Source: Acidobacteriota bacterium
Lineage (GTDB): Bacteria > Acidobacteriota > Holophagae > Holophagales > Holophagaceae
Direction of reading: 5' to 3'
Assembly: GCA_016192145.1 (NCBI GenBank)
Contig: JACPUT010000003.1
Location: 62,001 to 126,000, forward strand
DNA length: 64,000 nucleotides
Shown here: one piece after another, positions 1 to 64,000 of the stretch
Layout: every line of letters begins with the position of its first letter
Numbering within the stretch: position 1 is the first letter of the stretch
The notes under the pieces: generated by a model
Databases searched by the model: none
What the model was told of the DNA's origin: nothing
The model's input: only the letters and a program-made list of their open reading frames with translations
Program-made: the position numbers and the translations under genes

Positions 1-1
1 G

Positions 2-550
2 AATGAGGGGAGTTGGGGGCTGACCCGGGCCATCCCCTTCATCACATCCCTCGGGCACAGCGGGTGGGTGCCCCAGGCTCGGCTGCTTTTCCTGGAGTCG
101 GGGCGCCTGGGCCTCCTCTTCCGCGTGTCCGACGACCACCAAGGCGTGAGCCACGAACACGCGATCCTGCTGGCCGAACAAGGAGGATCCTTCACGCCCG
201 TGCTCACCGTCATGCCCTCGGCGGCCGCATCGGACGTCACCTGCTACTCCTCCCGCGCCGAACGGACGGAGGCCCTGCGCGCCGCGAGGCGCGAAAAGAA
301 CCCGAAGGAGCGCTCCGACGAACTTGCCTTCGCCAACCGAAGGCCGGACTGCTGGAGCTTCGATTCCACGTTCACCCTCCGCGCCGGCCCTGGGGGCGGG
401 TCGCCCGAATTGGAGGTCCTCACCGCAGGAACCAAATCCCGAACCTGGAACCTGGCGGAGAAGGCCGAGTGGGACGAGGGGCCGATCGCGCCGTTCCGGA
501 TGGTGCGCCGATACCAATTCAGGCAGGGAGCTTTCCACGACGTCCGTTGA
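2..550 (+). CDS. 3' part of an unknown gene, cut by the left edge
   Basis: The reading frame is open from base 2 to a TGA at 548-550, so only the last 182 codons are seen. A GTG at 68 could also serve as a start, but the frame is already open before it. The protein is rich in Arg, Ser and Gly, with no transmembrane stretch and no motif that I recognise. Its tail (FRMVRRYQFRQG) is basic and aromatic. A longer antisense-like frame in this region has skewed Pro/Arg composition and looks like a shadow. Function unknown; the call that it is coding rests on amino-acid balance only. Confidence 0.5.
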   Translation, partial: NEGSWGLTRAIPFITSLGHSGWVPQARLLFLESGRLGLLFRVSDDHQGVSHEHAILLAEQGGSFTPVLTVMPSAAASDVTCYSSRAERTEALRAARREKNPKERSDELAFANRRPDCWSFDSTFTLRAGPGGGSPELEVLTAGTKSRTWNLAEKAEWDEGPIAPFRMVRRYQFRQGAFHDVR

Positions 551-579
551 GGGCCCTTTCGTGGGCACCACCCGGAGCC

Positions 580-792
580 TCATCGCGGGCGGAGTCCAAG
601 CCGGCCCCGCCAGCGCGCCCCATCGTGCATCACGGCGGGATGAATGATCTGTTGGCCGACGGTTTTCCCCGCAAGGGTCACGGGGTTCTCGCCGCGGTAG
701 AGGCCCAGCACGAGGGGCTGTGGGGTTTGGGCCCAGGCGCGCGCCCCCAGCGCGAGCAGGAGCAAAGCGCGATTCCATTCCTTAGACCCGGG
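580..792 (-). pseudogene. Possible small secreted protein or 5' remnant of a decayed gene
   Basis: This fills most of the 305-bp gap between the first gene and fbaB. On the minus strand a GTG (790-792) opens about 70 codons that begin with a convincing signal peptide: a basic start, then the core ALLLLALGARAWA, then a likely cleavage before QTPQP. After about 45 further residues it runs into Arg-rich sequence and stops. A secreted domain of this size is unusually short, so it may be the surviving front of a longer gene. There is no family match that I recognise. The rest of the gap (551-579 and 793-855) shows nothing. Confidence 0.25.
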
Positions 793-855
793 GAAGCTCA
801 CAGTCCATGATTCTGGCACCGGAGTACCGTTCCCGAATCCCGTTCGCCCCACCCC

Positions 856-1776
856 CTACACCGCCGCGTAGATCTCCATCACCTGATGCAGCAGCGCGAT
901 GGCCTCGTGCTTCGGTCGCTGGAAAGCGTTGCGGCCCATGATGCTGCCGAAGGCGCCACCCCGGGCCAGTTCGCCTACCTCCTCCAGCACGGCGCTGGCC
1001 TCCTTCGCCTCGCCGCCGCTAAAGATCACGATGCGCCGCCCATTGAAAGCGGAGCGCACCACCTCCCGGGCCCGATCCGCCAGGGTGCCGATGGGGATCT
1101 CCGCCTTCTCGAAGGCTGTAGCGGCCTCCTTCACCTCCAGGTGCTTTTTCGGGGGCTTCACCTTGATGACGTGGGCGCCCAGCTGGGCCGCGATCTGAGC
1201 CGCGTAACCGGCCACGTCCACCGCCGTCTCCCCTTCCTTGCTGAGCCCGGAGCCGCGTGGATAGCTCCACACCACCGTGGGAAGCCCCACGGCCTTGGCT
1301 TCCAGAATGAGCTCCCGAAGGTTCTCGTACTGGATGTTGCGGTCGCCGGAGCCCGGATAGATGGTGTAGCCGATGGCCGTGCAGCCCAGGCGCAGCGCAT
1401 CCTCCACGCTGCCGGTGATGGCTGAACAGGGCTCGTGCCCCTTGCTCAGCACATCCGAGTTGTTGAGCTTGAGGATGAGGGGGATCTCCCCCGCGTAATC
1501 CGAGGCCACATGCTCGATGAACCCCAGCGGCGCAGCGTAGGCGTTGCAGCCGGATTCGATGGCCAGCTCGATGTGGTAGCGCGGATCGTAGCCCGCGGGG
1601 TTGGGCGCGAAGCTGCGCGCGGGCCCGTGTTCGAAGCCCTGGTCCACGGGCAGGATCACGAACTTTCCCGTGCCCGCCAGCCGACCATGGTTCATCATCC
1701 GGGCCAGGTTCGCCTTCACGCCCGGGTTCTCCGAGGCGTACCAGGAGAGGATCTCGTTCACGCGCGCAGTGGCCAT
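856..1776 (-). CDS. fbaB: Class I fructose-bisphosphate aldolase (DhnA/FbaB type)
   Basis: Reversible cleavage of fructose 1,6-bisphosphate to DHAP and glyceraldehyde 3-phosphate, cytoplasmic, through a Schiff-base lysine. The 306-residue protein has the family's LPVDQGFEHGP segment near the N-terminus, the VIKVKPPKK strand that carries the likely Schiff-base lysine, and a phosphate-binding end (IVIFSGGEA, GSIMGRNAFQRP). I start at the ATG at 1774-1776 (MATARVNEIL), preceded by GGAG at a good distance; the frame is open 42 codons further upstream, but that part is unlike the family. It is divergent from the sensor kinase. A class II aldolase lies about 10 kb away, so the cell carries both chemistries. 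Confidence 0.93.
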   Translation of the reverse strand: MATARVNEILSWYASENPGVKANLARMMNHGRLAGTGKFVILPVDQGFEHGPARSFAPNPAGYDPRYHIELAIESGCNAYAAPLGFIEHVASDYAGEIPLILKLNNSDVLSKGHEPCSAITGSVEDALRLGCTAIGYTIYPGSGDRNIQYENLRELILEAKAVGLPTVVWSYPRGSGLSKEGETAVDVAGYAAQIAAQLGAHVIKVKPPKKHLEVKEAATAFEKAEIPIGTLADRAREVVRSAFNGRRIVIFSGGEAKEASAVLEEVGELARGGAFGSIMGRNAFQRPKHEAIALLHQVMEIYAAV

Positions 1777-1938
1777 CGGGTGGGCTCCGGAGGATTCCCA
1801 CCATGAGACTGCGGCCCCCGTCCGTACGCAAGCCCGTCGCGGCCACCCCAGGAAGAAGTCCGCGTCCCTTCTGTAAGGTACAAGGTTCCCTTTACCCGAC
1901 ATTCAGCGAACCGGGTCCCACCTGCCGATACGTCCGGG

Positions 1939-5532
<3,594 letters not shown>

Positions 5533-5540
5533 GGAACCCC

Positions 5541-5906
5541 ATGGCCCACGTCCTGCTGGTGGAAGACGACCCGGATACCAGTGAAACCGTCCGGGACATG
5601 TTGGAATTCCTCGGCCATCAGGTCACCCAGGCCGCGAACGGCCTGGAAGCGCTGGCGGAAGCCAGCCATCTCCGGCCGGACGTCGTGCTCACGGACCTCC
5701 TCATGCCGGAGATGGATGGCATCGAAGTGATGGTGGAATTCGGGGAGCGGTTCCAAGGTGTTCCCATCCTGGCCATGAGTGCCCAACACGAAGCTCCCTA
5801 CCTGCCCACGGCCCATCTGCTGGGCGCGCGCGCGGTCCTGGCCAAGCCATTCGGCCTGGAGGCCCTGAGGAGCGCGATCACCACGGCCCTCCATTCGAAT
5901 CCCTGA
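5541..5906 (+). CDS. Single-domain response regulator (receiver only)
   Basis: 121 residues, essentially one receiver domain: acidic pair in LLVEDDPD, phosphoacceptor Asp52 in VVLTDLLMP, and Lys102 in VLAKPFG. There is no output domain, so it acts by protein contact, as in CheY-like or phosphorelay proteins. It follows the sensor kinase after 8 bp with GAGG before the ATG, so the two are probably co-transcribed and form a two-component pair. A weak 6-bp hairpin (5911-5924) follows the stop. Confidence 0.88.
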   Translation: MAHVLLVEDDPDTSETVRDMLEFLGHQVTQAANGLEALAEASHLRPDVVLTDLLMPEMDGIEVMVEFGERFQGVPILAMSAQHEAPYLPTAHLLGARAVLAKPFGLEALRSAITTALHSNP

Positions 5907-5950
5907 TCGGGTGGGACCTCCCACGAACCCATCCCTCCCCCTATGGCCCG

Positions 5951-5956
5951 TAGACT
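5951..5956 (+). promoter_or_regulatory. -10-like TAGACT seven bases before the GNAT start
   Basis: TAGACT, then 7 nt, then ATG at 5964. No Shine-Dalgarno lies in the 7 nt, so transcription would begin at or near the start codon (leaderless). It also argues for the start at 5964 rather than the in-frame ATG at 5943. The same hexamer precedes sucC and ftsH. Confidence 0.5.
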
Positions 5957-5963
5957 GGGTTCC

Positions 5964-6476
5964 ATGTCCATCTCCTCCGAACCGACCTACGCCACCCGCG
6001 AAGGGCTCCCCTCCGACATCCCGGAGATCGTCCGGGTGACCAACCTCGCCTACGCCGTGGAGGCCTTCTGCATCAAGGGCCCGCGGACCGATCAAGGCGA
6101 CGTCGCGGATCGCATGCCGACCGGCACCTTCCTCGTCGTGGAAGACCGGCGGAACCCGAGCCGGATCCTCGGCCTCGTTTACCTCTCCCTCAGCCCCGAC
6201 CGAGGCTACCTCGGCACCCTTGCCGTGGATCCCGATCTGCAAGGCTCCGGGCTCTCCCGGATCCTCGTGGACGCCGTGGAAGCCCGCTGCCGGGAAGCCT
6301 GCGTTCGCTTCCTCGACCTCACCGTGGTGAACCTGCGCAAGGAGCTCTTCCCCTTCTACCGCAAACTGGGTTTCGCCCCCACGGGAGTGATCTCCTTCCC
6401 CCTGCCCTCCAAGCTCATCCTGCCCTGCCATCTGGTGCAGATGACCAAGGCGCTGGTGCCGGACGAAGCGCTCTGA
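5964..6476 (+). CDS. GNAT-family N-acetyltransferase
   Basis: 170 residues. The core GNAT pattern is visible: strand YLGTLAVDP followed by the acetyl-CoA loop QGSGLSRIL, then a late FYRKLGFAPTGV motif typical of the family's C-terminal strand-helix. The substrate cannot be told; this branch is often annotated as ribosomal-protein or small-molecule acetyltransferase. It stands alone between the two-component pair and convergent rlmF. An alternative start at 5943 would add seven residues but would overlap the -10-like hexamer. Confidence 0.8.
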   Translation: MSISSEPTYATREGLPSDIPEIVRVTNLAYAVEAFCIKGPRTDQGDVADRMPTGTFLVVEDRRNPSRILGLVYLSLSPDRGYLGTLAVDPDLQGSGLSRILVDAVEARCREACVRFLDLTVVNLRKELFPFYRKLGFAPTGVISFPLPSKLILPCHLVQMTKALVPDEAL

Positions 6477-6477
6477 T

Positions 6478-7473
6478 TCACTCGCCTCGGTAGGTCCACG
6501 CCACGATCCGGCTCCGCTTCTGCCCTTGGGCCATGTCGATGATCCGGGTTTCCCGGACCTTGGCGACGTGGAGGGCCTTGGTCACCATCGACAGGTGCGC
6601 GGCCTGGGAGATGAGCGCCGTGAACCAGCGGCAGGCCTCGGGCATTCGGGCGCTTTCCTCCACCATGCGGCGCACGAAGGCCGCTTCACCGCCGGGGCAC
6701 CAGAGTTCGGAGCCCTGGCCGCCGAAGTTCAGCACCGGGGCCCGATCGCCGTCTTCCCTACCTAGGTTCCGCCACTTGCGCTCGCTGCCTTCGCGGGCCT
6801 CGGCGGCGGAGGCGTGGAAGGGCGGATTGCACATGCAGAGGTGGAAACGTTCGCCGGGCTTCACGAGACCCTCGAAGATCCGAGTGGAATCCGCCTGCCT
6901 CCTCAGCTCGATGACGGGGGGCAGATCCGCGTTGGAGGCCAGGATGCGTTGAGCGGATGAAAGGGCCCGCGCGTCGATGTCGGACCCCACGAAGGACCAC
7001 CCGTATTCGCGGTACCCGATGAGCGGATAGACGAGGTTGGCGCCCGTGCCGATGTCCAGCACCCGCACCTTGGGGCCCTTCTTCAGTTTCCCCTCCCGAT
7101 CGGAAGCCAGCAGATCCGCGAGGTAGTGCAGGTAGTCGGCCCGGCCGGGGATCGGCGGGCAGAGGTACCCCTCGGGCACGTCCCAGCCTTCCACGCGGTA
7201 GACCACCTTCAGCAGCGCCCGGTTCAGCGCCTTCACCGCAGCCGGGTCGGCGAAGTCGATGGTGCGGTCCCCCCGGGGGCTGGCGATGACGTAGCGGCCC
7301 AGCTCCGGGCACGCCGCGATCAGCGCCGCGAAGTCGTAGCGTTCCCGGTGCCGGTTGCGGGGGTGGAGTTCCAGCTTGGGCGGCGGGGACGGCGGCTTGG
7401 GCCCTCCCTTGGCAGGCGCGGGCTTGCGGGCGGGCTTCGGGCGTCCGGCATGAGAGGGGTGGGCCACCCGCAT
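6478..7473 (-). CDS. rlmF: 23S rRNA (adenine(1618)-N(6))-methyltransferase
   Basis: Methylates one adenine of 23S rRNA using S-adenosylmethionine. The 331-residue protein has the family opening (LHPRNRH, then YDFAAL), [34 protein letters not shown], motif I ([16 protein letters not shown]) and the catalytic NPPF in CNPPFHAS. Before LHPRNRH it carries about 33 residues rich in Pro, Lys and Ala, an N-terminal extension compared with the enterobacterial enzyme. Start ATG 7471-7473 is the best I see, though AAGGA abuts it too closely to be a normal ribosome site. It ends one base after the convergent GNAT gene. Confidence 0.92.
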
Positions 7474-7554
7474 TCCTTCCTTGGCGATCCCAGCAGGGAT
7501 GGGCCAGTTTCCCACATCCGGGGCACTGGGTTGCTTGCACCCGCTCCCAGGCCC

Positions 7555-7560
7555 CACCCT
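7555..7560 (+). promoter_or_regulatory. -10-like CACCCT six bases before the flavin reductase start
   Basis: CACCCT, 6 nt (GAAGCC), then ATG at 7567. This follows the [T/C]ANNCT spacing seen at other starts in the window; its C at the first position makes it a weak example. Confidence 0.3.
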
Positions 7561-7566
7561 GAAGCC

Positions 7567-8154
7567 ATGCCCGTTCGCATCCTCGCCCTTTCCGGCAGCC
7601 TCCGCTCCGCCTCCTCCAACAGCGCCCTGCTCCGGGTCGCGGCGGCGATGGCCCCCCAGGGTGTGACCTTCGATTTCTACGAGGGATTGGGCGCCCTGCC
7701 TCCCTTCGATCCGGGCCTGGACCTTGATCCCGCCGACTACCGGGCCCCGGCCCCGGTGGTGGACCTCCGGGACCGCATCGCCGCCGCCGATGCCCTGCTC
7801 ATCTGCACTCCCGAATACGCCTTCGGCATGCCCGGCGTGTTGAAGAACGCCCTGGACTGGACCGTGTCCATGGGGGTCCTGGAGGGCAAGCCCGCCGCCG
7901 CATGGGCCGCCTCCCCCATGGGCGACGGCCCCTTCGGCGTGGGCGGCTCCCGGGCCCACCAAGGGCTCGTCTGGGTGCTCACGGCCCTGGGGACCCGGTA
8001 CGTGGAAGCGGCGGCCCTCGTGCTGCCCCTGATCCGCACGAAGCTGGATTCCGCGGGGCGAATCACCGATCCGGAAACGGCCATGGCCATCGAGGTCAGC
8101 TTGAACCTGCTGCTTCAGGCCGTTTCCCTTCCATCCGCGAGGCCAACCGCATGA
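7567..8154 (+). CDS. NADPH-dependent FMN reductase family protein
   Basis: 195 residues with a flavodoxin-like fold. The phosphate loop [15 protein letters not shown] near the N-terminus binds FMN, and the [18 protein letters not shown] segment is the family signature around the flavin ring. It probably reduces quinones, chromate-like compounds or azo compounds with NAD(P)H; the physiological substrate is not readable. First gene of a tight trio: its stop overlaps the next start (ATGA). Confidence 0.88.
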
Positions 8155-8792
8155 CCATCCCCGCAAGCGTGCTGCTGGTCCACGGCATGGGACGCACTCC
8201 CCTCTCCATGGCCTTCCTGGCTTTTCGACTCAATAGGGCCGGTCTCACCGTGACTACCTTCGGCTATTCGGCGGCGTTGGAAGCGCACGGAGCCTGCCTG
8301 GATCGCCTCGAGAACCGGATCAAGGGGGACGTGATCGGCCACGGTCCGTACTTCCTGGTGGGCCACTCCCTGGGCGCGGTGCTCATCCGTTCCATCCTGC
8401 CCCGGCTGCAAGAGCGCCCGCCCGCGGCCTGCTTCTTCCTCGCCCCGCCCAACCGCTCCCCGCGCCTGGCCCGGCGCCTGGCCTCCAACCCCATCTACCG
8501 GGCCTTGACGGGGGAGATGGGCCAGTTGCTGGCCGACCGGGCCTTCATGGACGCGCTGCCCATCCCTGCGGTGCCCACCACCGTGTTCGCGGGCGACCGC
8601 GGATACCAGGGTCGCTTCTCCCCGTTCCACCAGGAGCCCAATGATGGCGTCGTCTCGGTGGGCGAAACGCGATTCAGCGACACGCATTCCGTGGTCCGCC
8701 TTCCCGCCCTGCACACGTTCATCATGAACAACCAGCGCGTGGCGGATGAAATCACCCGCGCCGCGCTCGCGGCGACGGAGGCCACGCCATGA
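8151..8792 (+). CDS. Alpha/beta hydrolase, lipase/PGAP1-like
   Basis: 213 residues. The oxyanion loop VLLVHGMGR is at the N-terminus, the nucleophile elbow is GHSLG (about residue 65), an acidic residue lies in EPNDGVVSV, and a late His is in ALHTFIMNN, giving a complete Ser-Asp-His set. No signal peptide, so it is probably cytoplasmic. The DGVVSV spacing is typical of small lipase-like hydrolases that act on ester bonds. Its ATG overlaps the previous stop by 4 nt and its own stop overlaps the next ATG by 4 nt, so the three genes are translationally coupled. Confidence 0.82.
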
Positions 8793-9277
8793 TCCGCCTC
8801 TTCGTCGACGCCGATGCCTGCCCCGTAAAGGACGAGACCTACCGGGTGGCGGACCGCTACGCCCTTCCCGTGTTCGTGGTGGCGAACACGCGCCTGAACG
8901 TGCCGCGCAATCCCCGGATCGAACTGAAGGTGGTCACGGGCCGCTTCGATGCCGCGGACGATTGGATCGTGGAGAACATCACCGGAGAGGACCTCGCCAT
9001 CACCTCGGATATCCCCTTGGCGGCCCGCTGCCTGGAAAAGGGCGCCCGGGTGATCGATTCCCGGGGCCGGGAATTCACGCCGGATTCCATCGGCGACGCC
9101 TTGGCCTCCCGGGAGTTCAGCGCCTTCCTGCGGGATATGGGAGAGATCGGGGGAGGCCCGGCCCCCTTCAGCCCCCGGGACCGCTCCTCCTTCCTGGGCA
9201 CCTTGGACAAGGTGATCCAGGCCCTCCTGAAGAACCAGCGGGCCAAGGCGGGCCCGGGATCCGGCGGCTCGGCCTAG
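8789..9277 (+). CDS. DUF188 (YaiI/YqxD) family protein
   Basis: 162 residues; the signature VDADACPVKDE is at the start. The remaining core (VTGRFDAADDWIVENI, ITSDIPLAARCLEKGARVI, RDRSSFLGTLDKVI) matches this widespread PIN-like family of unknown activity. The conserved acidic residues suggest metal binding. Coupled by ATGA overlap to the hydrolase. The TAG stop lies inside the left arm of a 59-bp palindrome. Confidence 0.88.
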   Translation: MIRLFVDADACPVKDETYRVADRYALPVFVVANTRLNVPRNPRIELKVVTGRFDAADDWIVENITGEDLAITSDIPLAARCLEKGARVIDSRGREFTPDSIGDALASREFSAFLRDMGEIGGGPAPFSPRDRSSFLGTLDKVIQALLKNQRAKAGPGSGGSA

Positions 9278-9332
9278 GAGCGTATCCAAGTAATCGGCGG
9301 GGCTCCCACCGATTACTTGGATACGCTCCTAG
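9274..9332. repeat. Near-perfect 59-bp palindrome at a gene end
   Basis: Two 28-nt arms (9274-9301 and 9305-9332) pair with a single mismatch around a 3-nt centre. The outer ends are CTAGGAGC and GCTCCTAG; the arms are less GC-rich than the surroundings. There is no T run, so it is not an ordinary intrinsic terminator, although an RNA hairpin here could still stop polymerase or protect the upstream mRNA. It could also be a REP or MITE-like unit. The left arm contains the stop codon of the DUF188 gene. Confidence 0.85.
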
Positions 9333-9360
9333 ATTGAAGACATTGAACCCGGAGCCCTTC

Positions 9361-9570
9361 ATGGTCGAAACCATCTCAGCCGTCCGCTTGAGCCTTCTCC
9401 AGCTCGTGGCCAAGCACCCGGACGTGAGCCGGGAGAAGCTCCTCACGATCAAGGGCATCACGGATGCGGACCTGGATTACCTGCTGAAGAACGACCTGAT
9501 CCGCGAGCGCGAGGTCGGCAAGTACCGGGTGTCCCACTTCGGCGAACTGGTCATCAAACGAGGGGTGTGA
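9361..9570 (+). CDS. Small winged-helix-like protein
   Basis: 69 residues; ATG at 9361 with GGAG a few bases ahead. The order helix (SLLQLVAKHP), helix (REKLLTIKG), helix (TDADLDYLLKNDLI), then a short strand pair (REREVGKYRVSHFGELVIK) looks like a minimal winged helix. It could bind DNA or act as a small protein adaptor. It is placed directly before an MscS channel: its TGA shares a base with the channel's ATG. I do not recognise a named family. Confidence 0.7.
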   Translation: MVETISAVRLSLLQLVAKHPDVSREKLLTIKGITDADLDYLLKNDLIREREVGKYRVSHFGELVIKRGV

Positions 9571-11390
9571 TGAAAGGAAAGGCCTGGATCCCGACGATCC
9601 TGCTGGCCCTGCTCGCGGGCGGCGCCATCTTGGGGATGTTCCTCACCCGCGACCCCGCGGCCACCGCAGATCCCTCCAGCACCCCCAGCACGACCCGGCG
9701 CAAGGGCAGCCCCCAGGCGCGGGGCCGCACCATCGATGAGCGCCCCCTGAAGACCGCCCGGGCCCTGGCCCCCCTGGCCACCACGCCCGAAGAGCAGACC
9801 CTCCAGCGGCGGGCGGAGCGCCTCGGCAGGCATGCCGTGAACCTGGCCTTCAGCGACGCCATCCGCACGGCCCTGGAGAATCCGCCGGAGCTGAGCCCCG
9901 AGGCCAAGGAACTCCGCAAGATCCAAAAGCAGGCGGAAGACGAGGTGGAGGCCGACCAAATCATCCTCAAGAAGCTCACCCTGCAGCTGGCCAAGGCGCC
10001 GGAGGCCCAGAAGGAGGCCCTGGAAGATCAGTTGGAGGTGGCCCGGGCCCAACTGGTGCTCAACCAGGATGAACTGGAGGAGGCCAACGAAGATTTGGAG
10101 GCCGCCGGAGGGGATCCTCAGGCGAAGATCCGGCGCCTCAAGGCCGCCCACGAGGCCGCGGACAAGGAGACCCCCTCCCTGGCCCCGGTGGGCGTGGCGC
10201 CTTGGAAACAGCCCACCGGCAGCCTCCTCGAGCGATCCCGGATCTGGCTGCTCCTCCACCGAAAACAGGCCCGCCTGGATGGGGCCCGTCAAGAGGCTCA
10301 GGAGAAGGTGGACCGCCTGGCGAAACGGAAGGCGGAGTTCGCCAAGCGCGTCCAGGAGGGAAAGGAGGATCGGGAGATCGCCAAGATGCAGGCCTGGGGG
10401 TTCGCCTTCCAGGGGACGAAAGACCCTTCAGCCACCTCCCGGGAAGCCGCCCAGGCCACCCTCTCGGCCCTCAAGCGGCACATGAGCGATCAGCGCCGCC
10501 TCGCCGATTACGCCTCGCGTTTGCAAGATGAACAGGAGCTGGTGGAGGTCTACTCGGAGTGGGGCAACCTCGCGTGGAACCACCGCCGATCGGCCTTGCG
10601 CGCGGTCCTGGGGAGCCTCCTCTGGATCCTGGCCATCCTCCTCGGCGCCCACCTGGGCACCCGCCTGGTGCGGGGCTGGAACGGGCGGAAGGCGGCCAAG
10701 TCCAGTGGTGCCCTCCGCACCCTCCTGATCTTCTCCCTGCAGGCCGCCGCCTTCATCCCGATCCTCTTCCTGATCCTGGGCGTTCCGGCCCAGGCCTCCA
10801 CGGTGTTCGGCCTGGCCGGTGCCGGCCTCACCGTGGCCATGAAGGACTTCATCGTGGCGTTTTTCGGCTGGTTCGTGCTCATGGGGAAGAACGGCATCCG
10901 CGTGGGAGACTGGGTGGAAATCAAAGGCGTGGGCGGCGAGGTGATCGAGGTGGGCATGCTGCGCACCATCCTCCTGGAGACGGGCAGCCTCAGCGATGCC
11001 GCCCACCCCACGGGCCGCCGCGTAGCCTTCGTGAACAGCTTCGCCATCGAGGGCCACTTCTTCAACTTCACCACCTCGGGCCAGTGGATGTGGGACGAGC
11101 TGAAGGCCGTGATCCCCGCCAGCCAGGATCCCTACCCCGTCATCGAGGGCATCCAGAAGCTCGTGGAGGGCCAGACCCAGCGCAACGCCCAGCAGGCCGA
11201 AGCCGAGTGGCAGAGCGTCGCCAAGAAGTACAAGGTGCAAGCCTTCTCCACGGTGCCTGGCCTCCAGGTCGTTCCCGTGCTGGGTGGCATCGAGGTGCGC
11301 GTCCGCTACATCACCCGCGCCTATGAAAGCCATGAAGCTCGGAAGCACCTGAACCAGGCCGTGCTCGATTTGCTGCACGGCAAAGGCTAG
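9570..11390 (+). CDS. MscS-family mechanosensitive channel with a long coiled-coil N-terminal region
   Basis: 606 residues. An N-terminal membrane or signal segment (IPTILLALLAGGAILGMFL) is followed by about 300 residues dominated by Lys, Glu, Ala and Gln, which I read as periplasmic coiled coil. Two membrane helices (about 345-365 and 385-410) then precede the MscS pore and beta domain: AGLTVAMKDFIVAFFGWFVL, then RVGDWVEIKGVGGEVIEVGML. It should open on membrane tension and release solutes at osmotic downshock. Start ATG 9570 overlaps the previous stop by one base; a GTG immediately upstream is also possible. Confidence 0.88.
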   Translation: MKGKAWIPTILLALLAGGAILGMFLTRDPAATADPSSTPSTTRRKGSPQARGRTIDERPLKTARALAPLATTPEEQTLQRRAERLGRHAVNLAFSDAIRTALENPPELSPEAKELRKIQKQAEDEVEADQIILKKLTLQLAKAPEAQKEALEDQLEVARAQLVLNQDELEEANEDLEAAGGDPQAKIRRLKAAHEAADKETPSLAPVGVAPWKQPTGSLLERSRIWLLLHRKQARLDGARQEAQEKVDRLAKRKAEFAKRVQEGKEDREIAKMQAWGFAFQGTKDPSATSREAAQATLSALKRHMSDQRRLADYASRLQDEQELVEVYSEWGNLAWNHRRSALRAVLGSLLWILAILLGAHLGTRLVRGWNGRKAAKSSGALRTLLIFSLQAAAFIPILFLILGVPAQASTVFGLAGAGLTVAMKDFIVAFFGWFVLMGKNGIRVGDWVEIKGVGGEVIEVGMLRTILLETGSLSDAAHPTGRRVAFVNSFAIEGHFFNFTTSGQWMWDELKAVIPASQDPYPVIEGIQKLVEGQTQRNAQQAEAEWQSVAKKYKVQAFSTVPGLQVVPVLGGIEVRVRYITRAYESHEARKHLNQAVLDLLHGKG

Positions 11391-11400
11391 CAACAAGGGG

Positions 11401-11489
11401 AACCACTAAGACACCAAGACACCAAAAAAAACGGACGAGGGGAACAGCACCTCATTTGCTTTTCTTGGTGTCTTGGTGTCTTGGTGGTT
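11401..11489. repeat. Inverted repeat built from tandem ACACCAAG words
   Basis: Left arm 11401-11432 and right arm 11458-11489 pair over 32 positions with about three mismatches around a 25-nt centre. Each arm repeats the word (A)CACCAAG two or three times. It lies between the convergent ends of the MscS and class II aldolase genes, so it may terminate both. A second copy with the same words is at 42543-42630. Confidence 0.85.
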
Positions 11490-11498
11490 TATCAGTTC

Positions 11499-12527
11499 TT
11501 AAAGATCTCGCCCCGCGCTCTTCCCGGCGCAACGGAGATCCTCGCAGGCCTGCTTCACGCGGGCGGCCATGCTGCTCTCGGCCTTCTTGAGGTAGGGCCG
11601 GGGATCGTAGGCCTTCTTGTTGCCCACCTCACCATCCACCTTCAGCACGCCATCGTAGTTCTTGAACATGTGGTCGGCGATGGCGCGGGTGAAGGCGTAC
11701 TGGGTGTCCGTGTCGATGTTCATCTTGATGACGCCGTAGTCCAGCGTCTCTTGGATCTCGGCGAGGCTGGAACCGGAGCCGCCGTGGAACACGAGCAGGC
11801 TGGACGCGCCCGCGAAGGCCTTGGCGATGGCGGCCTGGCCGTCCCGCAGGATCTTGGGCGTGAGCTTCACGTTGCCGGGCTTGTAGACGCCGTGCACGTT
11901 GCCGAAGGTAGCGGCCAGCATGTAGGGGCCCAGGGGATCCAGGGCCTTGTGCACGGCCACCATGTCCTCCGGGGAGGAGTAGAGCTTGTCCTTGGCGACA
12001 CCGCTCGTGTCGTGGCCATCCTCCTCCCCGCCGACGATGCCCGTCTCCACTTCGAGGATGATTTCGGAGGCGGCGCAGCGCTTGAGCAGTTCCACGCTCT
12101 TCGCGATGTTCTCGGCGAGCGGCAGCTCGGAGCCGTCGAACATGTGGGCGTTGAAGAGGTTGCCCTTGCCCGCGGCCCGGCGCTTCTCGGTGGCCTCGAT
12201 GAGGGGCAGCACGAAGGTGTCCAGGTACTTGGGATGGCAGTGGTCCGTGTGCAGGGCCACGTTCACGTCGTACTCGGCGGCCATGAGGTGCACGTACTCG
12301 GCCATGGCGATGGCGCCCTTGGCCATGGACTTCACACCCTGGCCGCTGAAGAACTCGGCGCCGCCCGTGCTCACCTGGATGATGCCGTCGGCGTTGGCCT
12401 CCTTGAGGCCCAGGAGCACGGCGTTCACCGTCTCCGTGGAGGTGACGTTGAAAGCGGGATAGGCGAACTTCCCCTCCTTCGCGCGCTGGAGCATCTTGAG
12501 GTACTGCTGGGGGGTGACGACAGCCAT
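11499..12527 (-). CDS. fba: Class II fructose-bisphosphate aldolase (zinc-dependent)
   Basis: Same reaction as class I aldolase but using a divalent metal. In the 342-residue protein the metal-ligand segments HTDHCHPKY, NVHGVYKPG and FHGGSGSS are present, as is DYGVIKMNIDTDTQYAFTR, which holds the substrate-binding region typical of the longer, E. coli-like branch. Start ATG 12525-12527 is chosen because GAGGCGAG precedes it; the frame's earlier GTG is only four codons away. Divergent from the anchored TPR gene; TAGCAC at 12549-12554 is a possible -10. Confidence 0.94.
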   Translation of the reverse strand: MAVVTPQQYLKMLQRAKEGKFAYPAFNVTSTETVNAVLLGLKEANADGIIQVSTGGAEFFSGQGVKSMAKGAIAMAEYVHLMAAEYDVNVALHTDHCHPKYLDTFVLPLIEATEKRRAAGKGNLFNAHMFDGSELPLAENIAKSVELLKRCAASEIILEVETGIVGGEEDGHDTSGVAKDKLYSSPEDMVAVHKALDPLGPYMLAATFGNVHGVYKPGNVKLTPKILRDGQAAIAKAFAGASSLLVFHGGSGSSLAEIQETLDYGVIKMNIDTDTQYAFTRAIADHMFKNYDGVLKVDGEVGNKKAYDPRPYLKKAESSMAARVKQACEDLRCAGKSAGRDL

Positions 12528-12573
12528 GACTCGCCTCACACAAAGATGGTGCTAATTTTCCCATGGGATGCGA

Positions 12574-12579
12574 TATTTT
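12574..12579 (+). promoter_or_regulatory. Possible -10 (TATTTT) of the TPR gene
   Basis: TATTTT lies 23 nt before the ATG at 12603, giving a leader of about 17 nt that contains GGGAG as ribosome site. The 75-bp gap is divergent and less GC-rich than its surroundings. Confidence 0.35.
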
Positions 12580-12602
12580 CCAACCATTCAGGGAGCGTGA
12601 CC

Positions 12603-13244
12603 ATGGACCGCAAGGTGCTGATCGGAACGGGTGCTGGCCTTCTCGTGGGTTTCATCGCAGGCGCGGCCGTAGGCTCGAACCGCACGCCCGACGCCTCCCG
12701 CATGGCTCCGCCCCCGGCGGCCCAGGCCCCGGCCCCCCAATTCCCCCAGATGCCTCCGCAGGAAGGCATGCCTGGGGCGATCCCCCCCGGCATGGGCGCT
12801 CCCGGCCCCGACATGGCCCAGATGCAGCAGCGCATCCGCGTGGCCGAGGCCATGGTGGCCGCCGAACCCAAGAACGTGCAGGCCTGGATCACCCTGGGCA
12901 ATGACTACTTCGACACCCGCCAGTTCCAGAAGTCCGTGGACGCCTACGGCAAGGCCCTGGCCCTGGATCCCAAGAACCCCGACGTGCTCACGGATCAGGG
13001 CGTCATGTATCGCGAGCTGAAGCAGTTCAACAAGGCCATCGACAACTTCGAGAAGGCCAACAAGCTGAACCCCAGGCACGCCCAGAGCCTGCACAACCTG
13101 GGCGTCGTCTATGCGGACGACCTCAAGCAACCGGACCGCGCCCGGAAGGTGTGGGAACGCATCATCAAGGACTTCGCGGGAACCCCCCACGCCCAGAAAG
13201 CCCAGGCGGCCCTTGAACATCTGGATGGCCACGGGCACCCCTGA
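12603..13244 (+). CDS. Membrane-anchored TPR protein
   Basis: 213 residues. An uncleaved N-terminal anchor (VLIGTGAGLLVGFIAGAAVGS) is followed by a Pro/Met/Gly-rich linker (about 35-70) and then three or four tetratricopeptide units recognisable by AWITLGNDYFDTRQFQKSVDAY, VLTDQGVMYRELKQFNKAIDNF and SLHNLGVVYADD. It is probably a periplasmic or membrane-face scaffold for protein contacts. GGGAG precedes the ATG. There is no link to a specific complex from its neighbours (aldolase and mqnC). Confidence 0.82.
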   Translation: MDRKVLIGTGAGLLVGFIAGAAVGSNRTPDASRMAPPPAAQAPAPQFPQMPPQEGMPGAIPPGMGAPGPDMAQMQQRIRVAEAMVAAEPKNVQAWITLGNDYFDTRQFQKSVDAYGKALALDPKNPDVLTDQGVMYRELKQFNKAIDNFEKANKLNPRHAQSLHNLGVVYADDLKQPDRARKVWERIIKDFAGTPHAQKAQAALEHLDGHGHP

Positions 13245-13267
13245 GGAACCCCAAGATCCAATCGGCG

Positions 13268-13319
13268 CAATCTGTAAAAACAGCAACCTATCCACAGATT
13301 TCACAGATTACGCAGATTT
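13268..13319. repeat. Tandem CACAGATT words between convergent gene ends
   Basis: Three 9-nt units (CACAGATTT, CACAGATTA, CGCAGATTT) occupy 13293-13319, with a short inverse copy AATCTGT at 13269-13275. It lies between the ends of the TPR gene and mqnC. It resembles the other tandem-word elements of the window but has no full second arm. A near DnaA-box sequence (CTATCCACA) overlaps its start. Confidence 0.6.
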
Positions 13320-13343
13320 AAAGAACCGACTCGCAGGAAACGC

Positions 13344-14474
13344 TTACGCCACCGGGGCCGCGTCCACCACGCCGTAGATGTTGTCCCGCTGCCAGGGCTC
13401 GAACCCGGCATCCCGGATGAGGCGGATCATCTCGCCCTTGTTGACGTTGTAGCAGGTGCCCGCGGCGCTCACGACGTTCTCTTCGAGCATCAGGGAGCCC
13501 ATGTCGTCGCAGCCGTAAGCCAGGGCCATCTGGCCCGTCTTCTTGCCCATGGTGACCCAGGAGCTCTGCACGTGGGACACGTTGTCCATGGTGATGCGGG
13601 CCACGGCGATGGTGCGGAGGTACTCGGTGTCCGTGGGCTTGGGGAGCTTGCCTTCCCACACGGTGTGGCCGCTCTGGAAGGGCCAGGCGGCGAACGCGGA
13701 GTACTGGCCGCCCTTCCCAGTGGTGGCGATCCGGGCGAGGCTCCGGTCCTGCTGGTCGCGGATGGCCATGAAGTGTTCGACGCGCTCGGCCATGGTCTCG
13801 GTGATGCCATACATCATCGTCGCAGTGGTCTTGAGGCCCTCTTCATGGGCGGCCTCCATCACCTCCAACCATTTCTCGGGGCCGCCCTTGAGCGGCGCGA
13901 TCTTCCTGCGCACGCGGTCCACGAGCACTTCGGCACCGCCGCCGGGGATGGAGCCCAGGCCCGCCTCCCTCAGGTCCGCGATGGTCTTGCGGAGGGTCTG
14001 GCCGCTGAGCTTGGCCATCATCTGGATCTCCACGGGAGAGAACCCGTGCACCCAGACGCCGAGGTCGTGCTGGAGGTAATGCACTAGGTCCAGGTAGTAC
14101 TCCCAAGGCAGATCCGGATTGACGCCGCCCTGCAGCAGGAATCCCGTGCCGCCCAGGGCCTTGGTCTCCTCGGCCTTCTGCTTCAGCTGTTCCTTGGTGA
14201 GCGTGTAGCCGCGCTTGTCGCCGGGCTTGTGGTAGAAAGCGCAGAAGGTGCAGTAGACGTTGCAGAGATCGGTGTAGTTGACGTTGCGGTCGATGATGAA
14301 GCTGACCCTGGCGGGGTCGTTATGGCGATGCTTCACGGCCGTGGCGGCCAAAGAAAGCTCGGCCAGGCTAGCGTGTTCCAGCAGGTGCAGCGCCTCGGCG
14401 GCGTCCACACGACCTCCCGCCACCACCTTGTCCACGATCTCCGCGGTACGGGTTCCTTCCATCACCAGGCTCAT
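13344..14474 (-). CDS. mqnC: Cyclic dehypoxanthinylfutalosine synthase (radical SAM)
   Basis: Cyclises dehypoxanthine futalosine in the futalosine route to menaquinone. The radical SAM cluster motif CNVYCTFC (Cys71, Cys75, Cys78) follows INYTDLC-like sequence (NVNYTDL). LLQGGVNPDLPWEYY, VHGFSPVEI, PGGGAEVL and the C-terminal CYNVNKGEMIRLIRDAGF fit the family at 376 residues. I start at ATG 14472-14474 (MSLVMEG) with GAGGGG just upstream; an ATG at 14531 is in frame but would run through a strong hairpin. No other mqn gene is in the window. Confidence 0.93.
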   Translation of the reverse strand: MSLVMEGTRTAEIVDKVVAGGRVDAAEALHLLEHASLAELSLAATAVKHRHNDPARVSFIIDRNVNYTDLCNVYCTFCAFYHKPGDKRGYTLTKEQLKQKAEETKALGGTGFLLQGGVNPDLPWEYYLDLVHYLQHDLGVWVHGFSPVEIQMMAKLSGQTLRKTIADLREAGLGSIPGGGAEVLVDRVRRKIAPLKGGPEKWLEVMEAAHEEGLKTTATMMYGITETMAERVEHFMAIRDQQDRSLARIATTGKGGQYSAFAAWPFQSGHTVWEGKLPKPTDTEYLRTIAVARITMDNVSHVQSSWVTMGKKTGQMALAYGCDDMGSLMLEENVVSAAGTCYNVNKGEMIRLIRDAGFEPWQRDNIYGVVDAAPVA

Positions 14475-14488
14475 GGGGCCCCCCTCAA

Positions 14489-14521
14489 AGTCCGCCCGCG
14501 CCAGGAGGGCGCGGGCGGACT
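14489..14521 (-). terminator. 14-bp GC hairpin between the CxxC gene and mqnC
   Basis: Arms 14489-14502 and 14508-14521 are perfectly complementary with a 5-nt loop. Read on the minus strand it follows the small CxxC gene's stop by 15 nt and is followed by TTT and then the ribosome site of mqnC. It can act as terminator of the small gene, or as an attenuator in the mqnC leader. Confidence 0.6.
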
Positions 14522-14536
14522 GATCACGCATATGGT

Positions 14537-14701
14537 CTAGACTTCGTAGCCCATGATCTTGAGGCAGCGGCGGCAGACGCACTCCTGCCCTTCGATGCCG
14601 TGGTTGAAGTGGGAGAGCACGTACTTGCTCCGGCACTTCTCACAGACCTGGGTCGGCTCGGTGGTGTCCTTGGGGGCGTAGAGATGGGTGGGATCCGGCA
14701 T
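14537..14701 (-). CDS. 54-residue CxxC zinc-ribbon-like protein
   Basis: ATG at 14699-14701 with GGAG seven bases upstream; TAG at 14537-14539. The protein has two Cys pairs, VCEKC near residue 20 and CVCRRC near residue 43, spaced as in a small zinc ribbon, and ends in LKIMGYEV. It is probably a metal-binding adaptor or RNA/protein-binding factor; no name known to me. TATCCT (14722-14727, minus strand) is a good -10. It sits between hpf and mqnC on the same strand. Confidence 0.75.
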   Translation of the reverse strand: MPDPTHLYAPKDTTEPTQVCEKCRSKYVLSHFNHGIEGQECVCRRCLKIMGYEV

Positions 14702-14721
14702 GGAATGCTCCGAAGATCCTT

Positions 14722-14727
14722 AGGATA
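14722..14727 (-). promoter_or_regulatory. -10 (TATCCT) of the CxxC gene
   Basis: TATCCT on the minus strand, ending 20 nt before the start codon, which allows a short leader carrying the GGAG ribosome site. It sits just downstream of the hpf terminator, so the small gene has its own transcript. Confidence 0.45.
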
Positions 14728-14737
14728 GCGTGCCCCG

Positions 14738-14776
14738 CCCGCGGAAAAGGGGCCAGAAAGGCCCCTTTTCCGCGGG
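14738..14776 (-). terminator. 17-bp hairpin after hpf
   Basis: Arms 14738-14754 and 14760-14776 pair perfectly around AGAAA. It follows the hpf stop by 12 nt on the minus strand. The T run (CCTTTTCC) is inside the stem, not after it, so termination may be by stem strength or shared with Rho. Confidence 0.65.
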
Positions 14777-14788
14777 AAATGGAAAAAT

Positions 14789-15130
14789 CTACTCCTCTTC
14801 GGCTTCGCCGACCAGCGCCGCGGCCTTGTCGCCGTTCTGCGTTCGGGCGGCCTTCTTATCGAGGGTCTTGTGGGCCTGGGCCTCGAGCTTGTCGATGGCC
14901 TGGTTGAGGCTTCCGTACATGTCCTGGGTCTCCGCGGAGGCCACGAGACTGGCGCTCCGGGTCTTCATGGTGATCTCGGCGATGTGGCGGTGCTGCTTCT
15001 CGACCTTGAGGATCACGTGGACGTCGATGACGTCGTCAAGGAAGGAGGCGAACTTGTCCAGTCGGGACTGGGCATGCTCCTTGAGTGCATCGCTGAGATC
15101 TACGTGGTGACCGGTGAAATGGACCTTCAT
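14789..15130 (-). CDS. hpf: Ribosome hibernation-promoting factor, short form
   Basis: Binds the 30S decoding and tRNA channel in stationary phase and dimerises or silences ribosomes. 113 residues with MKVHFTGHHVDLSDALKEHA, then VHVILKVEKQHRHIAEITM and DMYGSLNQAIDKLEAQ, the S30AE fold. There is no long C-terminal dimerisation domain, so it is the short type with an acidic tail. Start ATG 15128-15130 has AGGAG at 6 nt. It follows rpoN by about 100 bp, the classical rpoN-hpf order. Confidence 0.93.
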   Translation of the reverse strand: MKVHFTGHHVDLSDALKEHAQSRLDKFASFLDDVIDVHVILKVEKQHRHIAEITMKTRSASLVASAETQDMYGSLNQAIDKLEAQAHKTLDKKAARTQNGDKAAALVGEAEEE

Positions 15131-15229
15131 TTCACACTCCTGGAAAGGGCCGAACGACCCGGGTTGGAGCATAGGACCGACACCCCCTTGGGGGTACCAG
15201 GCCAGGAAACGCGATTGATCATGGCGCCC

Positions 15230-16807
15230 TTATCGGCGACGGCGCTTGGAAGCTGGAGCAATCTTCAGTTCCTCACGGTATTTATTGACAGTACGGCGAG
15301 CTACGGTGATCCCATCCCGTCCCAGCAGGGCACTGATCGCCTCGTCGGAAAGGGGCTTGGCCGGGTCCTCGGCCTGGATGAGGGCCTTGATCTTGTGCTT
15401 GACCACGGTGGCGGATACATCCGTCCCTGAATCTGAGCCCAAACTGGCTGAAAAGAAGTAATTGAGATCAAAAAGGCCCTGGGGGGTGTGGATGGTCTTG
15501 CTCTTCACCACGCGGGAGATGGTGCTCTCGTGGAAGCCGGTAGCCTCGGCCACGTCGCGCAGCACCATCGGCCGGAGCCCCTCGATCCCCCGCTCCATGA
15601 AGTCCTTCTGGAGATCCACGATCTGGGCGGAGACGCGGAGGACGGTCCGATTGCGATCCTCCACCCCGCGGATGAAATCCCGGGCACTGCGGAAGCGATC
15701 CCGGATGAAATCCTTGTCGGCCTTGGCATCGGAAGCATTCAGGAAGCTGCGGTACTCACCGCTCACCTTGAGCCGGGGCAGGCCCTCGTCGTTCAGGTAC
15801 ACCTTCCAGTTGCCATCTTCACCCTTGAGCACCACCACGTCGGGCTTGACCACGCGCTCCGCCTCGCCGCCGTAGGCGCGGCCCGGCGCGGGGTGGAGGT
15901 GGCGCAGCATCTCCATGGCATGGGTGAGTTCCTCCTCCTGGCAACCGAGGGCCTTTCGCAGCTTCACGCTGTCCCGCTGCATGAGCAGGTCGCCGTGGAT
16001 CTTGATGATGCGCACGGCCAGATCATCGGGCTCGGCTCCGGCATGCCGGAGCTGGAGCAGCAGGCTCTCCTGGAGGGTGAAGCAGCCCACGCCGCTGGGA
16101 TCGAACTCCTGGAGCACCTCCACGGCCCAGCGCAGGGCCTCGGGCTCCACCTGCAGATCCAGGGCCAGGGCCTCCAGATCCGTCTCGGCGCCGCTGTCGG
16201 GATCCATGCGCAGGAACCCCTTGGCATCCAGGCGGTCGATGAGGCGTTCCACCAGCAGGGCCCTCGGATCGTCCGGATCCAGGGTCTGGTAGAGCTGGCC
16301 CAGCAGGTGCTCCTGCAGCGTCTCCGTGGAGCTGATGCGCTCCTCCCAGCTCATCTTCTCGTCGTCGGGCAGGTTGGAGGTGCGGGGCAGGTCGCCATCC
16401 CAGCTGTTCTCGGCGCCCATTTCGATTTCCTGGACCTGGGAGACGCCCTCCTCCGTGAACTTCTCGAGCTGATCCGCGTTGATCTCCTGGCCCTCGGAGG
16501 CCATGGCGAGGGCATCCAGATCCACGGTGGCGACGTTGTCGGGCAGTTCCACGCCTTCGGAAAGCTGATCTGGGTTGGGCTCGGAAACCTGGCAATCGTG
16601 GCCTTCCTCGATGGCCTGCAGGCTCGGCACCTCGTCGCCATCGTCGGCCAGCTCCAGGAGGGGGTTCTCCTCCAGCTCCTTCTCGATGGTCTGCCCCAGC
16701 TCCAGCAGGTTCATCTGCCACAGCTTCAGCTTCAGCTGCATGGCCGGCGTCAACGCCAGGGTCTGGCTCTGGGCCAGACGCTGCGAAAGGAAGGGACCCT
16801 GAGCCAT
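15230..16807 (-). CDS. rpoN: RNA polymerase sigma-54 factor
   Basis: 525 residues. Region I is Gln/Leu-rich (QSQTLALTPAMQLKL, then LWQMNLLELGQTIEKELEENPLLEL), region II is acidic, and the C-terminus carries the helix-turn-helix (DVAEATGFHESTISRVVKSK) and the RpoN box ARRTVNKYRE, which differs from the usual ARRTVAKYRE by one residue. It directs transcription from -24/-12 promoters with AAA+ activators; none of the latter is in this window. ATG at 16805-16807 lies 9 bp after lptB. No Shine-Dalgarno; instead TAGGCT is 6 nt ahead. Confidence 0.96.
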   Translation of the reverse strand: MAQGPFLSQRLAQSQTLALTPAMQLKLKLWQMNLLELGQTIEKELEENPLLELADDGDEVPSLQAIEEGHDCQVSEPNPDQLSEGVELPDNVATVDLDALAMASEGQEINADQLEKFTEEGVSQVQEIEMGAENSWDGDLPRTSNLPDDEKMSWEERISSTETLQEHLLGQLYQTLDPDDPRALLVERLIDRLDAKGFLRMDPDSGAETDLEALALDLQVEPEALRWAVEVLQEFDPSGVGCFTLQESLLLQLRHAGAEPDDLAVRIIKIHGDLLMQRDSVKLRKALGCQEEELTHAMEMLRHLHPAPGRAYGGEAERVVKPDVVVLKGEDGNWKVYLNDEGLPRLKVSGEYRSFLNASDAKADKDFIRDRFRSARDFIRGVEDRNRTVLRVSAQIVDLQKDFMERGIEGLRPMVLRDVAEATGFHESTISRVVKSKTIHTPQGLFDLNYFFSASLGSDSGTDVSATVVKHKIKALIQAEDPAKPLSDEAISALLGRDGITVARRTVNKYREELKIAPASKRRRR

Positions 16808-16813
16808 GTTAGG

Positions 16814-16819
16814 AGCCTA
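16814..16819 (-). promoter_or_regulatory. -10-like TAGGCT six bases before rpoN
   Basis: On the minus strand TAGGCT, 6 nt, ATG. The hexamer overlaps the TAG stop of lptB. If real, rpoN can be transcribed leaderless from inside the operon, independently of lptB. Confidence 0.45.
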
Positions 16820-17557
16820 GCCTAAGTCCAATTTGAACCGGTCGCCCAGATAAACCCGGCGAATGTCCGGGTCTTCCGCGATCTCGTTGGGCAGTCCGTG
16901 TTTGAGGATCATTCCATCGGCCAAGATATAGGCGCGATCAGCGATCTGCAAGGTTTCCCGCACGTTGTGATCCGTGATAAGGACCCCGATTCCCCGGGCC
17001 TTGAGATCGGCGATGAGGCCCTGGATCTCCGAGACGCTCTTGGGATCCACGCCGGCGAAGGGCTCATCCAGCAGCATGATCTTGGGCTCGGTGACGAGGG
17101 CCCGGGCCAGCTCGCAGCGCCGCCGCTCGCCCCCGGACAGGCTGCGGCCATGGGTGTGCCTCACTTTCTGCAGGTGGAACTCCTCCAGCAGCTTCTCGCA
17201 GCGGGCGACCTGCTCCTCCCGGGAGATGGGCTGGAGTTCCGCCAGGGCCATGAGGTTCTCCCACACGGTGAGGCCGCGGAACACGCTGCTCTCCTGGGTG
17301 AGGTAGCCGATCCCGAGGCGGGCCCGGCGGTGCATGGGGGAAGTGGTGAGGTCCTCGCCCATCCAGGTGATGCGGCCCGAATCCGGGGCTTCCACGCCCA
17401 CCACCATGTAGAAGGTCGTCGTCTTGCCCGCGCCGTTGGGCCCCAGCAATCCCACCACCTCACCGGGGCAGACGTACAAGCTCACCCCGCGCACCACGAG
17501 GCGCTCGCCGTACTGTTTCTTGAGGTCGGTCGCCTCAAGCCGGGGGGCAGTTTCCAT
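16817..17557 (-). CDS. lptB: LPS export ABC transporter ATP-binding protein
   Basis: ATPase of the LptB2FGC extractor, at the inner face of the inner membrane. 246 residues with Walker A GPNGAGKTT, Q loop YLTQESSVF, signature LSGGERRRCELARAL, Walker B IMLLDEPFAGVDP and switch His in ITDHNVRET. The length and the VFRGLTVWENL segment match LptB rather than other ABC ATPases. AGGAG sits 6 nt ahead of the ATG, and the gene starts 12 nt after the lptC/A-like gene. Confidence 0.95.
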   Translation of the reverse strand: METAPRLEATDLKKQYGERLVVRGVSLYVCPGEVVGLLGPNGAGKTTTFYMVVGVEAPDSGRITWMGEDLTTSPMHRRARLGIGYLTQESSVFRGLTVWENLMALAELQPISREEQVARCEKLLEEFHLQKVRHTHGRSLSGGERRRCELARALVTEPKIMLLDEPFAGVDPKSVSEIQGLIADLKARGIGVLITDHNVRETLQIADRAYILADGMILKHGLPNEIAEDPDIRRVYLGDRFKLDLG

Positions 17558-17569
17558 CCCTAACTCCTA

Positions 17570-19303
17570 TCACGAGTCCGTGCCGGGGCCCGAGGTCGAG
17601 GATCCAAGTCCCCGCACCCGGCCATGCCAGCGGACGGCCCGGGCCACAGGCTCCAATTCCAGCGCATCCCCCTGCCCCTCGCCCAGGCGCCCCCGGAGGC
17701 TCACGGCACCGTCCGCCTTCACCAGCTGGACCGAACGGCCCGCCCCCAGCCGGAGCACCACCCGCGCCGCCAGGAGGCGCCAGCCCTGCCCCTGGACTTC
17801 CACGCCCCCCGTCAGGCGGATCTCGGAGGCATCGCTTTCACCCTGGGCCGCACGCAGGGTGAGCTCCCCATCCGTGGCGGACAGGGCCCCGCTCAGCCCC
17901 TCCGGGAAATCCAGCCGGTCCCCTTTGCGCAGGATGCGGTTGCCCGAGAGGCGCTCCCGGAGGCGGGACCAGGTCGCGGGGCGACCCGTCAGCGTCCATT
18001 GGGCCTCTTCCCACACCAAGGTGCTTCCCCGCAGGGCGCCACCATTGTTGAAGTTCACGAGGACGGGGCCCTCGAAGGTCCAGGCCCGGGGGCTGCCCTG
18101 GCCGGCGCCGGCGCTGAAGGTGCCTTCCTCGGCCCGGCCCACCACGGGCCCCGGCATGCGCCACCTGCGGCTCCGGCGGTCAAGGTCCATGCGGGAGGCG
18201 CCCAGGGAGCGGCGGCCCCACGTGAGCAGCGGCAGGCCTTCGGCCCGGGCCCAGCCCAGGCCTAGTTCCGGGGGCAGTTCCGAGCCCGCGCCCTCACGCA
18301 GGAGCACGCGGGGCGCCTGCAGCCGAAGGCGTTGCCCATCCAGCGTCTGCTCCCAGCTCACGCTGCCTTCCAGCCGAAGCCCGGCGGGGGTCCAGCGTAC
18401 GCCCAGGGACTGCAGCAATTCCTCTCCCTCCGGGGCCAGCCTGCGGGCCTTGAAGCCTCGCAGCTCCACGTGCTGCACGGGCTTTCCGGCCGAGGGCCGA
18501 TCCGCGCGGCCGGCCTCGGCCTCGCCATTCCAGCCATCCAGCCGTTTGAAGCGGAGCGTCTCGGGCCAGATGACGGATCCAGGCAGCAGCTCGGCCTTCT
18601 GGGCCTCGACTTCCCCATCCACCAGCTGGGCCCTCACCCGGGTCAGGTGGCCGCTCTGGAGATTGGCCTCGGCTTCCAGATGATCTGCCTCCAAATGCCG
18701 CAGGGTGGGCTGCCCTTCCGCCTCCCAGATGACGGGGCCACGTTCCACCCGGATGAGGCCATCGGCTTCCCGAGTCCAGCCGGCGGGCAGGTGCCAAACA
18801 CCCGGCCCCGCGCCCTGCATCCCGTGCCAGGTGAGGGGGGCCAGCGCTTCCCAGCGTCCGGCGCTCCAGCGCAAGGCCCCGCCCCGCCCTTCCATGAGAC
18901 CCTTCCCGCCACTGGCGCCCGTGGCATCCAGGCTCTCCAGCGCGAGCGGGGCGTGGAGGAGCCAGGCGCCCTGGCTGCGGGTGGCCTCCGGCGATCTGAA
19001 CTTCCACCGGCCCCGCGCCTCCTCGAGATCCCCATCCACGCCCCCCAGCCGCAGATTCTGTTCTTCCCCTTGGATGGTCTGGTAACGCAGGGTGAGCCGG
19101 TTATCGCCTTGGAGTTCCGTGAGCGTGCCCACGGCCCCCCGCATGCCCTCGGTGAACGGGCCGAGCAGACCCGTCTCCGAGGCCAGACTCCGGGGGCCCA
19201 GGGTCAGCTGGACGCCGGTGACGCCCAGGGTCAGCCCCAGCACGCCCCAGCCGATCCAGCGCCAGGCCGGATCTCGGGGCGGAGGCAGGAATCCGGCGCT
19301 CAC
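17570..19303 (-). CDS. Long LptC-like protein with a C-terminal LptA/OstA-like part
   Basis: 577 residues. A single N-terminal membrane helix (about 14-34, WIGWGVLGLTLGVTGVQL) leads into repeated beta-strand sequence of LptC/OstA character: short amphipathic strands alternating with Gly. The last 110 residues (GDRLDFPEGLSG, then IRLTGGVEVQGQGWRLLAARVVL) read like an LptA-type beta-jellyroll. LptC is usually near 190 residues and LptA near 180, so this may be a natural LptC-LptA fusion. GTG start overlaps the recJ stop by 4 nt. Position directly before lptB supports the role in LPS transport across the periplasm; sequence similarity alone is weak. Confidence 0.7.
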   Translation of the reverse strand: MSAGFLPPPRDPAWRWIGWGVLGLTLGVTGVQLTLGPRSLASETGLLGPFTEGMRGAVGTLTELQGDNRLTLRYQTIQGEEQNLRLGGVDGDLEEARGRWKFRSPEATRSQGAWLLHAPLALESLDATGASGGKGLMEGRGGALRWSAGRWEALAPLTWHGMQGAGPGVWHLPAGWTREADGLIRVERGPVIWEAEGQPTLRHLEADHLEAEANLQSGHLTRVRAQLVDGEVEAQKAELLPGSVIWPETLRFKRLDGWNGEAEAGRADRPSAGKPVQHVELRGFKARRLAPEGEELLQSLGVRWTPAGLRLEGSVSWEQTLDGQRLRLQAPRVLLREGAGSELPPELGLGWARAEGLPLLTWGRRSLGASRMDLDRRSRRWRMPGPVVGRAEEGTFSAGAGQGSPRAWTFEGPVLVNFNNGGALRGSTLVWEEAQWTLTGRPATWSRLRERLSGNRILRKGDRLDFPEGLSGALSATDGELTLRAAQGESDASEIRLTGGVEVQGQGWRLLAARVVLRLGAGRSVQLVKADGAVSLRGRLGEGQGDALELEPVARAVRWHGRVRGLGSSTSGPGTDS

Positions 19304-20964
19304 GGCAGCCTTCCTTCCACCAGCCAGCTTCGCCCCCAGCGCAGCTGGTCCTGGGGGGTGGCGATCAGGCGCAGCGGCTGCCCGGGCGCCAGGGGGCCAC
19401 TCCGCTCCGCCCCGAAGAACCATGTCACCGGCTCCGCCACGCCCTGGAGCCTGAGCTTCCAATGCCCTTCGCCGAAGACCTTCACGGGGCCCTCCAGCAC
19501 CCCTTCCAGGCCCGCCAGGGGCACGGGGAAGCCCTGCCCCCAAGGTTCGAGCGCCGCCAGGGCCGTGGCGCCCGGAAAGCCCCCCGTGCCCCAGCCATCG
19601 ACCACCCGTTCCACCGAAGGAGCCCGAAGGGCCTGCTCCGCAGCCCCCTTTTCGAAACACTGCCGGACGAAGGCCAGATGGGAGGCCGGGAAGGTCATGC
19701 CGGCCGCGAGGCGATGGCCCCCGCCGCCGGAGAGGAAAGGCTTCGCCTGCTCCAGCATCAGGGTGAGGTCGAAGCCATCCGGAGCCCGCAGAGAGCAGTG
19801 GGCCAGGCCATCCAGCACGGTGCAGACGGCTGTCGGCTTGCCGGAATCCCGCATGCGCGATCCCGCCACGATGCCGATGACGCCTTTGTGCGCGTCCGCC
19901 TCCAGCACCAGATCGAAGGCTTCCGTGCCTGGCGGGGGCAGGCGCTGGGCCAGCTCCCTCTGGGTTCGCCGCCGCTCCTGGTTCAAGGCCTCCACCCGGC
20001 TCATCAGGGTTTCGGCTTCCTTCGCATCCCGGCAGAGCAGCAGGCGCACCGCGTCTTCGGCGCCGCCCATGCGGCCCACGGCGTTGAGGCGGGGTCCCAC
20101 CCCGAAGGCCAGATCCTGTCCCGTGGGGCGGCTCTCGAGGCGCGCGGTTTTCAACAGCGCCGCGAGCCCGGGTCCGTTGGCGCCGGCCAACGCCTCCAAT
20201 CCCCGCCGCACCAGCAGGGCGTTCTCGCCCTTGAGGGGCACCATGTCCGCCACGGTGCCGATGGCCACGAGCTTCAACAAACCGTCCAGGAAGGCCGCGT
20301 CGGCCCCCGTGGGCACGGGCACGGCGCCCAGCAGCGCTTGGGCCAGCTTGAAGGCGACGCCCACGCCCGAGAGCCAGGGGTTGGCATAGCCTTCCAACAG
20401 CGGGTGGACCACGGCGCAGGCGGGCGGCAGCCCCACGCCCAGCGCATGGTGATCCGTGATCACCCACTCCAACCCCAGCTCCGCGCTGGCCTTCACTTCC
20501 TCCACGCTGCGCACCCCGCAGTCCACGGAGATGAGGAGCCCCGGATTCCGGGTCTCCTTCAGCTCGCGGATGCACTCCAGGTGCAGGCCATAGCCATCGT
20601 TGAAGCGGTTGGGGATGAAGAAGTCCACCTTCGCGCCCAGCTTCTCCAGCACCCGCATGAGCAGGGCCGTGGCCGTGACGCCATCCACATCGTAATCGCC
20701 GTAGATGGTGATGCGCTCGCCGCCTTCGATGGCCCTGCGGATGCGGGCCACGGCGGCATCCACGCCAGGCAGCAGGTGGGGATCGGTGCTGCGGGCCCAG
20801 GTGGCGTCGAGGCGCCAGGCCAGCTCCTCGGGCTCGTCCACGCCCCGCATCCAGGCGAGCCGGGCGGCCCCTTCGTCCAAAGCCCAGGCCTGCCCCAGCT
20901 TGAGCCAGGGCCTCAGGCCCGCCGGAGCCTCACGGCGCAGGCGCCAGGCGGGGGGAACACTCAC
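19300..20964 (-). CDS. recJ: Single-stranded-DNA-specific exonuclease
   Basis: 5'-3' exonuclease on single-stranded DNA in recombination and mismatch repair. 554 residues, with the DHH motifs ITIYGDYDVDGVTATALL, LLISVDCGV and VITDHHALG, later GTVADMVPL and FGVGPRLNAVGRM, and the DHHA1 element GGGGHRLAAGMTF. GTG start at 20962-20964 overlaps the accA stop (GTGA); its own stop overlaps the next GTG in the same way, so accA, recJ and lptC/A are coupled. Confidence 0.95.
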   Translation of the reverse strand: MSVPPAWRLRREAPAGLRPWLKLGQAWALDEGAARLAWMRGVDEPEELAWRLDATWARSTDPHLLPGVDAAVARIRRAIEGGERITIYGDYDVDGVTATALLMRVLEKLGAKVDFFIPNRFNDGYGLHLECIRELKETRNPGLLISVDCGVRSVEEVKASAELGLEWVITDHHALGVGLPPACAVVHPLLEGYANPWLSGVGVAFKLAQALLGAVPVPTGADAAFLDGLLKLVAIGTVADMVPLKGENALLVRRGLEALAGANGPGLAALLKTARLESRPTGQDLAFGVGPRLNAVGRMGGAEDAVRLLLCRDAKEAETLMSRVEALNQERRRTQRELAQRLPPPGTEAFDLVLEADAHKGVIGIVAGSRMRDSGKPTAVCTVLDGLAHCSLRAPDGFDLTLMLEQAKPFLSGGGGHRLAAGMTFPASHLAFVRQCFEKGAAEQALRAPSVERVVDGWGTGGFPGATALAALEPWGQGFPVPLAGLEGVLEGPVKVFGEGHWKLRLQGVAEPVTWFFGAERSGPLAPGQPLRLIATPQDQLRWGRSWLVEGRLP

Positions 20965-21908
20965 CCAACCGAACCCATCTTGGCGAACTTCTGATAGCGC
21001 TCCTCCACGAGGGCCTCGGCGCTGAGTTCGGCCAATTCGCCGAAGGCTTCGACGACGGCTTCCTTGAGGAGGGCGGCGGCCCGGTCGTGGTCCGTGTGGG
21101 CGCCTCCGAGCGGCTCTTTCACGATGGAATCGATGACGCCGAGATCCAGCAGGCGCGGGGCCGTGAGCTTGAGGGCTTCCGCTGCCTTCGGAGCTTGGGA
21201 GGAATCCTTCCAGAGGATCGAGGCGCAGCCCTCGGGACTGATCACGCTGTAGTTCGCGTTCTCCATCATCATCACGCGGTCGGCCACGCCCAACGCCAAG
21301 GCGCCGCCGGAGCCGCCCTCGCCGATGACGACGGCCACCACGGGCACCTCGAGCTTGGCCATCTCCAGGAGGTTGCGGGCGATGGCTTCGGCCTGGCCGC
21401 GTTCCTCGGCGTCCACGCCAGGGTAGGCACCTTGGGTATCGATGAGACAGAGGATGGGGCGCTGGAACTTCTCGGCCAGCTTCATGAGTCGCAGGGCCTT
21501 GCGGTAGCCCTCGGGCTTGGGGCAACCGAAGTTCCGGAGGATCTTCTGCTTGGTGTCCCGGCCCTTCTGCTGGCCGATGATCATCACCGGGTTGCCGTCG
21601 ATCCAGCCCAGGCCGGCCACGATGGCGGCGTCATCTCCGAAGCGACGATCGCCGTGGATCTCCTCGAAGCGATCGCAGATTCGCTCGATGTAATCGAGGG
21701 TGTAGGGACGCTTGGGGTGGCGCGCGAGCAACACGCGCTGCCAGTCCGTCAGGTTTTGGCTGAACTCCGTGCGGAGCTTCTCCAGCTTCTTTTCAAGCTT
21801 TTCCCGCTCCTTGGTCTGGGAGGGATCCATCTCCATGGACCGGATCTGGGCTTCCAGTTCCAGGATCGGTTTTTCCAATTGGGCGAGATCGAGAGGCTGG
21901 TCGCTCAT
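20961..21908 (-). CDS. accA: Acetyl-CoA carboxylase carboxyltransferase subunit alpha
   Basis: With AccD transfers carboxyl from biotin to acetyl-CoA, first step of fatty-acid synthesis. 315 residues; helical N-terminus (LEKPILELEAQIRSM), then crotonase-like core with GRDTKQKILRNFG, CLIDTQGAYPGVDAEERGQAEAI-type sequence, VIGEGGSGGALALGVADRV and SVISPEGCASILWKD. AGGA precedes the ATG. TACACT on the minus strand (21934-21939) is the likely -10 for the whole accA-recJ-lpt-rpoN run. Confidence 0.96.
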   Translation of the reverse strand: MSDQPLDLAQLEKPILELEAQIRSMEMDPSQTKEREKLEKKLEKLRTEFSQNLTDWQRVLLARHPKRPYTLDYIERICDRFEEIHGDRRFGDDAAIVAGLGWIDGNPVMIIGQQKGRDTKQKILRNFGCPKPEGYRKALRLMKLAEKFQRPILCLIDTQGAYPGVDAEERGQAEAIARNLLEMAKLEVPVVAVVIGEGGSGGALALGVADRVMMMENANYSVISPEGCASILWKDSSQAPKAAEALKLTAPRLLDLGVIDSIVKEPLGGAHTDHDRAAALLKEAVVEAFGELAELSAEALVEERYQKFAKMGSVG

Positions 21909-21933
21909 GCGGTCCTACTTGTGGTCAGCCCCC

Positions 21934-21939
21934 AGTGTA
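21934..21939 (-). promoter_or_regulatory. -10 (TACACT) of the accA operon
   Basis: TACACT followed by 25 nt and the accA ATG; the short leader contains AGGA. No convincing -35 is seen. The divergent gene's start is 78 bp away. Confidence 0.5.
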
Positions 21940-22016
21940 GCCGACTGGGGCCGGGGGACTTGCCCCAGCCCGGAATCCGGCCCAGCCTGGGGTGCATCCC
22001 CCCCGAGGAGGCCTTC

Positions 22017-22541
22017 ATGATTGCTCTGCTTTTCCTCCCTGCCCTCGTCGTGCAAGCCCCTGAAGCCCAGGCTCCCCTTCCGATCCTGGAGGCCAAGGAC
22101 CTGCCGGCCGCCGCCCGCGGCCCCATGCCGCCTCCAGGCCCAGACCTTGGAGCCGATCGGGGCGCTCTGGGCGTCTCCCGTCAGGCGGCGCGCCGGGGGC
22201 CCTCCATCCCAGCCCTCCAACTCCCCGCCGGATCCGTCCGGGTGAAGGACAAGGTTCCCGACATCAGCGGGTGGCGGGCCTACGCCATCGAGGTGCCGCC
22301 CGGGGAAAAGGTCAAGGTCCAGGTCGTGGCGGGCCGGAAGGCCTGGTTCAGGGTGCTGGGCGTCAACGCCTGGGGCCGGATGGAGAAAGGGCTGCTGCAG
22401 AACAAGATCCCTACCGGCGACCCCTTGGCCACATACATCAACCCCTCGAAGGAATCCCGCACCATCTATTTCATCGTCGATACCACCGACGTGAACATGC
22501 TGGGGGATCCCTTCGAAGTGGAGGTCACGCGAACCCGCTGA
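22017..22541 (+). CDS. Secreted protein of unknown function
   Basis: 174 residues. Signal peptide ALLFLPALVVQAPEAQA, a Pro-rich stretch to about 75, then a compact beta-rich domain (VKDKVPDISGWRAYAIEV, EKVKVQVVAGRKAWFRVLGVN, SRTIYFIVDTTDVNMLGDPFEVEV). The end resembles a pre-peptidase-like or jelly-roll beta-sandwich that binds sugar or sits on another protein, but I cannot name the family. GAGGAG precedes the ATG by 6 nt. The 3' end is 6 bp from the convergent DUF3857 gene. Confidence 0.72.
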   Translation: MIALLFLPALVVQAPEAQAPLPILEAKDLPAAARGPMPPPGPDLGADRGALGVSRQAARRGPSIPALQLPAGSVRVKDKVPDISGWRAYAIEVPPGEKVKVQVVAGRKAWFRVLGVNAWGRMEKGLLQNKIPTGDPLATYINPSKESRTIYFIVDTTDVNMLGDPFEVEVTRTR

Positions 22542-22547
22542 ACCCTT

Positions 22548-24527
22548 TCAGGGCGCGGGCTTGAAGGCGAGCCCATCCTCCAGGAGTGACTTGACGAGGG
22601 TCCGATCCTTCTTCCACTCCTGGAGCCCCTTGTCGCGCTGGTCGAAGTCGAAGCGCGCCGATTTGAATCGGTGGTCCAAATCCAGCTCCAGGATGGTCCC
22701 CGCCTCACCCGGCCTGGATACGGCCTTCCAAGTGAAGGCCCGGAAGGGCGATTCCGCCGAGCGCTCGGGCAGCAGGGGCGAGACCTTGGAGGGCACCTTC
22801 AGCACCGCGTGGTAGCTCAGCTCGCCGAACCCATCCATGGAAACCGGGTAGCGCCGCGCCACACCGGCCTTCTGGATGAGGGAGAAGGGACCGGGGATGC
22901 ACCAGGAGGCCAGCTCGAACTCGCCCCCATTCCGGCGGAATCCCTCCGGATGGGTCACCTTGAGATCCACTTCGAAGGCCTTGGTCAGATCCAGCGGATC
23001 CCCCAGCCGTGCGACCTCGACCTGGGCCGTGGCCGGGAGATCCAGCCTCCGGGCCATGATCGAATCCCTCACGCCCTTGGTTCCGCCCTGCTGGGCGATG
23101 GCCCGGAGCCCCCAGTAGCTGCCCGTTTCCTGCAACTTGAGGGTGGCCTTCAGCTGGCTTCCCTGCACTTCGCCCTCGAGCCGCACCTGCAGACGATCCA
23201 TGAGGATGGCCTTGTCGGGCACGGTCACCCAAACCGCACCTTCCGGGAGGCAGATCATCAGCTTGCGGCCACGGTGGCCGGAGCCCAAATGGCCCAGGGG
23301 GGTGAGCGGATCCGTGGGATCCACGAGCAGGAAGCGGCCTTTGGGCGTCTCCACTTCCGCCGCCAGGCCCAGGCTGGATTCCAGACGGACGGCGGAAATC
23401 ACATGGTTGAAGACGGGAAAGGGCTCCTGCTGGGGCTCGATCTCACCCGCGACGATGCGGGCCAAGGCGGGCACGGAGGAATACCCCAGTCCCTTGGCTT
23501 CGGCCATGAAGAAGGCCGAGAGATCTTTGCAGTCTCCGTAGCGCTTGCGCCCCACTTCCAACGGCTGTTCGGGCACCCATCCCCGTTCCGGGGTCAGGTA
23601 GACCTGCTTGTAGGTGAGGGAGCGGCCCATCCAGGCCCAAAGCGCCTTCAACCCCTCGAGGCCCTTCCTCCCCTGCAGGTCCGCCATCCCCGGTGGCGTC
23701 ATCGCGGGTACGAAGTGATCCAGGTTCCAACGCGCCATCTCATCCCAGGACCCCCACATGCGTCCGATCGGAAGGGCCGGATCCAGGAACCGGACCATGA
23801 CGACCGGGAGCACATTGAAGAGGTGGGGGTGGCCCCCCTCGTCCCTGGGCAGGGCTGGCACGTCGGTTACCCGGAAGCCGAAGGCCCCGAGTGCTTCGGT
23901 CTTAGTGATCCAGGGCTCGAAGTGCCGGCGATCGAGCTTCACGTCCACGGACTGGAGATTGGTGAACCAGCCCTCCTTCTTGGCGACCTCAAGCTCCCAC
24001 CGCCTCACCGGCACCGATTCCATGGGCGAGACATCGGCGATGGGCCCCAGCGGGCTCTGCACGGATTCAAGGGATTCGAAGGCGACGTAGCTCCCCTTGA
24101 CCACCCGCTCGAGCACGGCCCCGGTGAGGGTGGCCGTGCTGAACTCCGCGTCGGACACGTCGTTCATCGTCACCACGTTGTCGGAATCCAGCTTCACCAG
24201 TTCGTTGTCCGGCCGGAGGTTCCAGCCCTTCACCTTCTTCACCTTGCTGGCCTTGCCTCCCAAGCCATGCAGCACGAACACACCCTGGCCCGTCCCGCGC
24301 TCCGTGAGCACCTTCACCAGGCGGAAGCGCCGCTGGCGGATCTCCCCACTGCCCGTGTAGGCGATCTCGGTTCGATCCAGAAGCACCCATGCATCGGCGT
24401 CCGCGGGCGCCATCGCATCGGCGGGCAGCACCGCCGCCTGGGCGGCCCAATCCGGAAGCTTGGATACATTCTGGGCCGCAAGAAAAGCCTGTGCGGCCAC
24501 CAGGAGGGCCAGTATTTGAGTTCGCAT
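22548..24527 (-). CDS. DUF3857 / transglutaminase-like protein with intact catalytic triad (paralogue 1)
   Basis: 659 residues, signal peptide RTQILALLVAAQAFLAAQ. The N-terminal DUF3857 beta domain (to about 250) is followed by a transglutaminase core with Cys333 in RYGDCKDLSAFFM, His in FNHVISAVRL and Asp in LLVDPTD, so the triad is complete, and by a C-terminal beta domain. Such proteins are secreted in Bacteroidota and Acidobacteriota; their substrate is unknown. Start ATG 24525-24527, with AGGTGGGG or TATAGG-N7 ahead. It shares a 28-bp upstream element with paralogue 3. Confidence 0.85.
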   Translation of the reverse strand: MRTQILALLVAAQAFLAAQNVSKLPDWAAQAAVLPADAMAPADADAWVLLDRTEIAYTGSGEIRQRRFRLVKVLTERGTGQGVFVLHGLGGKASKVKKVKGWNLRPDNELVKLDSDNVVTMNDVSDAEFSTATLTGAVLERVVKGSYVAFESLESVQSPLGPIADVSPMESVPVRRWELEVAKKEGWFTNLQSVDVKLDRRHFEPWITKTEALGAFGFRVTDVPALPRDEGGHPHLFNVLPVVMVRFLDPALPIGRMWGSWDEMARWNLDHFVPAMTPPGMADLQGRKGLEGLKALWAWMGRSLTYKQVYLTPERGWVPEQPLEVGRKRYGDCKDLSAFFMAEAKGLGYSSVPALARIVAGEIEPQQEPFPVFNHVISAVRLESSLGLAAEVETPKGRFLLVDPTDPLTPLGHLGSGHRGRKLMICLPEGAVWVTVPDKAILMDRLQVRLEGEVQGSQLKATLKLQETGSYWGLRAIAQQGGTKGVRDSIMARRLDLPATAQVEVARLGDPLDLTKAFEVDLKVTHPEGFRRNGGEFELASWCIPGPFSLIQKAGVARRYPVSMDGFGELSYHAVLKVPSKVSPLLPERSAESPFRAFTWKAVSRPGEAGTILELDLDHRFKSARFDFDQRDKGLQEWKKDRTLVKSLLEDGLAFKPAP

Positions 24528-24545
24528 TACCCCACCTATATTTTC

Positions 24546-24573
24546 GGGAATCGGATGACACAATTCGGACGAG
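24546..24573 (-). promoter_or_regulatory. 28-bp element upstream of DUF3857 paralogue 1
   Basis: 25 of 28 positions are identical to 28611-28638 ahead of paralogue 3. Read on the minus strand it contains GAATTGTGTCATCC and ends 18 nt before the start codon. TTGTGT-N17-TATAGG could form a -35/-10 pair here. CAATTC and GAATTG form an inverted repeat at its upstream edge. Confidence 0.5.
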
Positions 24574-24588
24574 AATTGCTTGCCCAGG

Positions 24589-26535
24589 TTATTCCTTCGA
24601 GAGCTCAACACTCCGTCGGCATGCATCCTCGATCCAGCCAAGGTATGCCTTGAAGGCTCCCCACTCGATCGCACCCGCAGACATGGCCGACACATCCACC
24701 CGGAGGACGACCTTTCCTTCCCGGGTAGCCGGGTCATAGCTGGGTAGCCAGACCACCCTCCCAAATCCATTCTGCATCTTCAGAGTCTGCTGCTCGCCCA
24801 TGGTCCAGCCACTGGGCACCTTGAAGGTCGAGATCGCGATATGGGTCATGAGAAACGGGAGGATGATGGGACCGGTGCGCTTCGCTTCTAGCTTGGTGGG
24901 CACCTCAAGGGGCCAAGGCATGGAAGGGAATGGATCCACCGTACGCTTTCGCTGGGATTCACGCTCGATCCGTCCCTTGACCTCCCACAGAACGCCCTTG
25001 GTCGAGTCGGTGGCGTTCTGTATCTCGGCTGAATCGATGGTGACGTTCTTCATGGACCTTGTAAGGGAATCCTTGAGCTCCTTGGATTGTTCAGAGGGCT
25101 CCAGTTTCATGAATCGAAGCCGTTCTAAGAATTCCGGGAATCCTCCGAATTCGGTTTTGAGCGTGAATTCATCCTGCTCATCCTGCAGAGTGAGGGCGTA
25201 GGTGAACCGCCGGGAATTCAACCCAGCGCCCAGGGTGGCCACCGTTCCTCTGACGGGCTTCCAGGTGGCGGAATCGATCACAAGCGCCGGCACTCCCGTA
25301 TAGTCGGGATGAACCACCCCCGGGGTGGCGTAGCGGCAGGTGGGGTCGAACCAAGCCGTCCCCCCTTGGGGATCGTCCACGCCGATCAGCCGATGGTTGA
25401 ATTGCCATGGATTGAGGCTGTTCCAGTCGAAAAAGTTGAATTCTCGATCCACCACCATGCCCACCTTGGGGATGATGCCCGCGGATTTCAGCAGGTGGAA
25501 AAATAGCAACCGCATCCCTTCGCCATCGGTCCGGCCAGTTTTGGTTGCCTTGTCGAGATCCTTCGAGTTCAGGTTTTCCAGGAACCCCTTTGAGAGGCTC
25601 ACCATCTCCGCATGAGTGGCCAACGTCAGGTTCTTGATGCGCTTGTCCAATCGGGCCATCAATTCCGCGGCCTTCTTCGAAGGAACCCCTTCGAGGCCGG
25701 TGGTCAGCTCCATCGCCAGGGATTTGAAGGCTGCGCTTTTATCGAGGCCTTCTTCAAAGGCATCCTTGTAGACGGTTTGGCTCGCCGCTTCCCAATAGGC
25801 CTCCGGGCCTTTCCTGGACACCCCGGCCAGATCCTCCGGTTGGTAGAAAATCACCAACGCCGGTGGATTGAAAGTGGGCTGGATGGCATAGGGCGGCAGT
25901 TCCAGCTCCGGAATGTTGCTGAGGGTGAATCGCTTGTAGGTTGAAGCCTCGGTAACCACGGGCGCGATGCCCAGGCCTGGCCGAAGGGAGAACGCCAAGG
26001 GAAAGGACTTCGGCACTTCCACGACCAGGCTTTGGATGGGGTAAGGTTTCGAGAGCACCCACTGGTGGTAGAGCCCGCGCTCATATCGGTTGGGCAGGCC
26101 GGAGAACAGCCCATTGGCCTTCTCGCTCCATCGGAGCTCCATCACGCAATCGGAGGTGATGCCGGGAGCCACGAGATGCCTTTGCCTCTCCTTTCCACGA
26201 CCGACCTTGATGAACCGCTCTCCGAAGTCCTTCTGATCATTGAACTGGACCTGGCGCCCATCCGGGTAGACCGTCCGTCCTTTGAGACCATAGACGGCGG
26301 TGGGAAGGTCTTCCACCTCGGCCGCGGCCTTGCCCGCCTCAGCGTAGATCCTTACCCGGTAAAGGTACTCAATGGAGTACACGTTGAACTTCATCCGGGA
26401 CTCCAAAATCACCGCCCCGGTACTTCCCTCCTTCATGGCCCACACTGCGGGTGGAATGGGTGCGAAATCATCCCCTGCAAAGGCGAGACCGCCCGTCAGG
26501 ACAAAGGTAAAGACGAACAACAAATGCCGGAACAT
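24589..26535 (-). CDS. DUF3857 protein with catalytic Cys replaced by Gly (paralogue 2)
   Basis: 648 residues; signal peptide MFRHLLFVFTFVLTGGLAFA. Same layout as its neighbours. In the transglutaminase core the position of the nucleophile is Gly338 (TDGEGMRLLFF) instead of Cys, while His (QFNHRLIGV) and Asp (WFDPTC) remain. So it should not catalyse the usual thiol chemistry and may bind the substrate or a partner. AGGAG precedes the ATG by 4 nt. About 110 bp separate it from paralogue 3 upstream; codon use looks like its neighbours. Confidence 0.83.
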   Translation of the reverse strand: MFRHLLFVFTFVLTGGLAFAGDDFAPIPPAVWAMKEGSTGAVILESRMKFNVYSIEYLYRVRIYAEAGKAAAEVEDLPTAVYGLKGRTVYPDGRQVQFNDQKDFGERFIKVGRGKERQRHLVAPGITSDCVMELRWSEKANGLFSGLPNRYERGLYHQWVLSKPYPIQSLVVEVPKSFPLAFSLRPGLGIAPVVTEASTYKRFTLSNIPELELPPYAIQPTFNPPALVIFYQPEDLAGVSRKGPEAYWEAASQTVYKDAFEEGLDKSAAFKSLAMELTTGLEGVPSKKAAELMARLDKRIKNLTLATHAEMVSLSKGFLENLNSKDLDKATKTGRTDGEGMRLLFFHLLKSAGIIPKVGMVVDREFNFFDWNSLNPWQFNHRLIGVDDPQGGTAWFDPTCRYATPGVVHPDYTGVPALVIDSATWKPVRGTVATLGAGLNSRRFTYALTLQDEQDEFTLKTEFGGFPEFLERLRFMKLEPSEQSKELKDSLTRSMKNVTIDSAEIQNATDSTKGVLWEVKGRIERESQRKRTVDPFPSMPWPLEVPTKLEAKRTGPIILPFLMTHIAISTFKVPSGWTMGEQQTLKMQNGFGRVVWLPSYDPATREGKVVLRVDVSAMSAGAIEWGAFKAYLGWIEDACRRSVELSKE

Positions 26536-26644
26536 ATGGCTCCTTGATCGGTAGTAGGCGGCACAAATTTGAAGGTTGCAAGCGGGATGGAGGTCCCTAA
26601 TCGGGCGGTCGGGCCCCCATCCGGTCCCATCGCGGTGGAGGAGG

Positions 26645-28597
26645 TCACTCCCCGCGCGAGAGGAGGATCTGCATGCGGCACGCCGATTCGACCCAGCCCA
26701 GGAAAGTCCGGAAGGCCTGCCACTCGGGCGGTGGGGCTGAATAGGCGCCCACCTCGGTCTGGAAGACCACCTTCACCGTCCGATTGGCGGCGTCAACCGT
26801 GGGTGTCCAGGTCACCCGGCCGAAGCCATTCTCATGGCTCACTCCCTGAAGCGTCGGGATCCGGTAGCCCGCCGGAATTTTGAAGGTGCTGACCGCCTCC
26901 TGGACCATGGGGTAGGGAAGGACGATGGGCAGCGCCCGGGTTTCCTCCAGTCGATCGGGAATCCAGAGGGGCCAGGGCATACCCGGGAACGGCTCTACCA
27001 CGCGGCTTCGCCCGCCTTCCCGCTCCAAAGCGCCTTTGAGGGTCCAAGAGAGTCCCATCTGGGCACTGGCGCTGTTGAATACCTCGGCGGAGGCAACCTG
27101 AAGATTCTTCATGGAGCGCTCGTAGTGCTCCTTCAGGGTCTTCGACTGTTCCTTGGGGTCGAGTGCGAGGTACCTGGATCGCTCCACGTTCTCCGGGAAC
27201 CCCGTGAACTCGGCCGAGAGATCATAGGTGTCGGAGGATTCGTCCAGTTCCATGGCATAGGTGTATTTCCGTCGATTGAACCGGGCATCCAGAACGCCCA
27301 CCACGCCGCGCGTGGCCTTCCAGCTGGCGGAGTCGAGGATGAGCGCCGGTACGCCGGTATAGTCCGGGTGCACCACGCCGGGTGTAACGAAACGGCGCGT
27401 GGGCTCGAACCAGACCGTCGCGCCATCCGGGTTGCGCACCCCGATGAGGTCGTTTCCGAATTGCCAAGGGTTCAACTGCCCCCACTCGAAAAGGGCCTGC
27501 TCCCGGTCCACCACCTTGGCCACCAGGGGCTTGATCCCCATTTCCTCGAGCAGGCAATAGAAAAGGAGGCGCATCCCGATCGCGTTGGTACAGCCCTGTT
27601 CTGCCGCCCTGCTCAGATTGACTACGTTGAAGGTCTCCCAAAAGTCTTTGGGAAGGGCGGCGCGCTCCGCGTTGGTCGCGTGGCCCAGGTTGACGATGCG
27701 GGCATCCAACCGGCTGAGCAGTTCCGCCGCGGCCTGGGTGGGGATGGCCGGCAGACCGGTGGTAAGTTCCTTCGCCAAGGCCTTGAACGCTTTTCCCCGG
27801 TCGATCTGCGCGCCGACATAGTCATTCCGGAACAAATTTTTCGCGGCGTCCTGCCAATAGGACTCGGCGCCGCTCCTCGTGGAGATGGATAGGTTCTTGG
27901 GCTGCCAGTACATGATGAGTTTGGGAGCTCGAAGGCTGGCTCGCAGTCCATAAGGGGGGACTTCCAAGGCCTGGACGTTCTTGAAGGCGAACTGTTTCAT
28001 GCCTTTTCCCTCGGTGACCACAGGCGCCGCACCGCTGCCAGGGATGACGGAATAATCGAGGGGGAAATATTTCCCGATTTCCACGGTGAAGGCTTGGGTG
28101 GGATAGGCATTGGCCAGCGTCCATGCGCCGTACCAGCCGTTGTTCATCCGCCGGGGCAACCCTTCGACGGGCCCGTTGGCGGGCTCAGCCCAGCTCAATT
28201 CCACTACGCAATCAGCCGTCACGCCAGGCGCGACCAGGTGAGTCGCCCGGGCTTTCCCGCCCCAGCCATCCACGACCTTTTCCGCGAAATCCTTGCGGCT
28301 GTTGAAGAGCACCACCCTCCCGTCGGGGTAGACCGTCCGGCCTTTGATGTCAATTGCCGTGGGCGGCAGGTCATTGAAGGCGGCGGCATCGCGTCCCCCT
28401 TCCGCGAAGATCCTCGCCCGATAGAGGTACTCGATGAATCCCGACATGAACCGCATCCGCTCTTCGAGCACCACGGCACCTTTCGGGCCTTCCTTGATCG
28501 CCCAGACCGCGGGTGGGATGGGCTCGAAATCACTTGCAAACACGTTGAGAAAACTCATCAAAACGATGGGACAAGCCTGGAGCGAGCGCAGCTTCAT
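26645..28597 (-). CDS. DUF3857 protein with all three triad positions replaced (paralogue 3)
   Basis: 650 residues; start ATG 28595-28597 (MKLRSLQACPIVLMSFL signal peptide) with AAAGG ahead. It aligns along its length with paralogue 2 (shared DFEPIPPAVWAIKEG, WFEPTRR..TPGVVHPDYTGVPAL). At the triad it has Ala339 for Cys (TNAIGMRLL), Asn for His (QFGNDLIGV) and Glu for Asp (WFEPTRR). It is therefore a non-enzymatic descendant. It has the same upstream element as paralogue 1. Confidence 0.83.
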   Translation of the reverse strand: MKLRSLQACPIVLMSFLNVFASDFEPIPPAVWAIKEGPKGAVVLEERMRFMSGFIEYLYRARIFAEGGRDAAAFNDLPPTAIDIKGRTVYPDGRVVLFNSRKDFAEKVVDGWGGKARATHLVAPGVTADCVVELSWAEPANGPVEGLPRRMNNGWYGAWTLANAYPTQAFTVEIGKYFPLDYSVIPGSGAAPVVTEGKGMKQFAFKNVQALEVPPYGLRASLRAPKLIMYWQPKNLSISTRSGAESYWQDAAKNLFRNDYVGAQIDRGKAFKALAKELTTGLPAIPTQAAAELLSRLDARIVNLGHATNAERAALPKDFWETFNVVNLSRAAEQGCTNAIGMRLLFYCLLEEMGIKPLVAKVVDREQALFEWGQLNPWQFGNDLIGVRNPDGATVWFEPTRRFVTPGVVHPDYTGVPALILDSASWKATRGVVGVLDARFNRRKYTYAMELDESSDTYDLSAEFTGFPENVERSRYLALDPKEQSKTLKEHYERSMKNLQVASAEVFNSASAQMGLSWTLKGALEREGGRSRVVEPFPGMPWPLWIPDRLEETRALPIVLPYPMVQEAVSTFKIPAGYRIPTLQGVSHENGFGRVTWTPTVDAANRTVKVVFQTEVGAYSAPPPEWQAFRTFLGWVESACRMQILLSRGE

Positions 28598-28610
28598 GGG
28601 TGCCTTTATT

Positions 28611-28638
28611 GGGAAATGGATGACACAATTCTGACGAG
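28611..28638 (-). promoter_or_regulatory. 28-bp element upstream of DUF3857 paralogue 3
   Basis: Matches 24546-24573 at 25 of 28 positions and ends 13 nt before the start codon of paralogue 3. Paralogue 2 has only a weak resemblance (AAATTTGTGCCGCC on the minus strand, about 26557-26570). It could be a shared operator or promoter, or simply sequence kept since gene duplication. Confidence 0.5.
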
Positions 28639-28728
28639 GTATCCGATTCACGGCAATGCTTCGGACGTCTCCAGGTGGGCCTGATCATGATCTCCACCTG
28701 GAAGTGCTTCTATCGGTGAGACTAAGAC

Positions 28729-30822
28729 GTGGAATCCAATCCCCTCCCCCCCTTCCCCATCCTCGGCCTCAGCGGCGGCATTGGTGCAGGAAAGAGCTTC
28801 GTCGCCAGCCAGATGGCAGCCAGAGGTTGGGCGGTGATCGATGCCGATGCCCTGGCGCGGGAGGTCGTGGCGCCGGGATCGGAGGGACTGGCGCATGTCC
28901 TCGCGGCGTTCGGCACGGGAATGCTCACCGCGAAAGGTTCTCTGGATCGCCCGGCCTTGGCCCGGGCCATCTTTGGAAATGACCCGGCCCGCCGCCGCCT
29001 GGAAGGCATCCTCCACCCCCGCATCGAAGCCCTTCGCGCCGAGAGGCTGGCCTCCCTGCCCCCCGGCACCAAGGGGGTGGTGCTGGACGCCGCCCTTTGG
29101 GTGGAACGCAGCCGGGCCCACCACTTCGATGCCTTCTGGGTGGTGGATGCCCCTGAATCCCTCCGCCTCCAACGGATCATGGCGAGGGAAACCTGGGATG
29201 AAACCCAGACCCGGGCGCGCATGGCCGCCCAGATCACCGGGCAGGAGCGGGTTCTGCACGGCGATTGGGTCATTCAAAATGATGGTCGCGACTTGGATCC
29301 ATTGCTGGACGAAGCGGAGTCCGCCCTTCTGTCAAACTGGCAGACCTGCCGCCGGCGGAAATGGATCCTCGACATGAACGCACCCTTCAGCCCCGATCAC
29401 CTGCGCGCCATCCTGGAGGCCCTCCTGGCCAAGGGCGGCGACTTCGCCGAGGTCTTCGTCGAGCAGCGCAAGGCCTGCGCCCTCGGCATGGATGATGGCC
29501 GCATCGAGGATGTGCTGGCCTCCGACACCTTCGGTGTGTCGCTGCGACTGGTGGAAGGCGAGACCACCCGCTTCGCCGACCTCATCGCACCCTCCGTGGC
29601 CGAGTTGCTGGAAGCCGCGGGCCTGCTGGCGGCCCCTGGCAAGGGCTCGGCCCTGGTGGTACCCGCGCTCCGGGAAGTGGCGGTGCCCACTCCCAGCCCC
29701 GTGTCCCAGGATCCCTCCACCGTGGCGCTGCCCGTGAAGGTGGCCCTCGTGAAATCCGCGGAGACCCTCGCCCGCAAGCACGGGGAATCCCTCAAGGCCG
29801 GCGCCGTGAAGCAGGTGGCCGTGGGCTACGGCGACAACACGCAGTCCGTGTGGATCGCCAGCGCCGAGGTTTCCGGTTCCGCCGTGGCAGGCACCCTGGC
29901 GAGGGACCACCGGGTACAGGGCGTGCTGCGCGTCAGCGTCACCGCCGGGGACGGTGAACAGCTCCAGACCGGTTACCAGGCCCTGGGCGAGACTCGCGGC
30001 TTCGAGCTGTTCACGCCCGAGGCCGTGGCCAAGACGGTGAAGGAAGCCACCCGCCTGGCGCTGCAGGCCCTGGAGGCCCAACCCGCCCCGGCCGGAACCT
30101 TCCCCGTGGTGCTCTCCAGCAGCGCCGGCGGCACCATGATCCACGAAGCCTGCGGCCATGGGCTCGAGGCCGATCTCGCGCTGGCGGGCATGAGCGCCTT
30201 CGCGGGCAAGCTCGGCGAACGGGTGGCGGGCGAGGGCGTCACCATCGTCGATGACGGCACCCTGCCCCACAAGCGCGGCAGCCAGGCCATCGACGACGAA
30301 GGCAAGGCCTCCAGCCGCGTGGTGCTCATCGAGAACGGCATCCTCAAGGCCTACCTGCAGTCCCGCAAGACCGCCCGCACCATGGGCGTGGAAGCCACCG
30401 GCAATGGCCGCCGCGAGAACTACCGCCACATCCCCATCCCCCGCATGCGCAACACCTTCCTCGCCGCGGGCACCGAGGCACCGGAAACCATCCTCGCGGA
30501 CCTCGACCGTGGGCTCCTCGTCAAGCACATGGGCGGCGGACAGGTGGACACCGTCACCGGCAACTTCGTCTTCCAAGTGACGGAGGGCTATTGGGTGGAG
30601 AAGGGCGTCGCCAAGTACCCCGTGAAGAACGCCACCCTCAGCGGCTGCGGGCCGGAGGTGCTGAAGCAGATCACCCGGATCGGCAACGACCTCGCCCACT
30701 TCGATATCGGAACCTGTGGCAAGGATGGCCAGGGCGTGCCGGTGAGCGACGCGCTGCCCACGATCCTCTGCCCGGCGCTGGTGGTGGGTGGGACGGCGGA
30801 GCCCATGCCGAGCGTGCTGTAA
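28729..30822 (+). CDS. coaE: CoaE-TldD fusion: dephospho-CoA kinase plus TldD-type metalloprotease
   Basis: One open frame of 697 codons holds two known proteins. Residues 10-205 are CoaE, the last step of CoA synthesis, with P-loop GGIGAGKS (16-23), DADALAREVV and LHPRIEALR. Residues 216-697 are TldD, with the HExxxH zinc motif HEACGH (472-477), PHKRGSQAIDDEGK and the closing ILCPALVVGGTAEPMPSVL. No stop codon separates them; the joint is Arg-rich (TCRRRKWILDM). An in-frame ATG at 29374 could let tldD be made separately, but its ribosome site is poor. GTG start at 28729, without Shine-Dalgarno. pmbA, the partner of TldD, lies downstream. Confidence 0.85.
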   Translation: MESNPLPPFPILGLSGGIGAGKSFVASQMAARGWAVIDADALAREVVAPGSEGLAHVLAAFGTGMLTAKGSLDRPALARAIFGNDPARRRLEGILHPRIEALRAERLASLPPGTKGVVLDAALWVERSRAHHFDAFWVVDAPESLRLQRIMARETWDETQTRARMAAQITGQERVLHGDWVIQNDGRDLDPLLDEAESALLSNWQTCRRRKWILDMNAPFSPDHLRAILEALLAKGGDFAEVFVEQRKACALGMDDGRIEDVLASDTFGVSLRLVEGETTRFADLIAPSVAELLEAAGLLAAPGKGSALVVPALREVAVPTPSPVSQDPSTVALPVKVALVKSAETLARKHGESLKAGAVKQVAVGYGDNTQSVWIASAEVSGSAVAGTLARDHRVQGVLRVSVTAGDGEQLQTGYQALGETRGFELFTPEAVAKTVKEATRLALQALEAQPAPAGTFPVVLSSSAGGTMIHEACGHGLEADLALAGMSAFAGKLGERVAGEGVTIVDDGTLPHKRGSQAIDDEGKASSRVVLIENGILKAYLQSRKTARTMGVEATGNGRRENYRHIPIPRMRNTFLAAGTEAPETILADLDRGLLVKHMGGGQVDTVTGNFVFQVTEGYWVEKGVAKYPVKNATLSGCGPEVLKQITRIGNDLAHFDIGTCGKDGQGVPVSDALPTILCPALVVGGTAEPMPSVL

Positions 30823-30865
30823 GCCTGGAACAGACCAAACAAGAACCAAAAAAAAGCCAAAAACC

Positions 30866-30941
30866 AACCGGTGATGAACAGTGATGAACGGTGATAAAAG
30901 CTGGCATTCCCATCACTGTTCATCACCGTTCATCACTGGTT
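30866..30941. repeat. Inverted repeat built from tandem GTGATGAAC words
   Basis: Arms 30866-30895 and 30912-30941 pair over 30 positions except for three A/G exchanges; each arm holds two and a half copies of a 10-nt word GTGATGAAC(A/G). The loop is 16 nt. A-rich sequence flanks it on the left and T-rich (TTTTCTTTTTT) on the right, so an RNA hairpin here has a real T tract and could end the coaE-tldD transcript. Confidence 0.85.
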
Positions 30942-30976
30942 TTCTTTTTTCTTCCTTCTAAAGCCTGAGCAGCCCC

Positions 30977-31501
<525 letters not shown>

Positions 31502-31502
31502 C

Positions 31503-32882
31503 ATGACCGACGCCTTCCGTTCCCTCATCACCGAGTCCCTGGAATCTCAGCTCCAGGCCGGCATCGCCCACGCCCTCGCCCTGGGTGCCGATGGCGCGGA
31601 GGCCTTCGTCTCCGTCTCCCGGAGCCGCAAGGCCAAGGTGCGCAACGGCCAGCTGGAGGACCTCACCGCCTCCAAGCGCGGCGGCCTCGGCGTGCGCGTG
31701 ATCCGCGGCGGGAAGACGGGCATCGCCACGAGCACCGATCTCGCCTCGGGCGACTTCCGCGCCCTATTTGGGACGGCCTGGGAACTCAGCGCCCTGGGCG
31801 ACGAGGATCCCTGGCTGCGCCAGGCCGAACCCTCGGGCACGGACGATCTGCCCTCCCGCTTCGACCCCCGCACCGAGGCCCTCACCACGGACGACCGCAT
31901 CGCCCGGGCCTTCGCCCTTGAGCAGTCCGCCCGGGAGGCCTCTCCCAAGGTGTCTGCCGTGCGTGAATCCAGCTGGGCCGATGGCCTCGGCGCCAGCCTC
32001 CTCCTGACCCAGAAGGGCGTGCGCGCCGCGGACCTGGGCACCTCCTGCTCCGCCAGCATCGAGCTGGCCGTGGCCGAAGGCGAGGATCGCCAGGCCTCCT
32101 GGCATTGGGACATGGCCCGCCATCCCGGAGGCTTCGACCTGGCCGCCGTGGGGCGGGAAGCCGCGCTCAAGGGCGAGCGCAAGCTGAACCCCAAGCCCCT
32201 GCCCGCGGGCCGCTACCCCGTCGTCCTCCACCCCGAGGTGGCCGTGGACTTGCTGGGCATCGTGGCGGGCATGCTCAGCGCCGAGAGCGTGCTGAAGCAG
32301 CGCAGCCTCTTCGCGGGCAAAGTCGGTGAGCTCATCGCCTCGCCGCTCCTGACCCTGGTGGACGATGGCCGTCTCGTGCTGCACGGCAATCAGCCCGCCC
32401 TCGGGAGCGAGCCCTGGGATGCCGAGGGCCTGCCCACCCGCCGCAACGTGCTCCTGGAAAACGGGGTCCTGAAGACTTACCTCCACACCCTGAAGACCGC
32501 GGCTGAAATGGGCGTCGCCCCGACGGCCAACGCTGGCCGCGGCCTCGGCTCCAATCCCGGCGTGACGACCTTCAATCTCGTTCCCACCCCGGGCACGGAC
32601 AGCGCCGAGGCCCTCTACCGCAAGGCGGGCAACGGCGTGCTCATCACGGAGATCATGGGCCTCCACACCGTGGACCCCACCAGCGGCGACCTCAGCGTGG
32701 GCGCCAGTGGCATCCGCATCCGGGACGGCGTGCTGGCCGAGCCCGTGGACAAGCTCACCTTCGCCGGCAACCTGCGGGACTTCCTCACCCGCATCGCCGC
32801 CCTGGGCAACGACACGCGCTGGTACGGTTCCAGCGTGGGCCTCAGCATCCTGCTGGAGGAGATCGCCCTGGGGGGAGCCTAG
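31503..32882 (+). CDS. pmbA: Metalloprotease subunit of the TldD/PmbA (TldE) family without zinc motif
   Basis: 459 residues. It aligns with the PmbA/TldE half: GGLGVRVIRGGKTGIATSTDL, then AGRYPVVLHPEVAVDLLGIVAGMLSAE-like sequence with no HExxxH, and the end GNDTRWYGSSVGLSILLEEI. TldD-TldE heterodimers are proteases that mature peptide antibiotics (microcin B17) or degrade antitoxin CcdA. ATG at 31503; an ATG five codons earlier is possible. The C-terminal NAGRGLGSNPGVTTFNLVPTPG is family-specific. Confidence 0.9.
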   Translation: MTDAFRSLITESLESQLQAGIAHALALGADGAEAFVSVSRSRKAKVRNGQLEDLTASKRGGLGVRVIRGGKTGIATSTDLASGDFRALFGTAWELSALGDEDPWLRQAEPSGTDDLPSRFDPRTEALTTDDRIARAFALEQSAREASPKVSAVRESSWADGLGASLLLTQKGVRAADLGTSCSASIELAVAEGEDRQASWHWDMARHPGGFDLAAVGREAALKGERKLNPKPLPAGRYPVVLHPEVAVDLLGIVAGMLSAESVLKQRSLFAGKVGELIASPLLTLVDDGRLVLHGNQPALGSEPWDAEGLPTRRNVLLENGVLKTYLHTLKTAAEMGVAPTANAGRGLGSNPGVTTFNLVPTPGTDSAEALYRKAGNGVLITEIMGLHTVDPTSGDLSVGASGIRIRDGVLAEPVDKLTFAGNLRDFLTRIAALGNDTRWYGSSVGLSILLEEIALGGA

Positions 32883-32884
32883 GG

Positions 32885-32893
32885 TTATCCACA
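32885..32893 (+). promoter_or_regulatory. DnaA-box sequence TTATCCACA after pmbA
   Basis: Exact match to the TTATNCACA consensus, alone, in the 170-bp gap between pmbA and the phosphohexomutase. It could be a chance hit or a DnaA titration site. The rest of this gap holds the promoter and hairpin described next. Confidence 0.3.
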
Positions 32894-33029
32894 GGCCCCC
32901 ATGGATTGCCCCCTCCCAGCGCCACGGAACTCGAATCTCCACAAGGCCGTTCCGCACTGAACCATCCGTGGGGCAGCCTGGGAAGCAATCGATCTGATCC
33001 TACTGGAAGCCCAGCCGGCCCTGCCCCGG

Positions 33030-33055
33030 TACCATGGAGATCTGAGGTCTCCATG
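33030..33055 (+). promoter_or_regulatory. -10 (TACCAT) and hairpin over the start codon of the phosphohexomutase gene
   Basis: TACCAT (33030-33035) is a plausible -10. CATGGAGA (33033-33040) pairs perfectly with TCTCCATG (33048-33055) across 7 nt; the right arm includes the ATG start and the loop holds the GAGG ribosome site. If the transcript began upstream of the -10, the start codon would be sealed in the hairpin; from the TACCAT start it would be free. Confidence 0.4.
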
Positions 33056-34759
33056 TCCGTCGATGCCGCTCGCCCCTACCTGGCCTTCCCCCACCTCGAG
33101 CCCGAGCTCCGTGCGGATCTGCAGGCCCTGATGGCCAAGTCGGAAGGAGGCGATGCCCTCGCCGCCGAGGAGTTGCAGGACCGCTTCAGCGAGCCCCTCG
33201 CCTTCGGCACCGGCGGCCTGCGCGGCGTCATGGCGGCAGGCCTCAAGCGGATGAACGCCCCCAATGTCCGCCGGGCCACCATGGCCCTCGCGGCCGTAGC
33301 GTCCAAACGGGCGCCCAGTCAGATGATCGCGGTGGTCGGCTTCGACACCCGCATCAACTCGGATGTCTTCGCCCTCGAAGCGGCCCGGGTGCTGGCCGCG
33401 GCCGGGTACACCGTGTACATCGGGGCCCGCCCCCTGCCCACGCCCTTCCTCTGCTACGCCATGCGGGTGCTGGGCTCCGGGTGCGGGGTGATCCTCACGG
33501 CCTCCCACAATCCCAAGGAGTACAACGGCTACAAGGCCTATAACGAGCGGGGCGGCCAGCTGGTGGCCCCCTGGGATGCCGAGGTCGAGGCGGAGATGGG
33601 GCGGCTGCCCCTCGTGCCCGAGCCCCCCAAGGCCGACCCTGATGCCATCCGGCCCATCCCCGTGGAAGTGGAGAACGCCTACCTCCAGATGGGCCTCGAA
33701 CTGTTGCAGGATCCCAAGCCTTTCGAGCCGGCGAAGCTCCTCTACACGCCCTTCCACGGCACGGGCGGCGCCTTCGTGCCCGGCCTCTTCCACCTCGCGA
33801 AGCTGCCCCTCACCCTCAGCGGTTCGCAGTCCGTGCAGGATGGCAACTTCCCCACGGCGCCCCGGCCCAATCCCGAGGAGCTGGCCGCCTACAAAGCCCC
33901 CCTCAAGGAAGCCGAAGAACTCGGAATGGATGCCATCCTCGCCAATGATCCCGATGCGGATCGCATCGGCGTGGTGGCGAAGCGGGGCGGCGCCTGGGAG
34001 CTCATGAGCGGCAACGACCTCGCGGCCCTCACCCTGGATTACCTCTGCACCCAGAAGGGGCTGAACGGCGTCATGGTCACCACCGTCGTGACTTCCGACC
34101 TCCTGGCCGAGGTCGCCCGCTTCCACAAGCTCCCCGTGATGTGGACGCTGACCGGATTCAAAAACATCGCCGCCTGCATGGATCGTCTGGAGGAACTCGG
34201 CGAACCCTATGCCTTCAGTGCCGAAGAGAGCTACGGCATGCTCCTGTCCCCGACCCTCCGCGATAAGGACGGCGTCACCGCCGCGCTCCTCGTGGGCGAG
34301 ATGCTCGGGCATTTCAAGGCCCGGGGCATGGGCGCCTTCGAGGCGGTGGAGGCCCTGCAGGAGAAGGTCGGCACCTTCCACAACCGCCTTGTAAACCTGG
34401 AGGATCCCCGGCCGGGGGGCGCCCAGCGATTCGCCGAAGCCATGGCCAGGATCCGCGCCGCGGGATTGGTTTCCCTCGGCGGGGAGAAGGTCGTGGCCTG
34501 GGAGGACTTCGAATCCTGCGAGTGGCATGGCCCCGCAGGCCAGGTGGAGCCCATCCTCGACCGGCCCGAGGAACGCGCCAAGGCCCGCCCCATCGAGCGG
34601 TCCAACGTCCTCAAATTCCGCCTGGAAAGCGGTGCCTTCGCCGCCTTCAGGCCCAGCGGCACCGAGCCGAAACTGAAGGTCTACCTCCAGAGCCGTACCA
34701 CCCCCGAGGTGCTGGACGCCCTGGAGCGGGAAGCGCGGAGCCTGCTCGGCCTGGGTTGA
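33053..34759 (+). CDS. Alpha-D-phosphohexomutase (phosphoglucomutase/phosphomannomutase)
   Basis: Interconverts hexose 1- and 6-phosphates through a phosphoserine. 568 residues, four domains: phosphoserine loop ILTASHNP (Ser151), metal loop ANDPDADRIGV, sugar loop FSAEESYG, phosphate loop FRPSGTEPKLKVY. The length and FGTGGLRGVM at the N-terminus fit the PGM2/bacterial PgcA-like branch that includes phosphoglucomutase, rather than the shorter ManB type. GAGG lies 5 nt before the ATG. It may supply glucose 1-phosphate for envelope sugars; no partner is adjacent. Confidence 0.92.
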   Translation: MSVDAARPYLAFPHLEPELRADLQALMAKSEGGDALAAEELQDRFSEPLAFGTGGLRGVMAAGLKRMNAPNVRRATMALAAVASKRAPSQMIAVVGFDTRINSDVFALEAARVLAAAGYTVYIGARPLPTPFLCYAMRVLGSGCGVILTASHNPKEYNGYKAYNERGGQLVAPWDAEVEAEMGRLPLVPEPPKADPDAIRPIPVEVENAYLQMGLELLQDPKPFEPAKLLYTPFHGTGGAFVPGLFHLAKLPLTLSGSQSVQDGNFPTAPRPNPEELAAYKAPLKEAEELGMDAILANDPDADRIGVVAKRGGAWELMSGNDLAALTLDYLCTQKGLNGVMVTTVVTSDLLAEVARFHKLPVMWTLTGFKNIAACMDRLEELGEPYAFSAEESYGMLLSPTLRDKDGVTAALLVGEMLGHFKARGMGAFEAVEALQEKVGTFHNRLVNLEDPRPGGAQRFAEAMARIRAAGLVSLGGEKVVAWEDFESCEWHGPAGQVEPILDRPEERAKARPIERSNVLKFRLESGAFAAFRPSGTEPKLKVYLQSRTTPEVLDALEREARSLLGLG

Positions 34760-34858
34760 CCCCTTTCACCTTCCGGGCACGGGCCTCCGATGGGTTACCA
34801 GGGACTCGACAGCCTCGCCGTTCCCTAACACCATCAACCGCAACCTCACGAGGCGATC

Positions 34859-35758
34859 GTGCTCAGCAGCCATCCCCACATCCTCCTGGTCGATGATGAA
34901 GAGCTGAACCAGGACGTGCTGGGCCGAACCCTCCAGTCAGCCTCGTACGACGTCCTGGTCGCCGGGGATGGCGAGGAGGCCTGGAGCATCCTCACCGATC
35001 CCGCCACACCGCCCATCCAGGCCATCCTCCTGGATCGCATGATGCCGCGCCTGGACGGCATGGGCCTTTTGGCCCGCCTCCAGCAGGATCACCGCCTCCG
35101 CCGCATCCCCGTCATCCTCCAGACGGCCGATGGCAACCCCGGTCTCGTGGCCGAGAGCATCCGGGCCGGGGCCTTCTACCACCTCACCAAGCCCTTCCAG
35201 CGCGATCTCTTCCTCACCATCGTCGAAGCCGCCGTGAAGGAACGGCTGGATGTTGAGGAGGTGCAGCAGCGGATCGACTCGGCCGCCCGAGCGGCCACCC
35301 TGCTTCACCATGCTGAATTCCGCTTCCAGCGCACCGAGGAAGGGCGAGCCCTGGCCTCGTTGTTGAGCCAGGCCTGCCCAGAGCCCTACGATGCCGTGCT
35401 GGGCCTCTGGGAGCTTTTCCTGAACGCGGTGGAGCACGGGAACCTGGGATTCACTTACGAGGACAAGGGGCGCCTCCTGAAGGAGCGCCAGCTCAATCAG
35501 GCGATCGAAGCTCGGCTCGCCGAGGCCCCCTACCGGGACCGCTGGGTGAAGGTCACCTACCAACGGGATGCCGAGGGCCACCTCTACACCATCGAGGACG
35601 AGGGCTCCGGCTTCGCCTGGGATCGATACCTGGATCTGGATCCGGAGCGGGCCTTCCACTCCCATGGGCGCGGCATCGCCATGGCGCGGCACCTCTGCTT
35701 CTCCGAGCTCAGCTACCAGGGCCGGGGCAATATCGTGGTGGCCCGGATCAAGCCCTGA
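34859..35758 (+). CDS. Response regulator with C-terminal HATPase (RsbW-like) output domain
   Basis: 299 residues. Receiver domain 1-125: acidic pair LLVDDEE, phosphoacceptor Asp59 in AILLDRMMP, Lys111 in HLTKPFQ. A short linker, then an ATPase fold: N box WELFLNAVEHGN, G1 box DEGSGF, G2 box HGRGIAMARHL. There is no phosphoacceptor-His helix, so the output is of the anti-sigma/serine kinase kind, controlled by phosphorylation. Targets unknown; no anti-anti-sigma partner is in the window. GTG start with GAGG 6 nt ahead. The 99-bp gap upstream holds only a possible TAACAC -10. Confidence 0.85.
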   Translation: MLSSHPHILLVDDEELNQDVLGRTLQSASYDVLVAGDGEEAWSILTDPATPPIQAILLDRMMPRLDGMGLLARLQQDHRLRRIPVILQTADGNPGLVAESIRAGAFYHLTKPFQRDLFLTIVEAAVKERLDVEEVQQRIDSAARAATLLHHAEFRFQRTEEGRALASLLSQACPEPYDAVLGLWELFLNAVEHGNLGFTYEDKGRLLKERQLNQAIEARLAEAPYRDRWVKVTYQRDAEGHLYTIEDEGSGFAWDRYLDLDPERAFHSHGRGIAMARHLCFSELSYQGRGNIVVARIKP

Positions 35759-35764
35759 GAAGCC

Positions 35765-36958
35765 TCAGCGGACCAAGCCTGCGGAAGGCTCCTCCGGTAG
35801 CCAAAGCGGGCCGACGATGCTCCGGATGCGGGGATAGCGGACTTCCATCGCGGCCCTGACCTCCGGCTCCGCGTCCAAGGGAGGCCGCACCCGCCGCACC
35901 CGGATCACCCGGGGGCCCGGTCTGCCCCAGCTGTTTTCCGTCCACAGCGGCTCCACGCCGCCTTCGATCGAGAGCGGCGCGCCCTGGGGCTTCAGGAAGC
36001 GGACCTGCAGCATCGCCCCATCCCGATTGTCCCCTTCGGGCACAGGCTGGCCAGGCCTCCAGGTGCGGTCCTGATTGCTGATGAAGTTGCCGAGCGAGTA
36101 GGCCACGAGCCCCTTCCGGCCTTCCGCCTCCACCCAGGCGAGGGGCTGCAAGACATGGGGATGGTGGCCGATGATGAGGTCCACTCCGGCGCCCACGAGG
36201 GCCCGCGCCGCCGCCAGCTGCCGGGGGCTGGGCTGGTGCTGATATTCATTCCCCCAGTGGACGCTCACGATCACGACGTCGGCCTCGGCCCGGGCCGCTC
36301 GGATGGCGGGAAGCACCCGCTCGAGGTCCAGGGGGTGCACCCAAGGGGCCCCGGCGTCGCCGTTCAGATCCACATTGAAGATGTCGGTGCAGGCCAGCAG
36401 GGCGATCTTCAATCCGTTCCGCTCCAGCCAGAGGGGGCGTTCCGCGTCTGCCTGGGTGGGGCCGCTGCCCACCTGGAGCATTCCAGCCCCTTCCAGCCGT
36501 TGGAGGGTCTCGCGCACGCCCTTGGACCCCTGATCGAAGGCGTGGTTGTTCGCGGTGCTCACCACGTTCCAGCCCGCGGTCCGGAGGGCTGCGGGAAGCC
36601 CCTCGGGCGCATTGAAGACGAAGGGGACGCCGGGGCGCCCGCTGGTGGGGGCCACGGGCGTCTCCAAGTTGCCGAAGGCGAGGTCCGCCCCCTTGAGCAG
36701 CGGCGCCACGTCGGACCACAGGCCGTCGAAGCCGAGGGTCTCCGCAGCGCGTTTCACATCCTGGTGCATCATGATGTCGCCCACGGCCGCCAGGGTGAAC
36801 GCACGGGAGGGCGGAGGCGGGGGCGGCGGAGGTGGCTCGGGGCGGGGCAGTCCGCGGGGCAGGAACAGGCCCAACCCCAACCCGAGGATCAGCAGCCAGG
36901 ACCTGCGCCCGGAGACCGGTCCCGGATTGGCCGGAGCCTCCTCAGGCTTCATGGGCAT
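35765..36958 (-). CDS. CapA family protein (poly-gamma-glutamate synthesis type)
   Basis: 397 residues. N-terminal membrane anchor (SWLLILGLGLGLFLP), a run of Pro residues, then the CapA metallophosphoesterase-like domain: AAVGDIMMH, FGNLETPV, STANNHAFDQG, VSVHWGNEY and IGHHPHVLQ, with the metal-binding Asp and His residues in place. CapA takes part in anchoring or making poly-gamma-glutamate, but stand-alone members are common and of uncertain role; capB/capC are absent here. It starts inside the end of the radical SAM gene (17-nt overlap); an ATG two codons later is equally possible. Confidence 0.87.
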   Translation of the reverse strand: MPMKPEEAPANPGPVSGRRSWLLILGLGLGLFLPRGLPRPEPPPPPPPPPSRAFTLAAVGDIMMHQDVKRAAETLGFDGLWSDVAPLLKGADLAFGNLETPVAPTSGRPGVPFVFNAPEGLPAALRTAGWNVVSTANNHAFDQGSKGVRETLQRLEGAGMLQVGSGPTQADAERPLWLERNGLKIALLACTDIFNVDLNGDAGAPWVHPLDLERVLPAIRAARAEADVVIVSVHWGNEYQHQPSPRQLAAARALVGAGVDLIIGHHPHVLQPLAWVEAEGRKGLVAYSLGNFISNQDRTWRPGQPVPEGDNRDGAMLQVRFLKPQGAPLSIEGGVEPLWTENSWGRPGPRVIRVRRVRPPLDAEPEVRAAMEVRYPRIRSIVGPLWLPEEPSAGLVR

Positions 36959-37841
36959 TCACTTCGGGCCAATCTTGGGGCCCATGGAAGACCTCCAGGG
37001 GCACCCCCGGCAGGGAGCCGCGGATGCGGCAAGCCGCTGCCTCCAGCAAGTCGGCCTTGAGCGGACGCGCCGCGGCCTCGGGCGTGGGCCGGGCCACGGT
37101 ATAGAGCTGGATCTCCTTCAGGGCGCCGCCCTGCACCTGGAGCTCTCGCAATCGCCCCGCATAGGCATCCACTTCCGCCTCGGAGGGCCCCTTCCCTTCC
37201 CACTCCAGAAAGAGCGTCTGGATGGTGAGCGGCCAGCGGCGCGAGGTGGCGAGCAGGTTGTCAAGAATGCGCTGGAACGGGATGGCGCTGCGATCCACGG
37301 CCTTGTAGTGGGCCTCCGTGCCGGCATCGAGCTTGGCCCAGATCTCGCCGTTCCACGCCATCATGCGCTCCAGGCCCAGCAGGATCTCGGGCGCCTGCAA
37401 GCGGCTGCTGTCCGTGATGAGCACGAGCTTCACATCTCTTAGGCCCCGGGCCTCCAGCAGGCCCGCCATGCGGGCGATGGCCTCCGGGAACTCCCGGGCG
37501 GTCGTCGGTTCGCCATCCCCGGAGAAGGCGATGTCGTTGAGGCGACGCTGGTCGGGGCGGGCGCTGTCGAAGGGGCTCACGCGGAAGAGGGTGCCATCCT
37601 GGGTGAGCTGGAGGAGGGCGTCCATCTCGCGGGCCATCTGATCCAGATCGATGTCGCGGCGCTTGGCGGGGGTCTTGCGATCCACCTCGCAGTAGACGCA
37701 ATCGAAGTTGCACACCTTGTCCGGATTGAGGTTCACCCCGAGGGACACGCCTTTGGAGCGCCGGGAGATCACCGGGTAGCAGTAGTCGAAATCCTGCCAG
37801 ATGCGCCGGTGGTCCAGGTGGGCCTTCACGAGATCCCTCAT
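36942..37841 (-). CDS. Radical SAM protein of unknown specificity
   Basis: 299 residues. The cluster motif CNFDCVYC (Cys44, 48, 51) is preceded by VSLGVNLNPDKV. FSGDGEPTTAREF and LVLITDSSRLQAPEILLGL belong to a branch seen next to other iron-sulfur enzymes. The C-terminal EIQLYTVARPTPE segment is shared by wyosine-like and related radical SAM proteins. The substrate is not known. ATG at 37839-37841 overlaps the thioesterase stop by 4 nt, so both are coupled, and CapA follows in the same run. Confidence 0.85.
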   Translation of the reverse strand: MRDLVKAHLDHRRIWQDFDYCYPVISRRSKGVSLGVNLNPDKVCNFDCVYCEVDRKTPAKRRDIDLDQMAREMDALLQLTQDGTLFRVSPFDSARPDQRRLNDIAFSGDGEPTTAREFPEAIARMAGLLEARGLRDVKLVLITDSSRLQAPEILLGLERMMAWNGEIWAKLDAGTEAHYKAVDRSAIPFQRILDNLLATSRRWPLTIQTLFLEWEGKGPSEAEVDAYAGRLRELQVQGGALKEIQLYTVARPTPEAAARPLKADLLEAAACRIRGSLPGVPLEVFHGPQDWPEVNAHEA

Positions 37842-38284
37842 TCCGCCTTCTTCCTCCGGGGCTTGGAGGCGCCCGAAGCCACCCGATGCTCCAGCTCCAA
37901 AGCGGCCGTCCTGAGCATGTCCTGCTTCCACAGGATGGGCTCCGGACGGAGGTTGTCATCCACCGCCACCATGGTGAAGGAACCGGAAGTCACGTCCCGC
38001 CGGGCGTTGCTGACGGGGGCGTAGACCTTCACCTCCAGCTGGATGCAGAGGCTGGTGGTGCCCTGGCGGGCGATGTCGGCGTAGAACTCGATGATGTCCC
38101 CGGCCCGCACAGGGCTGTGGAACTCCAGCTCCGACACCTTGAGCGTGACGAAGCGGCGGTTGTGGCTCATGAGGGAGGCCGTGATGCCGGCCACCTTGTC
38201 CATGCGCGCCATCATGTCGCCGCCGAACAGGGTGGCGTTCAGGCCGATGTCTTGGTCGAGCACCATTTCACGGGAGATGAGCAC
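37838..38284 (-). CDS. Acyl-CoA thioesterase, hotdog fold (YciA-like)
   Basis: 148 residues with the hotdog helix (LFGGDMMARMDKVAGITA, where the Asp is the family's catalytic residue) and strands VTLKVSELEFHSPVRAGDIIEF and SLCIQLEVKVYA. It hydrolyses acyl-CoA, probably medium or long chain. The tail is Lys/Arg-rich (ASKPRRKKAE). GTG start at 38282-38284 with GGAGG 4 nt ahead, and a TAGAAT -10 on the minus strand at 38303-38308. Confidence 0.88.
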   Translation of the reverse strand: MLISREMVLDQDIGLNATLFGGDMMARMDKVAGITASLMSHNRRFVTLKVSELEFHSPVRAGDIIEFYADIARQGTTSLCIQLEVKVYAPVSNARRDVTSGSFTMVAVDDNLRPEPILWKQDMLRTAALELEHRVASGASKPRRKKAE

Positions 38285-38302
38285 GGAGCCTCCGGGAGAT
38301 CG

Positions 38303-38308
38303 ATTCTA
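38303..38308 (-). promoter_or_regulatory. -10 (TAGAAT) of the thioesterase-radical SAM-CapA run
   Basis: TAGAAT ends 18 nt before the GTG start, leaving room for the GGAGG ribosome site. It lies directly after the hairpin that follows sucD. Confidence 0.5.
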
Positions 38309-38311
38309 ACG

Positions 38312-38350
38312 GACCGGAGGCCGGAGGAACGCGTCCTCCGGCCTCCGGTC
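38312..38350 (-). terminator. 17-bp hairpin of CCGGAGG words after sucD
   Basis: Arms 38312-38328 and 38334-38350 pair perfectly around ACGCG. Each arm repeats CCGGAGG twice. It follows the sucD stop on the minus strand by 16 nt and has no T tract. Architecture recalls the tandem-word repeats found elsewhere at gene ends. Confidence 0.65.
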
Positions 38351-38366
38351 TGCAGTCTCTGGTCTT

Positions 38367-39248
38367 TTAGACCTTGACGCCCATGCGCTCGGCCATGGCG
38401 ATGCCCATGTCCGCGGGGGACTTCACCACGGTGATGCCGGCGGCCTCGAGGGCCTTCATCTTCTCGGTGGCGGTGCCCTTGCCCCCGGAGATGATGGCGC
38501 CCGCGTGGCCCATGCGGCGGCCCGGAGGGGCCGTCTGGCCGGCGATGAAGCTGACGACGGGCTTGGTGACGTAGCTCTTCACGAACTCCGCGGCCTCTTC
38601 CTCGGCGGTGCCGCCGATCTCGCCGATCATGATGATGGAGTGGGTGTCCGGATCATCCTGGAACAGGCGCAGGGCGTCGATGTGGCTGGTGCCATTGACG
38701 GGGTCGCCGCCGATGCCGATGCAGGTGCTCTGGCCGATGCCCAGGGCGGTGAGCTGGCCCACGGCCTCATAGGTGAGGGTACCGGAGCGGGAGACGACAC
38801 CCACGTGGCCGGCCTTGTGGATGCGGCCGGGCATGATGCCGATCTTGGCCTGGCCGGGCGTGATGACGCCGGGGCAGTTGGGGCCGATGAGGCGGCTCTT
38901 GGGGTACTCGGCGAGCACGCGCTTGACCTTCACCATGTCGAGGACGGGGATGCCCTCGGTGATGCAGACGATGAGCTCGATGCCGGCGTCCAGGGACTCC
39001 AGGATGGCGTCGGCCGCGCCCACGGGGGGCACGAAGATCATGCTGGCGTTGGCGCCGGAATCCTTGACGCAGTCGGCCACGGTGTTCCACACCTTGTAAC
39101 CCTCGATCTCGGTGCCGCCCTTGCCGGGCGTGACGCCGCCGACGACGTTGGTGCCGTAGTCCTTGCAGCCCTTCGCGTGGAAGAGCCCCTCTCGGCCGGT
39201 GATGCCCTGCACGAGAAGCTTGGTGTGATTACCGACCAGAACGGCCAT
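38367..39248 (-). CDS. sucD: Succinyl-CoA synthetase alpha subunit
   Basis: TCA cycle; forms ATP or GTP with SucC. 293 residues; CoA-binding N-terminus ([18 protein letters not shown]), [13 protein letters not shown], and the phospho-His loop [20 protein letters not shown] precedes the ATG. It is last in the sucC - small membrane protein - sucD run. Confidence 0.96.
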
Positions 39249-39259
39249 ATCTAACCTCG

Positions 39260-39661
39260 CTAGTTTTGGAATTCATCTTGGGAATCGTCCCAGCGACTGT
39301 TGGTCGGCCGGGGCTTCGAATCAGGTTCGGGGGGGAGCTGGGCGCGCAGGGCCTTGAGGCGGCGCAGGTAGTCGCGCTTCTGGGCGTCCAGTTCCAGGTT
39401 CTTGCGGTAGAGGCGGAAGATCATCAGCACGACGAAGGCGAAGTTGACCCCCGCGCCTACGAACATGAGCCTCGGCACGTGGAGGAAGGTGTTCTCCCAG
39501 TTGCCCGGGCCCACCATCCACACGAAGGCGTACATCATGGGCAGCAGCCCCACCAGCACGAAGAAGAAGCCCCAGGCGATGCTCCAGGCCCGCTTGTGCA
39601 TGTGGTCCTGGTACTCGGCGTAGAGTGCCTCGTATTCGGATTTGAGCTGCTCGATGTCCAC
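39260..39661 (-). CDS. Small two-helix membrane protein between sucC and sucD
   Basis: 133 residues. An amphipathic start ([18 protein letters not shown]) leads to two membrane helices (about 25-50 and 65-85) with a short outer loop ([14 protein letters not shown]), then a basic, coiled C-terminal part and an acidic end. GTG start at 39659-39661 with AGGA 6 nt ahead; 8 bp after sucC and 11 bp before sucD, so it is surely co-transcribed. It does not resemble a known succinyl-CoA synthetase component. Function unknown; a role in anchoring is only a guess. Confidence 0.8.
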
Positions 39662-39669
39662 GATCCGTC

Positions 39670-40827
<1,158 letters not shown>

Positions 40828-40853
40828 GCATCCCTCCGAAAGACCGAATTTCA

Positions 40854-40859
40854 AGTCTA
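40854..40859 (-). promoter_or_regulatory. -10 (TAGACT) of sucC
   Basis: TAGACT followed by 26 nt, including GGAGGG, to the sucC ATG. The same hexamer is at the GNAT and ftsH genes. Confidence 0.5.
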
Positions 40860-40919
40860 ACGGGAAGAAGGCGTGATGTCCGTTCCCAAGGTTTCGACCC
40901 ACAGGACGATAGGACCCCC

Positions 40920-42524
40920 ATGGCCCAGCTCGACAAGCTCCTCCAGCACGTGATCCCCCGGGGCGGGCGCAGGCTCGTCCTGGAGCCTGACAAACAGCCC
41001 ATCCTGGAGCTGGCCTCCGGGGACATGACCCCCCTGCTGCCCAACGCCCTCCCGGCCGTCATGGTGGATGTCCTGGCCTCCGACATCATCCCGGCCCACC
41101 AGAAGAGCTCCTGGCAGATGGGCTCGGGGGTGACCTTCGAGTACCGCCTGGGGGACCAGGGTTTTCGGATCCAGTGCATGAAGGACGGGGGGACGGTCAA
41201 GATCGTGGCCGAGCCGGCCGCCTCCCAGGGCAAGCTGACCCCCCCTCCGCCCCGCCGGCTCGAGCCCGCCTCGATCTCGGCCCCGGCCCCTCGCATCGAA
41301 CTGGACCTACCTAAAGGGAGCCCCCAGGCCCCTGCCAAGCCCGGGGCGGCCGCCTCCGCCCAGGCCCCCTCCCCTTCTGGGGTCCGGCCCTCCCGGCGAC
41401 CCACCCCCAAACAGGGTCACCACCCCCTGGCCACCAAGCTCTTCCAGGCCCTCCTGGAAGCCAAGGGCTCCGACCTCCACTGCTCCAGCTTCGAGTGCCC
41501 CATCGTCCGGGTCTCCGGGGACATGAAGGACCTGGAGGACTTCGGGATCCTCAGCGACCAGCAGCTTCTGGAGCTGATGGAAGGGGTGGCCACCGAGGAG
41601 GGCTGGCGCCAGTTCTGCGAAACCAACGACGCGGACTTCGCTTACGCCTTTGAGGAGGGCGGATGCCGCCTTCGAATGAACTACTTCCTGGATCGGGTGG
41701 GCCCCGGCTTCGTCTGCCGCGTGATCCCCAACGAGATCCCGGATCCGGACAAGCTCGGCCTGCCCGACCCCGTCCGGCGCTTGGCCGGGCTCCAGAAGGG
41801 GCTGGTGCTCGTGACGGGCCCCACGGGCAGCGGCAAGAGCACCACCCTGGCCGCCATCATCGACCTCGCCAACCGCCAGCGCCACGACCACATCCTGACC
41901 CTGGAAGACCCCATCGAGTTCGTGCATCCCCGCAAGAAGTGCCTCATCAACCAGCGGGAGGTCCACACCCACACGGATTCCTTCAAATCCGGCCTCCGGG
42001 CGGCCCTGCGCGAGGATCCCGACATCATCCTCGTGGGCGAGATGCGGGATCTGGAAACCATCAGCCTGGCCCTGGAGACGGCCATCACGGGCCACCTCGT
42101 CTTCGGCACCCTCCACACCAACAACGCCATCAGCACCATCGACCGCGTGGTGGATCAGTTCCCGGCCGATCGCCAGCAGCAGATCCGGGTGATGCTCGCC
42201 GACGCCCTCAAATGCGTGGTCAGCCAGACCCTCCTGAAGCGCATCGGCGGCGGCCGGGTGGCCGCCCTGGAGACCTTGTTCATCAGCCCCGCCATCGCCA
42301 ACCTCATCCGCGAAGGCAAGAACTTCCAGATCCCCTCGGCCATGCAGACGGGCCGCCAGTACGGCCAGCGGCTCATGAACGATGCCCTCGTCGACCTCAT
42401 CAAGGCCAAACAGGTGGAGCCCATGGAGGGTTACCTCAAGTGCCCCGACAAGGAGAGCTTCGTGCAGGCCTGCAAGCGGGCCGGCATCGCCTTCGATCTG
42501 CGGCTCGGCGAAGTGGATTCATAA
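40920..42524 (+). CDS. PilT-family ATPase with a duplicated N-terminal domain
   Basis: 534 residues against about 350 for typical PilT. From about 170 on it is a normal retraction ATPase: N-terminal domain ([21 protein letters not shown]), Walker [10 protein letters not shown], Asp box LEDPIEF, Walker [13 protein letters not shown], His box [12 protein letters not shown]. Residues 1-100 look like a diverged second copy of the PilT N-terminal domain ([35 protein letters not shown]), joined by a Pro/Ala linker. It powers type IV pilus retraction or a related machine, at the inner membrane. AGGA precedes the ATG. No other pil gene is near. Confidence 0.88.
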
Positions 42525-42542
42525 ATCCAAATCGAAGGAATC

Positions 42543-42630
42543 ACCACCAAGACACCAAGACACCAAGACACCAAGAAAAGCTGAGTTGGAACGCATCCTT
42601 TCATCGGCTTTTCTTGGTGTCTTGATGGTT
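42543..42630. repeat. Inverted repeat built from tandem ACACCAAG words (second copy)
   Basis: The left side has four tandem words ending in GAAAAGC (42543-42581); the right side GCTTTTC plus two words (42607-42630). The arms pair over 23 nt with three mismatches; centre 25 nt. Same words, same GAAAAGC border and same centre size as 11401-11489. It lies between the convergent ends of the PilT and VUT genes. Confidence 0.85.
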
Positions 42631-43346
42631 CAGTCCTTTACGAAGGGATTGAAGTCCGTCCCCTCGTCATACACATCGACCCCTTCCGTCTTTTTCAGGC
42701 CGTTCACCACCAGGTAAGTGAGCGGTGTCATGGCCGCCTCATAGATCACCTTCGCCAGGTAACCCGAGCCCGCCATGATCAGGATCGTCTTCACGGGCAG
42801 GGTCCCCGCGAAGAGGCCGAAGGTGACGATGAGGCTATCCGCCGCCTGTCCGGCCACGGTGGAGCCGATGGTGCGGGTCCACAGCCAGCGACCGCCCGTC
42901 CACACCTTCATCTTCGCCATCACGTAGCTGTTGATGAACTCGCCCACCCAGAAGGCCGCGAGGCTCGCCAGGATGCCCCGGGCCGCCGTGCCGAACACGA
43001 TCTCGAAAGCCCGCTGGTACTCCCCGGGCCAACCCGGCGCGGGCGGGATCCACACCATGAACAGGCCGAAGGCCCCCATGAGCAGGCTGGCGAAGAAACC
43101 CAACCAGATGGCCCGGCGGCTGCCGCCATACCCGTACACCTCGGTGAAGATGTCGCTGAAGATGTAGGTGATGGGAAAGAGCAGCTGGGCGCCACTGAAG
43201 ATGAAGGGGCCGATGGCGGTGGGTTTCTGCCCCACGAGGTTGCTGACGAGCAGCACCACGACGTAAACGTGGACGAGAAGCTCGTACCACTTGAAACGGG
43301 ATAGGGCTTGATCCCGGGCCGGGAGGTGGGGCAGCTGGAGTCGCAT
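42630..43346 (-). CDS. VUT family transporter (queuosine precursor transporter, YhhQ-like)
   Basis: 238 residues, six membrane helices. The signature is NLVGQKPTAIGPFIFSGAQL, then ITYIFSDIFTEVYGY and SRRAIWLGF; the C-terminal part has FVNSYVMAKMK-like sequence (EFINSYVMAKMKVW). The family imports preQ0/preQ1 or related 7-deazaguanines for tRNA queuosine. ATG at 43344-43346 with GGAAG ahead. An 8-bp hairpin (43386-43408) separates it from the ArnT-like gene. Confidence 0.9.
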   Translation of the reverse strand: MRLQLPHLPARDQALSRFKWYELLVHVYVVVLLVSNLVGQKPTAIGPFIFSGAQLLFPITYIFSDIFTEVYGYGGSRRAIWLGFFASLLMGAFGLFMVWIPPAPGWPGEYQRAFEIVFGTAARGILASLAAFWVGEFINSYVMAKMKVWTGGRWLWTRTIGSTVAGQAADSLIVTFGLFAGTLPVKTILIMAGSGYLAKVIYEAAMTPLTYLVVNGLKKTEGVDVYDEGTDFNPFVKD

Positions 43347-43451
43347 GGTGCTTCCATCATCGCCCAGGTCCCGTTCGGATCCGCGGGTCCTGTTCACCGG
43401 ACAGGACCACCCGACCCAAACACGCCCCGAGTTCCGGATTGAAGACCCGCC

Positions 43452-45182
43452 TCAGCGGAGGCTGAGCACCACTTGGTTTCCCAGGTTCCCATGCGCCTCG
43501 AAGGCTCCCCGCTGGGCTTCCGGGAGCAGGCCGAAATCCCGTTGATCCGCCAGCACCCACACGGGGCGCGAGGGGTTGGCCAGCGCCATGGCCTGGGCGG
43601 TGGGCAGCAGGTTCTCCCGGCCCTCGGGCATCCAACGACGCTTCTCCTCCGCGCTCAAGTGGCTGCGGCCGTAGGCCAGCTCTCCCGTTCCCGCCACCAC
43701 CACGCAGCGCTCGCCCGTCTGCCAGGTGATGCCCTGGTAGTACTGGCCGAAGCTGATCCACTGCGCGCCCTTGGGCGCCATTGAGACGAGCCGATCCACC
43801 GCCTTGCTCGGCCCCACCACCTGCTGCGCGGCGATGGGAAGCAGCAGCATGCAGCCCGACAAGGCCAACATGAACCGGCCGCCATCCCCCAGCCCACCCA
43901 GGCGTGGCCGGGAATCCAGGGACAGGCCCCGGGGCCGCACGCACCAGGCCCCGAAAAGCCCGAAGGCCAGGGCGATGGCGAGGAACCAGGGGCCCGGGTT
44001 CACATCCTTCACGAGGAATTGCGCCCCGAGGAACAGTAGCGCCAGCCCCAGCAACTCCCATCCGATGCGGCGCAGCGCTTGGGGGCTTTCTCCCTCACGC
44101 TCGAAGGTGGTGGCCAGAGCCGCCAGCGGCACGATGGAGGGAAGGATGTAGGGTGGCAGCTTGGAGCCGCTCAGGCTGAAGAAGACGACGGGCCAGGCGG
44201 CGCCGAGGAGGCAGAGGCCCACCACCCAGCGATGCAGGGCCGCGCTGGGCCCCTGGGGAGCCCGGCTCACCAGCAACGCGGCGCCCCGCTTCACGCCCAC
44301 CACGGTATGGCTGAGCCAGGGCAGAAGCCCCGCCGCGAGGATGGGCAGGAAGTAGAGCTTATCCAGCAGCCAGTTGTCGGAGCCCTGGCGGGCATGCTCA
44401 TGGGTGGTGAACCGGGTCCAGTGCTCGTGGATGAAGAAGAACTCGGCATGGCCCTGGAGGCCCTGGCCGCCCGGATTCGCCCGGTTCACGGCGATGAACC
44501 AGGGGGCCGTGAGCCCGAGGAGCAGCAGGAGCCCCAGCGGATGGAACAGGGTCATCAGCACGGCCTTGCGGATCTCCCCATTCCGGGCGAAGGCGAGGCT
44601 GAACACGAGGATGCCCCCCGCCAGAACCACCGCGGCGGGGCCCTTGGTGAGGAAGGCCGCGGCCAGGAAGGCATGACCGAGCAGCGTCCACTGCAGTGCG
44701 GGTGACCCCTCCACCCGGGCGCACACGGCCTCCATGGCCGCCGCCAGGGCCGCCACGATGAAGGCGCTGAAGAGCGCATCCAGGGTCAGGATCTGGCCCA
44801 CCACGAAGCCCAGCAGGCAGCTGAGGGCCATGACACAGGCCCAGAGGGGCTTGCGGGCGCCGAGCCGCGTCGCCAGTCGCCAGGCGGCCCACATGACGAG
44901 GGCCGCCGCGATGGCGAGGGGCAACCGGGCCGCCCAGGCGTGCATTCCGAAGCCCTTGAGGAAGGTGCCGGAAAGCCAGTACTGGAGCGGCGGTTTCTCG
45001 AAGTAGAGGACCCCGTTGAGCTTGGGCGTGAGCCAATCCCCGGCCGCGATCATCTCCCGGGGGATCTCCGCATAGCGCGCCTCGTCGGGTTCCCACAGGG
45101 GGCGCAGGAAGAGGGGCAGCAGCCCGAAGGCCACCCAGAGGCCGATCAGGGTCCAGCGTTCGCGGCGGGGAGTCACGGACAT
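43452..45182 (-). CDS. ArnT-like glycosyltransferase, family 39
   Basis: 576 residues with about 11-12 membrane helices. The catalytic loop motif PDEARYAEIPREM follows the first helix, as in ArnT and dolichyl-phosphate mannosyltransferases, and FEKPPLQYWL is the conserved second element. ArnT moves 4-amino-4-deoxy-L-arabinose from undecaprenyl phosphate to lipid A on the periplasmic side. It lies 16 bp after an ArnA-decarboxylase-like gene, which supports a lipid A or polyprenyl-sugar role. The C-terminal third is soluble and little conserved. No clear ribosome site. Confidence 0.85.
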   Translation of the reverse strand: MSVTPRRERWTLIGLWVAFGLLPLFLRPLWEPDEARYAEIPREMIAAGDWLTPKLNGVLYFEKPPLQYWLSGTFLKGFGMHAWAARLPLAIAAALVMWAAWRLATRLGARKPLWACVMALSCLLGFVVGQILTLDALFSAFIVAALAAAMEAVCARVEGSPALQWTLLGHAFLAAAFLTKGPAAVVLAGGILVFSLAFARNGEIRKAVLMTLFHPLGLLLLLGLTAPWFIAVNRANPGGQGLQGHAEFFFIHEHWTRFTTHEHARQGSDNWLLDKLYFLPILAAGLLPWLSHTVVGVKRGAALLVSRAPQGPSAALHRWVVGLCLLGAAWPVVFFSLSGSKLPPYILPSIVPLAALATTFEREGESPQALRRIGWELLGLALLFLGAQFLVKDVNPGPWFLAIALAFGLFGAWCVRPRGLSLDSRPRLGGLGDGGRFMLALSGCMLLLPIAAQQVVGPSKAVDRLVSMAPKGAQWISFGQYYQGITWQTGERCVVVAGTGELAYGRSHLSAEEKRRWMPEGRENLLPTAQAMALANPSRPVWVLADQRDFGLLPEAQRGAFEAHGNLGNQVVLSLR

Positions 45183-45198
45183 CGGAGGCTCGGGCGGA

Positions 45199-46248
45199 TC
45201 AGGCTTCGTCCGCCTGCTGCTCCATGGCCTCGTACTCCTTCAGGAAGAAGTCGAGGCTCTTCGAGAGGCTCTCTTTCATGCCCATCTTGGGATCGAAGCC
45301 GAAAGTCTCGCGCATCCGCTTGATGCTGGGGGTGCGCGCGAGCACGTCCTGATAGCCCTTGCCGTAGAAGTCGCCGCTGCTCGTCTCCACGATGGGGCTG
45401 AGGGCCACGCCCAGCTCCTTGCGCTTGGGGTGCGCGTCCCAGAGCTCGCGCAGCATCTCGGCCACTTCCCGAACGCTGTGGTTGTTCTTCGGATTGCCCA
45501 GGTTGAAGATCCCGCCGTCGGCCTTGCCATCCTTGTTCTCCAGGATGGACATGAGGCCGTCCATGGCGTCCTCCACGTCGATGAAGCAGCGGCGCTGGGC
45601 GCCGCCGTCCACGAGCTTGAGGGGCTCGCCCTGGATGAGGTTCCACACGAACTGGGTGACGAGGCGGCTGGAGCCCTCCTTCGCCGTGTTGAGGCTATCC
45701 AGCTTGGGGCCCATGAAGTTGAAGGGGCGGAATAGGGTGAACTTGAGGCCCTGTTGCCAGCCATAGGCCCAGATCACGCGGTCCAGCAGCTGCTTGGAGG
45801 TGCTGTAGATCCAGCGGTCCATGGGCACGGGGCCCGTGACGAGGGGGGATTCGTGCTCGTCGAACTCCGCGTCGGGGCACATGCCGTAGACCTCGGAGGT
45901 GGATGGGAAGACGATGCGCTTCTTGTACTTCACGCACTGGCGGACGACGCGGAGGTTCTCCTCGAAGTCCAGTTCGAAGACGCGCAGGGGGTTCTGCACG
46001 TACATCTTGGGCGTGGCGATGGCGACGAGGGGCAGCACCACGTCGCACTTCTTCACGTGGTACTCGATCCACTCCTTGGAAATCGTGATGTCCCCCTCCA
46101 CGAAGTGGAAGCGCTCGTGGCCCATGTGCTCTGTGATCTTGTGGGAGCCAAGGTCCATGCCATAGACCTCCCAGTTCGTGTCGCGCAGGATGCGACCCAC
46201 GAGGTGGGAGCCGATGAAGCCATTGACGCCGAGGATCAGGACCTTCAT
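45199..46248 (-). CDS. NAD-dependent epimerase/decarboxylase, stand-alone ArnA C-terminal type
   Basis: 349 residues. NAD motif [11 protein letters not shown] at the N-terminus, catalytic Tyr-Lys in [12 protein letters not shown], and sequence close to the oxidative UDP-glucuronate decarboxylase half of Arn[49 protein letters not shown]. The formyltransferase half of ArnA is absent. Product would be UDP-4-keto-pentose, used for Ara4N or related sugars. AGGAG precedes the ATG. arnB, arnC and arnD are not in the window, so the pathway is inferred only. Confidence 0.88.
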
Positions 46249-46275
46249 GGGATCTCCTAAATCAAACGAACCAGT

Positions 46276-47184
46276 TTACTTCATCCAACCCTTGTTTCTG
46301 AACCACATAAAAATCCCGAGGGTCAAGAGCGCCATGCCCCCCCAGGTGGCGTAGTACCCGTAGTGCGTGTCCAGTTCGGGCATGTGCTTGAAGTTCATGC
46401 CGTAGACGCCCGCGATGAAAGTCAGGGGCAGGAAGAAGGCGGAGAACACGGTGAGCACCCGCATCACCTCGTTGGTGCGGTGCCCTTGGAGGCTCAGGTG
46501 CAGGTTCAGGAGGTGGGTCGCCCCTTCCTGGAGTTCGTCGGCCCAGGCCTGCAGGCGGTCCGTCTCCTCGTGGAGGTCGGCCAGGAACCCGCCCTCGTCA
46601 TGGAAATCCGCCCGCAGCTCCCCGAGGATTGCCAGCGTCCGTCCCAGCACCCGCTTGATCACGGAGCACCGGCGCTTGACCTGGTAGATCTGGCGGAGGC
46701 GGTCGGAGACCACCGCCTGGGCCAGCAGCGCGGCCTCCAATCGATCCAGGGCCTCTTCAGCGGCCCTCAGCGGGCCCTCGTAGCTGTGCACGGCCCCGCC
46801 GATGAGCCAGCGCACCAGATGTTCCGGTTTGGGAACCGGAGCCCCCGGGCCGTTCGCCTTTTGGATCACGAGCTGGGCGAAAGGCTGGTCGCGCCGCCTC
46901 ACGGTGAAGAGGTGATCCGGGGTGCGGAACATCACGAGGCGGCGGGTGAGGGCCTGGAAGGTCTCGCCCCCGCTGGCCTTCTCATCCCACGCCCGCACGA
47001 TGAGGAGGAGGCCCTCCTCGAAGCGCTCCACCTTGGGCAGGTGGGGCTGTTTCAGGAAGTCCCGCACCACTTCGGCCGGGAGCCCGTACTCGCCGCTGAG
47101 GGTGCGGGCCTCCTCCTCCCGGGGGTCCAGGATGTCCACCCAGGTGAAGGGGGTTCCGGCGGGCAGCGGAAGCGTCTGATGCAT
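46276..47184 (-). CDS. corA: CorA family magnesium/cobalt transporter
   Basis: 302 residues. Soluble N-terminal funnel with WVDILDP and long helices, then two C-terminal helices joined by the signature YGMNF (LTFIAGVYGMNFKHMPEL). Channel-like uptake of Mg2+ across the inner membrane. The basic C-terminus (RNKGWMK) is family-typical. It begins with CATCCT-N6-ATG; AGGGG in the same stretch may act as ribosome site. Confidence 0.93.
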   Translation of the reverse strand: MHQTLPLPAGTPFTWVDILDPREEEARTLSGEYGLPAEVVRDFLKQPHLPKVERFEEGLLLIVRAWDEKASGGETFQALTRRLVMFRTPDHLFTVRRRDQPFAQLVIQKANGPGAPVPKPEHLVRWLIGGAVHSYEGPLRAAEEALDRLEAALLAQAVVSDRLRQIYQVKRRCSVIKRVLGRTLAILGELRADFHDEGGFLADLHEETDRLQAWADELQEGATHLLNLHLSLQGHRTNEVMRVLTVFSAFFLPLTFIAGVYGMNFKHMPELDTHYGYYATWGGMALLTLGIFMWFRNKGWMK

Positions 47185-47190
47185 GCCCCT

Positions 47191-47196
47191 AGGATG
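47191..47196 (-). promoter_or_regulatory. -10-like CATCCT six bases before corA
   Basis: Minus strand CATCCT, AGGGGC, ATG. It fits the [T/C]ANNCT-N6 pattern. AGGGG immediately before the ATG is too close for a good ribosome site. Confidence 0.35.
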
Positions 47197-47274
47197 CCCG
47201 GGTCCGACGCCAGATGGGGCAGGCCAGGAGCAGGAACTCCAGAGCGCCCCCCGGGAGGCTGAGGAACTGCCCCC

Positions 47275-48330
47275 TCAGGCCCGGCAGACGACCTTGCCGA
47301 AGCCCTTACCCGCCGCCAGGTGCCGCTGGGCCTCCGGGTACGCCTCGAGGTCGAACACCTTGTCGAGGACGGGGAAGAAGGGCGGATTGGTGGGATTGCG
47401 GGCCACGTGGCCCAGCAAAGTCCACAGGTGTTCCCGCCGCCCCATGTAGGAACCGAGGATCTGCAGCTGCTTGGCGAAAAGCACGCGGAGATCCAGGGGT
47501 GTCTCCCGGCCCACGGTGCTGCCACAGCTGACGATGCGGCCCGCCCGCGCCGCGCAAGCCATGGAGGTGGGCCAGGTGGCGGCGCCCGTGTGCTCGAAGA
47601 CGACGTCCACCCCCCGCTTGCCGGTGATCTGCTTGACCTTCGCGGCCACATCCTCGCGATTGCGGTCGATCACGTGCTGCGCGCCCAGCTCCCAGCACTT
47701 CATGGCCTTCATGGGATCGCCCACCACGGCGATGGCCTGGCCGCCCAGGAAGCGAACGAGCTGCAGGGCCGCGCTGCCCACGCCGCTGCCGCCCCCCCAC
47801 ACGAGCACCGTCTCACCGGGCTGCAGGCGGGCCTTCTGCACGAGCATCTCCCAGGCCGTGAGGAACACCAGGGGGAAGGCCGCCGCCTGCTCAAAGCTCC
47901 AGTTGCCGGGGATGGGCAGCAGGTTGGCCGCGGGCACCATCACGTGGGTGGCCGCCGTGCCATCGCAGGCGTGGCCCATGACCTTGTACTGGGCGCAGCG
48001 CATGTCGTCGCCGCGCAGACAGCTGGCGCAGACGCCGCAGCTGAGCCCCGGCGCGATGAAGGCCGAGCCACCCACCGTGAGCCCCGTGGGCAGCTGGGTG
48101 CCCTCGCCCACCGCCTCGAGGACGCCCGCGCCATCGCAGCCCGGCGTGAGTGGCAGCGGTAGCTTCACCCCCTCGATGCCGTAGGTGGTCCACAGGTCCA
48201 GATGGTTGAGGGCCATGGCCTTCACGGCCAGCCGCACCCACCCTGGCCCGGGCTCTCCGGGATCGAAGGATTCCTTTACAGGAGACCCTGCAGGGCCGTG
48301 CTCGAGGATGCGGAAGCGATAGGAGGACAT
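47275..48330 (-). CDS. Zinc-dependent alcohol dehydrogenase family protein
   Basis: 351 residues. MDR fold: catalytic Cys in TPGCDGAG, structural zinc cysteines in CGVCASCLRGDDMRC, and nucleotide motif VLVWGGGSGVGSAALQL. It is closest in feel to quinone-oxidoreductase or crotonyl-CoA-reductase-like zinc dehydrogenases; the substrate is not readable. ATG at 48328-48330 has GGGGG ahead; an ATG at 48339 is also in frame. A 492-bp non-coding stretch lies upstream. Confidence 0.87.
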   Translation of the reverse strand: MSSYRFRILEHGPAGSPVKESFDPGEPGPGWVRLAVKAMALNHLDLWTTYGIEGVKLPLPLTPGCDGAGVLEAVGEGTQLPTGLTVGGSAFIAPGLSCGVCASCLRGDDMRCAQYKVMGHACDGTAATHVMVPAANLLPIPGNWSFEQAAAFPLVFLTAWEMLVQKARLQPGETVLVWGGGSGVGSAALQLVRFLGGQAIAVVGDPMKAMKCWELGAQHVIDRNREDVAAKVKQITGKRGVDVVFEHTGAATWPTSMACAARAGRIVSCGSTVGRETPLDLRVLFAKQLQILGSYMGRREHLWTLLGHVARNPTNPPFFPVLDKVFDLEAYPEAQRHLAAGKGFGKVVCRA

Positions 48331-48368
48331 GGCCCCCATTCTCGCCGAAGTGCCGAGATCAGGCTGGG

Positions 48369-48801
48369 TGTTAACAGGATGGACAGGAGGAAGGACGATT
48401 AAGGAGGATCAGGAAGAGGGCCCTGCAAATGGATCCCAAGGCGACATTCCCGTGTGCAGGCTTGGTTGAAAAGCTGGGACACGGAGGACACAGAGGGCGC
48501 TGCGCGCCTCGGGGAGGGCACGGAGGGCCGCCGACCCACCCCTGCGCTCCGACCATCCTCGGCCACGCCCGCCCCATGAGCACGGCATCGTGATCAGGTC
48601 CAGGCGCGTTGCGCCCAAGGGCCGCTTGCGGCCCTTGATCCCGGGCTGGGCCATGGCGGGCCTTCATGGGTCCGCCCAGGCCCGGCCTGGGATTGGAACT
48701 TGATCACGCGGTTGGGTCGGCGGCCCTCTGTGTCCTCCCGGCTTTTCTCTGTGACCTCTGTGTCCCGCTTATATCCGCTTTGATCCTGTCCATCCTGTTC
48801 C
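48369..48801. repeat. Composite inverted-repeat island of about 430 bp
   Basis: The 492-bp gap between gpsA and the dehydrogenase has no credible gene and is filled by nested inverted repeats. Outer pair: ACAGGATGGACAGGA (48373-48387) with its complement at 48784-48798. Next, GAAAAGC plus GGACACAGAGGGC words (48468-48498) face CCCTCTGTGTCC and GCTTTTC (48723-48746). Then a perfect 16-bp pair (48523-48538 with 48713-48728), a 13-bp pair (48589-48601 with 48695-48708) and a central hairpin AAGGGCCGC (48617-48636). A solo copy of TGTTAACAGGATGGA is at 57919. No transposase. Confidence 0.8.
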
Positions 48802-48822
48802 AGGAAGGGTCCGACCAAAGCC

Positions 48823-49821
48823 CTACTCCGACTTGAGTGACCGGTTCATGAGCCGCTCCACGGCCGAGGCCGGGGAGTCGCCGTCCAACAGCCGGGCCAC
48901 GGCCTCCGTGATGGGAAGGTCCACCCCGGCTTCCTTGCCCAGATCCAGGGCGGCCCGGGTGGTGGGGACGCCTTCGGCCACTTGGCCACCCAGCGTGGCG
49001 ATGGCTTCATCCAGGGTCATGCCCTGGGCCAAGGCGGCGCCCAGGCGGCGGTTGCGGCTCTGGGGGCCCGTGGCGGTGAGCAGAAGATCGCCCATGCCGG
49101 CGAGGCCCATCACCGTCTCGGAGCGTCCGCCGCGGGCTTCCACGAGGCGGGCCATCTCGGCGAGACCCCGGGTGATGAGGGCGGCGCGGGCGTTGTGCCC
49201 GAGGCCCAGCTGCTCCACGAGACCCGCGGCGATGGCGAGCACGTTCTTCAAGGCCCCGCAGAGTTCGGCGCCCACCACATCCCGGCTGAGGTAGAGGCGC
49301 AGGCGCTCGGTGGCCAGGCGACGCTGGACTTCCATGGCCTGGAAATCCGTGATGGCGTCGGGCACCGCCAGCACCAGCGCCGCGGGCAGCCCCTTGGCCA
49401 CCTCATCCGCGAAGGTGGGGCCGGAGAGGGTGCCCACGGGCATCTCCAGCAGGGGGCCCAGGGCCTGGCTGACGGTCTGGTGAGTGTGGGTGACGAGCCC
49501 CTTGGAGCTGTGCAGCAGCAGGGCCGGACGTGTCTCGGCTTGGGCGATGAGATCCCGCCAGGCCCCGGCGCTGGCCTGGACGGGCAGGCAGGAGATCCAC
49601 ACGGGAGCGCCCAGCGCCTGCATCGGATCCTCCACCGGGTGGACGCCCCCCGTGAGCGGCACGCCGTTCAGGCGGGGATGCAGCCGGGTGGCCGCCATCT
49701 CGCGCATCTTCTCGGGGGTATGGCCCCAGAGCGCCACCCGGTTGCCCGCCCGGGCCCAGGCGCAGGCGAGGGCCGTGCCCCAGACGCCCGCCCCGAAGAT
49801 GCCGATCTCGAACTCAGCCAT
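48823..49821 (-). CDS. gpsA: Glycerol-3-phosphate dehydrogenase (NAD(P)+)
   Basis: Makes sn-glycerol 3-phosphate from DHAP for phospholipids. 332 residues: IGIFGAGVWGTALA, SSKGL, LSGPTFADEVAKGLPAA, catalytic Lys in CGALKNVLAIAAGL, and GLAGMGDLLLTATG. Its start lies 8 nt inside the end of plsY, so the two phospholipid genes are one transcript. Confidence 0.95.
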   Translation of the reverse strand: MAEFEIGIFGAGVWGTALACAWARAGNRVALWGHTPEKMREMAATRLHPRLNGVPLTGGVHPVEDPMQALGAPVWISCLPVQASAGAWRDLIAQAETRPALLLHSSKGLVTHTHQTVSQALGPLLEMPVGTLSGPTFADEVAKGLPAALVLAVPDAITDFQAMEVQRRLATERLRLYLSRDVVGAELCGALKNVLAIAAGLVEQLGLGHNARAALITRGLAEMARLVEARGGRSETVMGLAGMGDLLLTATGPQSRNRRLGAALAQGMTLDEAIATLGGQVAEGVPTTRAALDLGKEAGVDLPITEAVARLLDGDSPASAVERLMNRSLKSE

Positions 49822-50524
49822 GGGAGGCCTCTCCCTTCCTGGCGCCCCAGAGCGGGCTCTCGGTGCCGGCCAGGAGGCGGCGGATGTTCTCGTGGTGCTT
49901 GATCACCACGAGGCCCGCCAGGAGGGACCAGAGAACGATGACGGAGGCTTCGTGGGTGGGCCAGGTGAGGAGCGATCCGAAGCCCAGCTTCAGGGCGAAG
50001 GAGCCGCTGCTCACCTCCAGGGTGCGCTGGGGCTCCGGCAGGAGGGCCAGCATCACGGGCATGAGGGCGGAGCCCAGGATGCTCCCCAGGGAGACGTAGC
50101 GGGTGAGGGCCACGAGCACGAGGAACAGCACCATGCTCGGCATCACCATGAGCCAGTGGAAGGCCAGCGCCGCGCCGAGGGCCGTGGCCACGCCCTTGCC
50201 GCCCTGGAACTTCAGCCAGGGGGTGAAGACGTGACCGGCCGTGGCGGCCAGGGCCACGCCGGCGGTGCTGGCGGGATCCCAGCCCTGGGACTTGGCCAGG
50301 TAGACGGGCAGGAAGCCCTTGGCGATATCCAGGAGCAGCGTGACGATGCCCAGGGCCTTGCCGCCCACGCGGCTCACGTTGGTGGCGCCGATGTTGCCGC
50401 TGCCGTGCTCCCGCACATCCCCCTTCCCGGCCAACCGGACCAGCAGGAGGCCGAAGGGGATGCTTCCGCACAGGAAGGCACCCAGGCACCCGAGGGTGAG
50501 GAGCAGCGGATCAGGAGTGGACAT
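49814..50524 (-). CDS. plsY: Glycerol-3-phosphate acyltransferase
   Basis: Transfers acyl from acyl-phosphate to glycerol 3-phosphate. 236 residues, about five membrane helices; motifs GSGNIGATNVSR, FQGGKGVAT and the late ESPLW. Longer than most PlsY because of an inserted loop (EPQRTLEVSSGSFALKLG). TAAACT-N6-ATG ahead and no Shine-Dalgarno. Confidence 0.93.
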   Translation of the reverse strand: MSTPDPLLLTLGCLGAFLCGSIPFGLLLVRLAGKGDVREHGSGNIGATNVSRVGGKALGIVTLLLDIAKGFLPVYLAKSQGWDPASTAGVALAATAGHVFTPWLKFQGGKGVATALGAALAFHWLMVMPSMVLFLVLVALTRYVSLGSILGSALMPVMLALLPEPQRTLEVSSGSFALKLGFGSLLTWPTHEASVIVLWSLLAGLVVIKHHENIRRLLAGTESPLWGARKGEASHG

Positions 50525-50530
50525 GGTCCC

Positions 50531-50536
50531 AGTTTA
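50531..50536 (-). promoter_or_regulatory. -10-like TAAACT six bases before plsY
   Basis: Minus strand TAAACT, GGGACC, ATG. It drives plsY-gpsA with no room for an untranslated leader. Confidence 0.5.
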
Positions 50537-50550
50537 GCAGTGGGGGCCCT

Positions 50551-50583
50551 TCTCAAAAGGCCGCTTCCAGCGGCCTTTTGAGA
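50551..50583 (-). terminator. 14-bp hairpin after cinA
   Basis: TCTCAAAAGGCCGC (50551-50564) pairs perfectly with 50570-50583 around TTCCA. It is 25 nt after the cinA stop on the minus strand. The run of T (CTTTTGAGA) is in the stem. Confidence 0.65.
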
Positions 50584-50608
50584 TATGGACATGCATGGGA
50601 AAAGGGCG

Positions 50609-51835
50609 TCAGAGCAGCGAGCGACGGAGCAGATCCAGGGCCCAGGCGGCCCCCCGCAGCTGGATATCCGCCCGCTCGCCGGGGATGCTGAAGCGCCGGA
50701 GCTCTGTGGTGTCCGGCCCCGAGAGGGCGATGATGCAGTCCCCCACGGAGGTGGCGCCCTGGGGATCCAGATCCGGCCCGGCGTTGCCGGTCACGGCCAG
50801 CCCCCAGGTGGTGGCCAGCTTCTGCCGGATCCCCTCGGCCATGGCCTCCGTCACGGGCTCGCTCACGGTGCCGTGGGCGGCGATGAGACCCGCGTCCACT
50901 CCCGCCAAGGCCTCCTTCGCAGCCGCCGTGTAGGCCACCGCCCCGCCGCGGAAGACGCGGGATGCCCCCGGCACCGAGGTGAGCTTCGCGCTGAGCAGCC
51001 CGCCGGGCATGCTCTCGGCCAGGGCCAGGGTCTCGTCGCGGGCCTGCAGGAGGCGCAGCACCTCGTCCTCCAGGTTTGAATCGCCCACGCAGACGAGGTC
51101 CGGTCCCAGCAGGTCCCGAAGCTCCGCCTCCGCGGAGGCCAGGGCCGCGGGATCCGGGTGGCGCGCCTGCAACTCCACCTGCACGATGCCGGCGAGGATC
51201 GTCCAATCCAGGTGCGCGTGGCGCTCCCGAAGGTCCCTGGTGCGCTCATCCAAGGTGCTTTCGGGTACGCCCCCCACCACCACCCGCAGCGTGTGCAGGG
51301 TGGCTCCGGCCCGGGCCGCCAGGCGGGGCTCCACCTGATCCAGCCACATGCGTTTCATCTCGCGGGGCACGCCCGGCATCATCACCACGGTGCAGCGCCC
51401 CTTGCCCGCGGGCGCCTCCCACCAGATGCCCGGCGCCGTGCCCAGGGGATTGCGCACGGCCTCGGCCCCTTCGGGAATGAGGATCTGCTTGAGGTTGTTC
51501 GCACTGGGCACCCGGTTCCGCGACGCGTAGAAGGCCATGAGATCGGCCTTGCACGCGGCGTCTTCATGGAGGGGCGCGCTCGCGATCTCAGCCAGCACCT
51601 CCTTGGTGAAGTCGTCGAAGGTCGGCCCCAGGCCCCCCGTGGTGAGCACGAGATCCGAGCGATCCAGCGCTTCGCGGAACAGGTCGGCCAAGTCCTGGCG
51701 GTCGTCCCCCACGCAGGTCTTCCGGTGGAAGGCCAGCCCCAGGCGGGCCAGGCGCTGGGCCAACCACACGGAGTTCGTGTCCACCCGCTCCGTGGCGAGG
51801 AGCTCCGTACCTACGGCGATGCATTCGATGCGCAT
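50609..51835 (-). CDS. cinA: CinA family protein with altered deamidase motif
   Basis: 408 residues. N-terminal MoCF-like domain (IAVGTELL, GGLGPTFDDFTKEVL, PGVPREMKRMW) associated with ADP-ribose pyrophosphatase activity; C-terminal PncC-like domain for NMN deamidation (GGAVAYTAAAKEALAGV, AVTGNAGPD). In the second domain the usual ESCTGG reads ESMPGG, so the residue used for catalysis may be missing. TATCCT-N5-ATG ahead; no ribosome site. Confidence 0.9.
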   Translation of the reverse strand: MRIECIAVGTELLATERVDTNSVWLAQRLARLGLAFHRKTCVGDDRQDLADLFREALDRSDLVLTTGGLGPTFDDFTKEVLAEIASAPLHEDAACKADLMAFYASRNRVPSANNLKQILIPEGAEAVRNPLGTAPGIWWEAPAGKGRCTVVMMPGVPREMKRMWLDQVEPRLAARAGATLHTLRVVVGGVPESTLDERTRDLRERHAHLDWTILAGIVQVELQARHPDPAALASAEAELRDLLGPDLVCVGDSNLEDEVLRLLQARDETLALAESMPGGLLSAKLTSVPGASRVFRGGAVAYTAAAKEALAGVDAGLIAAHGTVSEPVTEAMAEGIRQKLATTWGLAVTGNAGPDLDPQGATSVGDCIIALSGPDTTELRRFSIPGERADIQLRGAAWALDLLRRSLL

Positions 51836-51840
51836 GCCCC

Positions 51841-51858
51841 AGGATAAGCTGGCACGCT
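51841..51858. promoter_or_regulatory. Shared divergent -10 sequences of cinA and the small protein
   Basis: AGGATAAGCT reads TATCCT on the minus strand (5 nt from the cinA ATG) and TAAGCT on the plus strand (14 nt from the ATG at 51865). CACGCT at 51853-51858 is 6 nt from that ATG. The two start codons are only 29 bp apart, so the polymerases must compete for the same bases. Confidence 0.5.
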
Positions 51859-51864
51859 GGTGCC

Positions 51865-52158
51865 ATGATCCACGACCTTGACGATCTGCAGCTGACCTCG
51901 GAAGACGACGAATTCCTGGAGGAACTCGGTCGCCGCACCCTCTCCGAGGGCCCGTGGACCACGGTGGCCTTCCTCGTGCGCAGCCGCAAGGATCCCGAAG
52001 GCCCCTGGGAGGGGCCCTTCCTCTGGCTGCACCGCTACCAGAAGGTGGCCCAGGGGTGGAAGCTCGTGAGCCGCTTTCGCACCACGGATCTCCAGCAATT
52101 GAACCGGTTGAAGGCCTCCTTGGAGGCCTGGTCCGATCACATCAATGAAGTCAGGTAG
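51865..52158 (+). CDS. Small acidic protein of unknown function
   Basis: 97 residues; N-terminus rich in Asp/Glu (IHDLDDLQLTSEDDEFLEELG), then a strand-turn-strand region (WTTVAFLVRSRK, GPFLWLHRYQKVAQGWKLVSRFRTT) and a final helix (LQQLNRLKASLEAWSDHI). Cytoplasmic. No family that I recognise. Its end overlaps the convergent DinB gene by 22 nt. Confidence 0.7.
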   Translation: MIHDLDDLQLTSEDDEFLEELGRRTLSEGPWTTVAFLVRSRKDPEGPWEGPFLWLHRYQKVAQGWKLVSRFRTTDLQQLNRLKASLEAWSDHINEVR

Positions 52159-52667
52159 CGTTCGCGGATCACGGCGAGGTGATGGGCCGCGTGACCCGCG
52201 CAGAAGTAGGGGAAGCCGCAGGCCTTGATCTGGACGGAATTGGCGTTGCCGATGCGGGTCCACGCTTCTTCCGTCATGCCCTCGAAGAGGCTCAGATTGG
52301 CCTGCCGGGCATGGATGAAGTCGGCCAGCAGGTCCTTCAGGGGCCGCGCGTCGAAGCGGGCGGCGGCCACGTAGGCATCCTCATCGAAGCCCGGCAGCGG
52401 CTTCTGCTCGCCCCGGCCCACGCACATGGCCCGATAGCCGAACACCCGTTCCGCGTCGGCGAGGTGACCCAGGAGCTCCTTGAGGCTCCATTTGCCTTCC
52501 GCGTAGCGGTGGAGCCCCTGGGCCTCGCTCAGCGGGCCGAAGATCCCCCGTACCTCGTCCAACTGGGCCTCCAGCATGAATCGCACATCCACGCCCTCCG
52601 GCACCGCGTTCACGTAGGGCGCGTAGAAGGGGGCGTAGTCGAAGGCGGTGGGGCGTGGAATGGCCAT
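52137..52667 (-). CDS. DinB-family (DinB_2) metal-binding protein
   Basis: 176 residues, a four-helix bundle with the His metal ligands in LLGHLADAE and in GHAAHHLAVIRERYL near the C-terminus. DinB-like proteins include thiol-S-transferases that use bacillithiol or mycothiol, which would fit the bshC-bshB1 genes 6 kb away, but this link is inference. GGAG lies 5 nt before the ATG. Confidence 0.87.
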   Translation of the reverse strand: MAIPRPTAFDYAPFYAPYVNAVPEGVDVRFMLEAQLDEVRGIFGPLSEAQGLHRYAEGKWSLKELLGHLADAERVFGYRAMCVGRGEQKPLPGFDEDAYVAAARFDARPLKDLLADFIHARQANLSLFEGMTEEAWTRIGNANSVQIKACGFPYFCAGHAAHHLAVIRERYLTSLM

Positions 52668-52712
52668 GGGGGCTCCGAAACAGGGGATGGGGTTGGGTCC
52701 TTAGGTGCTTTT

Positions 52713-52818
52713 GTCCTTAGTCCTTAGTCCTTAGTCCTTGGCTGACGACGATCCAGCGGGACATGGAAGCAAGGGTGGGTCGTGGGCTGCCAAGGACCAA
52801 GGACCAAGGACCAAGGAC
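52713..52818. repeat. Inverted repeat built from tandem GTCCTTA words
   Basis: Left arm 52713-52741 holds four 7-nt words GTCCTTA(G); right arm 52790-52818 holds four words CCAAGGA. They pair over 29 nt except for three A/C mismatches, around a 48-nt centre. GCTTTT lies just before the left arm. The right arm ends one base before the pyk stop codon, so the transcript of pyk would fold it directly. Confidence 0.85.
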
Positions 52819-52819
52819 T

Positions 52820-54244
52820 TCAGAAGGTCATGACCTTCATGGTGTTCGTGGTGCCCGTCTTCCAGAGGGGCAGGCCCATGGTCATCACCACGCGATCCAT
52901 GGCCATGAGCTCATGTTTGGCGAGCAGCAGTTCGCGCACCACCTCCACCATCTCATCCGTGCTCTGCACCCGGGGAATGAGCATGGGCGTCACCCCCCGC
53001 AGCAGGCCCATGCGGCGGGCGGTGATGGGATCGGTGGTGGCGCCCAGCACCGGCGTTCGACCCGCCAGGCGGCTCACCATCCGGGCCGTTCCACCCCCTT
53101 CGGTGAAGGCCACGAGCCAGCGGGCGTTGATCTCCTCGGCGGTGCGGCAGGCGGCGAAGGCCACGGAGATGTCCGTGCGGCCCAGCACCGACTCCGGCAG
53201 ATCCTCCATGAGGGGGCGCACGCGCTGCTTGTGGTTGGCGTCGGCCTCGGCGGCGATGCGGGCCAGCCACTGCACCGCCTCCACGGGGTAGGAGCCCGAG
53301 GCGCTCTCGGCGCTGAGCATCACGGCATCGGTGCCATCCCAGATGGCGTTGGCCACGTCGCTGGCCTCGGCCCGGGTGGGTTGGGGGTGGTCGATCATGC
53401 TCTCCAACATCTGGGTGGCGGTGATGACGGGCTTCAGGGACCGGCGGGCCGCCTTGATGATCTGCTTCTGGAGCCCGGGAACGCGCTCCACGCCCAGTTC
53501 CACGCCCAGATCGCCGCGGGCCACCATGACGCCCCAGCTCACGTCCAGGATTTCCTCCAGGTGGGCCAAGGCCGAAGGATGCTCGATTTTGGCGATGACG
53601 GGCTGGCTGCCCCCCAGATGCTGGATGATGGCCTGGAGCTGCTGCACGTCGCTGGCCTTGCGCACGAAGCTCTGGGCGAAGAGGTCGACGCCGTGCTCCA
53701 CGCCCCAGCGGATGTCCACGTGGTCCTTCTCCGTGAGGGGATCCATGCGCAGGTTGATGCCGATGGGATGGATGCCCTTGCGGGCCTTGAGCAGGCCGCC
53801 GCGGGTCACCTTCACCCGCACCTTCTCCGGGGCCTTGGCGATGATCTCCACCTCCAGGGCCCCGTCATCCAGGAGCCAGCGCTGGCCCATCTCGGCCGCC
53901 TCGAAGAGCTCCGGATGGGGAAGCGGCGCGAGCCAGGCCATGCCCGAGGTGGGCGGCGTCGTCCCTTCCGGGAAGAAAACCCCCTCGCTGCCCTCCGAGA
54001 GTTCCAAGGGCATCTCCAGCTTGCCCACCCGCCACTTGGGGCCCTGGAGGTCGAGGAAGACGGGAATCACCCGACCCAGTTCCTCGCTGAGGGCTCGAAC
54101 CTGGCGCAGGCCTTCGGCCCGGCCCTCCAGATCTCCATGGCTCGCGTTGAGACGCACCGAGTCGGCTTCCTTGAGCGCCTCCCGAAGTTTGTCGCCATCC
54201 AAGAGGGCGGGACCCAAGGTCATTACGAGCTTCGTCTTGCGCAT
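52820..54244 (-). CDS. pyk: Pyruvate kinase
   Basis: 474 residues. TIM-barrel core with LNASHG (Phe of the usual LNFSHG replaced by Ala), catalytic Lys in VIAKIEHPSAL, MVARGDLGVEL, KPVITATQMLESMI (with the metal/phosphate site), and the C-terminal regulatory domain (VAFTEGGGTARMVSRLAGRTPVL). It transfers phosphate from PEP to ADP. ATG at 54242-54244 with AAGGGG ahead; the frame extends 15 codons upstream without support. Confidence 0.94.
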   Translation of the reverse strand: MRKTKLVMTLGPALLDGDKLREALKEADSVRLNASHGDLEGRAEGLRQVRALSEELGRVIPVFLDLQGPKWRVGKLEMPLELSEGSEGVFFPEGTTPPTSGMAWLAPLPHPELFEAAEMGQRWLLDDGALEVEIIAKAPEKVRVKVTRGGLLKARKGIHPIGINLRMDPLTEKDHVDIRWGVEHGVDLFAQSFVRKASDVQQLQAIIQHLGGSQPVIAKIEHPSALAHLEEILDVSWGVMVARGDLGVELGVERVPGLQKQIIKAARRSLKPVITATQMLESMIDHPQPTRAEASDVANAIWDGTDAVMLSAESASGSYPVEAVQWLARIAAEADANHKQRVRPLMEDLPESVLGRTDISVAFAACRTAEEINARWLVAFTEGGGTARMVSRLAGRTPVLGATTDPITARRMGLLRGVTPMLIPRVQSTDEMVEVVRELLLAKHELMAMDRVVMTMGLPLWKTGTTNTMKVMTF

Positions 54245-54269
54245 GATTGCCCCTTCGCGATGCACAGGG

Positions 54270-54290
54270 TTATCCACAGAGTTTTCCACA
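54270..54290 (+). promoter_or_regulatory. Two DnaA-box-like sites between pyk and the Fis-like gene
   Basis: TTATCCACA (54270-54278) and TTTTCCACA (54282-54290), 3 nt apart, same orientation. The first matches the DnaA-box consensus exactly. They lie in the divergent pyk/Fis-like gap, 26 nt before pyk. No dnaA or dnaN is near, so this is not the origin. Confidence 0.4.
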
Positions 54291-54322
54291 GAGTCCGGCG
54301 CAATCCCATATTTTTTGGGCCT

Positions 54323-54350
54323 TTGCGAAGGTTGATGCGGGTGTTACATT
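54323..54350 (+). promoter_or_regulatory. Promoter of the Fis-like gene
   Basis: TTGCGA (54323-54328), 16 nt, TACATT (54345-54350); a leader of about 24 nt carries GGAG before the ATG at 54381. This is one of the few places where both hexamers look reasonable. Confidence 0.55.
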
Positions 54351-54380
54351 CTCGGTTCCCCCGTTCGTTGGAGTCACCTC

Positions 54381-54605
54381 ATGCGTGAGAAGCTGCGAAA
54401 CCTCGTGGCCGAAATGGTGCGTTGCGGAATCCCCCTCGACATGGCCAAGCGGGAGTTCGAGCGCGTCTACCTGGAGGAGGTCCTGGCCTCCTTCGATGGC
54501 AATCAGAGCGCCGCCGCCCGGGAGCTGGGCATCCATCGCAACACCCTCAGCCGCAAGCTGGAGGAACCCGTGCCCCAGCGCCGGCAGGCGACCCTGGCCT
54601 CCTGA
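54381..54605 (+). CDS. Fis-family helix-turn-helix protein, very short
   Basis: 74 residues. The C-terminal half is the Fis/NtrC-type helix-turn-helix: REFERVYLEEVLASFDGNQSAAARELGIHRNTLSRKL, where AAARELGIHRNTL is the recognition unit. The N-terminal half is a short helix pair for dimerisation. It lacks the long beta arm of E. coli Fis. It may bind DNA as a dimer or be a fragment of the activator family that has become free-standing. GGAG precedes the ATG; terminator just after. Confidence 0.8.
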   Translation: MREKLRNLVAEMVRCGIPLDMAKREFERVYLEEVLASFDGNQSAAARELGIHRNTLSRKLEEPVPQRRQATLAS

Positions 54606-54626
54606 GCCCCCCCTGAGCCCAGGTCA

Positions 54627-54650
54627 AGGCGCCCCCGGGCGCCTTTTCAT
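54627..54650 (+). terminator. Rho-independent terminator after the Fis-like gene
   Basis: AAGGCGC pairs with GCGCCTT across a C/G loop, followed by TTTTCATTTT. It is 21 nt past the stop. Confidence 0.8.
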
Positions 54651-54731
54651 TTTGGGCTCAAACCCGGGAAATTCGGTCAAGACTCAGGACTTGGCGCCTC
54701 GGACTCGTTACAAAGGAAGCAGGGAGTCTCC

Positions 54732-55739
54732 ATGCGCAAGGTGGCCATCAACGGACTGGGACGGATCGGGCGCCTGGTGCTGCGGCACCTGATGGAGGTG
54801 CCGCACGTGCAGGTGGTGGCGGTGAATGACCTCACGGATGCCCCCACCCTCGCCCACCTGATGCAGTACGACAGCATCCATGGCCGCGCGCCCTTCCCCG
54901 TGGCGGCCGACGGGAACTACCTCGTTCTCGGGGGGCGCCGCATCCGCGTTTACAAGGAGAAGGACGCCCAGCTCATCCCCTTTGGCGCCGTGGGCGCGGA
55001 GGTGGTTCTGGAATGCACCGGCTACTACACCCGCAAAGCCAGGGCCTGCGTGCACCTGCAGGGCTCCGTGAAGCAGGTCATCATCAGCGCCCCCGCCGAT
55101 GGGGCCGACCTCACCGTGGTCATGGGCGTCAACGAGAGCGCCGTGGACCCCGCCACCCAGACCGTGCTCTCCAACGCCAGCTGCACCACCAACTGCCTGG
55201 CCCCCATGGTGCAGGTCCTGGATCAGGCCTTCGGCCTCGACTACGGCTTCATGACCACCATCCACAGCTACACCAACGACCAGCGCATCCTCGACCTGCC
55301 CCACCAGGATCTGCGCCGCGCCCGGGCCGCCGCCCTGAGCATGATCCCCACCAGCACCGGCGCCGCCAAGGCGATCTCCCTCGTCCTGCCCCACCTGGAA
55401 GGGCGACTGGATGGCGTGGCCGTGCGCGTGCCCACCCCCGACGGCAGCCTCACGGATCTGACGGCCACCCTGAAACGGGACGCCACGCTGGAAGAAGTCC
55501 ACGCCGCCTTCCGCAGGGCCCATCAAGAAGGCCCCCTGGCCCCCTATCTGAATTACCTGGAAGCGGAGCTCGTGAGCTCCGATATCGTGGGAACTGCCGC
55601 CTCCTGCAGCTATGATCCCTACCTCACCCGAATGCTCGGCCCCCGCATGGTCAAGGTGTTCGGCTGGTACGACAACGAGTTCGGCTATAGCGCCCGGTTG
55701 AAGGACCTCACCCTTCACGTCCTGTCAAAGCTGGCCTGA
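54732..55739 (+). CDS. gap: Glyceraldehyde-3-phosphate dehydrogenase (type I), canonical
   Basis: 335 residues: INGLGRIGRLVLR with the NAD-specific Asp in AVNDLTD, catalytic Cys151 in NASCTTNCLAPM, IPTSTGAAKAISLVLP, and the end KVFGWYDNEFGYSARL. The glycolytic enzyme. GGGAG precedes the ATG. A second GAPDH starts 30 bp after its stop. Confidence 0.94.
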   Translation: MRKVAINGLGRIGRLVLRHLMEVPHVQVVAVNDLTDAPTLAHLMQYDSIHGRAPFPVAADGNYLVLGGRRIRVYKEKDAQLIPFGAVGAEVVLECTGYYTRKARACVHLQGSVKQVIISAPADGADLTVVMGVNESAVDPATQTVLSNASCTTNCLAPMVQVLDQAFGLDYGFMTTIHSYTNDQRILDLPHQDLRRARAAALSMIPTSTGAAKAISLVLPHLEGRLDGVAVRVPTPDGSLTDLTATLKRDATLEEVHAAFRRAHQEGPLAPYLNYLEAELVSSDIVGTAASCSYDPYLTRMLGPRMVKVFGWYDNEFGYSARLKDLTLHVLSKLA

Positions 55740-55757
55740 GTCACGATCCACTTGCCC

Positions 55758-55763
55758 TAAGCT
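55758..55763 (+). promoter_or_regulatory. -10-like TAAGCT six bases before the second GAPDH gene
   Basis: TAAGCT, CGAAGG, ATG at 55770. The GAAGG is too close to the ATG to serve as ribosome site. It would separate expression of the second gene from the first. Confidence 0.5.
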
Positions 55764-55769
55764 CGAAGG

Positions 55770-56786
55770 ATGATCGGGATCAACGGCCTCGGCCGCATCG
55801 GCCGCCTGCTGCTCCGCCGCCTGGCGGGGTCGACGCCCCATGCGCTGGTGGCCTTGAATGACCCAGCCCCCTTGGACACCCTCGTCCATCTGCTTCGCTT
55901 CGATTCCGTCCATGGCCCGAGTCCCGTTTCCGTCGCGGGCCGCCGCGTGGGTGGCCAGGATTGGCTCCGCATCGGCGCAGTGGATCTGCCCCTGCACCAC
56001 GCCACGGATCCCGGATCGATCCCCTGGGCGGGGGTCAACATCGCCGTGGAAGCCAGCGGCCGCTTCACCCGACGGGAGGAGGCCGCCCGGCACCTGCGGG
56101 GAGACGTCAGCCACGTCATCATCAGCGCCCCCAGCCCCGACCCCGATCTCACCGTCATCGCCCCCGTGAATGGAGCCGAACTCGATCTGACCCGGCATCA
56201 CGTCCTCAGCAACGGCAGCTGCACCGCCCACGCCACGGCCCCCATGCTGGAGGTGCTGAATCAGGCCTTCGGGGTGGAGGCGGGGGGCATGAGCACCGTC
56301 CATGTGGTCACCAACGATCAGCGTCTGCTGGATCTCCCCCACAAGGACCTCCGCCGGGCCCGGGCCGCCTTCCAGAGCATCATCCCCACCACCTCCTCCG
56401 CCTTCGGGGCCCTGCGCCAGGCCCAGCCCTGGTTGCCGGAGGGCTTCGCGGGGTTCGCCATCCGGGTGCCCACCCTCAGCGTCAACCTCGTGGACGTCAC
56501 CGCCACCCTGAGGCGCCCCGCCACCGTGGATTCCCTGAACGCCTCATTCCGAGAGGCCGCCGAGGAGCGGTTCACGGGGATCCTCGGCATCGCCCACGAT
56601 CATGCCGTCAGCAGTGATTTCACGGACCGCAGCGAGAGCGTGCTCATGGATCTGGATCTCACCCGCATGCTGGGGGAACGTTTCGTGAAGGTCTTCGGCT
56701 GGCATGACAATGAAACGGGCTACGCCGCGCGGCTGGAGGATCTGGTGCTCACACTCCACCAACTTCGGGGCAAACCAAATTCCTGA
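55770..56786 (+). CDS. GAPDH-like paralogue with altered active-site neighbours
   Basis: 338 residues, full length. Cys151 is kept but its surroundings read NGSCTAHATAPM instead of NASCTTNCLAPM, so the second, conserved Cys of SCTTNC is replaced by Ala and the following Asn by His. NAD motif GINGLGRIGRLLLR and Asp in LNDPAP are kept; so is KVFGWHDNETGYAARL. It could be an anabolic GAPDH, an erythrose-4-phosphate dehydrogenase or a moonlighting enzyme. About half of the residues differ from its neighbour, so the duplication is old. Confidence 0.85.
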   Translation: MIGINGLGRIGRLLLRRLAGSTPHALVALNDPAPLDTLVHLLRFDSVHGPSPVSVAGRRVGGQDWLRIGAVDLPLHHATDPGSIPWAGVNIAVEASGRFTRREEAARHLRGDVSHVIISAPSPDPDLTVIAPVNGAELDLTRHHVLSNGSCTAHATAPMLEVLNQAFGVEAGGMSTVHVVTNDQRLLDLPHKDLRRARAAFQSIIPTTSSAFGALRQAQPWLPEGFAGFAIRVPTLSVNLVDVTATLRRPATVDSLNASFREAAEERFTGILGIAHDHAVSSDFTDRSESVLMDLDLTRMLGERFVKVFGWHDNETGYAARLEDLVLTLHQLRGKPNS

Positions 56787-56827
56787 AGCCCCGTAGACGA
56801 AGCAGTCCCCCCTTCGGAGAACCGGCC

Positions 56828-57895
56828 ATGCTGCGTCCCCTTGTGTGTTTCTTGATCACCGTTCCCACCCTGATGGCCCAGGAGCCCTCCCTGGAGGCCC
56901 TGCGGGAAGCGGGTCAATGGAAACAAGTGCGCGCCCGCATCGACGGCTGGTACCGGGCCAAGCCCAACGACCCCTACGCCCTGCTGTGGATGTCCCGCGT
57001 GAAGATGGCCTTCAACGATCTGGAGACCGGCCTGGACTTGGCCCGCAAGGCCGCGGCCCTGAGGCCCGAGGATCCCGACTTCCAGGCCCAGCTGGGCATG
57101 GCGGCCGGCCAGACGGCGGGAAGTACCGAGGGAATGATGAAACAGATCTCCCTGGCCCGGGAGATGAAGAAGGCCCTGGAGGCATCCTTGGCCACCAAGC
57201 TCGATAACGAGTTGGGCACCCAGTACCTGCTGCAGTTCTACCTCCAGGCCCCTGCCATCGCGGGAGGCGGCGAAGGCAAGGCCCAGGAGCTGGCCAATCG
57301 CGTACTGGCCATCAACCCCGTCCGAGGCCTCCTGATCCAAGCCACCATCGCCTTCAAAGCCAAGAATCCCGAAGGCGCCAAAGCCAAAATTCTCGAAGCC
57401 CTGGCGAAGGATCCCAAGTCCTTCGACGCACAGCTGTCCATGGCGAACTACCACCTGCGTCTAAAGCCCCAAGCCCTCGACGCGGCCATGGCCTGTTATC
57501 GCCAGGCCCAGGCGTTGAAGCCCAAGGAGGTGCTGCCCTATTCCCAATTGGCCGCCATCCTGGCGGAACAGGGCAAGTGGGCGGAACTGGATGCGACCTT
57601 GGCCCAGGCCCGCCAAGCGGCGCCCAACAACTGGCTTCCCTACTACAGCGCCGGCCGCAACCTCATCGCCGAAAACAAGCACCTTGATCGCGCCGAGGGC
57701 TACCTCAAGACCTATTTGGGCCAGGAACCCGAAGGCACGAGCCCCGATTGGGCCGCCGCCCATTGGCGCCTGGGGCAGCTCTACGAGAAGCTGGGCCGAA
57801 AGGCCGACGCCCAGCGCGAGCTGGCAGAGGCGCTCAAGCTCAGGCCCCAATTCCCCCAGGCCAAGAAGGATCTGGAGCGCCTCGCCAAAGGCTGA
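56828..57895 (+). CDS. Secreted or periplasmic TPR protein
   Basis: 355 residues. Short signal peptide (RPLVCFLITVPTLMAQ), then about eight tetratricopeptide-like repeats (VRARIDGWYRAKPNDPYALLWMSRVK, AKILEALAKDPKSFDAQLSMANYHLR, ACYRQAQALKPKEVLPYSQLAAILAEQ and so on). Protein-protein scaffold in the periplasm or at the outer membrane. GGAG 9 nt ahead; TAGACG at 56794 is a possible -10. It follows the GAPDH paralogue by 41 bp. Confidence 0.82.
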   Translation: MLRPLVCFLITVPTLMAQEPSLEALREAGQWKQVRARIDGWYRAKPNDPYALLWMSRVKMAFNDLETGLDLARKAAALRPEDPDFQAQLGMAAGQTAGSTEGMMKQISLAREMKKALEASLATKLDNELGTQYLLQFYLQAPAIAGGGEGKAQELANRVLAINPVRGLLIQATIAFKAKNPEGAKAKILEALAKDPKSFDAQLSMANYHLRLKPQALDAAMACYRQAQALKPKEVLPYSQLAAILAEQGKWAELDATLAQARQAAPNNWLPYYSAGRNLIAENKHLDRAEGYLKTYLGQEPEGTSPDWAAAHWRLGQLYEKLGRKADAQRELAEALKLRPQFPQAKKDLERLAKG

Positions 57896-57897
57896 GG

Positions 57898-57926
57898 GGT
57901 TCGACGTTCGAACCGATCTGTTAACA
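57898..57926. repeat. Small hairpin and a solo copy of TGTTAACAGGATGGA
   Basis: GGTTCGA (57898-57904) pairs with TCGAACC (57908-57914) after the TPR gene. TGTTAACAGGATGGA starting at 57919 matches the left edge of the 48.4 kb island at 48368-48382. Confidence 0.45.
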
Positions 57927-57933
57927 GGATGGA

Positions 57934-58419
57934 TCAGTCCGCGAAGCTCCAGAGCTTTACGCCACTCACCTGATCCAGCACGGCCCGGATCAGGTCGGGT
58001 GCGTCGGTGCCCAGCGTCCGCACCAGCACCTCCACCCCTTCACCCTCCCCTTGGGGTTTCAGGGAGACCGCGTGGATGGAAGCCACGGCGCCGCCCCAGG
58101 CCGGGTGGTGGGCCAAGGGCCGGGCCAGGCTTTCGAAATCCAGAGTCACGATCCACCGATTGGGCAACGGTTCCATGCGGGCCCCGGGCACCAGGGCGCC
58201 CACTTCGCGGGGCTGCAGCAGCACGAGGTGGTGCTCCCCATCCCGCTCCCCGTGCCAACTCAGGAAAGGCGGCAGCACCCAGAAGCCGATGCCGCCCTTG
58301 CGATGCTCGGGCCAGCCCCGCAACTCCGCCACATCCAGGCGGTCCGCCACCTCCATGGCCAGGCGGGCGAGATCGGGGTCCGTGGGGGGCAACCAGGGTT
58401 CAATGGTCCAATTCGTCAT
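57934..58419 (-). CDS. Conserved hypothetical protein
   Basis: 161 residues. The start (MTNWTIEPWLPPTDPDLARLAMEVADRL) and the central strands (GGIGFWVLPPFLSWHG, HHLVLLQPREVGALVPG, RWIVTLDFESLARPLAHHP) look like a compact alpha/beta protein. No motif recognised. CACACT-GGAGGA-ATG: the purine run abuts the ATG. Divergent from bshC with 75 bp between the starts. Confidence 0.7.
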   Translation of the reverse strand: MTNWTIEPWLPPTDPDLARLAMEVADRLDVAELRGWPEHRKGGIGFWVLPPFLSWHGERDGEHHLVLLQPREVGALVPGARMEPLPNRWIVTLDFESLARPLAHHPAWGGAVASIHAVSLKPQGEGEGVEVLVRTLGTDAPDLIRAVLDQVSGVKLWSFAD

Positions 58420-58425
58420 TCCTCC

Positions 58426-58431
58426 AGTGTG
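58426..58431 (-). promoter_or_regulatory. -10-like CACACT six bases before the hypothetical gene
   Basis: Minus strand CACACT, GGAGGA, ATG at 58417-58419. With GGAGG only 1 nt from the ATG a normal ribosome site is unlikely, so leaderless start is favoured. Confidence 0.4.
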
Positions 58432-58482
58432 CCTCAAGGGCGCGCACCAACAGGTACGTGGAGTCCAGATGCGCGCCTGCGT

Positions 58483-58488
58483 TACGCT
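58483..58488 (+). promoter_or_regulatory. -10-like TACGCT six bases before bshC
   Basis: TACGCT, GCCTGG, ATG at 58495; no purine-rich ribosome site. It would start the bshC-bshB1-tilS transcript. Confidence 0.5.
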
Positions 58489-58494
58489 GCCTGG

Positions 58495-59667
58495 ATGGAT
58501 TCCGGGTGTCCCCTCATCGTCACTGGCCAGCAGATCGGGGCCGGTTGGAGCCCCGCCCTGTCGGTGGTGAAGGCGCTCGCCGCGCTCGCCCTGGCCAAAC
58601 GCCTGGGCGGCGAAGCCATCTACTGGATGGCCGACGAGGACCATGACCACCTGGAAGTCGCCTCGGTGGTGGGCCAAGATGGCAACCGCCTCCGGCACCA
58701 TCGCTTCCGCTTCGGGTCGCCCGCGGGCATCGCCACGGGCTGGTTGCCCTGGACGGAGGCGCACCAGGCCGAGGCGGAATCCCTGTGGGGGCCCCTCCCC
58801 AAGCCTTCGAGGTCCACCCTAAAGGATCATGTGCTGGCTCTGGGGGAACCCCTCTGGCGCCGGGGCCTGAGGCCCTTCTCGCCCACGGAGGCCCACCGTC
58901 GCGACGCCATCCAGGATGAACTGGAGCGCTGGCGCGCCCTGAATCTGGAAGCCGACCTCATCCGGCAGGCCGAGCGCCTGGAGGCCGAGGGGGTGAAGAT
59001 GGTCCTGGATCCGCGCACCCAGGCGGCGTGGTTCTCCCTGGATCCGGCCACGGGGCGGCGCGCCCGGCTCGAGCCGGGCGAGGTCCCGCCCGCAGGCACC
59101 TGGCTGAGTCCCGGCGCCGCCGTGCGGCCCCTGATGCAGTCCCTGCTCCTGCCCGTCACCCATGCGGTGCTGGGCCCTGGAGAACGCGCCTACTGGCGCC
59201 TCTGCGAGCCCCTGTGGGAGCGCGTGGGTCTGCAGGCCCCCGAGATCGTGCCCCGCACCCGCGCCTTCGTGGTGCCCAAGGGCTTCGACCTTCCCAAGGA
59301 GCGGCTCCCGGACCTTCGCGCGGGGAACTGGGGCGCCTTCGTGCAGAGCGCGGCCCTGCCCAGCCTGGGACTGCAGATGCCCCGCACGTCGCCCCTCTGG
59401 AGCGAGGCCCTGGGCAAGCGCGTGATGGATGAGTACGCCCGGTTCCAGCAACGGGTGCGCCGCCTGGATGCCCGTTTCCAGCGGGATCAGGTGAAGCGCG
59501 CCTGGGGCCTGGATCCGGAGAAGCTGCGCCAGGCCCTTTTCCCCTTCGGCAAGGATCAGGAACGGGTGCTCCCGGGCTGGTTCTGGCTGCGGGACGAGGC
59601 CCTTCTGGATCGCATGTTCGAGGCCCTGGGCTCCGGGGCCGAACTTGTCCTGGTGGAGGAATCGTGA
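58495..59667 (+). CDS. bshC: Bacillithiol biosynthesis cysteine-adding enzyme, shortened at the N-terminus
   Basis: Joins cysteine to GlcN-malate to give bacillithiol. 390 residues against about 540 in Bacillus: it begins directly at the VTGQQIGAGWSPALSVVKAL motif and lacks the first 80 or so residues, then has MADEDHDHLEVASV, AVRPLMQSLLLPVTHAVLGPGERAYWRL-type sequence (VTHAVLGPGERAYW) and a short coiled C-terminal part. The frame upstream is open but is antisense to the divergent gene, so the short start is likely real. Stop overlaps bshB1 (GTGA). Confidence 0.88.
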   Translation: MDSGCPLIVTGQQIGAGWSPALSVVKALAALALAKRLGGEAIYWMADEDHDHLEVASVVGQDGNRLRHHRFRFGSPAGIATGWLPWTEAHQAEAESLWGPLPKPSRSTLKDHVLALGEPLWRRGLRPFSPTEAHRRDAIQDELERWRALNLEADLIRQAERLEAEGVKMVLDPRTQAAWFSLDPATGRRARLEPGEVPPAGTWLSPGAAVRPLMQSLLLPVTHAVLGPGERAYWRLCEPLWERVGLQAPEIVPRTRAFVVPKGFDLPKERLPDLRAGNWGAFVQSAALPSLGLQMPRTSPLWSEALGKRVMDEYARFQQRVRRLDARFQRDQVKRAWGLDPEKLRQALFPFGKDQERVLPGWFWLRDEALLDRMFEALGSGAELVLVEES

Positions 59668-60374
59668 GCGACGGATTGGACATCCTGGCCATCGGCGCCC
59701 ACCCCGATGACGTGGAAGTGCATGTGGGCGGAATCCTGGCCCTGGCGGTTTCCAAGGGGTTCAAGGCCGGGATCCTGGATCTCACGGAAGGGGATCTGGG
59801 CACCCGGGGCACGCCCGAAACCCGCCGGGCGGAGGCCAGAGCCGCCGCGGAATGCCTGGGCGTTCCCCGCGCCATCCTCGACTTCCCCGACGGCCGTTTC
59901 ACCGAGGACGAGCCCTACCGCATCCGCCTCATCCATGAGTTGCGCCGATTGCGCCCTCGGGTGCTCATCATCCCCTCCCCCACCGATCGCCATCCGGATC
60001 ATGAACGCGCCCACCGCTTCGCCCGGGAGGCCGCCTTCTACGCGGGCCTCAAGAACTATCCCTGCGAGGGCCTCCCCTTCCGCCCCGAGGCCATGGCCTG
60101 GGTGGGCGGGGAGAACCCCGGCACCCCGGATCTGGTGGTGGATGTGAGCGCGGTCTGGGAGCGTCGCATGCAGGCCTTCGACGCCTTCGGCAGCCAATTC
60201 CGCGTGGTGGAAGGCCAGCCCCAGACGCGCATTTCCTCCCCCGCCTTCCGTCGCGGGATCGAGGGGCGATCCATGCACTGGGGCTCCCTTCTGGGATGCG
60301 CCCATGGCGAGGCCCTCTGGTGCGACAAGCCCATCTCCCCCGTGCTCATGGACCTCCTGGTGAAACTGCGTTGA
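59664..60374 (+). CDS. bshB1: GlcNAc-malate deacetylase for bacillithiol
   Basis: 236 residues, PIG-L/LmbE fold. Zinc motif GAHPDD (11-16), then DLTEGDLGTRGTPETR, PSPTDRHPDHERA with the second His pair. It deacetylates GlcNAc-malate, the step before BshC. The GTG start overlaps the bshC stop. BshA is not in the window. Confidence 0.93.
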   Translation: MSDGLDILAIGAHPDDVEVHVGGILALAVSKGFKAGILDLTEGDLGTRGTPETRRAEARAAAECLGVPRAILDFPDGRFTEDEPYRIRLIHELRRLRPRVLIIPSPTDRHPDHERAHRFAREAAFYAGLKNYPCEGLPFRPEAMAWVGGENPGTPDLVVDVSAVWERRMQAFDAFGSQFRVVEGQPQTRISSPAFRRGIEGRSMHWGSLLGCAHGEALWCDKPISPVLMDLLVKLR

Positions 60375-60393
60375 ATCCCGTCCGGATCGCCCC

Positions 60394-61341
60394 ATGAACC
60401 GCTTCGAATCGGATCTCCTGGCGGAGCTGCGGCGCCGCGGCGATGGCGTTTCCGGGGAACGGGTGCTCGTCGCCTGCAGTGGCGGCGGCGATAGCACGGC
60501 CCTGCTGGCTCTGCTGGGCGCGCTTCGCAGGAGCCTCGAGCTGGATCTGGTGGTGGCCCACGCGGATCACGGGTTGCGCGAAGGCGGCGGCGAGGACGCG
60601 GAGTTCGTGCGGGCCCTCTGCCGGGCCTGGGATCTGGACCTGGTGGAGACCACCCTCGGCGTGAAGGCCCATGCCGAAGGCCGGGGCATGGGCCTGGAGA
60701 TGGCCGCCCGGGAGCTGCGGTGGGCCTTCCTACGGGCCGAGGCCGAGAGCTGCGGGGCCGCAGTGGTGGCCACGGGCCACACCCTGGATGACCACACGGA
60801 AACGGTGTTCCTGCGGCTTCAACGGGGCTCGGGCCTGCGCTGCCTCACCCCCCTTCCACCCCGACAGGGCCTGCGCTGGAGCCCCCTGGTGGGCCTGCGC
60901 CGGGCCCAGCTCAGGGATTACCTTCGGGGCCACTCCATCCCCTGGCGGGAGGATCCCACTAACTCGGAGCCCTTCACGCCCCGTAACCGCATTCGCCCCC
61001 TCCTGGAGGGCCTACGCGCGGAGATGCCCCATCTCGACCCACACCTCATGGAATCTCACCGCCAGATCGCCGAAATGGAGATCCTGGGGGATCGGTGGCT
61101 CCGCCAAGGCCTCGGGGAATGCTGGTCCCTCGGCCCCTCCGGGCTCAGCCTTGTCCAACGAGGGTGGGATGCCGCGGAGTTGGGCTGGCTGGTCGCCCAA
61201 GCCTGGCCTGAACTCGGCTCCGACGCCGTCCGGGATCTCGCCCAGTGGATCGTCCAGGCCCTTTCCGGCTCCGGTGGGAACAGAGGGGGGTGGCAGCTGC
61301 ATCCAATGGGGGCGGGCTGGTTGCTCAGCCCACCGAGATAG
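60394..61341 (+). CDS. tilS: tRNA(Ile)-lysidine synthase
   Basis: Converts C34 of tRNA-Ile(CAU) to lysidine with ATP and lysine. 315 residues; PP-loop ACSGGGDST (27-35), HADHGLREGG, ATGHTLDDHTETVFLRLQRGSG, and NRIRPLL. The short form without the large C-terminal domain. Followed by ftsH, as in many genomes, but without hpt between them. Confidence 0.94.
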   Translation: MNRFESDLLAELRRRGDGVSGERVLVACSGGGDSTALLALLGALRRSLELDLVVAHADHGLREGGGEDAEFVRALCRAWDLDLVETTLGVKAHAEGRGMGLEMAARELRWAFLRAEAESCGAAVVATGHTLDDHTETVFLRLQRGSGLRCLTPLPPRQGLRWSPLVGLRRAQLRDYLRGHSIPWREDPTNSEPFTPRNRIRPLLEGLRAEMPHLDPHLMESHRQIAEMEILGDRWLRQGLGECWSLGPSGLSLVQRGWDAAELGWLVAQAWPELGSDAVRDLAQWIVQALSGSGGNRGGWQLHPMGAGWLLSPPR

Positions 61342-61356
61342 GGTGCCGAAGGGTAG

Positions 61357-61362
61357 TAGACT
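61357..61362 (+). promoter_or_regulatory. -10 (TAGACT) of ftsH
   Basis: TAGACT ends 30 nt before the TTG start at 61393, leaving a leader that contains GAGGAG. Confidence 0.5.
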
Positions 61363-61392
61363 GGCTTGGGGCCGATGGCCCGAGGAGACGCC

Positions 61393-63318
61393 TTGAATTC
61401 GTTTATGAAGAGCATCTTGGTATGGATGGGCATCGTGGTCCTGCTGGCCATGGCGTTCCGCTTCATGCCCGCCACCACGCACGTCAAATCCATCCCCTTC
61501 TCCACGTTCATGACCGAGGGGCCGGAGGGTAAGTACAAATCCGTCACCCTCACCGGTTCCGATCTCGAGGGCGAGTACAGGCAGCCCCTGAAGGAAGGCG
61601 GCGAAAGCATCGACCGCTACAAGACCGTCGCCCCCCCGATGCAGAACCTCGGGCAGCAGATCATGAGCTGGAAGCAGGAGGGCAAGCTCGACAAGTTCGA
61701 GGCGACCAAGCCCAGCGACGGCATGTGGATGACCTACCTGATCTTCTTCGGGCCCATCATCGTGTTCGTCTTCCTCTGGTTCGCCTTCATGCGCCAGGCC
61801 CAGGCGGGCGGCAACAAGGCCATGAGCTTCGGCAAGGCCCGGGCCAAGGGCCTCTCGGCCTCCGCCAAGCGCATCACCTTCGCGGACGTGGCCGGCTGCG
61901 AAGAGGCCAAGGAGGAACTCAAGGAAGTGGTGGAATTCCTGAAGGACCCCGCCAAGTTCGTGAAGCTGGGCGGCAAGATCCCCAAGGGCCTCCTGCTCAT
62001 GGGCCCTCCGGGCACCGGCAAGACCCTGCTGGCCCGCGCCATCGCCGGCGAAGCCAAGGTTCAGTTCTTCTCCATCTCCGGCTCCGACTTCGTGGAGATG
62101 TTCGTGGGCGTCGGCGCCAGCCGCGTGCGCGACCTCTTCGAGCAGGCCAAGAAGAGCGCCCCCTGCATCGTGTTCATCGATGAGATCGACGCCGTCGGCC
62201 GCCACCGCGGCGCCGGCCTGGGCGGCGGCCACGACGAGCGCGAACAGACCCTCAACCAGCTCCTCGTGGAGATGGACGGCTTCGAGGGCAACGAGGGCGT
62301 GATCCTCATCGCCGCCACCAACCGCCCCGACGTCCTGGATCCCGCCCTGCTCCGCCCCGGCCGCTTCGACCGCCGCGTGGTGGTGGATCGCCCCGACGTG
62401 AAGGGCCGCTTCGAGATCCTGAAGGTGCATACCACGAATAAGATCCCCCTCGCCCCCGACGTGGATCTGGAGGTCATCGCCCGCGGCACGCCGGGGTTCG
62501 CCGGCGCCGATCTGGCCAACCTCTGCAACGAGGCCGCCCTCTACGCCGCCCGCACCAACAAGAAGTGGGTCGAGATGACCGACTTCGAGAACGCCAAGGA
62601 CAAGGTCTACATGGGCGCCGAGCGCCGCTCCATGGTGATGACGGAAGAGGACAAGAAGATCACGGCCTACCACGAGGCCGGCCACACGGTGCTCGCCGCC
62701 GCCATCAAGGGCGCCGACCCCCTGCACAAGGTCACCATCATCCCCCGGGGCCGTGCCTTGGGCGTCACCTGGCAACTGCCCGAGCGGGATCGCTACAACA
62801 CCACCAAGGAGTTCATGGAGGGGCGCATCGCCATCTGCATGGGCGGGCGCATCGCGGAGGAGATCTTCTTCAACCAGTTCTCCACGGGCGCCAGCAACGA
62901 TATCCAGCAGGCCACGGACATGGCCCGCGCCATGGTCACCGAATACGGCATGAGCGAAAAGCTGGGCCCCCTCAACTTCGGGGCCGGCGCGAACCACGAG
63001 ATCTTCCTGGGCCGCGATTTCAGCCAGCAGCGCAACTTCAGCGAGGAGACGGCGCGCACCATCGATGCCGAAGTCCACGACATCGTCATGCGGAACTACA
63101 AGATCGCGAAGGACCTCATCCTCGACAAGCGCAGCCAGCTTATCGCCATCGCCGAGGCCCTGCTGCTCCGTGAAACGCTGGATGGCCACGATGTGGAGGT
63201 TCTGATGAAGGGCGGCACCCTGCCCCCCCGCCCCGATGTCACCGGCGGCTCCGCTCCCGCCATTACCGGGGAGAAGGGCGAAGACCCCGGCTTGAACCCC
63301 GTCCCCAGCCCCATCTGA
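61393..63318 (+). CDS. ftsH: ATP-dependent zinc metalloprotease
   Basis: Membrane protease for damaged membrane proteins and regulators. 641 residues from TTG 61393 (AGGAG 5 nt ahead; an ATG at 61405 is the alternative). Membrane helix 6-23, small periplasmic domain, helix about 113-135, AAA module with Walker A GPPGTGKT (204-211), FIDEIDAVG and the second region of homology [20 protein letters not shown], then the protease motif HEAGH (His427, His431). Tail is Pro/Gly-rich. Confidence 0.97.
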
Positions 63319-64000
63319 TGGATACCTTCGATTGGGGGCCGCTCACCACGGGCGGCCCCCTTTTCATTGGGATCCTGAACCTCACGCCGGATTCCTTTTC
63401 GGACGGGGGCCGTTACTCCGCGCCCGATGCCGCGCTGACCCAGGCCCGGCAACTTGTGGTTGGTGGCTGCGGCATGGTGGATCTCGGGGCGGAAAGCACC
63501 CGGCCCGGGGCCGCCCCTGTTTCACCCGAATCCGAGTGGCAGCGGCTGGAGGCACCGCTCCGCACGATGAGGGCCGCCCTTCCCCGCCTCCCCCTGAGCC
63601 TCGATACGCGTCATGTCGCTACGGCCGCCCGAGGGCTGGCCGAAGGCATCGCCGTGCTCAACGATGTCACCGGCTTCCGGGATCCCGACCTTCTGCAGCT
63701 GGCCAAGGGTTCCGGCTGCGGGCTCATCGCCATGCGCAGCCGCATCCGGGGGGAGGGTTTCGAGATGCCGACCTACGAGGGCGCAGGCGAAACCACCGTC
63801 GATCGGGCCATCGCGGAGCTGGCCGAGGTCCGCGACCGGCTCCTGGACGCCGGCATCGCTCCCCAGCGCATCCTCCTGGATCCCGGGTTCGGCTTCGGCA
63901 CCACCTTCACCGAGGACCTCGCGCTGTGGAACGCCCTCCCGGAGCTCGGAACCCGCCTGGACTGGCCGCACGATCGGTTCTGCCTGGGCATCAGCCGCAA
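63318..64000 (+). CDS. folP: Dihydropteroate synthase, 5' part, cut by the right edge
   Basis: Joins para-aminobenzoate to dihydropterin diphosphate; target of sulfonamides. About 227 codons are seen: ILNLTPDSFSDGGRYS, VDLGAESTRPGA, LSLDTRHVATA, LNDVTGF, then DPGFGFGTTFTEDL. ATG 63318 shares a base with the ftsH stop, so translation is coupled. A terminator-like hairpin lies in codons 6-16. Confidence 0.94.
   Translation, partial: MDTFDWGPLTTGGPLFIGILNLTPDSFSDGGRYSAPDAALTQARQLVVGGCGMVDLGAESTRPGAAPVSPESEWQRLEAPLRTMRAALPRLPLSLDTRHVATAARGLAEGIAVLNDVTGFRDPDLLQLAKGSGCGLIAMRSRIRGEGFEMPTYEGAGETTVDRAIAELAEVRDRLLDAGIAPQRILLDPGFGFGTTFTEDLALWNALPELGTRLDWPHDRFCLGISR
63334..63364 (+). terminator. Terminator-like hairpin inside the first codons of folP
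   Basis: GGGGGCCGC (63334-63342) pairs with GCGGCCCCC (63352-63360), 9 perfect GC pairs, 9-nt loop, then TTTTCATT. It is 16 nt past the ftsH stop, the right place for an ftsH terminator, yet inside the folP frame. No later start is available before the conserved LNLTPDSF. Confidence 0.6.

Follow-up and report, generated by a model that had tools for sequence, protein, structure and literature searches.

Three intact open reading frames lie in tandem on the minus strand at positions 22548-28597 of the window, as the whole stretch of 64,000 nucleotides analysed here is called. They are transcribed in the order P3, P2, P1. The numbering comes from an earlier sequence-only reading, which located three secreted proteins correctly at this site and counted them along the plus strand, in the reverse of the order of transcription. 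P1 (22548..24527, minus strand, 659 residues) is a type-1 protein, predicted to be an active, exported enzyme with a transglutaminase fold and a Cys/His/Asp triad. P2 (24589..26535, minus strand, 648 residues) and P3 (26645..28597, minus strand, 650 residues) are type-2 proteins, predicted to be exported pseudoenzymes. The intergenic gaps are 109 bp between P3 and P2 and 61 bp between P2 and P1. All three proteins, each of about 650 residues, begin with a signal-peptide-like stretch. Since a lipobox was seen in none of them, a cell with two membranes would probably export them as soluble proteins.

A 21-bp element, GAATTGTGTCATCCGATTCCC, is located immediately 5' of P1 (24546..24566, minus strand) and another, GAATTGTGTCATCCATTTCCC, immediately 5' of P3 (28611..28631, minus strand). 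Scans for sigma-70 promoters and terminators gave matches at chance level only, and the window contains no structured RNA at the gathering threshold. Plasmid-borne copies of P1 or P2 were not found by tblastn. P1, P2 and P3 matched none of the PADLOC models of anti-phage defence, and a reading of the locus as a defence system was therefore dropped.

The putative catalytic residues of P1 are Cys333 (codon 23529..23531, minus strand, in the fragment RYGDCKD), which is invariant in 27/27 rows of the type-1 alignment A1, together with His375 (23403..23405, minus strand) and Asp403 (23319..23321, minus strand), both located by the family alignment. In P2 the position of the Cys is occupied by Gly338 (25522..25524, minus strand; profile alignment), with His381 and Asp397 kept, while in P3 the three positions are Ala339 (27581..27583, minus strand; sequence alignment), Asn382 and Glu398. 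These residues are the ones given by the sequence-only reading. The triad that marks the catalytic members of the transglutaminase-like superfamily is thus complete in P1 and broken in P2 and P3.

P2 and P3 have 51% identity across their length, and neither is matched significantly by P1 in BLASTP. The description of the three proteins as paralogues therefore applies well to P2 and P3; judged by sequence, P1 is a remote homologue of both, visible by profile comparison only. An hhalign comparison of the type-1 profile (A1) with the type-2 profile (A2) gave a probability of 99.4 and an E-value of 5e-21 over 538 columns, pairing Cys333 with Gly338, His375 with His381 and Asp403 with Asp397. AlphaFold models were made of P1 (pLDDT 90, pTM 0.87) and P2 (pLDDT 91, pTM 0.87). 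Helix 333-346 of P1 begins at Cys333 and helix 338-351 of P2 begins at Gly338, so that the alignment and structure prediction proposed earlier as a check place these residues at the same point. The earlier reading had also considered that the Cys of the P3 fragment QGCTNAI might occupy the active site. This residue, Cys336, lies three residues upstream of the helix start that marks the Cys point, and as a displaced nucleophile it is ruled out by the alignment and the helix position. No substitute Cys was found at the active site of P2 or P3 in the profile alignment. The profile pairing, the helix starts and the offset of Cys336 agree, and the catalytic Cys is thus truly absent from P2 and P3.

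The assignment of the trio to the DUF3857 family needs some qualification. Neither Pfam DUF3857 (PF12969) nor DUF3858 (PF12970) matches P1, P2 or P3 directly, and Transglut_core (PF01841) reaches 18.3 bits against P1, under its cut-off of 23 bits. Among the relatives, however, type-1 proteins match Transglut_core in 14/27 cases and DUF3857 in 11/27, and type-2 proteins match DUF3858 in 12/35. The type-2 profile finds the crystal structure PDB 3KD4 by sequence with an E-value of 1.9e-7. The same structure is the clear top match, end to end, for the models of both P1 and P2, with Foldseek E-values of 4.6e-22 (P1) and 1.2e-25 (P2) and Z-scores of 22.9 and 17.1, respectively. The matched spans, residues 42-657 of P1 and 37-647 of P2, contain in order a beta domain, a transglutaminase-fold core and a second beta domain. 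P3 joins P2 in this architecture by its 51% identity over the full length. The label DUF3857 thus holds for P1-P3, through family members and fold only.

Type-1 and type-2 genes are repeatedly adjacent among 60 relatives. In the class to which the window belongs, the Cys/His/Asp triad is present in 31/31 type-1 (active) proteins and the Cys is absent from 39/39 type-2 (dead) proteins; the residues at the Cys site of dead proteins include S, A, G, P, V, N, Q, R, T, E and D, among others. Every type-1 gene of this class adjoins a dead gene, often with an overlap of 1-4 bases. The survey covered two phyla and comprises 110 loci with at least two members, 68 in the phylum of the window, judged to be Acidobacteriota (28 of them in its class), and 42 in Bacteroidota. 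Active and dead genes occur together in 110/110 of these loci, which bears out the co-occurrence that the sequence-only reading had suggested looking for in other genomes. Exactly one active gene is present in 109/110, accompanied by one to three dead genes; the exception, L091, consists of three consecutive dead-active pairs.

The 40 loci from elsewhere in the phylum were selected from those where both profiles matched nearby, and all 40 have exactly one active gene: 25 are dead-active, 8 active-dead, 3 dead-dead-active, 3 combine three dead genes with one active gene, and 1 is dead-dead-active-dead. The Bacteroidota loci were obtained by a DUF3857 search of 118 genomes, in which nearly all matched loci were read, except a set of long single open reading frames. 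One active gene was found in 42/42, the order being dead-active in 15, active-dead in 15, dead-dead-active in 7 and active-dead-dead in 5. With random labels the one-active pattern of the Bacteroidota set would arise with a probability of about 2e-13 if shared descent is ignored. Since the loci are related by descent, the counts overstate the evidence, and the rule is a deep one and not the outcome of 110 independent events. Among the 40 loci from elsewhere in the phylum, four dead proteins with apparent gaps (L182, L187, L191) or a misalignment (L198) at the Cys site were realigned, and no Cys was found in any of them.

The tie between active and dead genes is not absolute, since both occur alone. 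Six solitary dead genes were found in the class of the window, including L094 in the same genome as the window, and six in Bacteroidota, where there are also 12 solitary active genes. Three active proteins without such a neighbour, encoded by long single open reading frames, carry additional parts beside the active core, TPR repeats in two and DUF2569 in one, as might be expected if the enzyme requires some helper part. A reading of such long frames as active-dead fusions was rejected on the three tested. Seven loci, including the one in the window, share their local synteny, with coaE and accA on the two sides, and occupy the same chromosomal site; of the seven, only the locus in the window has two dead genes there. 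An open reading frame resembling class I aldolases is found near some loci. No conserved third partner gene occurs at the loci, and so no pathway is named.

The active and dead states were followed on unrooted trees calculated with the catalytic columns removed. The tree of 146 sequences requires two changes of state, and a mixture-model tree of 64 sequences requires one. A single ancient loss of the Cys is likely rather than certain, since the support for one active/dead split is only 73. Within the dead clade P2 and P3 group as fully supported sisters, the product of a recent duplication there; in genome G006 the dead gene was duplicated independently. Because the dead clade lacks the Cys family-wide and P2 and P3 are sisters within it, the loss is old and the trio is recent. 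The His column is unconstrained in the dead family (information 1.27 bits), and the His and Asp of P2 thus do not represent a halfway stage.

It is important to compare the conservation of the two families by domain. Strongly conserved core positions number 31/153 in the active family and 5/165 in the dead family. The corresponding numbers are 25/225 and 21/204 for the N-terminal domain and 15/219 and 14/214 for the C-terminal domain. In the dead protein it is the outer domains that are under selection. Furthermore, the tree of the active proteins is mirrored by that of the dead ones (Mantel r 0.945 within the family, 0/2000 permutations). This co-divergence is also found where a genome holds several pairs: paralogous pairs retain their own partners.

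Other explanations of the dead proteins have to be weighed against these observations. The title of the sequence-only reading spoke of a stepwise loss of the triad, by which P2 and P3 would be decaying copies, and P3 does differ at all three triad positions and P2 at one. However, both proteins are full-length with conserved N- and C-terminal domains, as expected from the claim of the same reading that they are otherwise intact and retained for a function, and the dead state is family-wide and predates their duplication. A stepwise loss within the trio is excluded by the family census and the trees, and we give decay practically no credence. It is also very improbable that the dead proteins catalyse a reaction by some other chemistry, drawing on another residue within or close to the former pocket. 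The fold is retained and P2 keeps the His and Asp, but no core residue consistently stands in place of the Cys, and the His column is under no constraint.

Pseudoenzymes of other enzyme classes act as inhibitors or guards. The dead proteins, which share the fold and the gene cluster of the active enzyme, might likewise be inhibitors or propeptide-like guards that hold P1 inactive as long as no signal or substrate is present. This seems improbable, as the dead pocket is not conserved and an indispensable guard would seldom be lost, yet solitary active genes are found in Bacteroidota. Unlikely, although it deserves serious consideration, is the explanation that the dead proteins are independent binders of a substrate or ligand that make no contact with the enzyme and share its operon through common material, in the manner of solute-binding proteins. 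In its favour are the solitary dead genes, among them the one in the genome of the window, and the conservation in the outer domains, which is as in a binder. Against it stand the dead neighbour of every type-1 gene in the class, the tight co-divergence of the pairs and the fidelity of paralogous pairs to their own partners within one genome.

These considerations allow us to propose, as the probable explanation, that P1 is an exported thiol amidase (a peptidase or a transglutaminase) for which P2 and P3 are needed pseudoenzyme subunits, likely in a heteromer. The idea of an active enzyme accompanied by relatives without catalysis, probably as a single assembly, gains support from the recurrence at 110 loci in two phyla and from the Mantel correlation. 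P1 has an N-terminal DUF3857-type beta domain, then the Cys/His/Asp core and, at its C-terminus, a beta domain of DUF3858 type. P2 and P3, built of the same three domains but with a dead pocket, would both be copies of its regular pseudoenzyme partner. The three proteins would be produced together, exported to one compartment and most likely joined in a heteromer. The dead subunit may supply what P1 needs through its beta domains, either by assisting folding or activation or by holding and presenting the substrate. The reaction would proceed outside the cytoplasm through an acyl-enzyme on Cys333, which would more probably cleave a peptide or isopeptide bond than form a cross-link. A local duplication of the partner gene would have given rise to the second dead copy, which may broaden the range of substrates.

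The recurrent arrangement of an active gene with dead partners suggests an enzyme, as yet undescribed, that works with catalytically dead partners. Among open-licence PMC papers no description of an enzyme/pseudoenzyme pair was found for the DUF3857 family, nor of 3KD4 as the pseudoenzyme half of one; in this literature DUF3857 is mentioned in passing only, DUF3858 not at all, and 3KD4 only as a fold match. Beyond the two phyla surveyed, DUF3857 gave a match to Caulobacter in a control search, and Xanthomonas is named in PMC6341742 in connection with the domain. A domain of unknown function that is present in many bacteria is turned into a testable system. No solved structure other than 3KD4 was found for the DUF3857/DUF3858 family. 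Its name is 'putative protease', although the catalytic Cys is missing from it and from at least half of the cluster proteins. The one-active-plus-dead rule argues for co-expression and combined deletion of the genes, and it might explain why the crystal structure alone yielded no function. It is conceivable, and we put it forward tentatively, that DUF3857 in at least two phyla denotes an undescribed class of exported heteromeric thiol enzyme, in which one active transglutaminase-like subunit is obligately assembled with dead homologues, one to three in number, whose role is to select the substrate or to present it, 3KD4 being the dead half.

The founding structure of DUF3857/DUF3858, 3KD4 (BDI_1141 from Parabacteroides distasonis), has the same three-domain build as P1 and P2, although its identity to the window proteins is only 11-15%. 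Like P2 and P3 it has no catalytic Cys, with Pro at that site (YGTPLEI). Its dead homologue in Parabacteroides, L097, follows an active DUF3857-transglutaminase at a distance of 14 bp, so that the gene order there is active-dead, while in the window it is dead-dead-active. As in the transglutaminase-like superfamily (PF01841), which includes factor XIII, LapG and the pseudomurein endoisopeptidase PeiP, the core of P1 carries its Cys at the beginning of a helix, with the His and Asp further along the chain; unlike that superfamily, P2 and P3 have no Cys, and P1-P3 have added DUF3857 and DUF3858 domains. The matches to the P1 core alone are middling (Z 7.6-9.1; PeiP 9.1, LapG 8.1) and too close for the core to be placed among PeiP, LapG and the transglutaminases. 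The N-terminal beta domain of P1 and P2 resembles the N-terminal domain of M1 aminopeptidases (Z about 8), but the likeness is confined to the beta domains, and P1 and P2 have no zinc peptidase domain. Ost1/ribophorin I, the next Foldseek match after 3KD4, is similar in its beta domains only. More generally, enzyme/pseudoenzyme gene pairs retain an active and an inactive version of the same fold side by side, as is the case for P1 with P2 and P3.

A 21-bp element (GAATTGTGTCATCC..TTCCC, minus strand) is located immediately upstream of both P1, the gene with the Cys/His/Asp triad, and P3, one of its two relatives without the Cys, at 24546-24566 and 28611-28631 of the window, respectively. A looser version of it is found upstream of P2, the other such relative. 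No further copy of its 20-base form is present in the 3.8-Mb genome with up to three mismatches allowed. The element may represent a common control site, or it may be a remnant of duplication.

Three consecutive dead-active pairs, every one complete, are found in genome G046 (L091:3753-16706). In the draft genome of a relative of the same genus (G001, L065:3609-5540) the dead gene contains an internal stop next to an intact active neighbour; this stop may be an assembly error. An ORF that we take, from its motif, to be class I aldolase-like lies close to the cluster in both phyla surveyed (L171, L172, L174, L176, L178, L183, L190, L197, L121 and L151), and M16-peptidase-like ORFs are located close to some of these loci.

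The genome of the window also contains a fourth member of the family, a solitary dead (type 2) gene (L094:3574-5571; G000:C13:83585-85564) whose neighbourhood lacks an active gene. A second active DUF3857-transglutaminase of this genome (L096:2741-5953; G000:C7) is a protein of 1071 residues in which TPR repeats are fused to the DUF3857-transglutaminase, and it has no dead gene beside it. Similar forms occur in Bacteroidota, with TPR in L153 and DUF2569 in L134.
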